Source: Chitinophagales bacterium
GTDB lineage: Bacteria; Bacteroidota; Bacteroidia; Chitinophagales; UBA2359
Length of the DNA: 36,028 nt
Assembly (NCBI GenBank): GCA_020629205.1
Contig: JAHDDV010000002.1
Span: 19,026-55,053 of the forward strand
Reading direction: 5' to 3'
Both the position numbers and the translations under genes were made by a program. Below the pieces are notes generated by a model that had not been told where the DNA came from, did not search any database, and was given only the letters and a program-made list of their open reading frames with translations. This document shows, piece by piece, positions 1 through 36,028 of this stretch; positions within the stretch are counted from its first letter, which is position 1, and every line of letters starts with the position of its first letter.

Positions 1-773
1 GAGGCAATTGCATCGCCAGAGATAACCAAGGTCAAACCATCTGCATCTCCATTGGAAATGTCTACACAAAGATCAACGGTGGCTGTATAGCAGAGATCGC
101 CGATTGCTGTTGCACTTGCAGTTTCGCAGCAGACGATATCTATGTCTTCAATTGGACTGGTCGCGTAACAGATACCTCCTAAATCCGCAGCCTGAGCATC
201 AAGTTCGCCTAGCAATGTCAGAGCCTCATCTATAGAGGTTGGGGCATCCGCACCCAAGGTCCCTGCAAATGCTATACCATCAGCCAAATTGTTAATACCT
301 CCTGCATTGAATAAATCATCGATAGCCTCACATGTTTCGCATGGAAGATTTGCACCAATTGCTAAGTTACAGATGGTGAAGCCACATCCACCGCTCAGCG
401 TTCCTATCAAATCATTTATTACTTGGATATCATAAGCAATTCCACCGACTCGCACTACATTACAAGTAGTTAAACCAAGAGCTACGGGATCGATAGTGAA
501 AGACTCCGTCGGACTGGGTGATTCCACTAAAACTAGAGATGTACCTCCAAGACCATCCGGAATTTCAATTGCCACAGCGTAGCTACCCAAATTGCCGTTG
601 TCTTGCGCATTAATAGTGATCGCATCAGAACCATCACTACATAAAGTTGCAGGTACCGTTACAGTTCCTGCTGAGGGCGTGACATTATCACATTGTCCCT
701 GAGCAAACAGTGCTGAATTGCAGCAACAGATGCAGCCTATAAGGACTAAAAACTGAAAGAAAAAATTTTTCAT
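1..773 (-). CDS. Secreted protein, N-terminal part only (runs off the window start); signal peptide followed by Cys-rich extracellular sequence
   Basis: Reverse-strand ATG at 771-773; translation begins MKNFFFQFLVLIGCICCCNSALFAQGQCDNVTPSAGTVTVPATLCSDGSD and stays open to position 1. Not in the ORF track because the 3' end is cut. Confidence 0.7.
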   Translation of the reverse strand, partial: MKNFFFQFLVLIGCICCCNSALFAQGQCDNVTPSAGTVTVPATLCSDGSDAITINAQDNGNLGSYAVAIEIPDGLGGTSLVLVESPSPTESFTIDPVALGLTTCNVVRVGGIAYDIQVINDLIGTLSGGCGFTICNLAIGANLPCETCEAIDDLFNAGGINNLADGIAFAGTLGADAPTSIDEALTLLGELDAQAADLGGICYATSPIEDIDIVCCETASATAIGDLCYTATVDLCVDISNGDADGLTLVISGDAIA

Positions 774-1033
774 TGTATTCGTTGCGTTTTGTGAATTTTC
801 AATTTGCAGCCTGGCGCTAGTGGGGCAGGCAGATTCTTCGCTTATGCTAAATATCGCTTATGGATATACCGCTTAAAGTTAGTGAGATTTTGCAAGAGAG
901 TGAACTATTTAGCTGCAATATTGTACGAAAATGGGAAGCATGTCATCGAAAGTACTATTCGAAAATACTTTTTGAGGGAAAAATACCAGAAGAACTAGAA
1001 ATTATGTAACAATGAGCGGCGGTAATGGCAAAA

Positions 1034-1072
1034 GAAAAAGGGCCCGATTTCCTGAGAAATCTGGCCCTTCGT
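1034..1072 (-). terminator. Rho-independent terminator of rpsA
   Basis: AAGGGCC.GATTTC-CTGA-GAAATC.GGCCCTT hairpin just after the rpsA stop, followed by a T-rich run on the minus strand. Confidence 0.75.
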
Positions 1073-1093
1073 TTAAGTCAGACTTTTACTGAA

Positions 1094-3268
1094 CTACTCT
1101 GCTGACTCGTCCTTATTGTCTTCGCTATTCGGTGTTTCGGTTGGCGTATCGGCTGAATCTGCGGGAGTCTCAGGTGTTTCTGGAGCGGCTGGTGTTTCTA
1201 CCACTTCTTCTACAGGCGCATCGGCTTTCGGCTCTTCTAGCTTGGCTTTGCTGTCTGCCTTTCCTTCTGACTTCTCCATTTCCTTCTTGAGGTTTCCGAG
1301 AACGCCCAGATCACCTAGTGTAGACTTCTCTACTTTTGGACCTGTCATTACTCGACCACCGCCACCGCTGCCTTGAGAGCGATCGCGGCGCTTCTTGCCA
1401 CCTCCGGAACTCTTGCTAGCGCTTTCTTTCAGTTCTTCAGCTGTAGGTACTTTCCAAACATCCATGTGAGAGATAATGATTCGCTTATCGTTGCGATCAA
1501 ATTCTCTGATACTGAAATCCATGGTCTCATCCAATTGAGCTGAAGCACCATCTTCCTTCTTCAGGAATCTATTTGGAGCGAATGCTTCCAAACCGTATGG
1601 TAGCGATACAATGGCTCCCTTGTCATCCTTCTTGATGATGGTACCTTGATGCTTTGAACCTACAGGGAAGACCTCTGCAAATGTATCCCATGGATCCTCC
1701 TCGATTTGCTTGTGTCCGAGGGAGAGCTTTCTTGCTTCCTGATCAATTTCCAGAACGACAACATCTAGCTTTTCACCTACTCTTGTAAACTCAGATGGGT
1801 GATTATACCGCTTTGTCCAGGAAAGATCCGAAATGTGTGCCATTCCACCGATTCCTTCTGAAAGTTCCACAAACACACCGTAAGGAGTGATGTTTTTCAC
1901 TTCACCGGAGTGCTTACTTCCAATTGGGAACTGATTTGAGATGTCCATCCATGGATCTGGAGTCAACTGCTTGATGCTGAGAGACATCTTACGATCTTCA
2001 CGATCGATCGTAACCACAATCGCTTCGTAGTTGTCTCCAACTTTGAAGTACTCTCTTGGATTAATTGGCTGATTGGACCAAGAAACCTCTGAAACGTGGA
2101 TTAGACCTTCGACACCTGGGGTAATCTCCAGGAATGCGCCATAGTCTTCGATGTTTACAATCTTACCATTGACTTTTGATCCAACAACTATGTCTTGTGC
2201 CAGCACATCCCACGGATGAGGCTGTAGCTGCTTAAGACCAAGCGAAATTCTCTTCTTGTCATCATCAAAGTCAAGTACTACTACATTCAGCTTTTGGTTA
2301 AGCTCCAGTAGCTCGCTTGGGTGGCTGATACGTCCCCAAGAGATATCCGTGATATACAATAGACCGTCTACACCTCCAAGGTCGATGAAGGCTCCAAAGT
2401 CTGTGATGTTTTTGATAATACCTTCCAATACCTGACCTTTCTCTAGCTTAGAGATGATTTCCATTCTCTGAGCTTCGAGATCGCTTTCGATCAAGGCCTT
2501 ATGAGATACTACTGCGTTCTTGATTGCCTCGTTGATCTTGACGACCTTGAATTCCATCTTCACGCCTACATATGCATCGTAATCGATGATGGGCTTGACG
2601 TCAATTTGTGAACCCGGCAAGAAGGTCTCCAAGCCGTATACATCGGCGATGAGACCACCTTTAGTTTTGCTGGTTACTGTACCAGTTAGTACTGTGTCAT
2701 TGTTGTGAGCATCCACAATTGCTTCCCAGGCACGGAGTAATTTTGCTTTTCTTCTAGAGAGGACAAGCTGCCCTTTTACGTCTTCTTTTTCTTCTACATA
2801 GACCTCAACAACGTCTCCAATCTTTAGATCTGGAGTGTCTCTAAATTCTGATGCGGAGATAAGTCCATCAGATTTGAAGCCAATGTCGAGTACTACATCA
2901 GAGTTGGTGATTGCAGAGACTGTACCCGAGATAATCTCGTGCTCTGTAATACTGGTGAAAGTAGAATCATACTCTACTTCCATGGCAAGCTGCTCTTCTT
3001 CGCTATAACGCTGTCTAGCTCTCTTTCCTACACTCCAATCAAAGTCGTCGTGGGCAACCGGTGTGTGGTCGATGACGATTCTCTTTGGGCTTGCTTCTTC
3101 GCTTGTAGGCTCAGTTGATTCTTCCGATGGGCTTGCTACAACTTCCTCAGAAGCAGGAGCTTCTGGGGTGATTTCGGCTTCCGGAGCAGTGACCGGATCC
3201 GAGCTAACCTCCGTTTCCGGAGTCGGATCAATTTGATCCTTCTTTTCTATTTCGTTCTCTTCTACCAA
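1094..3268 (-). CDS. rpsA: 30S ribosomal protein S1 with acidic N- and C-terminal extensions
   Basis: 724 aa with repeated S1 domains (e.g. [42 protein letters not shown]). Located next to cmk. Confidence 0.93.
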
Positions 3269-3312
3269 AATAGAGATTTTTAAAAGGTGAAAAAATATGG
3301 TTAAAAGTGGTG

Positions 3313-3320
3313 CAAAGGTA
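3313..3320 (-). promoter_or_regulatory. Bacteroidota-type -7 box TACCTTTG upstream of rpsA
   Basis: Minus-strand TACCTTTG matches the TAnnTTTG consensus about 45 nt upstream of the rpsA start. Confidence 0.45.
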
Positions 3321-3399
3321 GCACTATTTAGCCACTAAACCTAGTGGAAATGTAGGTTTTATGCGGGACTTAAAAAAGTGAGAATATCGATTGAGAAGC

Positions 3400-3547
3400 T
3401 AGTGCCTTGGAACCAAATTGATGGACAGTGAGCTTCTCTTTTAGCCAGCTGAAGCGTGAGGAGGATTATAGCAGAGCTATAGGAGCGACGATAGTTAGCG
3501 GAAAGAGAAGCCATTCAAACCGTTCAGGAAATAGGTCCCGGGCACTA
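3400..3547 (+). repeat. Long imperfect palindrome, element D
   Basis: TAGTGCC (3400-3406) pairs with GGCACTA (3541-3547); GCTTCTCTTT (3432-3441) with AAAGAGAAGC (3502-3511); apex TATAGC-AGA-GCTATA (3467-3481). All are centred near 3473. Shares arm and inner sequence with element E. Confidence 0.85.
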
Positions 3548-4252
3548 TTCCTGAGGAGTGTTTTCATTGAACTTCTCAATTGTCCTACGAGCGAGATTGA
3601 GAGTCAATCGCAATTGGTCCTCTTCAGTCAGTTTTGTGTTATCTATCAATATGGCGTCATCAGCTCTGTATAACGGACTAGCTGCACGGTGGGTATCAAT
3701 GTAGTCTCTATGTTCAATGTTTTTTGCCACTTCTTCCCTTGACATCTCTATGCCTTTGATGCTTAACTCCTGAAAACGTCGCTCAACACGAGTGTCAAAG
3801 TCTGTGGTCATAAACAATTTAAGCTCAGCATCCGGAAGCACCACCGTTCCTATATCACGTCCATCCATTACGATGCCTCTTCCCATAGCAATCTCCTGTT
3901 GCTGACGAACCAAAAACTCTCGAACCTCAGGAATTGCACTGACCTCGCTAACTTCCCCAGATACAGCGGCAGAACGAATCAAAGAGTCTACATTCTTTCC
4001 ATTTAACACCGTATTAGAAACTTGCTCTTCCTCATTCCACTCAAATGAGATCTCAATATTCTGCAGTGAAGCTTTGACTCGTTCCACATTGTCATAATCC
4101 ACTCCATTCTGCAAAAAGTAAAGCGTAACGGACCTGTACATTGCACCGGTATCAATAAACACGTACCCCAGCTGACTGGCTAGCTTGCGAGCAAGACTGC
4201 TTTTTCCTGTACTGGAGTAGCCGTCGATTGCGACATTTATCTTTCTGCTCAT
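3545..4252 (-). CDS. cmk: Cytidylate kinase
   Basis: MSRKINVAIDGYSSTGKSSLARKLASQLGYVFIDTGAMYRSVTLYF, P-loop; GRDIGTVVLPDAELKLFMTT. Confidence 0.95.
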   Translation of the reverse strand: MSRKINVAIDGYSSTGKSSLARKLASQLGYVFIDTGAMYRSVTLYFLQNGVDYDNVERVKASLQNIEISFEWNEEEQVSNTVLNGKNVDSLIRSAAVSGEVSEVSAIPEVREFLVRQQQEIAMGRGIVMDGRDIGTVVLPDAELKLFMTTDFDTRVERRFQELSIKGIEMSREEVAKNIEHRDYIDTHRAASPLYRADDAILIDNTKLTEEDQLRLTLNLARRTIEKFNENTPQE

Positions 4253-4384
4253 GATAACACACTATTTTCAGTGACCTGGTATTCAGAAACGCCGCAATAT
4301 CGCTCAAATTACGTGTGATTTTAAGAAAAAAAGGGGATAATTACCGAAGCATAATTCCAAGCAAAATCCAAATTTCCCTAATCT

Positions 4385-5626
4385 TTGATGCAGACACCTG
4401 ATATTCTTTTCTTTAGCATTGTTGCCATCATTCTGATTGAGTTTTTTCTCGGACGCTTTCTTGATTTCCTAAATCTAAGCAGTCATCGAGAGGAGATTCC
4501 TGAGGAAATGAGTGAATACTATGATGAAGACCGATACGCCAAAGCGCAAGCTTACAGCAAAGCCAATAGCAAAGTAGGCCTACTTTCTTCGGTCTTTGGG
4601 ACTTTACTGATCTTGATAGTTTTGTTCAGTGGGAGCTTTGGGTGGCTGGACCAGTTTATTCGAATCCATACGGACAATGAAGTGATGTTGGCCTTGCTTT
4701 TCTTTGGTACAATCTATCTGATTTCTGATCTACTTAGCCTTCCATTGAGTCTTTATCATGTTTTTGTCGTTGAAGAGAAGTTTGGCTTCAACAAGATGAG
4801 CCTTGGCACATTCTTTTTGGACAAGCTCAAAGGACTCCTTCTTGGTGCAATCATGGGCGGGGGCATACTTGCTCTTCTCACTTGGATTTACGCGCTTACT
4901 GGATCATCCTTCTGGTGGATAGCGTGGATCTGTTTATCTCTAATTAGCCTGTTTCTAGCAGCATTTTATACTTCTGTTTTTGCTCCAATCTTCAACAAGA
5001 TGGAGCCCTTAGGTGCTGGCAGCTTGCGAGATAGTATTGAGGCATATGCAGATAGTGTGGGATTTCCGCTTAACCAGATTTTGGTAATGGATGGCTCACG
5101 AAGGTCAGCAAAGGCTAATGCCTATTTTAGTGGCGTCGCTGGCAAAAAGAGCATCGTCCTATACGACACCTTAGTCGAGCAGCAAGAAGAAGAGGAGCTA
5201 ATTGCAGTCTTGGCTCATGAAGTGGGTCATTATAAACATCAGCATGTTTTGAAAAGCATGTTGATCTCAATTCTGCAAATGGGGGTCATCTTCTTTATCC
5301 TTGGAAAAGTGTTGGGCAGCGAACATCTATCACTTGCTCTCGGTGCAACGAAGCCTAGCTTTCACATTGGAATTTTGGCCTTCAGTATGCTCTATAGTCC
5401 CATATCCTTAGTTACCGGTGTTTTTATGAATTTCTATTCGCGCAAGAACGAGTTTGAAGCTGATGCCTTTGCCAAGAAAACACACTCTGCCGAATACCTT
5501 AGTACAGCACTAAAGAAGTTATCTGTAAATAATCTTAGTAATTTGCATCCACACAAGTTGTTTGTCTTCTTTTACTATTCACACCCTCCACTGTTAGAAA
5601 GATTGGCAGCACTAAGATCAGATTAG
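4385..5626 (+). CDS. M48 family (Ste24/CAAX-type) membrane zinc metallopeptidase
   Basis: Multi-TM protein with HEVGHYKHQH and a downstream NEFEADAFA motif. Confidence 0.92.
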   Translation: MMQTPDILFFSIVAIILIEFFLGRFLDFLNLSSHREEIPEEMSEYYDEDRYAKAQAYSKANSKVGLLSSVFGTLLILIVLFSGSFGWLDQFIRIHTDNEVMLALLFFGTIYLISDLLSLPLSLYHVFVVEEKFGFNKMSLGTFFLDKLKGLLLGAIMGGGILALLTWIYALTGSSFWWIAWICLSLISLFLAAFYTSVFAPIFNKMEPLGAGSLRDSIEAYADSVGFPLNQILVMDGSRRSAKANAYFSGVAGKKSIVLYDTLVEQQEEEELIAVLAHEVGHYKHQHVLKSMLISILQMGVIFFILGKVLGSEHLSLALGATKPSFHIGILAFSMLYSPISLVTGVFMNFYSRKNEFEADAFAKKTHSAEYLSTALKKLSVNNLSNLHPHKLFVFFYYSHPPLLERLAALRSD

Positions 5627-5647
5627 CGGAAAAAACACTGAATCTAT

Positions 5648-6322
5648 ATGTTTTCCCCTGCCGAAGAAAATTATTTAAAGGCCATTTTTGCCCTGGCTGA
5701 AGCTCAATCAGGCGGTTTCGTCAAGACAAACTCCATTGCCAAAAAGCTGAACACAAGAGCTGCGTCTGTAACTGACATGCTCAAGAGGCTCTTTGACAAG
5801 GATCTTGTGTCCTATCAAAAGTATCAAGGCGTAAAGCTAACGGGACAAGGGGAGACCATTGCCAAACAAATGATTCGCAAACATCGATTGTGGGAGGTTT
5901 TTCTAGCAAACAAACTGAAGTTCAACTGGGACGAAGTGCATGACATTGCAGAACAACTTGAGCATACTCGCTCAGATGAATTGACAGACCGATTGGATCA
6001 GTTTTTGGGATTTCCCACGCATGACCCCCACGGAGACCCCATTCCCGACAAAGATGGTAACATTGCCATGCGTTATAAGCATACCTTGGCAGATTTGAGG
6101 GTGGGTGAGACTGGTTTAGTGGTAGGGGTACGCGAACATTCGACCCCATTTCTAAACTATCTGGACAAAATAAATCTTGTGCTTGGCACCGCAGTAGAGA
6201 TCATTCTCACTAATGACTATGACAACTCCAAGGATGTCCTACTAAACGAAACGACGCAACTGTCCATCTCCTACAAAGTGGCGAAGAATGTTTTAGTCGC
6301 TAAACCAGAAGAAGATGCCTAG
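5648..6322 (+). CDS. DtxR/MntR-family metal-dependent transcriptional regulator
   Basis: N-terminal wHTH (FSPAEENYLKAIFALAE...NSIAKKLNTRAASVTDMLKRL) and DtxR dimerisation segment (HRLWEVFLANKL...AEQLEHTRSDELTDRLDQFLGFPTHDPHG). Confidence 0.93.
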   Translation: MFSPAEENYLKAIFALAEAQSGGFVKTNSIAKKLNTRAASVTDMLKRLFDKDLVSYQKYQGVKLTGQGETIAKQMIRKHRLWEVFLANKLKFNWDEVHDIAEQLEHTRSDELTDRLDQFLGFPTHDPHGDPIPDKDGNIAMRYKHTLADLRVGETGLVVGVREHSTPFLNYLDKINLVLGTAVEIILTNDYDNSKDVLLNETTQLSISYKVAKNVLVAKPEEDA

Positions 6323-6483
6323 TGCTACGCAAACTAAGTTCGCACCACGTTTAAGGGCTTCTATTTCTGTCATACTTCCTTGCTCGCCAGTCGCGTAGCT
6401 AAGGCTATACTCCCTTCTCGCGCCTCGGTTGGCAAAAAGATAAGCTCATTCAAACCATCCATTACTGTGTTCCCAGGGCACTA
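6320..6483 (-). repeat. Long imperfect palindrome, element E
   Basis: TAGTGC (6320-6325) pairs with GCACTA (6478-6483), dyad 6401.5; apex TAGC-TAAG-GCTA (6396-6407) has the same centre; GGCTT/AAGC arm match at 6356-6360 and 6442-6445. Minus-strand GCCAACCGAGGCGCGAG aligns with plus-strand GCCAGCTGAAGCGTGAG of element D. Confidence 0.8.
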
Positions 6484-6538
6484 GCTAAAAGATAAGCACA
6501 TGCAAACTATCCATCAATTAGGTCCCAAGGCACTAGCA
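6435..6538. repeat. Imperfect tandem duplication, 2 x 52 bp (right arm of element E)
   Basis: AAAAGATAAGCTCATTCAAACCATCCATTACTGTGTTCCCAGGGCACTAGCT (6435-6486) followed directly by AAAAGATAAGCACATGCAAACTATCCATCAATTAGGTCCCAAGGCACTAGCA (6487-6538). Confidence 0.85.
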
Positions 6539-6949
6539 ATATTCATCAAAGGCGGTCATGAGCATTTGAGCCACTTGTTGAGCTGAACTGCCCTCAATCT
6601 TTTGACGAGGAATAAAGTAAACAAGCTCTCCATCCTTAAACAAGCCCATAGAGGGCGAAGAGGGAGGATATGGCACCATAAATTCTCTTGCGGTGTTGGT
6701 AGCGTCTACGTCAAAGCCAGCAAACACAGTTCCAGCACGACCGGGCTTCTTTGCTGAGTGCTCAAGCGCCAAACGTGCCCCGGGACGAGCATTCCCAGCT
6801 GCACAACCACAAACTGAGTTAACAACTACAAGGGAGGTTCCCTCTGAATTAAGAAATTGTTTCACTTCTTCTGGGCTGGTCAAGTCTGCAAATCCTTGAT
6901 CTGTTAGCTCTCTTTTCATTGGTTCGACAATCTCGGCTGGATATCTCAT
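6533..6949 (-). CDS. BrxA/BrxB family bacilliredoxin
   Basis: 138 aa; NSVCGCAAGNARPG active-site motif, MRYPAEIVEPM start, SPSMGLFKDGELVYFIPRQKIEG. Confidence 0.92.
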   Translation of the reverse strand: MRYPAEIVEPMKRELTDQGFADLTSPEEVKQFLNSEGTSLVVVNSVCGCAAGNARPGARLALEHSAKKPGRAGTVFAGFDVDATNTAREFMVPYPPSSPSMGLFKDGELVYFIPRQKIEGSSAQQVAQMLMTAFDEYC

Positions 6950-7033
6950 CTGTATTAATCTTTATTTTGATCCCAATATTTGTTTCTAACTAATGAAACA
7001 AAAACAAGGCAAGGGGGTTTTCCAAGTATCATA

Positions 7034-7041
7034 CAAAGGTA
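7034..7041 (-). promoter_or_regulatory. Possible -7 box TACCTTTG for the bacilliredoxin gene
   Basis: Minus-strand match to TAnnTTTG about 85 nt upstream of the start. Confidence 0.35.
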
Positions 7042-7136
7042 AGAACCTTGTGCAGGAAATTTCTCCACAGACAAGAAATTCGACAGCTTAAATTCTCTAT
7101 GTCGGGACTTGAGCAGCATGTTGAACTGAAAAAGCG

Positions 7137-7144
7137 TACCTTTG
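7137..7144 (+). promoter_or_regulatory. -7 box TACCTTTG for ahcY
   Basis: Plus-strand match to TAnnTTTG 38 nt upstream of the likely ATG at 7182. Confidence 0.45.
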
Positions 7145-7181
7145 TGGCCGCTAATGGCGATTGAAAACAAAAAAATTATCT

Positions 7182-8495
7182 ATGTTGACTGTAGATCTTA
7201 AATTGACTTCCAAGGTAAAAGATATCTCTTTGGCTGCCTGGGGAAGAAAGGAAATTGAACTTGCCGAGGCAGAAATGCCGGGATTGATGGCTCTACGAGA
7301 GGAGTATAAAGGTCAGAAGCCTTTGTCAGGGGCACGTATCGCGGGCTGCCTGCATATGACCATTCAAACTGCAGTGTTAATCGAGACATTGATCGATCTT
7401 GGTGCTGAAGTAAAGTGGTCATCGTGCAACATCTTTTCTACACAAGACCACGCCGCGGCTGCAATCGCTGAGGCTGGCATCGGTGTATTCGCATGGAAAG
7501 GAATGAATGAGGAAGAATTCGATTGGTGTATTGAACAAACACTTTTCTTCGGATCTCAGGACCGACCTTTGAACATGATCTTGGATGATGGCGGTGATCT
7601 GACAAACATGGTATTGGACAAATACCCAGAGCTTGTCAGTGGCATTCGTGGTCTTTCAGAAGAAACCACTACTGGTGTTCACCGTTTGTATGAGCGTGTT
7701 GAGAAAGGTACTCTTCCAATTCCTGCCATTAATATAAACGACTCGGTTACTAAGTCTAAATTCGACAACAAGTACGGATGTAAAGAATCATGCGTGGACG
7801 CTATTCGTCGAGCTACAGATGTCATGATGGCAGGAAAAGTAGCTGTAGTAGCTGGATACGGTGACGTAGGGAAAGGCTCGGCAGCCTCACTTCGTGGTGC
7901 AGGTGCTAGAGTGATCGTAACTGAAATCGATCCTATCTGTGCGCTGCAAGCTGCAATGGATGGTTTCGCAGTTAAAAAGATGGTTGATGCTGTGAAAGAA
8001 GCGGATATTGTTGTAACTGCTACTGGTTGTAAAGACATCGTTGCTGAACAGCATTTTAGAGCATTGAAAGACAAGGCTATCGTTTGCAATATCGGACACT
8101 TTGACAATGAAATCGATATGGCCTGGTTGAATGGTGCATATGGTGACAGCAAAGTAGAGATTAAGCCTCAGGTGGACAAGTACACAGTTGACGGAAAGGA
8201 CATCATCATACTGGCAGAAGGAAGATTGGTAAATCTAGGATGCGCTACCGGGCATCCATCGTTCGTAATGTCCAATTCCTTTACAAACCAGACCTTGGCT
8301 CAGTTGGAACTTTGGAACAATCACGAAAACTATGAAAACCGTGTCTATGTTCTTCCAAAGCATCTGGATGAGAAAGTTGCCAGACTTCACCTGGCCAAAA
8401 TCGGTGTTGAGCTTGATGAGCTTTCTGCAGATCAGGCCGAATACCTAAACATCCCTGCTCAAGGTCCATACAAGCCAGAATATTACAGATACTAA
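7182..8495 (+). CDS. ahcY: Adenosylhomocysteinase (SAH hydrolase)
   Basis: [33 protein letters not shown]-like start, [39 protein letters not shown]-terminal YKPEYYRY. The ORF track starts at TTG 7161; ATG 7182 fits the family start better. Confidence 0.97.
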
Positions 8496-8531
8496 GAGCA
8501 GCAGGATTGATTGCTGAACTGTATAAAATAG

Positions 8532-8564
8532 AAAAGCAGCCTCATAGGGAGGCTGCTTTTTTTG
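8532..8564 (+). terminator. Rho-independent terminator after ahcY
   Basis: GCAGCCTC-ATAGG-GAGGCTGC followed by TTTTTTT. Confidence 0.85.
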
Positions 8565-8586
8565 TATTCTGGCAAGTTTTTATGTT

Positions 8587-9159
8587 CTACTTAGAAGATC
8601 GAACCTTAAAAGACCAAACAAAGGAAAACCTGCAAAGCTCCTCCCCCATTTCGTTGCGTCCTATCGAGTTGAGCTCTACTGTGCTACAACCATCAGAAGC
8701 AGCATAGGCTTCATTTAATGCCGCTACTACTTTCTCCCCTTCTTCACAAGTAAAGGTAGTCAAACCAACTGCTTTCTTGGAAAAGTTGCCTTGCACATCA
8801 ACTAATAGCATTGATATTGAAGGCTGGCGTTCTCTAAGATATACCATACACAGGGTTCCTGTCGACATTTCTGCTGCCATAGTAAGCACTGCAAAATAGG
8901 TCGACTTAAAGGGATTCTTATTGCCATGCCGATAAGGAACTGAAACCTGGCAGCTCACAGCATCGACGTTTTCAATTTTGAGTCCTGCTTTTTGAGCCAG
9001 CGGAAGATTGAGTCTCATCCAGAGATTCATCTTAATTTGACTATTCATCAGACCCATATTCCTGATAGCCAGCGTATCATTTAACACGACTGGTGGATTC
9101 ATGACCGCCATATAAAAGTTTTGATTTTGATGTTGTTTAGAAATAGAAATCCTCGACAC
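8587..9159 (-). CDS. DUF4442/hotdog-fold thioesterase-like protein
   Basis: RNMGLMNSQIKMNLWMRLNLPLAQKAGLKIENVDAVSCQVSVPYRHGNKNPFKSTYFAVLTMAAEMSTG resembles the DUF4442 family. The start may be internal (e.g. MAVMNPP). Confidence 0.7.
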   Translation of the reverse strand: MSRISISKQHQNQNFYMAVMNPPVVLNDTLAIRNMGLMNSQIKMNLWMRLNLPLAQKAGLKIENVDAVSCQVSVPYRHGNKNPFKSTYFAVLTMAAEMSTGTLCMVYLRERQPSISMLLVDVQGNFSKKAVGLTTFTCEEGEKVVAALNEAYAASDGCSTVELNSIGRNEMGEELCRFSFVWSFKVRSSK

Positions 9160-11015
9160 TATTTGTATTTCATCACTTTCTGAGTTTTGGAAAACTCATC
9201 TGTACGTACGCTTACAATGTACACTCCAGTCGGTAAATCCGACCATTCATTGATTATCAAAAAGTTATTGCTATCATTCTCATAGCTGCGGATCAGCTGT
9301 CCGGAGGTGTTAAAAAGATCCAATTCTACATTCTCTGTAGACTCCGGCAAAAAGAGTAACATATCTTCTAGTCTTGTAAAGAATTCCTGACTTCCTCGCA
9401 GTTCGATCTCTTCCGAATATCCATCCAGAACACAACTATCTGTCAACTCCCCAGTCATCATACCTCTCGTGCTAAATACGCTAAAAAGCAAGGGACAATT
9501 AGCTCCGTTGTTACAAATCAAATCTGCTTGCATTGCGTGATAAGCTACATCTGAATACTCCATACCATCAAAGTAATTTGCCAGTGAAGCCACCACCAAC
9601 TTATCAGTTTCCTCCCTGCCGATGTTATCCCAAATGTCCATGAAAGCGGAAGAAACCAACTCTCCATCAAGCCACTTATCTCCTACCAAATCACCCGGAT
9701 AAGCCTTGGCAGTATTTGCCTTTCTACCGGCAAAAAAACTATTATGTCCATCCCAGGAAAACACAAAAGCCCATCTAAATTCACTAATGGAACGGGAGTA
9801 TGAAGCAGCGAAATAGTCACCAATACCTTCATCTATCGATTGCCGATTTCCGCCACTGTTGTTGTTTCGATTGCTATAGTAGCTGATGGCATGACCCAGT
9901 TCGTGAATCAAAACATCTGCATCTTCAGCATCATCCACATTACCTTCTCCAAAAATCAAGCTTAGATTAGGCCAAATGCCCCTAAAAAAAGAGTTATCGT
10001 CCCCATTTGCCCCATGAGTATCCACCTGAATTTGTTGCGAAAACAGATCATCAGCCCCACATCCTAAGCCCTGCACATAATCGATATACGTAGTCAGATG
10101 ATAATAGGCATTTACATCTTCAAAGCCTTGCTCACTTCGGGTAAAACTGAATGAAGGAGTGTTTGAGGTCACTGGTGCAACAGAAGGGGAATCGAATTCC
10201 GCAATCTTAATGTAATCATTCTCCAGCAAGAATTGATTGTTTTCATACTTGCATCTGATGGTCTTCAGTACTCTCTCGTCATTGAGCTCCGGGATATCTT
10301 CATCATTTGAATCCAAATACGGCGCTCCGTAGGTACGCATAGCAGAGGTCAGTGGATCGGGGTCAAAAACCATCATGCTAACCAAAGAGTCCTGAGGAAT
10401 TGGAGGGCAATACCTACGTATGTCTCTTTTGTAAAGCACCTCTCCACTGCGACCGAGAATGTAAAGATCATCCGCATTGGGTAGTGAAATCTCCAATTTG
10501 ATTCCCGAATGCGCCACACCATGGTCAATATAAACCACTTGCTCTGCAGCTGAAAGCAAGGTTCCTCCACGTTGAGCAGCAAAACTGTCTGCAAGCTGCG
10601 AGACCTGTTCCGAAGTCAAGCCTTCCGTTTCATCCTTAACCGCAGGTAAAGAATACGTAAGGTCCAGCACATCAATGATGCTACCGTATTTATCGATGTT
10701 AATTTTGACCTTGCCCATGTAAATCGGCAAACCGTTTAAGGTCTGTCGATACACCCAATGACTACCCATGCTGCTTGTCTGATGGAAGTCATAAATGATA
10801 GCCCCTGAGGATCCGTATTTACTTGAAAGCTTGTTGTCCAGGTATTGCAGCACTGTTGTCTGGTCAATCTTCTCACCAAGATATACTCTTTCACGATCCC
10901 GCTCCACCACACGAAGATCCACCTCATACTCCGAAGGGGCGTGATTATGTTGGGCATTGATCTGCTGTGGAAAAACAAATGCAGCTATAAAAAGCAAGAA
11001 TATGGAATATTTCAT
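9159..11015 (-). CDS. Secreted M4/M36-like zinc metallopeptidase with T9SS type A sorting domain
   Basis: Signal peptide, FTP-like propeptide region, HELGHAISYYSNRN, downstream DEGIGDYFA, C-terminal LFNTSGQLIRSYENDSNNFLIINEWSDLPTGVYIVSVRTDEFSKTQKVMKYK. Confidence 0.85.
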   Translation of the reverse strand: MKYSIFLLFIAAFVFPQQINAQHNHAPSEYEVDLRVVERDRERVYLGEKIDQTTVLQYLDNKLSSKYGSSGAIIYDFHQTSSMGSHWVYRQTLNGLPIYMGKVKINIDKYGSIIDVLDLTYSLPAVKDETEGLTSEQVSQLADSFAAQRGGTLLSAAEQVVYIDHGVAHSGIKLEISLPNADDLYILGRSGEVLYKRDIRRYCPPIPQDSLVSMMVFDPDPLTSAMRTYGAPYLDSNDEDIPELNDERVLKTIRCKYENNQFLLENDYIKIAEFDSPSVAPVTSNTPSFSFTRSEQGFEDVNAYYHLTTYIDYVQGLGCGADDLFSQQIQVDTHGANGDDNSFFRGIWPNLSLIFGEGNVDDAEDADVLIHELGHAISYYSNRNNNSGGNRQSIDEGIGDYFAASYSRSISEFRWAFVFSWDGHNSFFAGRKANTAKAYPGDLVGDKWLDGELVSSAFMDIWDNIGREETDKLVVASLANYFDGMEYSDVAYHAMQADLICNNGANCPLLFSVFSTRGMMTGELTDSCVLDGYSEEIELRGSQEFFTRLEDMLLFLPESTENVELDLFNTSGQLIRSYENDSNNFLIINEWSDLPTGVYIVSVRTDEFSKTQKVMKYK

Positions 11016-11056
11016 TTCACTGTATTTGGGGAAATTGACAATAAGGGTTTTGGTAC

Positions 11057-11665
11057 CTACACATCATGTAAGAATTCGTATTCAAGCTTGTAGGCCTGAT
11101 CGAGAGCAGCTTCCAACTGCGAAGCCTCACTCTGCCTAATCGAGACATATAATTTACAACAATTATCATAATCCTGCCTAAGGACTTTTGCTTTGGAAGA
11201 TTTCACATGCCGCATAGCCTGATTCATCAACTCATAATCAAACGATAAAACATAGTGACTCTGGACTATATGCTCCACCTTCTCGGCATTGTCGAGAAGC
11301 TCGCGAGTACATTCCTTGTAGGCCTCAATCAATCCTGCCACGCCGAGCTTGGTACCACCATAATACCGAACAACAATGACCATCGTGTTTGTAAGATCTT
11401 TGGAATCAATCTGGCCCAAGATAGGCTTTCCTGCTGTACCAGAAGGCTCACCATCATCATTTGCTCGATATTGCTTACCGTCCCCGCCCATTCGCCAGGC
11501 ATAGCAGTGATGAGTGGCTTTAGGATGAATCTCCACGATACTCCCAAGAAAGCTTTTTACCTCCTCATCAGAACTAACGGAAGCACCGTAACCAAGGAAC
11601 TTGCTCCCCTTAGCTCTAAACTCTGATATTTCAGCCTTTCCGATGGTAAAGTAACTATCTGACAT
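11057..11665 (-). CDS. YigZ/IMPACT family protein
   Basis: EFRAKGSKFLGYGASVSS...HPKATHHCYAWRMG...ANDDGEPSGTAGKPILGQI...VVRYYGGTKLGVAGLIEAYKE. Confidence 0.93.
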   Translation of the reverse strand: MSDSYFTIGKAEISEFRAKGSKFLGYGASVSSDEEVKSFLGSIVEIHPKATHHCYAWRMGGDGKQYRANDDGEPSGTAGKPILGQIDSKDLTNTMVIVVRYYGGTKLGVAGLIEAYKECTRELLDNAEKVEHIVQSHYVLSFDYELMNQAMRHVKSSKAKVLRQDYDNCCKLYVSIRQSEASQLEAALDQAYKLEYEFLHDV

Positions 11666-12037
11666 CCTTGATTTTAACGATTAGACGTGTTGAAAAGTAT
11701 AGCAAAAATCGCGTCAAAAATAAATATTACCTACTCAATAACGAGTCGATCTTCACACGATTGATGCGGAACACTTTAAGTACCGACTTTTAGCACTCAA
11801 AATCGGCCTTTGTCTGCAACATCTCAAATTATGTTGAGTAAACTTTTCCTTTGTCTCAATCTCAACATTTTCAAGCGCTTATTGATCACTCTAATCCCTT
11901 AATATTGCGTATATTGTCTCTAATTTAATATGCCAATAATGTATTGAATCCAGTGGAGAACAGTTGGCTTCGAAGCCCAGATAGGCTATTGAATCTTGCC
12001 ACTCTAATGCACACTGAAAACCTAAAGCTATTCAACT

Positions 12038-15000
12038 ATGAGTAAATTAAGCCAAAACTTGTTTTTTGCTCTTCTTCTTGGTCTTTTCTCTCTAACAAAC
12101 GTCTCCCACAGCTTACTTGCTGGTAACTGTGATGACTATCTGGACAATGAAAGCGTATCCAACCCCTCCGAAGGAGCCGCGGTGCTGATAAAGCTTTCCA
12201 GCCCTGTAAACCTCTTGTTCGATGCAGCAGAAGAGACCGGTCACTTAAGACAATCACTGCATGTCTTGATCAACGATTTTGCCATTCAGAGTATCCAACC
12301 AGCTTTCTCACATCCAGCAATGAATGCCTATCTAAAAGTAAAATGCCTATCACCCGTGGATGTCGCTATGCTGGAGCAAGGCATCGAAGCACTTCCCTAC
12401 ATTGCATGGGCCAGACCTATCCCGACCGTGGAAGCAGCATTCGCCACTGACTTTTCAAACAGCATTTGCCTGGGACAAACGGTCCGATTCTACAATCAAA
12501 GCATCGCCGAAGATGCAAGTCTACTTTGGTCTTTTGAAGGTGCCAATATCTCTCAAACGAGCGAGCAAAATCCAGAAGTGATGTTTCTTCAATCTGGCAG
12601 TTATTCGGTCAGCTTGACTGTAGAAAGTCCCGAAGGTACGGATGTCTTGACACAACAAATTGTGGTAGACCTACCTTCGGCAAAATTGACTGGCGGGGGA
12701 GAGTACTACGCCAGTGTAAAGCAAAATCTCAAAGTTGAATTCTCCGGAATGCCTCCATTTGATCTGGTGTACAGCGACGGGACCACAGAGACCCTTATAG
12801 AAGGAATTGAGAATCCATTATACTACCTTCCGATCTCACCTGTCGATGGCAGCGAATACAAGCTAGTGTCGATGAAAGACAAATTTTGCAATGGTAACAT
12901 TAGCGGAACGGCCAATTTTGAACTAAGAGGTGGAGACCCCAATGATCCAGAATATCTGGTTCAAGAAGTATTGGTTGCCGGCGGATGTATAGAGGTGGAA
13001 AATGTCGAATATACGGGCGATCCAAGTGCTCTGGGCTATTATGAGCAAAGCGCTACACTCGACATCGGATTTGCAGAAGGAGTATTCATGGCCACAGGTG
13101 ATGTATCAACCTTCGACGGACCAAATGATGATGGAGGAGCTGGGACCTTGTTTATGACACCTGGAGATGAGGATCTGGAACAGGTTTTGGGAGGCCTTGG
13201 CATCGGTCAAACAAATGATGCCGCAATTTTGGAATTCGATTTCAAGCCTTCTAGTGATGCCATCAGCTTCGAATACATCTTCGCTTCTGAAGAGTATCCA
13301 GAATATGTTTGTAGCAACTTCAACGATGTCTTTGCTTTCTTTATCAGTGGTCCGGGCATAGATGGCCCTTATTCTGATGATGCAGAAAACATTGCTCTGA
13401 TTCCGAGCACAGATATTGCCGTAGCTATCAATTCTGTAAACCCTGGCGTTGTCGGACTCAACGGTTTACCCGGCGGATGTACAAGTCTGGATTACTCAGA
13501 ATATTATGTTGACAATACAGGTGGACTCTTAACTGAGTTTGATGGCTACACCACAATCCTAACCGCTGAACTAGATGGGCTTACTGCCTGTGAAACTTAT
13601 CATATCAAGTTGGCGATAGCCGACGTGTTTGATAGCGCCTTCGACTCAGGCGTATTCCTGAAAGCCAACAGCTTTGGAGCGGATGTGCCTTTCCTGGTTG
13701 AGGCCATCGGTGTCAACAATGACCCAGTTCTTGCGGAAGGTTGCAATGAAGGAGCTTTCGTTTTCACCAGAGGTGATACCGAAAATCTAGACGAAGAAAT
13801 CGAGGTCATCTTTACCATTGCCGGTTCTGCAAGCAATGGAGAGGACTACGAAGAAATCACCGAGACCCTCGTCATTGAAGCCGGAGAAGAAACGGCCACT
13901 ATTCCAATTGTCACCATCGCCGATGGTGTAGCTGAAGGAGATGAAACCATCGATATTGTGATCGAAAATGCAGAGTGCAACTGTGAATCTACATTCCTAA
14001 CCGCCACCCTTACCATTACAGAAACAGCCACAGATGTAGAAGCTGGCCCCGATTTGACCATCTGCCCAGGCGGAGAAGCACAATTGGATGCCACGGTTCC
14101 AGACGATGTTGATTTTACCTGGTCTTCTCCAGAAACATTAGACGATCCAATGAGTACCATTCCTATCGCTACTCCAACAGAAACAACCGAATACGTCCTG
14201 ACAGTTGTTGATGCAGATGGCTGCTTTGGCTCGGATACAGTGACTGTTTTTGTTGCAGGAGCGATTGATCTGCCAACGCTGGAGGATATCAGCATATGTA
14301 CAGAAGCTAGTGAAGTAACGGTAGAAATCACCGGAGTACCGGAAAATGATGATTGGACCTACAGCTGGGATCCCGAAGATGGACTGGACGATCCAAATGC
14401 AGCTAATCCAACAGCAACAGTAAGCGGACCTGCTGAATATACTTTGACCGTGGAAGACGCAGATGGATGCAGTGGCAGCACTTCAGTTGCTATGGTGGCT
14501 ACACAAATCGCGGTCGAAATCGAGTACGATGAGGATGTAGTACTTTGTACAGGCGATGAACTTACATTGGAAGCTGTTTCCGTTGCAGGCGCATCCTTCC
14601 AATGGCAAGATGATTCTTCTGAAGCCACATTTACAGTGACAGAATCCGGCACCTATACCGTAGTCGCTACTGCCGGAGAATGCGAAGCAAGTACCTCCGT
14701 GGATATCGAGGTGATTCCTGCCCCAGTGGTTGATCTAGGTCCTGACCAATTCCTTTGCGGAGGCGAGCAAATTATTCTGGATGCCACAGTCGATGGTGAT
14801 GCAAGCTATCTTTGGATGGATGGTACTACAGAAGCTACACACCCCGTAGATGGCGCTGGAGAATACAGCGTTGAAGTAACTGTGGGCGGGGCTTGTACTG
14901 CAAGTGACTCCGTCTCGTTTTCAGGTGAATTGCTACCGGCTCTAAATGAAGATTACTTCCTAATCTGTGAGCAGGAGGAAATTGAAAGTATACTGGTTAG

Positions 15001-15703
15001 CGTTGGCAATCCTGATCTGCCTGATCCGGATATCACCTACAGCTGGTCTACTGGAAGTACCGAACAATCCATTCTAATAGGCCCTGAAGACGTAGGATGG
15101 CTATGGGTGGATATCACCGGCGAAGCCTGTAGTTACAGAGACTCTCTAGAGCTTCTGACCTATCCTTGTGTGATCTTGGATGTAGAGCTCTTGAGCTTTA
15201 GGGGAGAGACAAAAGGGCAAGACAATTTGCTCAGCTGGTCGACTGCATCAGAAGTAAATGCTGATTACTTCGAGTTGCATAGATCATTGGATGGCAATGT
15301 ATTCCAAACGATCGAACGTATCGAAACGACAGGCAATAGCAGTCAATACAGTCATTTGGATCTACAGGCTCCAGCTATGGCATACTATAGATTGCAAATG
15401 GTCGATCTCGATGCCAGCGCAAAATATTCGGAGCTAATCTCTATCTCCAGAAATGAGCAAGACGCTAGTCTTCAAATAACCCCAATCCCTGCCAGGGATC
15501 AATTGACCATGAGCTACAATTTTGCTGATCAGGATCAAGTACAATTTACGCTGCTAGACCTCAATGGTAGAGTTTTGATGCAGCATGAATTAGCGGCCTC
15601 TGGCACAAGCAATATTGCACTAGATGGTATCGCCAGTGGATTGTACCTCGTTCAATTGACTTCAGGTAATGAAGTACTTACCAGTCGAGTGATCGTACAA
15701 TAA
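12038..15703 (+). CDS. Large secreted choice-of-anchor L-type protein with PKD/Calx-beta-like repeats and T9SS type A sorting domain
   Basis: 1221 aa; signal peptide; PKD-like LWSFEGANISQTSEQNPEVMFLQSGSYSVSLTV; AILEFDFKPSSDAISFEYIFASEEYPEYVCSNFNDVFAFFISGPG; several CxGDxLTLEA/VDLGPDQFLCGG-type repeats; C-terminal LDLNGRVLMQHELAASGTSNIALDGIASGLYLVQLTSGNEVLTSRVIVQ. Confidence 0.85.
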   Translation: MSKLSQNLFFALLLGLFSLTNVSHSLLAGNCDDYLDNESVSNPSEGAAVLIKLSSPVNLLFDAAEETGHLRQSLHVLINDFAIQSIQPAFSHPAMNAYLKVKCLSPVDVAMLEQGIEALPYIAWARPIPTVEAAFATDFSNSICLGQTVRFYNQSIAEDASLLWSFEGANISQTSEQNPEVMFLQSGSYSVSLTVESPEGTDVLTQQIVVDLPSAKLTGGGEYYASVKQNLKVEFSGMPPFDLVYSDGTTETLIEGIENPLYYLPISPVDGSEYKLVSMKDKFCNGNISGTANFELRGGDPNDPEYLVQEVLVAGGCIEVENVEYTGDPSALGYYEQSATLDIGFAEGVFMATGDVSTFDGPNDDGGAGTLFMTPGDEDLEQVLGGLGIGQTNDAAILEFDFKPSSDAISFEYIFASEEYPEYVCSNFNDVFAFFISGPGIDGPYSDDAENIALIPSTDIAVAINSVNPGVVGLNGLPGGCTSLDYSEYYVDNTGGLLTEFDGYTTILTAELDGLTACETYHIKLAIADVFDSAFDSGVFLKANSFGADVPFLVEAIGVNNDPVLAEGCNEGAFVFTRGDTENLDEEIEVIFTIAGSASNGEDYEEITETLVIEAGEETATIPIVTIADGVAEGDETIDIVIENAECNCESTFLTATLTITETATDVEAGPDLTICPGGEAQLDATVPDDVDFTWSSPETLDDPMSTIPIATPTETTEYVLTVVDADGCFGSDTVTVFVAGAIDLPTLEDISICTEASEVTVEITGVPENDDWTYSWDPEDGLDDPNAANPTATVSGPAEYTLTVEDADGCSGSTSVAMVATQIAVEIEYDEDVVLCTGDELTLEAVSVAGASFQWQDDSSEATFTVTESGTYTVVATAGECEASTSVDIEVIPAPVVDLGPDQFLCGGEQIILDATVDGDASYLWMDGTTEATHPVDGAGEYSVEVTVGGACTASDSVSFSGELLPALNEDYFLICEQEEIESILVSVGNPDLPDPDITYSWSTGSTEQSILIGPEDVGWLWVDITGEACSYRDSLELLTYPCVILDVELLSFRGETKGQDNLLSWSTASEVNADYFELHRSLDGNVFQTIERIETTGNSSQYSHLDLQAPAMAYYRLQMVDLDASAKYSELISISRNEQDASLQITPIPARDQLTMSYNFADQDQVQFTLLDLNGRVLMQHELAASGTSNIALDGIASGLYLVQLTSGNEVLTSRVIVQ

Positions 15704-15740
15704 GATTCTTGAATCCGATCTTCGGATTAAAAATTCAAAT

Positions 15741-15777
15741 GAGCCCCTACGTCGAATGGATGTGGGGGCTTTTTTTG
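15741..15777 (+). terminator. Terminator downstream of the 1221-aa protein gene
   Basis: AGCCCCTAC...GTGGGGGCT followed by TTTTTTT. Confidence 0.75.
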
Positions 15778-15824
15778 GTGCATGGTACTTGGTGGATGCT
15801 GGATAAATGTTCAAGGGGCAAAGA

Positions 15825-15845
15825 GCAAGGTGCAAGGTGCAAGGT
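15825..15845. repeat. Three tandem GCAAGGT heptamers
   Basis: GCAAGGTGCAAGGTGCAAGGT read directly. Confidence 0.85.
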
Positions 15846-15978
15846 GTAAAAATGTAGAGGGGGACTGCGTGCGTCTGGGTTCGACTGGATCGAGAATTTT
15901 GTCAGAATTGAGTTGATTTTTTTTACGGCCTATTCTTTTTTTTGGAGCACAGCAGTTTTCGGCCGTGGCAACTGTTTA

Positions 15979-16112
15979 CTGGCTATCCATTGCAATGCTG
16001 GCACTCTCCAGCGGCTTCGCTGCTGCACTGCATCCGTCTCTCCTATCGTCGAGCCAGCTGCAGTACAGCGACTCAGGCGCTGTATAGCACCAGCATTTCC
16101 ATTTCTATCCAG
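15979..16112 (-). repeat. Long imperfect palindrome, element A, with conserved 20-nt apex
   Basis: Dyad 16045.5. CTGG/CCAG (15979-15982, 16109-16112), AATGCTGG/CCAGCATT (15994-16001, 16090-16097), CAGCG/CGCTG (16009-16013, 16078-16082) and GCTGCACTGCA/TGCAGTACAGC (16022-16032, 16059-16069) all share this centre. 39 of 57 arm positions pair. Apex GTCTCTCCTATCGTCGAGCC at 16036-16055. Confidence 0.9.
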
Positions 16113-16238
16113 GCTATTTGGCCACAGCATTGCTCGCGCTGGCAGAGCTTCTTCAGCCAGACTGAGTATAAACATGTACTTAGTCCAATTGGGAAGATTT
16201 TTTTTTGCTGGAGCGGGCCAAAGCCAGTGAAAATTAGC

Positions 16239-16372
16239 CCCGGGTGAAGCGGTATGAGGTGCTCATATAGCGTCAGTGAATGCCGCTGCGGGGTGGCTCG
16301 GAACGCAGTGGAGAGACGCACTGCAGTGTGCATGAACAGCTAGATGAGTGCCGAGTGAGAGCGGAACACGGG
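16239..16372 (+). repeat. Long imperfect palindrome, element B (opposite orientation to A)
   Basis: CCCG/CGGG (16239-16242, 16369-16372), CTCAT/ATGAG (16262-16266, 16344-16348), TAGC/GCTA (16268-16271, 16339-16342), ATGC/GCAT (16280-16283, 16330-16333), centres 16305-16306.5. Apex GGCTCG-gaacgcagt-GGAGAGAC (16295-16317). Confidence 0.75.
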
Positions 16373-16404
16373 ACGAAAGAAACGCGTACTAAAACTGTTG
16401 GGCT

Positions 16405-16461
16405 CCAAAAAAAGAATCTGTTCAAAAGTCTATCACCAAAAACAAAATCTGTTCATAAGTC
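16405..16461. repeat. Pair of 26-bp direct repeats, period 31
   Basis: CCAAAAAAAGAATCTGTTCAAAAGTC (16405-16430) and CCAAAAACAAAATCTGTTCATAAGTC (16436-16461), 23/26 identical. Confidence 0.8.
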
Positions 16462-16522
16462 CAGCCCTATTCATAGGAGGGATGGCCCAGCAAGGACTCT
16501 GTTGCACCAGACAAGCTAAACA

Positions 16523-17392
16523 CTACGAAAAGCCGATCAACGCAATGGCCATCAATGCGCAAGCCAAACCAGTGAGGTTAAGAGCGGAAAGTCGTTCCTT
16601 GAAAATGAGCACGGAACCAATGGCTGCGAGGCTGACCACTCCGATATTCATGAGCGGAAAGACGACGGAACTTTGGAGACCGGAGGTTTCGAGAGCTAAG
16701 AACATTGCGTAGAGACTAAGGTAGTTGGGAAGACCGAGCAAGCAACCCCAAAGTAGATTTTTCCAATGTAAGATTCCGGGATCTTTACCGATGCGCAGCA
16801 GGAGATAAAGGCTTCCGAGCAGTGCTGAAAAGGCGAATACACAGGTGAGAAAGTGCTTGAAATCTTCGCCATCCAAATAGTAGACCTGAGCATAATTGAG
16901 CAACACTTCAATAGCGCCGCTTAGACAGAAAATCAAGAGCGGTAATTGAAAGAGCTCAGCAGTAGATTTGGTTTTGGCACCTCCTTTTTTCACCGAGACG
17001 AAGACAACAGATAGCAGAGCCAGCCCAATACCACAGACCTTGAGCCAGGACAGGCTGTCGCCATAAAGAAAAACTGCGGCGATGATCGTGATAATCATAC
17101 CGAGCTTGCTGGAAACACTGGCTACAGAAACACCGTTTCTTTGTGCGCTTAGTCCCACGAGCACGAAGGTGCAAATGAAGAGAAAACTGGTCGCGATTGC
17201 CAGGGGTAACCAGCTGGCCTGCAGGAAGTACTGGGCTGTAGGGATCTGTTCAGCAAGAAGCAATCCTTGTAGGGTGCAAATGAAATAATTGACCACCACT
17301 GCCGCTGTTGTGTGGATCCCGAAATTGGCAAATGCGCGAAAGGTGAGGATGATGAGTACGGACAATAGTACAGCCAATATTAGGTAGAGCAT
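16523..17392 (-). CDS. EamA/DMT-superfamily transporter
   Basis: 289 aa, about ten hydrophobic segments in two halves; C-terminal SSVVFPLMNIGVVSLAAIGSVLIFKERLSALNLTGLACALMAIALIGF is typical of EamA. Confidence 0.85.
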   Translation of the reverse strand: MLYLILAVLLSVLIILTFRAFANFGIHTTAAVVVNYFICTLQGLLLAEQIPTAQYFLQASWLPLAIATSFLFICTFVLVGLSAQRNGVSVASVSSKLGMIITIIAAVFLYGDSLSWLKVCGIGLALLSVVFVSVKKGGAKTKSTAELFQLPLLIFCLSGAIEVLLNYAQVYYLDGEDFKHFLTCVFAFSALLGSLYLLLRIGKDPGILHWKNLLWGCLLGLPNYLSLYAMFLALETSGLQSSVVFPLMNIGVVSLAAIGSVLIFKERLSALNLTGLACALMAIALIGFS

Positions 17393-17408
17393 AGGAAGTT
17401 TTTACCGG

Positions 17409-18461
17409 CTATGAATGGGTGCTTTGATTTTGAAACAGCTGCAGTCGATCCTTGCCGATTCGCTCTTCAGCACACAATTTTGCCCTCCGCAGCATCGGAG
17501 CAGCAATACCATTGCCAAAGGTCATTTCTCCGGTCAGTACTCTTGCCTCATCCCAAAGATTTGCTTCAATAAATGTATGCAATGTAGTCGCTCCTCCTTC
17601 CACGATCAAGGACTGAATTTTCATTTGATGCGTGTGCTGCATAAGCTGATGGAGGATATTTTCGGAAGGATCGATGGCTTGATAATGAAGATTTGGTTTG
17701 TCGACTGCCTTTCGTAGGCCGGAATAAAATATGGTCGTCGGAATGCTGCCATCGAGTAATTGAAGTCTGGTTTCGATACGCTGGTGCAGGTCGATCACAA
17801 AACGATGCGGGGGCTTGCCTTGCCAATGTCTAAGCCCCAGATGCGGATCATCGATATTGGCTGTGTTGACCCCTATGAGGATAGCATCTTCCTCGCTTCT
17901 CCATTTATGCACCAGCTGTTTGGCTCCAGGACCGGTGATCCACTTTTGACTTTCATTGGAAGGGGCAATGTAGTGGTCCGCTGTCTGCGCCCACTTAAGG
18001 ATGATATAAGGACGCTTCTTGAGATGCCATGTAAAGAAGCGCCGATTTAGGTATTGGGCTTCCTTGTGTAGGAATCCGAAATCTACCCGGACTTTGTTGT
18101 CTTTGAGTTTGATCAAGCTCGAACCCGCCACTTTTGGATGTGGATCGAGGTTGGCCACGATTACATGCGGGATGCGCTCTTTGAGCAGCAGATCTGCACA
18201 AGGTGGTGTATTGCCAAAGAAAGAGCAGGGTTCAAGACTTATGTACATGCGACTGGAGGGCAAACGTGCACGATCTGCCGCCGACACGGAATTGACCGCA
18301 TTGACTTCTGCATGATGGCTTCCATACTGTTTGTGGTATCCTTCACCGATGATGTCTTGCTCATGAACGATCACTGCCCCAACCATGGGATTTGGAGAGG
18401 CATTGCCTAGGCCTAATTTTGCGAGCTCCAGACATCGGAGCATGTAGTCATTGTGCTGCAT
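17409..18461 (-). CDS. ribD: Bifunctional diaminohydroxyphosphoribosylaminopyrimidine deaminase / 5-amino-6-(5-phosphoribosylamino)uracil reductase
   Basis: MLRCLELAKLGLGNASPNPMVGAVIV, GYHKQYGSHHAEVNAV, SLEPCSFFGNTPPCADLLL; reductase half KWAQTADHYIAPSNESQKWITG. Confidence 0.95.
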   Translation of the reverse strand: MQHNDYMLRCLELAKLGLGNASPNPMVGAVIVHEQDIIGEGYHKQYGSHHAEVNAVNSVSAADRARLPSSRMYISLEPCSFFGNTPPCADLLLKERIPHVIVANLDPHPKVAGSSLIKLKDNKVRVDFGFLHKEAQYLNRRFFTWHLKKRPYIILKWAQTADHYIAPSNESQKWITGPGAKQLVHKWRSEEDAILIGVNTANIDDPHLGLRHWQGKPPHRFVIDLHQRIETRLQLLDGSIPTTIFYSGLRKAVDKPNLHYQAIDPSENILHQLMQHTHQMKIQSLIVEGGATTLHTFIEANLWDEARVLTGEMTFGNGIAAPMLRRAKLCAEERIGKDRLQLFQNQSTHS

Positions 18462-19531
18462 TAAATAGAGTGCGGTTTCAGATCATTGGATTTTGCCATC
18501 AGGTTGCATAGTTTGTACAATACGCGTGCCCCAACGTTGGCATCCCATTCGTTTTCTCCCGGGCCGACCTCGCAGAGATCAAAACCGATGATTGTACGAC
18601 CGCTATTCACCAAGGTATTGAGCAGGAAGAAGGCTTCGGCCAGTTCCAGTCCATCGGGTACGGGGGTACCGGTATTGGGGCAAAGCTTAGGGTCCAGTCC
18701 GTCAATATCGAAACTCACATAGACTTTATCTGGCAAAGATTGTATGATATTCTGAGCCATATGGAAAAAACCACCTGACTCACTAAGTTGCGCATAGCGC
18801 AAGGTTTGTCCGTAAAACGGCAGGATTCTGCCATTGGAATCTACGGCAGCTTGTACCTCTGCCTCACATAGATCTCGTACTCCGACAGAGACTAGTTTAG
18901 TGATCTGAGGAAGCTGCAGCGCATTATGCATAATAGAGGCATGAGAATAGTCGAAGCCCTCGTACGCTACTCGCAAGTCGGCATGTGCGTCAATTTGCAA
19001 TATTCCAAAGTCATGGTGTTTTCTGGCCAGCGCTTTCATTAATCCCAGCGGAACGGAGTGATCGCCACCCACTACTGCGATCAGCTTGTCTTCCTTTAAT
19101 ACGGTATTGGCGCGGTCTTCTACCCAAAGCATCAGGTCATGGCTACTACCATTGATGTCCTTCAAACTTTGCCTCATTTCAGGGTTTTCCTCCACAGAGC
19201 CACCCTTTTCGAGAAAATCGATGTATTGGCTAGCCAGATTCTTCATGTAGCGATTTTTGGCTTCCCAAAAGTTGTCGATGGGCAGCATGTGATAGCCCAT
19301 CTTCCAGGCTTCGGGAAGATCAAAATCAAACAAATCAATTTGCGGAGAAGCTTTCAGGATCGCTGCTGGTCCATCTGAGGTGCCGGAACCGTAGGAAGTT
19401 GTGGCTTCCCAGGGGACGGGCAGCAGTATGATCTGTGCCTCCCGATAATCGAAAGGAAGGCCAAAAATATGGCCATTTTGCTGTCCGATTCCATTGGGGT
19501 CGAAATGCCTAATATGTTGGGATTTGCTCAC
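18461..19531 (-). CDS. Arginase/agmatinase/formimidoylglutamase family ureohydrolase
   Basis: VVGGDHSVPLGLMKALA, GILQIDAHADLRVAYEGFDYSHASIMHN, VYVSFDIDGLDPKLCPNTGTPVPDGL metal-binding motifs. Stop overlaps the ribD start (TAATG). Confidence 0.93.
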   Translation of the reverse strand: MSKSQHIRHFDPNGIGQQNGHIFGLPFDYREAQIILLPVPWEATTSYGSGTSDGPAAILKASPQIDLFDFDLPEAWKMGYHMLPIDNFWEAKNRYMKNLASQYIDFLEKGGSVEENPEMRQSLKDINGSSHDLMLWVEDRANTVLKEDKLIAVVGGDHSVPLGLMKALARKHHDFGILQIDAHADLRVAYEGFDYSHASIMHNALQLPQITKLVSVGVRDLCEAEVQAAVDSNGRILPFYGQTLRYAQLSESGGFFHMAQNIIQSLPDKVYVSFDIDGLDPKLCPNTGTPVPDGLELAEAFFLLNTLVNSGRTIIGFDLCEVGPGENEWDANVGARVLYKLCNLMAKSNDLKPHSI

Positions 19532-19624
19532 TGCTGTACATTTTGACTAAGGCTCAGTTTTTGAATAGTCTTCGAATATACAGTCTTTGTGCACTTTGAC
19601 GTTGAAAAGGCAAACAAATTGCTG

Positions 19625-19632
19625 TAAATTTG
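19625..19632 (+). promoter_or_regulatory. -7 box TAAATTTG for the ccmE-ccmF operon
   Basis: TAnnTTTG match with TTG at 19602-19604 (20-nt spacing). Confidence 0.45.
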
Positions 19633-19699
19633 TGTTGGACCCATATAGTCAACCCATTCCCCCTAAAGAAATTGATTATCGAACCTCAATGTACAGATC

Positions 19700-20113
19700 A
19701 TGAAGAAATTACACATCCTTGCCTTATTTGTGATAGCCATTGCTATTAGTAGCATAATTATCAGTGCAGGCGACTACAGCACATATGCCACATTTGCTCA
19801 GGCTTCGAAATCCGAAGGCAAATTTTTTCAGGTAAATGGTACCCTCTGTGAGCAGAAAGGTTTCGAATATGATCCTGTAAAAGATCCTAATTATTTCAGT
19901 TTTTGCATGGTAGATAAATCGGGAAAAGAAAACAAGGTTGTCTATCATGGATCAAAGCCACAAGACTTCGAACGCTCGGAGGAAGTTGTATTGCAAGGAG
20001 CGATGGATGGCGACAACTTTGTTGCCTCCAAGATTCTCCTAAAATGTCCTTCCAAGTATAATGAAGGAGAGATCGAAGAGCGTGAGTTTGAGTCTGTGAA
20101 AGCGCAAGTATGA
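19700..20113 (+). CDS. ccmE: Cytochrome c maturation protein CcmE (heme chaperone) family
   Basis: N-terminal TM anchor, FQVNGTLCEQKGFEYDPVKDPNYFSFCMVDKSGKENKVVYHGSKPQDFERSEEVVLQGAMDGDNFVASKILLKCPSKY. Overlaps the ccmF start. Confidence 0.88.
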   Translation: MKKLHILALFVIAIAISSIIISAGDYSTYATFAQASKSEGKFFQVNGTLCEQKGFEYDPVKDPNYFSFCMVDKSGKENKVVYHGSKPQDFERSEEVVLQGAMDGDNFVASKILLKCPSKYNEGEIEEREFESVKAQV

Positions 20114-22557
20114 ACATAGAGTATATCGGTGAGCGACTGCTGCCGGGGCAGTTGGGTTATTTTCTAACGATCCTGGCGATGGTGGCGGCCTTTTTTGCCT
20201 TTGTCTCCTACTGGCTTGCAGCAAGACAGACTGACCCCAAAGACAATGATTCCTGGAAACTTATGGGGCGCTTGGGCTTTATTGTCCATTCGCTGAGCGT
20301 ATTTGGAATAGTAGCATTACTATTCTTCATGCTCTTTAATCATTATTGGGAATACCAATACATTTGGCAACATTCCAGTGAGGAGCTACCTTGGTACTAT
20401 GTCTTTTCCTGTTTTTGGGAAGGCCAGGAAGGTAGTACCATATTGTGGCTTTTCTGGCACGCCGTACTAGGCTTGGTCCTGATGAGGACAGCGGGTATCT
20501 GGGAGACACGAGTGCTCAGTGTAATGGGTATTGTTCAAGCCTCTCTCGCCACCATGTTGCTGGGCATATATGTCTTCGATTACAAGGTAGGAGCAAGTCC
20601 ATTTGTGCTTATGCGAGAGCATAGCCCTGAGCTACCTGTATTCTTACGGGCCAACTACACCGAATTGATCCAAAACGGTAATGGGCTGAATCCACTCTTG
20701 CAGAACTACTGGATGGTCATTCACCCTCCTACCCTCTTTCTGGGTTTTGCAGCTACCACTGTTCCCTTCTTGTTTGTAGTTGCTGCGCTCTGGAAGCGCG
20801 ACTTTAGTGCTTGGGTAAAGCCAGCTCTTTCCTGGACGATTTTTGCCTGTACCATCCTAGGTACCGGTATCTTGATGGGTGGAGCATGGGCATATGAGGC
20901 CCTGAGCTTTGGCGGTTTCTGGGCATGGGACCCGGTCGAAAATGCCTCTTTGGTTCCTTGGTTGGTTTTAATTGCCGGTCTGCATACGCTATTAGCTTAC
21001 CGTTACACAGGCCATGCCCTAAAGGCAACCTGTTTGTTTTTGGTGATGTCCTTTGTCTTAATTGTCTACTCTACCTTTTTGACAAAGAGCGGATGGCTGG
21101 GGGATACAAGCGTACACTCCTTTACGGATCTGGGTATGTCGGGACAATTGGGTCTATTTCTTTTAGGCTTCTTCTTCTATGGAATCTTCATGCTAGCTTA
21201 TAACTGGCGATTCATCCCGGAAAAGGAAAAAGAAGAAAGTGCTTACTCTAGGGAATTCTGGCTATTTGTTGGTGCCCTTCTGCTCGTTTTGTTTGGTCTT
21301 TGGATTAGTTGGGATACCTCCCTTCCAGTAGTCAACAAGATCTTTGGAACCGAATGGGTAGTGGTCGATGTAGTAGATCACTATAATCGTTATGCCATCT
21401 GGTTTGGCATCTTGATCGCACTACTTACAGCAACGATCCAATACTTCGGATACAAGAACAGCAACATCAAAGCCTTTGGCAAGCGACTCTTGCCTTCTAT
21501 CATCGGAACGGTGGTTTTGACAGCAGCTGCTGTCTACTTGAGTGGAATAACCTATTATCCTTACGTACTGTTTATGGCTGCGGCCATCTTTACTGTTCTG
21601 GCTAATCTCTGGTATGCTATATCAGTGCTTTCGGGCAAAGTAAGGGTAATGGGAGCTTCGGTTGCCCATATTGGCTTCGGCTTCATGCTGATCGGAATTT
21701 TGATCTCCAACGCAAATAAGGAGGTCATTTCTATCAACCGGCTTGGATTGGTGTTTGGAGAGGACATTCCAGCTCAGGAAAATATTGAAAATGTATTGCT
21801 CAACAAGGGTATGCCTATTCAAATGGGTCCTTATTGGGTAACTTATGAGGAAGATTCGATCTCTGAGCCCAATACCTTCTACAAGGTAAAATACGAACGA
21901 AAAGAGAACAAAAGCGATAAGGCCTCAGAGTCCTTCTACCTTTATCCCTATGCTCAGATCAACCCAAAAATGGGCTTGATCTCCAATCCCTCTACTAAGC
22001 ACTATTTGTACAAAGACATCTTCACCCATGTCTCCATGGTGGCCAATAATGAAGACGCTGATGAAGCTCCACAGACCTTCAGTGAATTTACTATGGCGAT
22101 TGGCGATACCGTAAACACGACTACCTCCTCATTGATTTTGAAAAGCATCAATGCGGAGCCCCAGAGTTTCAACTATGTACCCGCTGAGGGAGACATATCG
22201 GCAGGAGCTGTAATGACTGTGATGAGAAACGGGCAAAGTAGAAATGTAGAGCCGGTATACTACATTCGTGACAATATTGAGAACTCGGCTGATGCGGTTA
22301 TCGACGATCTCAATATCACGGTTTCCTTCAAGAAGATAAATCCCAAGGCGGGCACCATCAATCTTGAGGTTACAGAGCGGGAATTGCCCATGGAATACAT
22401 TATCATGAAGGCAATCGAGTTTCCCTTCATTAACATGCTTTGGTTTGGTGGATTACTGACCATTATCGGCTTCTTCATGAGTCTGGGGCGCAGAATCAGA
22501 GATAAGGTACGTCCGATGAAACGACTTGAGAAGTCAAATAAGCAAATCGCAGCCTAA
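20110..22557 (+). CDS. ccmF: CcmF/CcsA-family cytochrome c biogenesis protein
   Basis: 815 aa; WWAD-like segment GGAWAYEALSFGGFWAWDPVENASLVPWL, YWMVIHPPTLFLGFA, TFLTKSGWLGDTSVHSF. Confidence 0.94.
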   Translation: MNIEYIGERLLPGQLGYFLTILAMVAAFFAFVSYWLAARQTDPKDNDSWKLMGRLGFIVHSLSVFGIVALLFFMLFNHYWEYQYIWQHSSEELPWYYVFSCFWEGQEGSTILWLFWHAVLGLVLMRTAGIWETRVLSVMGIVQASLATMLLGIYVFDYKVGASPFVLMREHSPELPVFLRANYTELIQNGNGLNPLLQNYWMVIHPPTLFLGFAATTVPFLFVVAALWKRDFSAWVKPALSWTIFACTILGTGILMGGAWAYEALSFGGFWAWDPVENASLVPWLVLIAGLHTLLAYRYTGHALKATCLFLVMSFVLIVYSTFLTKSGWLGDTSVHSFTDLGMSGQLGLFLLGFFFYGIFMLAYNWRFIPEKEKEESAYSREFWLFVGALLLVLFGLWISWDTSLPVVNKIFGTEWVVVDVVDHYNRYAIWFGILIALLTATIQYFGYKNSNIKAFGKRLLPSIIGTVVLTAAAVYLSGITYYPYVLFMAAAIFTVLANLWYAISVLSGKVRVMGASVAHIGFGFMLIGILISNANKEVISINRLGLVFGEDIPAQENIENVLLNKGMPIQMGPYWVTYEEDSISEPNTFYKVKYERKENKSDKASESFYLYPYAQINPKMGLISNPSTKHYLYKDIFTHVSMVANNEDADEAPQTFSEFTMAIGDTVNTTTSSLILKSINAEPQSFNYVPAEGDISAGAVMTVMRNGQSRNVEPVYYIRDNIENSADAVIDDLNITVSFKKINPKAGTINLEVTERELPMEYIIMKAIEFPFINMLWFGGLLTIIGFFMSLGRRIRDKVRPMKRLEKSNKQIAA

Positions 22558-22600
22558 ATGCTTATATTGCGCGCCAATTCGCGAAGTTTAGGCATCACAC

Positions 22601-23404
22601 TTGAAGAAAATAGTCATCATAGGTTATGGAAATGTCGGTTGGCATTTAGCACGAGAACTCTTCCGTGCAGGGCACAACATTTCCCAGATTTTCAGTCGAA
22701 AGAAGAAAACTGCTGACACACTTGCTAAGGCCGTAAATGCAAAGGTCGTCAACCATTGGGAGGAGGTGGATCAGGATGCAGATTTTTACTTGCTGGCTGT
22801 TTCTGATGATGCTATTATCGAGGTCAGTCAAAACCTTAGACCCAATTCGGGAATTGTGGCACATACCTCGGGTACTGTTGCATCAAAGGCTTTGAACAAG
22901 CATCAACAATACGGAGTGTTCTATCCCTTACAGACATTCACGCGCTATGTGGAAGTCGATTGGTCGGTCATCCCCTTTTGTATATGGGCTAATAAAGAAT
23001 CGGTCCGACAGTCACTTATGGAACTAGCTTTGACGGTCAATTACCGGGTCAGTCTGATCACAGATGAAGATCGGGCCATTCTGCATATCGCCGCCGTATT
23101 CGCCAATAATTTCAGCAACCATGTTTTTGCCATCGCCGAAGACATCTGCGTGAGCAATGGTCTAGACTTTGCAATCATTAAACCATTAATTTCGGAAAGT
23201 GTTAAGAAATTGACTCATTCATCCCCTTCGGAGGTACAAACCGGACCAGCAAAGAGAGGAGATGATCAAACCATGCAAAAACACTTAAAACATCTGAAAG
23301 ACTTACCTGATTACCAAGCGATTTATCGCATACTATCCAATAGTATTATGAAGGGAATTGGAAAAAGCAGGGACAAGGAACCAATTGTTCCAAGAAAACT
23401 CTAA
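22601..23404 (+). CDS. Rossmann-like/DUF2520 domain oxidoreductase
   Basis: MKKIVIIGYGNVGWHLARELFRAGHNISQIFSRK with TTG start; HTSGTVASKAL, GVFYPLQTFT, C-terminal QTGPAKRGDDQTMQKHL. Confidence 0.88.
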   Translation: MKKIVIIGYGNVGWHLARELFRAGHNISQIFSRKKKTADTLAKAVNAKVVNHWEEVDQDADFYLLAVSDDAIIEVSQNLRPNSGIVAHTSGTVASKALNKHQQYGVFYPLQTFTRYVEVDWSVIPFCIWANKESVRQSLMELALTVNYRVSLITDEDRAILHIAAVFANNFSNHVFAIAEDICVSNGLDFAIIKPLISESVKKLTHSSPSEVQTGPAKRGDDQTMQKHLKHLKDLPDYQAIYRILSNSIMKGIGKSRDKEPIVPRKL

Positions 23405-23407
23405 GAC

Positions 23408-23746
23408 ATGTATAAAATCAAAGTAAATTTTGAGGAGGCTGATCACGAGACAGTTCATATAGAAGTAGAGGAAGGACATTCAGTTTTGGAGGGCCTTCTA
23501 CTCAATGATATTCATATCAATCACAATTGCGGAGGCGTCTGTGCCTGTAGCACTTGCCATATCTATGTCGAATCCGGGGAGGACCTCATAGCAGAGATTA
23601 GCGACAAGGAAGAAGACTTCATCGACCGTGCTATCAACCCTCGAATCGAATCCCGACTGGCCTGCCAGTGTGTATTGGAGGACGGCGAAGGAGAATTGGA
23701 AGTCACCGTACCAGATCAGTCAAACATCATCGGGCACGAGCATTAA
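23408..23746 (+). CDS. fdx: 2Fe-2S adrenodoxin-type ferredoxin
   Basis: CGGVCACSTCHIYV...RLACQC cluster-binding motif. Confidence 0.92.
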   Translation: MYKIKVNFEEADHETVHIEVEEGHSVLEGLLLNDIHINHNCGGVCACSTCHIYVESGEDLIAEISDKEEDFIDRAINPRIESRLACQCVLEDGEGELEVTVPDQSNIIGHEH

Positions 23747-23767
23747 TCAATCAAAAACAAGAAAGTT

Positions 23768-24004
23768 ATGTCAATGGAAGAACCACCAATAGAGTGGAGA
23801 GACTACGAAGACATCGCCATGGGGCTCTACGAGAGATTCGGGCATGAATTCGACGAAATGAAAATCTATAAAGTACGCTTCACCCAACTTATAGACTGGG
23901 TACTTGAAGTGCCCAACTTTGTAGGAAAGCGAGAGCAATGCAATGAAGGTCATCTGGAAATGATCCAGGCTAGCTGGGTCTACGAATGGCGTGATAATCG
24001 CTAG
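23768..24004 (+). CDS. iscX: Fe-S assembly protein IscX
   Basis: WRDYEDIAMGLYERFGHEFDEMKIYKVRFTQLIDWVLEVPNFVGKREQCNEGHLEMIQASWVYEWRDN matches IscX/YfhJ. Confidence 0.9.
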   Translation: MSMEEPPIEWRDYEDIAMGLYERFGHEFDEMKIYKVRFTQLIDWVLEVPNFVGKREQCNEGHLEMIQASWVYEWRDNR

Positions 24005-24011
24005 ACCTTCT

Positions 24012-24509
24012 ATGGATCATTTTAAGCAAATAAAAGCCATCATCTTCGACGTTGATGGCGTTCTAACCGATAGCATCCTCCACATAACCGAGAGCGGAGA
24101 GCTATTGCGTCGGATGAATACTCGAGATGGCCTGGCGATCAAGATGGCCCTTGCCGCTGGCATTCGTGTAGCCATCATGACAGGGGGTGGCTCACAAGGT
24201 GTCGTCAGCAGACTCAGAAATTTGGGCATCCAGGATATCTATATCAAGTTGCAAGATAAACAGGAAGCCTTCGAAGAATTCATCGATATTTATGGGCTGG
24301 ATCCCACAAATATTGCCTACATGGGAGATGATTGGCCTGACTTTGAAGTCATGAAACGATGTGGTCTTCCCTCCTGCCCTTCCGATGCGATAGAAGAAAT
24401 CCAAACGATTAGTAAATTTGTGGCTAATACTGCCGGAGGTGCAGGTTGCGCTCGCGAATTGATCGAAAACATTCTAAAAGCGCAATCTGGCTGGCCGGCT
24501 GAACTATAG
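24012..24509 (+). CDS. KdsC-like HAD phosphatase
   Basis: IKAIIFDVDGVLTDSILHITESGELLRRMNTRDGLAIKMALAAGIRVAIMTGG...GDDWPDFEVMKRCGLPSCPSDA. ORF track start 23991; ATG 24012 is likely. Confidence 0.9.
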   Translation: MDHFKQIKAIIFDVDGVLTDSILHITESGELLRRMNTRDGLAIKMALAAGIRVAIMTGGGSQGVVSRLRNLGIQDIYIKLQDKQEAFEEFIDIYGLDPTNIAYMGDDWPDFEVMKRCGLPSCPSDAIEEIQTISKFVANTAGGAGCARELIENILKAQSGWPAEL

Positions 24510-24521
24510 AACCCACTTTGC

Positions 24522-25517
24522 ATGATCCGCCTGGTCCGACCGATCAATCTGCTCTATATAGCCTTGACGCAGTACTTGTTTCAGTATTGCATGATCGAGC
24601 CCCTTTTTTCCGCTTTGGGCTACCCCACTACTTTGAGCTTTTGGCCATTCACACTCTTGGTTTTATCCACCATGCTGGTAGCTGCGGCAGGCTATGTAAT
24701 CAATGACTACTTTGATGTCGAAATTGACCGAATCAACAAGCCAGAAAAGCTGGTAATCGGCAATACCCTTAGCAAAACAAGCGCCTGGAAACTTTACCTG
24801 TCCCTTGCTTTGTCTGGAGTCATCCTGGGTTTTCTTGCCGCCTACCTGGCCGGCAATTACATGCTCGGCTGCTTCCATCTAGCTATTAGTGGCCTACTCT
24901 GGTTCTACTCTACTGGCTACAAGAAACAGCTCATCATCGGCAATCTGGTGATCTCGATCTTAGCTGCCATGGTCGTCCTCATACTTATTGCATTCGAACC
25001 GCTACTCTATGATGGCTTTCCTATCTTCGGTGAGGAAGAGCGCTTCTTTGGCAAACTGATCATAACCTATGCGCTCGGCTATGCCCTCTTTGCGTTTCTC
25101 CTGACCCTTATACGTGAAATCACAAAGGACGCTCAAGACATCGAAGGAGATTTATCCTACTATTGCAATACGATACCTATAAGCTTTGGAATGACAGCTA
25201 CAAAAGTCATTCTAGCAATGCTCTGTATACTTACGCTGGGACTAATCTTCCTCTATCAAAAGCAACAAATGACGCTTGATATGACTGCCACAGTCTGGTA
25301 CTTCTTCCTGCTGGTACAATTGCCCTTGCTAATATTCTTGTTTCTAATTGCAAAAGCCAAAGAACCTGCCCATTTCAAAACAGCTTCCAGTCTCTTGAAA
25401 ATAATCATGCTTACAGGAGTCTGCTATTTGCTGCTTTTTAGGACAACGATTACCGTAACCGAAACCTCAAACACACCAAGTATAACTATCGAGGAAAATG
25501 ATGTACCAACTGAATAA
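24522..25517 (+). CDS. UbiA-family prenyltransferase (geranylgeranylglycerol-phosphate geranylgeranyltransferase-like)
   Basis: Multi-TM; GYVINDYFDVEIDRINKPEKLVIGN and LIREITKDAQDIEGD Asp-rich motifs. Confidence 0.9.
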   Translation: MIRLVRPINLLYIALTQYLFQYCMIEPLFSALGYPTTLSFWPFTLLVLSTMLVAAAGYVINDYFDVEIDRINKPEKLVIGNTLSKTSAWKLYLSLALSGVILGFLAAYLAGNYMLGCFHLAISGLLWFYSTGYKKQLIIGNLVISILAAMVVLILIAFEPLLYDGFPIFGEEERFFGKLIITYALGYALFAFLLTLIREITKDAQDIEGDLSYYCNTIPISFGMTATKVILAMLCILTLGLIFLYQKQQMTLDMTATVWYFFLLVQLPLLIFLFLIAKAKEPAHFKTASSLLKIIMLTGVCYLLLFRTTITVTETSNTPSITIEENDVPTE

Positions 25518-26079
25518 GCAACTAATCCTGGGGTCAAAATCTCCTAGAAGACAAAGCCTACTTAAAGAAGCAGGCTTCGATTTCCTTATAGATTCAGCCT
25601 CAGTTGAAGAGATATATCCCGATGATCTGCCTTCCAAAGAGGTAGCAGAATACCTTGCAAATCTTAAATCTGCGCCCCTCCTGGCAAAACATCCAGATGC
25701 CATTATTATCGGCGCAGATTCAATCGTTGTGCTCGGGGACGAAATACTGGGCAAGCCAAAAGATCGAACACATGCCCTGGAAACACTAAGGAAGCTGGCC
25801 GGCAAGGATCATCAAGTAATTACAGGAGTGAGCATCCGCAGTACAGAGCAGCTGCATAGCTTCTCTCAAAGTACAAGCGTGATGTTTGATGAGCTCTCCG
25901 AAGAAATGATCACTCATTATGTAGATACTTACGAGCCCTATGACAAAGCCGGATCATATGCCATACAGGAGTGGATCGGCATGGTCGGGATTAAGGGAAT
26001 CAATGGCGACTACTTCAATGTTATGGGCCTGCCTGTCAACCAATTGCGAAGAATTCTACTGGATATGTACTCCCTTTGA
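25498..26079 (+). CDS. maf: Maf-family nucleoside triphosphate pyrophosphatase
   Basis: LILGSKSPRRQSLLKEAGFDF...IIGADSIVVLGDEILGKPKDRTHALETLRKLAGKDHQVITGV...YDKAGSYAIQEWIG. Confidence 0.95.
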   Translation: MMYQLNKQLILGSKSPRRQSLLKEAGFDFLIDSASVEEIYPDDLPSKEVAEYLANLKSAPLLAKHPDAIIIGADSIVVLGDEILGKPKDRTHALETLRKLAGKDHQVITGVSIRSTEQLHSFSQSTSVMFDELSEEMITHYVDTYEPYDKAGSYAIQEWIGMVGIKGINGDYFNVMGLPVNQLRRILLDMYSL

Positions 26080-26146
26080 GTGCAAAAAGGTCGCATAAAA
26101 CCTGTAAAAAAGCCTCTCGAATCTTCTTTTATCAGGCTTTTTCCCC

Positions 26147-26154
26147 TATATTTG
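26147..26154 (+). promoter_or_regulatory. -7 box TATATTTG for rpsT
   Basis: TAnnTTTG match 21 nt upstream of the rpsT start. Confidence 0.45.
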
Positions 26155-26174
26155 CGCTCTGAAAAACGATAAAC

Positions 26175-26426
26175 ATGGCACATCATAAGTCAGCGAAGAA
26201 GAGAATTCGCCAAGGTGAAAAGAGACGAGTACACAATAAGTATTACGCTAAGACAATGCGTAATGCCCTTCGTGAGGTGAGAGCTTCTGAAGACAAATCA
26301 GAGATTCAGGCACAATTGCCTAAATTGGTTTCTATGATTGACCGTCTCGCCAAGAAGAACATTATCCATTGGAAGAAGGCAGCAAATCTTAAATCAAAGT
26401 TGTCCAGAAACCTCAACAAGATGTAG
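26175..26426 (+). CDS. rpsT: 30S ribosomal protein S20
   Basis: MAHHKSAKKRIRQGEKRRVHNKYYAKTMRNALREVR...GVIHWKKAANLKSKLSRNLN-type C-terminus. Confidence 0.96.
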   Translation: MAHHKSAKKRIRQGEKRRVHNKYYAKTMRNALREVRASEDKSEIQAQLPKLVSMIDRLAKKNIIHWKKAANLKSKLSRNLNKM

Positions 26427-26450
26427 GATAATCCTCAATAAAAGTATAGA

Positions 26451-26486
26451 AAAGAGGCTACCATTTTTGGTAGCCTCTTTTTTTTG
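26451..26486 (+). terminator. Terminator after rpsT
   Basis: AAAGAGGCTACC-ATTTTT-GGTAGCCTCTTT followed by a T run. Confidence 0.88.
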
Positions 26487-26548
26487 CAAAATACTTGACT
26501 CATTTTTCTGGAATTTGCGCTGCCCGATACTCTATTAGTAAACAACTA

Positions 26549-27256
26549 ATGGATAATAAAGTAAAATACCAGGGAGCCTTAAGCATCACGGCATGGGCAG
26601 AGGAAGACAGACCAAGAGAAAAACTGCTGCTTAAAGGACGAAGTTCGCTGACGGAAGCAGAACTACTTGCCATCATTCTCGGCTCGGGCTCGAGGAGCGA
26701 AACTGCGGTTGATCTTGCCAAGAGAATGCTGGCCAATTGGTCCAATGATCTCAATCTCCTCGCTAAGCAAAACATCCCGGACTTCATGCAGTTCAAAGGA
26801 ATCGGCGAGGCAAAAGCCATCAGCATCGTCGCCGCTCTGGAATTCGGTAGAAGACGTCAACTCGCAAAAGTCAAGGAAAGAAGACAAATACGCTCCAGCA
26901 GGGACGGCTTCATGATCTTCCAACCCTTGCTCGCCGACCTCCCACACGAAGAGTTTTGGGTCCTCTACCTCAATCGATCCAATAAGATTATCCAAAGAGA
27001 ACGAATCAGCGTTGGAGGCGTAGCAGGAACTATAGCCGACATTAAAATCATCTTTAAGCGAGCAGTTGAATTGCTGGCTTCTGGGATCATCCTCATTCAT
27101 AATCATCCTTCGGGCAATTTGCAACCAAGCGTCGCTGATAAGCAATTGACCGAGAAGGTAGTCAAGGCAGGAAAGGTTTTGGAAGTCGCTGCTCTAGATC
27201 ACCTCATTATCACAGACGCAGGCTATTACAGCTTTGCTGATGAAGGGTTGATCTAG
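26549..27256 (+). CDS. radC: RadC family JAB/MPN-domain protein
   Basis: REKLLLKGRSSLTEAELLAIILGSG, GIGEAKAISIVAALEFGRR, ILIHNHPSGNLQPSVADKQLTEKVVKAG. ORF start 26495; ATG 26549 is likely. Confidence 0.94.
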   Translation: MDNKVKYQGALSITAWAEEDRPREKLLLKGRSSLTEAELLAIILGSGSRSETAVDLAKRMLANWSNDLNLLAKQNIPDFMQFKGIGEAKAISIVAALEFGRRRQLAKVKERRQIRSSRDGFMIFQPLLADLPHEEFWVLYLNRSNKIIQRERISVGGVAGTIADIKIIFKRAVELLASGIILIHNHPSGNLQPSVADKQLTEKVVKAGKVLEVAALDHLIITDAGYYSFADEGLI

Positions 27257-27324
27257 TACCTGCACAGCGCTCGCTTATGATTAGGGTTTAGTGGCCTCAA
27301 GAGCTTGTTGCTTTTGGGGCTGCC

Positions 27325-27381
27325 CTGTTCTGCGCCACAACAATATATGCATTATTGAACAATTCATAAGGCGCAGCACAG
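27325..27381. repeat. Hairpin CTGTTCTGCGCC / GGCGCAGCACAG with AT-rich loop
   Basis: 27325-27336 pairs with 27370-27381 with one mismatch. Confidence 0.7.
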
Positions 27382-27412
27382 GTCGCGTCATCCGCTAATA
27401 CTCACCTTGCAT

Positions 27413-27485
27413 CCTGCTGTTCAGCTTATGGTAGCTGGGGTCTCTCCTATCGTCGAGCCCCCATCTACCATGCTTCACAAGCAGG
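27413..27485 (-). repeat. Long imperfect palindrome, element C, with conserved 20-nt apex
   Basis: ATGGTAG/CTACCAT (27428-27434, 27465-27471) and TGGG/CCCA give dyad 27449.5, the exact centre of GTCTCTCCTATCGTCGAGCC (27440-27459). Outer CCTGCT/AGCAGG (27413-27418, 27480-27485) is offset by one nt. Confidence 0.88.
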
Positions 27486-27535
27486 CTGACGGCGGCTCGT
27501 TCCGCTCCTACCGCTCAGCCATTCCATCCACAAAT

Positions 27536-27572
27536 AAAAAAGGGCTGTACCTCATGGTACAGCCCCTTCTAT
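27536..27572 (-). terminator. Terminator of the minus-strand 27636-29795 gene
   Basis: GGGCTGTACC-TCAT-GGTACAGCCC followed by a T run on the minus strand. Confidence 0.85.
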
Positions 27573-27635
27573 TTGTCTATGTTGTTGATAGGCTAGAAGA
27601 AAAACATCCTTCCAAAAGCCTCAGCAAAGCTATGC

Positions 27636-29795
27636 TTAGTGCACAACAACCATTCGTTTAACACCTACCAATTCACCCTTGTCGTAAACCTGATAAATGT
27701 AGTTTCCATTCTCCAATCCTTTTGTATCAAGAACCATGCTGCTTGAAGAAGCAGGGATAGCCTGACGAGAGATTTCCTGACCAGAAAGGTTAAGGATAGT
27801 CAATTCGCCATTCTCGATAGTTGTGTTGAAGAAGATGTTCAGCTGATTGTCAGCTGGATTTGGATACTGAGTGAAGTTGCTTCCTTCTAGATCTTCTAGT
27901 GAAGTTTCTACGTTTTCAACAGTCACAGTAACTGATGTTTCGCAACCCTCTTCATCAGTGATCACACAAGTGTAAGTACCTGCAGCAAGACCATCAATTG
28001 AGGCACCAGTCATGCCGTTGTCCCAGTTGTAATCAATGCTACCAAAATTACCATCTACCGTAACGCTGGCTGAACCAGTGCTGTTACCGTTGGTATCGTC
28101 CATACCTTCGACCTCTGCACTAAGTGCACATACTGCCTCAACAGTGAAGGTCTGCTCGTCTGTACAACCAGCTGCATCGCTTACTTCAACACTATACTCA
28201 CCAGGAGCAAGACCACTGATCGAGTTGCTGCTCTCACCAGTGCTCCAGGAGATAGTCAGCTCACCAATTGCTCCATCTGCAGAAACGCTGGCAGAACCAT
28301 TGTTACCGCCTTCTGCACCAGAAGCATCAAGCTCGGTGATTTGAAGTGCACACTCAATATCTTCCGCAATTCCACTAAATGGATCAGAATTGTCTGCAGC
28401 AAATTCGCCACCGGAGAAGACTGTATTTCCATCTTGATCTACAGCTGAGTAGCTACCCTGACCATAAGCACAGCAGATTCCGTCACCGTAAGCGTCCACA
28501 ATGTAGAAAGAATAGCATCCAGCTGCTGGAAGTACTACAAACTCTTCGAATGTAGCATTGCTATCGTATCCACCAGTTGGAGTTGTACCACTACCTGCAG
28601 CATCAGCAGCTAGAGGGTTTCCTCCAGAAGCTATTGCAGAACCTGAAGCATTTCTTACTTCCCAGTAAGTTTCAGATCCATAGTTATCAGTGTTAATTGT
28701 AATTGTCAGGCTATTCAAAGCATCTGCAGCTCGCTCAACAACTGCTTCCAAAATGTTATTGTCTGCACTTTCATCCGCACCTCCATTGATTGCAGTGATT
28801 TCAGCCATAAGTACATATTCACTCGCTTCATCAAAATCGATGCTTGGAAGTGCGATTGTTACCTGCTCGAAAGTACTGATAGAACCAGTCCATTCATAAC
28901 TAGCAACATCACCGCCGTTTACTGAGTACTCGATGTCCATAGAGGTGATATCGTCATTACCATCATTTCTAATCTTGATAGAAGGAGACAATGTAGGCTC
29001 ACAAACAGTCGCTGGTACTTCCAGAATGTCCAGAACATTGGCATTGTTTGCAAAGGCAACTACAAACGAAGGAACTGCCATTGCAGCTTGGTGTACATCT
29101 TTACTAGACACCTCCTGAACAAAAGCAACCACACGTAGTTGAGTTGGATCATAAACGTTGCTTAGCTCCCAGCTTTCATCAACCGTTGTTGATTCGCCTT
29201 CAGCAAGAGCACCGATATTGGTTCCGTTTTGTGTTGGAAGCATTTGCTTCATTACAAAGTTGAAATGCTCCTCACCATTTGATCCTGGAGGGCTATCAAA
29301 CTCGATACGCTCTTCTACCACTACAATATGCAGGTTAGAGCTTGCGATGTCTTCCAGTGCTTCAACAGAAGCAGAAATGTCGATGCTTGAAAAATCTTCT
29401 GCAACATCAGCAGTCAATTCGATCATCACACCTGGAGGAACACTTGACAAATCGTCAATGGTACTGGCAGACCACCCACCATCGAAGCCCATTGAAGTAT
29501 ATAGGGTGCCGTCTAGAACTGAACCCGGAACACCATCAATGCCATACAGATCAACACGTGTCTGCACTTGAGTAGGATTATGTTCGTTCATCGGGTCAGT
29601 ACCTGGCCAACTTGTCTGGTAAGATATCTGGACGATGTTTTCTGCATCTGCCATATAATCTTCGATAAACGGATTACTTGTTGCACACGGAGGGCACGAA
29701 GCCTGAGTAAATTGCTCTAGCAGCACCACTCGTTGCTGTGCAAAAGCAAAAACTGTCAGCATCATTAATGCCGACATTAAGGTAAACTTTCTCAT
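27636..29795 (-). CDS. Omp28-like secreted protein with thioredoxin-fold N-terminus (CPPC) and T9SS type A sorting domain
   Basis: MRKFTLMSALMMLTVFAFAQQRVVLLEQFTQASCPPCATSNPFIEDYM; C-terminal NFTQYPNPADNQLNIFFNTTIENGELTILNLSGQEISRQAIPASSSSMVLDTKGLENGNYIYQVYDKGELVGVKRMVVVH. ORF start 29864; ATG at 29795 begins the signal peptide. Confidence 0.83.
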   Translation of the reverse strand: MRKFTLMSALMMLTVFAFAQQRVVLLEQFTQASCPPCATSNPFIEDYMADAENIVQISYQTSWPGTDPMNEHNPTQVQTRVDLYGIDGVPGSVLDGTLYTSMGFDGGWSASTIDDLSSVPPGVMIELTADVAEDFSSIDISASVEALEDIASSNLHIVVVEERIEFDSPPGSNGEEHFNFVMKQMLPTQNGTNIGALAEGESTTVDESWELSNVYDPTQLRVVAFVQEVSSKDVHQAAMAVPSFVVAFANNANVLDILEVPATVCEPTLSPSIKIRNDGNDDITSMDIEYSVNGGDVASYEWTGSISTFEQVTIALPSIDFDEASEYVLMAEITAINGGADESADNNILEAVVERAADALNSLTITINTDNYGSETYWEVRNASGSAIASGGNPLAADAAGSGTTPTGGYDSNATFEEFVVLPAAGCYSFYIVDAYGDGICCAYGQGSYSAVDQDGNTVFSGGEFAADNSDPFSGIAEDIECALQITELDASGAEGGNNGSASVSADGAIGELTISWSTGESSNSISGLAPGEYSVEVSDAAGCTDEQTFTVEAVCALSAEVEGMDDTNGNSTGSASVTVDGNFGSIDYNWDNGMTGASIDGLAAGTYTCVITDEEGCETSVTVTVENVETSLEDLEGSNFTQYPNPADNQLNIFFNTTIENGELTILNLSGQEISRQAIPASSSSMVLDTKGLENGNYIYQVYDKGELVGVKRMVVVH

Positions 29796-30115
29796 GAGTT
29801 TTTTTGCGTTTGTTAATATATATTCACAGAAGTAAAAATCAAGACTATTGCCGGCGGGAGCCATGCATTTGTGAGGAAGCTAAATTAACTAAAAGCCCCT
29901 TTGGAAAGTGCAAATTGCATTTAATGGTCGCGGTTTTACCAATTATCGGGGCCGATTTATCCTCCTGAAGTCCTAGCTTTCCAGTATCTTGCTAAAAATG
30001 ATGACATAGCTGACCTTTATAGGACAGTTTCCAGCGCCTTACCGCCAAGATTGGCTTTGTTACTAAGGTCAATTTCGAAGCAAAACATGTGTCCAATTCC
30101 TAAACTAAAGATGAT

Positions 30116-30826
30116 ATGAAGCAATTTATACTAACACTTTTTTTATTCGCCTCCATGGGTATTCTGGTAAATGGCCAGTCTTTTCTGGTTACTCCAGGGG
30201 ATTCTGTTGCCACGGTAATAAGTGAGCCAGTTCAAGACCTAACTGCCAACATGCGCATTAGCAATAATAGTAATAAGGATATTCCACTTCGTTGGGAGGT
30301 TTTAGAACATACCATGTCTGATGAATGGTCATTTCAGATATGCGACCTTCAAACCTGTCACCCAATAGGAACATTTAGTGAATTTGGCGGCTTGCTATAC
30401 CAAGGAGAAACCAATCGAGATTTTCATACTCAATTCAACGCTGAAAACAGCTTTGGCGAAGGCTTTGTAAAATTAGTTCTTTACGACTCATCAGATAGTT
30501 TGAACTCCCATTATGTGTTAAAGTTCTATGCCGCCGTAGGTGATGCAATCGATAATGAAGACCTGGATGCTGCCAATGCCGCTATTTCAGTCTTCCCAAA
30601 TCCAGCAGTGAATCAAGTAAATGTGCAAATTGACAACGGATTGGATGTAAAAGCCATCGAGGTATACGATGTTGTTGGCCAATTGGTTCAGAGAATAGAT
30701 GCTCTTCGTACTGAATCGCTACACTCGCTCGACATAAGTGAGTTAAATGAAGGACTGTATTTTGCCAATATTCTTGGCAAAGATGATGAGTGGGTGGTAA
30801 CCCGCATGTTTTCTAAGGTCAATTAA
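30116..30826 (+). CDS. Secreted protein with T9SS type A sorting domain
   Basis: MKQFILTLFLFASMGILVNGQSFLV signal; ISVFPNPAVNQVNVQIDNGLDVKAIEVYDVVGQLVQRIDALRTESLHSLDISELNEGLYFANIL. Confidence 0.82.
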   Translation: MKQFILTLFLFASMGILVNGQSFLVTPGDSVATVISEPVQDLTANMRISNNSNKDIPLRWEVLEHTMSDEWSFQICDLQTCHPIGTFSEFGGLLYQGETNRDFHTQFNAENSFGEGFVKLVLYDSSDSLNSHYVLKFYAAVGDAIDNEDLDAANAAISVFPNPAVNQVNVQIDNGLDVKAIEVYDVVGQLVQRIDALRTESLHSLDISELNEGLYFANILGKDDEWVVTRMFSKVN

Positions 30827-30846
30827 TGGACAATTCCTGAAATAAG

Positions 30847-30882
30847 AAAAAAGGCAGCCATATAATGGCTGCCTTTTTTCTT
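30847..30882 (+). terminator. Terminator after the 30116-30826 gene
   Basis: AAAAAAGGCAGCCA-TATAA-TGGCTGCCTTTTTT. Confidence 0.88.
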
Positions 30883-30945
30883 TTATGAGCGTTAAAGTGG
30901 GTAAATTACAATGTTCAGAATAACTCTTAACTCAATTTCAGTTGT

Positions 30946-32970
30946 ATGAAAAAGATTTTTACATCTTGTTTTATCCTCTGCTTGCTTTCTGCCTTCACTT
31001 TTGGCCAAAGCAAGCAGTTTGTGCTCTTTGAGCACTTCACACAGGCATCCTGCCCTCCTTGTGCCACTCAGAACCCCGTTTTTCAAGAGGGCGTAATGGC
31101 CACAAATCGCGGAAGCCTTCATCATATTGCCTACCACACCTCTTGGCCGGGTACCGATCCGATGCACGATGCAAACCCAGCTCCGGTACAGAGCAGAGTG
31201 GACTATTACAGCGTAACAGGTGTGCCGTCAATGATCATGAATGGTAGGGATATCGGAGGACCATCTGCTGCTGATCAAGCAGCAATGATAGATGCTCAGT
31301 TAAATCCCTCCGCCCTTCAAGTAACCGTTTCGGAAACCGAAAACGCAGATGGAGGACGTGATGTTGTTGTCTCTGTGACAACAAAAAGCGAAATGACCGA
31401 AGGGGATCTGGTGCTACGTACAGCGATTGTGGAACGCGAAGTAAGTTATGCAAGTGCTCCTGGAACAAATGGAGAAACCTTTTTCCCAAATGTCTACAGA
31501 GCCTCTCTTAACGACATGGCAGGAACAGCTATTGAGGCTCCCGCAATGGGGGAAACTACCTCATGGGACTTCAGCTATGATATCGACCCAACTTGGGTAG
31601 ATGGCGAAATGTATGTGATTGCATGGGTGCAAGATGATGACACCAAACAGGTGATCAACTCTGGCTCTTCTTTGGATCCAGGATATGCCATCATTCCGAT
31701 GAGCGATTCCTTTAAGGAAGCTGGTGAAGAAGCTTCTGAATTCTCAGCTACTGTAGAAGCAATTGGTACAGGTAGCTATGAAATCTCACTCGTAAGCACT
31801 CAACCGGATGACTGGTCAGCTACGATGAACGTTGGTGGAGAAATGGCTGGATCCTCTACCGTTCTGGATATGGAAGCAGGCGACCAGGTAGAGATACAGG
31901 TAATGGTAGAAGCAGGCACAACACCAGCTGTTGGGCAATATGATATCACAGTTGCTGAAGTCGGCAATGAAGATTTCGATGCTCAATCGACGGTTAATAA
32001 TGTCATCTCGAATGTATGGGACCTCGTTATCACCAACGGCGCAGAATCTTCTGGCTTTACTACAATGTACAGTGCAGGTCTTACAGACGCTGAAAATGTG
32101 TACAACGCAGAAGTTGACTACCAAACATATTTAAGAGGTACCAATCAGCAAGCATTGGGTAGCGTAAGAAATCTTTACTTTAATGTTGGATGGACTTTCC
32201 CTTCTTTGACCAACGATAAAGTAGCTGCTTTCAAGGACTTTCTTGATAATGGCGGAAATATGTTGATCGCAGGTCAGGATATTGGTTGGGAATCTGGCAC
32301 AGAGGGGTACAATACTCCTGAGACTTTGGATTTCTACAACAACTACATGCATGCAAACTATATCGATGATGGAGGAACTGGCAATGCTTCTCTAACTCCG
32401 GTAGAGTCTGATGAAATCTTCGGTGACATGGGCGCTAGTGACATTCAGGACATGTACGATGGCAACTACTACCCGGATGAAATCGAAGTGATCGGAGACG
32501 ATGCAAGTGCCTTCATGACCTACAATGGCGAAGACAGAGCTTGTGGAAGCCGCGTGGATAATGGAACCTACAAATTAGTTTACCTTGGTGTTGGGATCGA
32601 AATGATTGCTGATGAAGCAGTTCGCAGTGACTTCATGACGCGTACACACAATTGGTTCTATGCCGGCATAACTGATGATCCAACAACTCCACCATCAACA
32701 GGTGTAGATATCGAAACGACGACTGCTGATGCTGTCAATGTCTATCCAAATCCAAGTACGGATGTGATAAACATTGCAACTGAAGGTGGCACTACTTTGA
32801 CCCAGGTTCAATTGTTTGACATCACTGGCCAACTGGTTAAAAGTCTTGAGCTGGAGTCAGTAGTCAATGCCAGCCTTGACGTTTCGGATCTTCCAACAGG
32901 AATCTACCATCTTGAAATGAACAGCTCAGAAGGTAAACTAAAGACTAGTAAAGTCTCTATTGTACGATAA
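30946..32970 (+). CDS. Omp28-like secreted protein (CPPC motif) with T9SS type A sorting domain
   Basis: MKKIFTSCFILCLLSAFTFGQSKQFVLFEHFTQASCPPCATQNPVFQEGVM; C-terminal VNVYPNPSTDVINIATEGGTTLTQVQLFDITGQLVKSLELESVVNASLDVSDLPTGIYHLEMNSSEGKLKTSKVSIVR. Confidence 0.85.
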   Translation: MKKIFTSCFILCLLSAFTFGQSKQFVLFEHFTQASCPPCATQNPVFQEGVMATNRGSLHHIAYHTSWPGTDPMHDANPAPVQSRVDYYSVTGVPSMIMNGRDIGGPSAADQAAMIDAQLNPSALQVTVSETENADGGRDVVVSVTTKSEMTEGDLVLRTAIVEREVSYASAPGTNGETFFPNVYRASLNDMAGTAIEAPAMGETTSWDFSYDIDPTWVDGEMYVIAWVQDDDTKQVINSGSSLDPGYAIIPMSDSFKEAGEEASEFSATVEAIGTGSYEISLVSTQPDDWSATMNVGGEMAGSSTVLDMEAGDQVEIQVMVEAGTTPAVGQYDITVAEVGNEDFDAQSTVNNVISNVWDLVITNGAESSGFTTMYSAGLTDAENVYNAEVDYQTYLRGTNQQALGSVRNLYFNVGWTFPSLTNDKVAAFKDFLDNGGNMLIAGQDIGWESGTEGYNTPETLDFYNNYMHANYIDDGGTGNASLTPVESDEIFGDMGASDIQDMYDGNYYPDEIEVIGDDASAFMTYNGEDRACGSRVDNGTYKLVYLGVGIEMIADEAVRSDFMTRTHNWFYAGITDDPTTPPSTGVDIETTTADAVNVYPNPSTDVINIATEGGTTLTQVQLFDITGQLVKSLELESVVNASLDVSDLPTGIYHLEMNSSEGKLKTSKVSIVR

Positions 32971-33015
32971 TCTGAGAAAATACTCTCCAACGGGATAGTA
33001 TTTCATCAATATTGC

Positions 33016-33057
33016 AAAGGCGATGAACTTTTTTGGAGTTCATCGCCTTTGTCTTTT
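33016..33057 (+). terminator. Terminator upstream of mutS2
   Basis: AAAGGCGATGAACT-TTTTTGG-AGTTCATCGCCTTT followed by a T-rich tract. Confidence 0.85.
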
Positions 33058-33085
33058 TGGTCTAAACAAAGACAGTGTACTTTTG
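33056..33085 (+). promoter_or_regulatory. Promoter of mutS2 (TTTG-N18-TACTTTTG)
   Basis: TTTG at 33056-33059 and TACTTTTG at 33078-33085, matching the Bacteroidota -33/-7 pattern. Confidence 0.45.
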
Positions 33086-33107
33086 CACAACAGTTTTTAG
33101 GACAATT

Positions 33108-35537
33108 ATGACAAATCAGCATACGCGAAAGAGGAAAGCATTACAACTCTACCCAAAGGATATCTTCACAAAGCTGGAGTTTGATGAACTGCTCAATATA
33201 CTTCAATCCAAGTGCCTGTCTCCACTGGGCAAAGAAAAGGTAGCTGCTATTCCTATGTCTACTGACGTAAAGACCATTCGAAGAGAGCTGTTGAGGGTCA
33301 GAGAATTCAAGGCAATGTTGACTGGAGAGCTCTCAGACTTTCCTGAGAGCAATTATCTCGATCTACGTGAGGAGCTCAAACTGATGGAAGTACAGGGATA
33401 TGCTCTTGATGCTGAGCAGATTTTCCGAATTTACAAAGTGTTGAAGACTGTGCACAAAATGTTCCTGTTCTTTCACAAAGAGGACGGAGCGAGAATGGAG
33501 CAGTTTCCCCAACTATTCGAGCTACTTAAGGGCCTGTCTTTCGAATCTGTCTTGATTAACGAGATCAAGACTATTATGGATGATGATGGAAAGATCAGAC
33601 CAGATGCCTCTCCGGAGCTGATGCGGATCCGAAAATTCATGCAACAACGATATCGCGACCTCGATGCCCGCTTCCGCAGCACCTTGAATGAATATAGAAA
33701 GCTTGGTTATCTATCTGATGAAGGGGAGAGCGTTAGACACGGAAGGCGTGTTCTTGCTGTGAAGAGTGAGCACAAGCGCAAAATCAAAGGAATTATTCAC
33801 GATGAATCAAGTACTGGACGAACCGCCTTTTTGGAACCTGAAGATGTGCTGGCCATCAACAATGATATATTTGAGTCGCAACAGCAAGAAAAGCGAGAGA
33901 TTTATCGCATCCTCAAAGAACTTTCAGCCAGAATTCGCCCCTTCTTGCCCAAGCTTCGCAATTACCAGCTTCTATTAGGACGATTTGACTACATCCGCGC
34001 CAAAGCTTTGCTGGCAATAGACCTGAACGCAGTAATGCCTGAAGTTTCAAGTGAGCGAAAAATTGTGCTACAAGAAGCGAGACACCCTCTCTTATGGCTA
34101 CTAAACAAGAAAGCTAAAAAGACCACCGTTCCTCTCTCGGTGGATATCAACATAGTAAACCGTATCCTCGTGATCAGCGGTCCGAATGCAGGAGGTAAGT
34201 CTGTTGCCATGAAAACGATCGGATTGCTCCAGTTGATGCTTCAAGCTGGTATGCTGGTCCCTTGCCAACAAAGCAGTCAGGTAGGAATCTTTCAGAAGGT
34301 ATTCGTCGATATGGGAGACGAACAATCTTTGGAAAATGACCTGAGCACCTACAGTTCCCGCCTCAAGAACATGAAGCATTTCACTGAAAATGCCAATGCA
34401 GGCACTTTGATTCTGATCGATGAGTTTGGCTCAGGGACCGATCCTGCATTTGGTGGTGCCATGGCTGAGGCCGTACTAGATAATCTTAACCGACGCTTTT
34501 GCTACGGAGTGATTACGACCCACTACAGCAATCTCAAAATCTATGCTACCAATGCCAAGGGCATCTTTAATGGAGCCATGTCCTTCGATCACAGCAATCT
34601 TTCACCTCAGTATCGTCTTGAAGTAGGAAAGCCCGGAAGTTCATATGCCTTCGAGCTTGCCACTAAGAGCCAGCTAGACTCTAAGGTGATCGAAGATGCG
34701 AAACTAAAGGTGGGGGATGATTACAGAGAGTTTGATGAGTTACTTTCCACTTTGCAAACCGAAAAGCAGCAGATATTGCAAAGAGAAGCAGAGATTGCCT
34801 CCAAAGAAAGAAAGCTGGACAAGTTGCTGGAAGAATATAATGCCAAAACAAAGAAGTTTGAGAGAAAGCGAAAGACAATGCTGCTAGAAGCAGAGCAGCA
34901 GGCCCTGCAAGCGGTGACGCAGGTCAACAAACGATTCGAGACATTGGTAAGAGAGTGGAATGAGCAGAAGGGTTCAAAGCAGCAGATCAAAAGGGTAAAG
35001 GAGGCGGTACAGCAAGACAAGAAGCGACTCCAGGATTCAATTGAAAAACATAAAGAGGAACTATTCTACAGAGAATCCTCGAAGGAGTTGCAAGTAGGAA
35101 GTTATGTAACCTTACGCAATGGTAGAGAACCCGGGAAGGTCCTTGAACTTCGCAAAAACAAGGCAATTGTAGAGTTTGGCCAGATGAAGACCAATGTACC
35201 TACTAAAGAATTAACGGTGGTCGAAGTGGTAAAGAAGCAGCAACGCGCCAAGCCAGCCAGCAGCACCTATTCTCACATTGCCCAGATCGGCAGCTTTACC
35301 AATAGCATAGATGTCCGAGGTAAGCGGAGGGAAGAGGCCATGAAAGAATTGGAGGGCTTCATTGATAAAGCGCTGATTGTGAATGCCAATCAGGTAAAGG
35401 TCATCCATGGGATTGGGGACGGAATTCTTGGCAGAGCCCTTCGAGACATCCTAAAAGGTATACCTCAAGTACATTCTGTACGTTTTGAAGAGCCAGAGTA
35501 TGGAGGAAATGGAATTAGCATTGTAGATTTCAAGTGA
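33108..35537 (+). CDS. mutS2: DNA mismatch repair-family ATPase/endonuclease MutS2
   Basis: ISGPNAGGKSVAMKTIGLLQLMLQAGMLVPC, LILIDEFGSGTDPAFGGAMAEAVLD, C-terminal Smr domain IDVRGKRREEAMKELEGFIDKALIVNANQVKVIHGIGDGILGRALRDILK. ORF start 33075; ATG 33108 is likely. Confidence 0.95.
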   Translation: MTNQHTRKRKALQLYPKDIFTKLEFDELLNILQSKCLSPLGKEKVAAIPMSTDVKTIRRELLRVREFKAMLTGELSDFPESNYLDLREELKLMEVQGYALDAEQIFRIYKVLKTVHKMFLFFHKEDGARMEQFPQLFELLKGLSFESVLINEIKTIMDDDGKIRPDASPELMRIRKFMQQRYRDLDARFRSTLNEYRKLGYLSDEGESVRHGRRVLAVKSEHKRKIKGIIHDESSTGRTAFLEPEDVLAINNDIFESQQQEKREIYRILKELSARIRPFLPKLRNYQLLLGRFDYIRAKALLAIDLNAVMPEVSSERKIVLQEARHPLLWLLNKKAKKTTVPLSVDINIVNRILVISGPNAGGKSVAMKTIGLLQLMLQAGMLVPCQQSSQVGIFQKVFVDMGDEQSLENDLSTYSSRLKNMKHFTENANAGTLILIDEFGSGTDPAFGGAMAEAVLDNLNRRFCYGVITTHYSNLKIYATNAKGIFNGAMSFDHSNLSPQYRLEVGKPGSSYAFELATKSQLDSKVIEDAKLKVGDDYREFDELLSTLQTEKQQILQREAEIASKERKLDKLLEEYNAKTKKFERKRKTMLLEAEQQALQAVTQVNKRFETLVREWNEQKGSKQQIKRVKEAVQQDKKRLQDSIEKHKEELFYRESSKELQVGSYVTLRNGREPGKVLELRKNKAIVEFGQMKTNVPTKELTVVEVVKKQQRAKPASSTYSHIAQIGSFTNSIDVRGKRREEAMKELEGFIDKALIVNANQVKVIHGIGDGILGRALRDILKGIPQVHSVRFEEPEYGGNGISIVDFK

Positions 35538-35574
35538 TCCGTGCTATCTTCGCTCCTCATATAAAACTATAGCT

Positions 35575-36028
35575 GTGATTGGTGTCCTCGATATATTACT
35601 AACTAGTGAACAACTGGCTGCCCGAGTGAAAGAACTCGGTCAAGAAATTTCTGATCATTACGATGGCCAATCGATTATCGTGATTTGTGTGCTCAAAGGA
35701 AGCTTTGTCTTTGCTGCAGACCTTGTCAGGGAAATTAATGCTCCTTTACAAATTGAATTTGTGAGATTATCCAGCTACGGTGATTCGACTGTATCGAACG
35801 GAAAGGTAAACATGCTGTTGGACCTGGAAGAAGACCTGACTGACAAACACGTCTTGATTGTGGAAGACATCGTTGATACGGGCATCACTCTCTTTTTTTT
35901 AAAAGACCACATCGAAAAAAAGTCTCCCGCTTCGGTGCAAATTTGTTCATTGTTGCACAAACCTGCCCGACAAAAGGTAGAGGTTCCAATCAACTTTCTT
36001 GGATTCACAATCGAAGACAAGTTTGTAG
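35575..36028 (+). CDS. hpt: Hypoxanthine phosphoribosyltransferase, truncated at or near the window end
   Basis: GTG start; translation VIGVLDILLTSEQLAARVKELGQEISDHYDGQSIIVICVLKGSFVFAADLVREI...VLIVEDIVDTGITLFFLKDHIEKKSPASVQICSLLHKPARQKVEVPINFLGFTIEDKFV. Absent from the ORF track. Confidence 0.92.
   Translation, partial: MIGVLDILLTSEQLAARVKELGQEISDHYDGQSIIVICVLKGSFVFAADLVREINAPLQIEFVRLSSYGDSTVSNGKVNMLLDLEEDLTDKHVLIVEDIVDTGITLFFLKDHIEKKSPASVQICSLLHKPARQKVEVPINFLGFTIEDKFV

Follow-up and report, generated by a model that had tools for sequence, protein, structure and literature searches.

The closest described relative of the element considered here is Flavo-1 (RF01705; Weinberg et al. 2010, PMC2864571), an orphan family listed as one of the most abundant 'sRNA' families in bacteria, its function not given (PMC9029176). 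In F. psychrophilum, Flavo-1 matches lie sense or antisense to transcribed regions alike, and many fall outside them (PMC9723704). A second point of comparison is offered by the REPINs and the REP-associated tyrosine transposases (RAYTs) (PMC3116915, PMC6006769): dispersed intergenic hairpins, some of them in inverted pairs, for which strand-specific folding has been proposed.

The window (the whole 36,028-nt stretch of Chitinophagales DNA that was analysed) carries a dispersed unit, element A, that has in common with Flavo-1 the UAGCC box, the order of the helices, the G·A internal loops, the strand and the occurrence in Bacteroidota. Judged from its sequence, element A very probably belongs to the Flavo-1 hairpin family as a long variant. 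It differs from the model in its long apical arm, an insertion of 76-80 nt at a point for which the model allows 5; in a score slightly under the cut-off, together with hundreds of copies; and in the conserved outer edges of the unit, which the Rfam model lacks. The orphan family was already known; new are the strand-exclusive G·A pattern, shown across copies, and the anatomy of the dispersed unit. The features of the locus are these:

15944-16140, minus strand: element A, a dispersed unit of about 200 bp, its edges set by the alignment of copies and by where near-identical copies diverge; the 5' edge lies some 24 nt ahead of UAGCC, and GCTCC (GGAGC on plus) forms the 3' end
15936-15943, no strand assigned: T-run on plus, which is the A-rich tail after GCTCC on minus (from sequence)
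15972-16119, minus strand: Flavo-1 (RF01705) match spanning positions 1-76 of the model at 38.1 bits (converted from L001:1573-1720)
15982-16117, minus strand: hairpin core, 161.4 bits with a covariance model built on 30 copies
15983-15993, minus strand: outer G·A loops, 3' side, coinciding with internal loops of the Flavo-1 consensus
16098-16108, minus strand: outer G·A loops, 5' side; partners 15983/16108, 15986-15988/16103-16105 (G·A/A·G/A·G), 15991/16100 and 15993/16098
16002-16003 with 16088-16089, minus strand: tandem U·G/G·U wobble (pair table of 122 copies)
16037-16054, minus strand: terminal helix, with G·A at 16037/16054 in 30 of 30 aligned copies and a variable apical loop
16211-16406, plus strand: element B, a diverged inverted partner, with a UAGCC box at 16235 and GCTCC at 16402-16406
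15937-15959, plus strand: left outer arm of the A/B pair, 91% complementary to 16391-16413
16391-16413, plus strand: right outer arm of the A/B pair, complementary to 15937-15959

Elements A and B stand head to head and together form a long imperfect palindrome. Directly outside element B, positions 16405-16430 and 16436-16461 form a 26-nt direct repeat (88% identical).

At the Rfam gathering threshold no match is returned within the window. In a permissive E-value mode, five of five loci match Flavo-1 on the minus strand along the whole length of the model, with 30-39 bits; the window copy reaches 38.1 bits against a curated cut-off of 42, at full model length and with an E-value of 2e-5 in that search. 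Comparable copies in relatives reach 43-47 bits, several of them above 42, so that the scores form a continuous series. In a genome search, no match to RF01705 was found among the 150 of 1277 first-look candidates that were scored, too few to imply absence. The UAGCC box and the conserved purine internal loops on a single strand are present in element A by consensus alignment and pair table.

The mismatches of the hairpin were the point of departure. The initial annotation paired position i with 32091-i across 15979-16112; of the 22 mismatches it reported, 15 were T·C or C·T on the plus strand, none was G·A or A·G, and the remainder comprised five C·A/A·C, a T·G and a G·G. A recount gives identical figures (CT 8, TC 7, CA 4, AC 1, GG 1, TG 1, GA/AG 0). 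Seen from the minus strand, the same 22 oppositions become 15 G·A and five G·U, with a single C·A and a single C·C, so that 20 belong to the G·A or wobble class. Some positions near the apex do not count towards the conserved set: at 16044/16047 pairing is physically impossible, just 2 nt separating the two, and three apical G·A oppositions lie in the terminal loop, which is swapped in other copies and is therefore excluded. The conserved sites are 15983, 15986-15988, 15991 and 15993 (partners within 16098-16108), plus 16037/16054. The runs noted coincide with Flavo-1 internal loops (A·G; GAA/GGA, with three consecutive oppositions; GGA/GUA), and the three consecutive G·A that the annotation had singled out, 15986-15988 with 16103-16105, match the 3x3 loop of the Flavo-1 consensus. 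Nor does the bias come from a forced register of the arms, a doubt the annotation itself had raised, since the minimum-energy fold of the minus-strand RNA uses the same pairing. The one-sided mismatches are conserved G·A contacts within a Flavo-1 hairpin, and not the decay of a palindrome.

Chen et al. (2005) reportedly described a 3x3 loop in RNA made up of three sheared G·A pairs in a row. The minus-strand loop at 15986-15988/16103-16105 shares its 5'GGA/3'AAG sequence.

Support for these contacts extends to 122 distinct copies, assembled from stretches of the genome of origin and of one genome of the same genus. A·G or G·A stands at pairs 1, 4, 6, 9 and 11 in 96-100% of copies; pairs 0-8 were partly demanded by the patterns used to find copies, so that conservation there is inflated and forms the weaker part of the evidence, while positions 9, 11 and 23-27 lay outside the rule. 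Pair 5 is a G·A opposition in 64% of the 122, and pair 10 is mainly G·G, G·C or G·U. Over pairs 12-27, G·A outnumbers T·C by 135 to 1 and G·U outnumbers A·C by 184 to 3 in the same set; for pairs 23-27 the G·A to T·C count is 116 to 1. Copies are related to one another; when they are grouped at 80, 75 and 70% identity, the groups with an excess number 28:0, 10:0 and 5:0, in the same direction. Tabulated per oriented strand over all 122 copies, as the initial annotation had proposed, the polarity of mismatch classes is near absolute. The tandem C·A/A·C noted at 16002-16003 is U·G/G·U in 60-74% of the 122 copies and otherwise nearly always Watson-Crick. The helices covary: 19 of 42 pairs are altered on both sides, with 80 cells of two-sided change against 17.3 when shuffled and at most 16 with partners slid. 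Strand-exclusive retention of G·A, together with covarying helices, argues for a conserved hairpin and against a decaying palindrome.

Folding energies single out the same strand. With RNA parameters the energy is -67.6 kcal/mol (z -6.84) for the minus strand, whose hairpin uses the noted register, against -46.1 (z -2.35) for plus; with DNA parameters the values are -34.6 for minus versus -26.4 for plus. Across copies, the sense strand is the more stable in 117 of 122 with RNA parameters and in 122 of 122 with DNA parameters. A long fold of 15930-16420 gives -213 kcal/mol on plus and -183 on minus; this advantage of the plus strand was discarded as evidence on the fold of A, as it arises from A pairing with the inverted B. 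The annotation had held the minus strand to be the functional folded strand. That it is the folded strand under selection is borne out by the retention of G·A and G·U and the near absence of T·C and A·C in every sequence cluster, and by a Flavo-1 covariance model lying on the same strand; the word 'functional' stands as selection on structure, and not as a known role. Folding from the minus strand and homology to Flavo-1 are, taken together, very likely. Folded single-stranded DNA fits the data as well as RNA does, and the chances that the folded form is single-stranded DNA and not RNA are about even.

The unit is dispersed widely in its own genome. A nucleotide search there returns 42 matches, and a covariance model from 30 aligned copies finds at least 146 (150 candidates scored); the true number is probably above 146. 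Near-identical copies (94-99.5% identity) occur at unrelated sites, their similarity stopping about at the unit edges: two in L142 are 99.5% identical over 199 bp, and the pairs L126/L129 and L156/L157 are 96% and 95% identical. Among the ORFs between the two copies in L142, no transposase was recognised by eye. The 5' edge is sharp in aligned copies, 24 nt ahead of UAGCC; at the other end GCTCC is nearly invariant, about 33 nt past the hairpin, and is followed by an A-rich tail that tapers outward. The two ends of the unit are alike as direct, not inverted, repeats (CCACGA...). In many copies of 15944-16140 the ends appear as direct repeats (CCACGASCGAAAG / GCCACGACCGAAT), which is unusual for elements moved by DDE transposases. 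A cut-and-paste miniature element (MITE) would be expected to carry target-site duplications at its edges; none was detectable, as the two sides of single units share k-mers (k = 5-10) no more often than shuffled pairings do. In a genome of the same genus, a single alignable orthologous locus is without the element, and is too diverged for a base-exact junction. No carriage of the unit was seen on viral contigs or plasmids.

Head-to-head pairs with a diverged partner are found in the window (A/B) and at L014, L028, L160 and L170, the partner in L028 matching Flavo-1 with 32.1 bits. Many other copies seem to stand alone, but contig ends accumulate 5' of the element: in G000 a contig end lies within 300 bp of the element on the 5' side in 33 of 100 copies and on the 3' side in 2 of 100, so that the short-read assembly hides the 5' surroundings. 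This suggests that further inverted partners may be hidden at 5' contig ends.

Among relatives the distribution is extremely patchy. When 299 genomes of the order are scanned for the motif, six of them show 1354, 387, 214, 125 (the genome of origin), 87 and 29 matches and almost none elsewhere (0-2 with a reversed-pattern control). The highest count belongs to G004 (6.3 Mb), whose 1354 exact Flavo-1 motif matches are strand-balanced and far above those of all other scanned genomes. A seventh copy-rich genome, G006, carries a variant without the UAGCC box. In a sample of the phylum, other matches are concentrated in one genus of the same class (at most 59 per genome) and in a small number of genera from a second family. 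Among named records, the A-type core is carried by one Saprospiraceae and one Chitinophagales MAG.

The sharply bounded unit, the near-identical copies at scattered sites, the very uneven distribution and the lack of a preferred orientation to genes point to a non-autonomous mobile unit, and mobility of the dispersed unit is in our judgement probable. The strand polarity suggests further that one folded strand is recognised. The explanation that best joins these observations runs as follows: a Flavo-1 hairpin folds from the minus strand; the one-class mismatches are the non-canonical purine oppositions built into the family, namely a single A·G, a triple G·A/A·G/A·G 3x3 loop, a second G·A/G·N/A·G 3x3 loop and an apical G·A; selection on the minus strand preserves these G·A loops; the unit of about 200 bp, which in some places faces a partner head to head, would be a mobile element of the non-autonomous kind; the folded strand, as single-stranded DNA or RNA, may be what a mobilising machinery binds; and the regular G·A loops may serve as a recognition signature, fixing which strand gets handled. 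As a whole, a Flavo-1 member folded from the minus strand, with loops kept by selection, in a mobile unit, is a probable account.

A different perspective supposes a true structured non-coding RNA or cis-element: the minus strand would be transcribed, the G·A loops would bind a protein or ligand, and copies would be kept for the RNA role. Much of the structural evidence is congenial to it, as Rfam types the family as sRNA, the minus strand has a strong RNA fold, GGA/AAG loops and G·U wobbles are typical of RNA, and conservation is strand-exclusive; the genomic setting is not. Forty-seven copies in the genome of origin (with approximate gene calls) have no preferred orientation relative to genes, 10 being co-sense, 11 co-antisense, 18 convergent and 8 divergent, and the placement of Flavo-1 in F. 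psychrophilum (PMC9723704) suits DNA at least as well. The 5' flank is unconserved past 24 nt, so that there is no shared promoter; A, not U, follows the 3' end; and copy number spans almost none to 1354 among relatives. We regard the structured RNA as unlikely.

REPINs moved by a RAYT would also account for dispersed hairpins and for some inverted pairs, and members of a Bacteroidota RAYT family occur in G001, G004 and G020. Here the hairpin is far longer than a REPIN, asymmetric and furnished with conserved G·A loops, and its presence does not track RAYT: the gene occurs in just three of seven copy-rich genomes, and was not found in the genome of origin (91% complete), G006, G017 or G041, several genomes being incomplete; conversely, 164 of 299 genomes of the order have it, and these are mostly copy-free. 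Seven RAYT genes were inspected, and a Flavo-1 match lies within 500 bp of only one. As far as RAYTs could be detected here, this alternative is largely refuted, and overall it is very unlikely. The RAYT family is a divergent one, found at L258, L262, L267, L268, L270, L271 and L274; four of its members were tested, and all score over the NCBIfam NF047646 cut-off. Several RAYT genes are flanked by short hairpins of their own.

An ordinary palindrome decaying, with a bias that comes from a pyrimidine-rich strand, has virtually no chance of being right, and the initial annotation's framing of a palindrome in decay falls with it, the hairpin having already carried these loops and never having been a perfect palindrome: the plus strand of 15979-16112 is indeed C/T-rich (81 of 134 bases), but arm composition predicts a T·C share of about 24% of mismatches against 68% observed, a simulated strand-symmetric neutral decay places 1.8-3.7 of 22 in this class and reached 15 in none of 20,000 runs under each of three transition/transversion settings, and the same sites are G·A in nearly all 122 copies while adjacent pairs covary.

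To return to the probably mobile Flavo-1 hairpin folded from the minus strand, the mismatch polarity links an oddity of raw sequence to an orphan family and supplies the boundaries of the unit. With copy number swinging between related genera from almost none to more than 1000, the question shifts from regulation by an sRNA to what moves or binds the folded strand. A reverse transcriptase (retron or group II intron derivative) was set aside as mobiliser, RVT_1 not being found in G001, G006 and G041, three of the seven copy-rich genomes (several genomes incomplete); nor was the Y1 transposase PF01797 found in the genome of origin. A broader generalisation, which we offer tentatively and rate somewhat below even, is that all Flavo-1 may be strand-specific mobile hairpins and not sRNA, processed as a single folded strand by a mobiliser that is neither RT nor RAYT, with G·A loops as a recognition code, and more than 1000 copies in some Bacteroidota genomes.

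Variants of the hairpin were seen in passing. In G006 copies such as L192, L199, L200 and L208 the 5' end seems to pair with a 3' end located past another hairpin of high variability; these second hairpins are in some cases terminator-like or bear a GTAGAGACG...CGTCTC repeat. The window itself holds, at 27387-27522 on the minus strand, a degenerate relative of the hairpin that scores 33.2 bits with the copy-built model and has the apical GGCTCGACGATAGGAGAGACC in common.

Follow-up and report, generated by a model that had tools for sequence, protein, structure and literature searches.

A dispersed palindromic repeat related to Flavo-1 is built to fold on one strand and may be handled as single-stranded DNA

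A repeat family with three members in the window

The DNA analysed here (the window, a stretch of 36,028 nucleotides from a Chitinophagales bacterium) contains three members, A, B and C, of a dispersed repeat family in which only one strand is built to fold. We assign a probability of about one half to the reading, drawn from sequence comparison, that B is a non-autonomous, REP/REPIN-like member of the Flavo-1 superfamily, about 200-225 bp long, that is handled as folded single-stranded DNA. The family has a strand-specific structure and is under strong selection for pairing; its presence is lineage-specific, its close neighbours are inverted, and synteny breaks fall at its copies. The elements in the window are as follows.

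16210..16413, + strand: element B, whole unit (flank conservation profile of 121 copies and motif positions; 5' border approximate, 3' border GCTCC plus A run)
16231..16376, + strand: element B, folded core, a rod with tandem G.A steps (covariance model R1, 125.7 bits, E about 1e-29; structure statistics)
16295..16317, + strand: apex of B, 9-nt class (motif search)
15936..16141, - strand: element A, whole unit, head-to-head partner of B (flank profile, motif positions and pair geometry)
15975..16120, - strand: element A, folded core (R1, 111.9 bits; Flavo-1 match at 15972-16119, 38.1 bits, E 1.6e-6)
16036..16055, - strand: apex of A, 6-nt class (motif search; the folded strand is the minus strand)
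27314..27530, - strand: element C, whole unit with approximate borders (comparison of its flanks with those in L008, L014, L015, L055 and L060; motif positions)
27380..27523, - strand: element C, folded core, subtype with a long 3' hairpin (R1, 85.6 bits; fold)

In the flank profile of the 121 copies, information begins about 25 nt before AUAGCC on the 5' side and stops on the 3' side at GCTCC, which is followed by a variable A-rich tail. The 5' and 3' extensions have a CRCG-NN-CGAA-like motif in common. The C subtype (window 27314-27530 and members in L008, L014, L015, L055 and L060) starts differently at the 5' end, in most members with GCGTGAGGGATAG, and has on its 3' side a long extra hairpin followed by a GGGC-rich end and then AAAA.

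Two other ways of delimiting the elements were considered and rejected. A and B do not form one element with 23-nt terminal repeats, since each of the inverted repeats is the 3' end of a copy of its own and is also present in singletons. Nor is the 3' A run the T run of a neighbouring gene's terminator, as no consistent hairpin lies beyond it. On the folded strand itself, the elements end in GCTCC plus an A run and not in the hairpin and U run of an intrinsic terminator. Solo 3' ends lacking the hairpin were not found in our sample of 20-kb stretches. Two further repeats were seen in the window: just past the 3' end of B (16405-16461), a 26-nt stretch, CCAAAAAAAGAATCTGTTCAAAAGTC, recurs 31 nt on at 88%, and at 6432-6535 there are two tandem copies of a 52-nt unit (81% alike), with a 32-nt inverted copy of the unit end 3 kb away at 3398-3429.

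The apex motif and copy number

The sequence-only reading of B had described a palindrome at 16239-16372 with a characteristic apex. Both are present, the core delimited by the covariance model being 16231-16376. The apex, GGCTCG-GAACGCAGT-GGAGAGAC at 16295-16317 on the plus strand, has a middle of the 9-nt class and recurs as the reverse complement in A (16036-16055) and C (27440-27459), so that the window holds three matches to the motif compared with 0.00 expected from shuffles. By model R1, B does belong to the family of A and C, in reverse orientation. The apex of B had also been called split, with a middle that is not kept. Its middle does differ from that of A and C, but it is not simply lost: the 9-nt middle represents one of two recurrent apex classes. 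Class one is TATCGT-like and 6 nt long, and class two consists of GC/AC-N3-GC/GT plus 2 nt (9-10 nt), with outer two base pairs that covary, being either GC..GC or AC..GT. In two copies, L318:16377-16519 and L055:1403-1546 (genome G001), the G.A steps of the cap are swapped for Watson-Crick pairs, GGCTCGCC..GGCGAGAC.

The genome search that the same reading had proposed, using the pattern GTCTCTCC-N4..12-CGAGCC, matched the own genome (5.8 Mb, 579 contigs) exactly at 308 places, 146 forward and 162 reverse, while the reversed-pattern control gave 0. Elsewhere, there were 281 exact matches in a same-genus genome, one in a third genome and none in the other 38 relatives searched. The exact apex is carried by 27 of 38 model hits in the sample of 20-kb stretches, and we arrive at a rough estimate of about 430 copies in the own genome, the sample having been picked around known copies. 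Many apex matches lie at contig ends, as expected for near-identical repeats. Scans of sequence collections with the apex pattern yielded mostly chance matches, and some of the hits were viral; among the loci re-scored with the model, only contigs of Chitinophagales bacterium MAG-174, the nearest named carrier, were real. Relatives detected with R1 span 49 to 143 nt. Counting the own genome, 17 of the 149 genomes of this class have a match.

Strand specificity of the fold

We aligned and folded 61 copies, modelled them as covariance model R1, and then realigned its 121 matches. The core forms one rod, in which 39 pairs are distributed over six helices, with conserved internal loops between them and a constant CTC/GAG cap, the constancy of which stems in part from the selection of the sample, as the first 61 copies were chosen by their exact apex. 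Median pairwise identity among copies is 51%. On the sense strand 94.6% of the stem cells are paired (61.6% when shuffled), and compensatory changes on both sides are found at 35 of the 39 pairs. The covariation score is 0.784, compared with 0.206 for shuffled sequences, and sliding the partners destroys the covariation.

The pairing statistics of the 119 distinct copies, each read on its own sense strand, are strongly asymmetric. Among stem wobbles, 302 are G.U and 19 are A.C, and opposed bases in the symmetric internal loops are G.A or A.G in 1105 cases versus C.U or U.C in 14. The more stable strand is the sense strand in 114 of 114 copies, with both RNA and DNA energies. All nine mismatches listed for B by the earlier reading are G.A or A.G in the sequence, and its proposal that mismatch polarity follows the element and not the genome strand is borne out by the loop counts. 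Since polarity is bound to the element and similar copy numbers lie on both contig strands (146/162), a replication-strand mutation bias is excluded as its cause.

Selection for structure

Between copies that are 90-98.5% identical, 12 changed pairs were compensated, and single changes left a wobble in 7 cases and a broken pair in 6; if the two sides changed independently, 1.1 doubles and 34.8 singles would be expected. In 27 sibling pairs at 80% identity or more we counted 77 doubles (39 transversions, 41 isolated), which lay both in basal and in apical helices. Half-decayed copies, i.e. those scoring between 51 and 12 bits, were not found in an R1 scan of 396 kb. Either nearly every copy is selected for structure, or lineages of copies persist only via a step that requires structure. 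Template switching from arm to arm might speed up compensation, but it cannot explain the strand asymmetry.

Genomic context and comparison between genomes

The copies are intergenic, and gaps between convergent genes are overrepresented (25 of 78 copies versus 32 of 210 gaps). In co-directional gaps, 20 copies run with and 19 against transcription. As the fold is strand-specific, action via the mRNA of neighbouring genes should leave an orientation bias. No conserved upstream promoter was seen in the flanks of the 121 copies. This placement suggests a mobile folded-strand DNA repeat over an ordinary expressed RNA.

Neighbouring pairs less than 450 nt apart were inverted in 11 of 11 cases, 8 of them head-to-head and 3 tail-to-tail, which under random orientation has a probability of 1 in 2048. 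Most of these close pairs combine a copy with a 6-nt apex and one with a 9/10-nt apex, which may be chance. Target-site duplications were not found: the mean shared word at the flanks was 4.94, and 4.98 +/- 0.10 with random pairing.

The presence of the elements differs between related genomes. One intergenic gap (L327:554-732) is without an element, and the orthologous gap in the same-genus genome G001 (L059) has one. The orthologous flanks of the left-hand genes of A and C contain neither A nor C. In G001, one element joins two genes that sit at the ends of an inverted block, as a single inversion between B and C would give. In L327 and L325, the remaining clean breaks of synteny coincide with copies, with one exception at 13.9 kb of L327; this was read by eye, on stretches chosen for holding copies. 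At another site (L032:791-933 in one species, L048:824-967 in the other), both have an element after left flanks (about 16-452) that are orthologous, the two elements pointing in opposite directions.

Relation to Flavo-1

The Flavo-1 RNA motif (Rfam RF01705) was described by Weinberg et al. 2010 (PMC2864571). At gathering level, the window had no match to Rfam. Flavo-1 has a gathering score of 42 bits, and A reaches 38.1 bits and other copies 31-36.6 bits, with model positions 1-76, i.e. the full-length basal stem including its internal loops, matched in every hit. B itself had no Flavo-1 match at E 1 in that scan, so its link to Flavo-1 runs via the family. Among the relatives, many canonical Flavo-1 copies are present in G004, G017 and G020, and G041 carries 148-nt copies above the cut-off (50.1 bits). 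One long element of G041 (L064:1501-1643) lies about 70 nt from a TPP riboswitch (1342-1430, 71.8 bits). We place the window elements in the Flavo-1 superfamily as a branch of enlarged size and do not treat them as formal members of RF01705. To our knowledge, no function is known for this widespread RNA family.

Search for a mobilising enzyme

The Y1 transposase domain PF01797 was not found in the own genome (91% complete), nor in the element-rich genomes G006, G011, G017 and G041. A RAYT protein query had no match in the own genome either, where we found no cognate RAYT flanked by copies of the kind that defines REP/REPIN systems. Genome G001 has two RAYT-like HUH transposase genes (L350:1365-1913 and L351:1905-2450, 181-182 aa) that resemble subclass 2.6. 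Both have a copy within about 330-640 bp, the chance of which we estimate at roughly 8-11% each, and this proximity is suggestive only. At 20 RAYT loci of other relatives Flavo-1 did not occur within about 1.5 kb, and other hairpins are present there. An R1 scan of 24 RAYT loci detected no element except at L370, a locus that holds the G001 gene already described for L351. In a set of 61 genomes, the presence of Flavo-1 was associated with the presence of RAYT (odds ratio 8.6, p = 3e-4, uncorrected for phylogeny). The reverse transcriptase domain RVT_1 is present in G000 and absent from the element-rich genomes G001, G006 and G041; a retroposon mobilised by a resident reverse transcriptase was rejected on these grounds.

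Interpretation and rival explanations

The strand of B reading GGCTCG..GGAGAGAC folds into a rod of about 146 nt, made up of paired segments with conserved tandem G.A steps between them and the invariant CTC/GAG apex. If B is handled as folded single-stranded DNA, the fold would be exposed at replication or by strand transfer. A strand nuclease or transposase acting in trans would then read it and thereby multiply or relocate the repeat in the manner of REP/REPIN systems. A and B would represent a REPIN-like inverted doublet, and homologous recombination between inverted copies would explain the rearrangement breaks. The single-strand requirement, the inverted doublets, the indifference to orientation, the lineage-specific presence and the lack of target duplications, which is expected of HUH single-strand transposition, all fit this account. 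The lack of half-decayed copies speaks against it, as this would be unusual for a neutral mobile repeat. So do the searches in which no Y1 transposase was found in the own genome and four other element-rich ones, and the 20 RAYT loci of other relatives at which Flavo-1 did not occur.

The main rival is a structured RNA, a large class of Flavo-1 expressed at numerous sites and kept folded in each copy by a role in the cell. A strand-specific fold with G.U pairs and G.A steps is RNA-like, near-identical copies already show compensation (12 doubles against 1.1 expected), decayed copies are lacking, and Rfam lists Flavo-1 as an sRNA. However, such an RNA would have neither a shared promoter nor an orientation bias towards neighbouring genes, and in F. 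psychrophilum Flavo-1 matches lie sense or antisense to transcripts in no order, many of them outside transcripts (PMC9723704); we thus regard this explanation as somewhat unlikely. We give less credit still to the view that the elements are the REP-like sequences of a Bacteroidetes subclass 2.6 RAYT (TnpA_REP), the gene of which has been lost here or is missing from the assembly. Genes of this subclass are flanked by atypical structures that have copies elsewhere and lack a GTAG foot (PMC6006769), and both the location of the two G001 genes and the co-presence of Flavo-1 and RAYT agree with it, but five element-rich genomes have no Y1 gene, and the RAYT genes of the other relatives are accompanied by hairpins other than Flavo-1.

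The remaining two explanations appear highly improbable. Mutational compensation by template switching, in which changes are copied across between the arms of a DNA palindrome without selection, would account for doubles being as common as singles and for half of them being transversions. Copying between arms acts on both strands, though, and would erase the conserved G.A steps, and it predicts no excess of G.U over A.C, so the observed asymmetry already weakens it. Hundreds of copies with sharp borders, a 3' GCTCC followed by a variable A run, and presence or absence at an orthologous site (L327:554-732 versus L059) could also be expected of a classical MITE moved by a DDE transposase or an A-tailed retroposon copied by reverse transcriptase. 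Against both stand the lack of target duplications, single units without terminal inverted repeats beyond their own palindrome, and the three element-rich genomes in which RVT_1 was not found.

Comparison with known systems

Like REP, BIME and REPIN sequences with their RAYT (TnpA_REP), the elements are palindromes that lie between genes in high copy number, contain built-in mispairs, form inverted doublets (11 of 11 close pairs), fold strand-specifically and show no target duplication. They differ in being about five times longer, with a core of 146 nt where REP hairpins have 20-40 bp, in a conserved 5' foot AUAGCC where these have GTAG or CGTC, neither of which was seen here, and in an own genome without RAYT. 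ERIC or IRU sequences are long intergenic imperfect palindromes of enterobacteria that are similar in size to the window elements. Compared by description, they belong to another phylum, and the window family combines conserved loops with stems that are free to vary through compensated changes.

With Flavo-1, the family shares the basal stem and loops (UAGCC-ccGAU-uGaAG-cGGAAau ... auUguAgCGgAaAGCggGA, the full model being aligned at 30-38 bits) as well as a multi-copy, Bacteroidetes-wide occurrence. It differs from Flavo-1 in its sub-gathering scores in the own genome, a stem about twice as long, an apex with invariant GGCTCG..GGAGAGAC, extensions that are conserved on both the 5' and the 3' side, and its estimated copy number. 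In the superfamily, the shortest matched span is 49 nt and the longest about 148 nt, and a genome may hold up to hundreds of copies. We tentatively propose, as a possibility, that the Flavo-1 "ncRNA" is the small end of a superfamily of folded single-stranded mobile DNA repeats of Bacteroidetes, and that the enzyme spreading them is something other than a resident Y1 transposase or a reverse transcriptase. The Flavo-1 basal stem recurs in hundreds of strand-specific, transcription-indifferent repeats that are paired inverted and mark rearrangement breaks, which suggests that a Bacteroidetes "sRNA" family is really a class of mobile folded-strand DNA repeats. For the study of base-pair compensation, the copies found within single genomes also form an unusually rich natural record.
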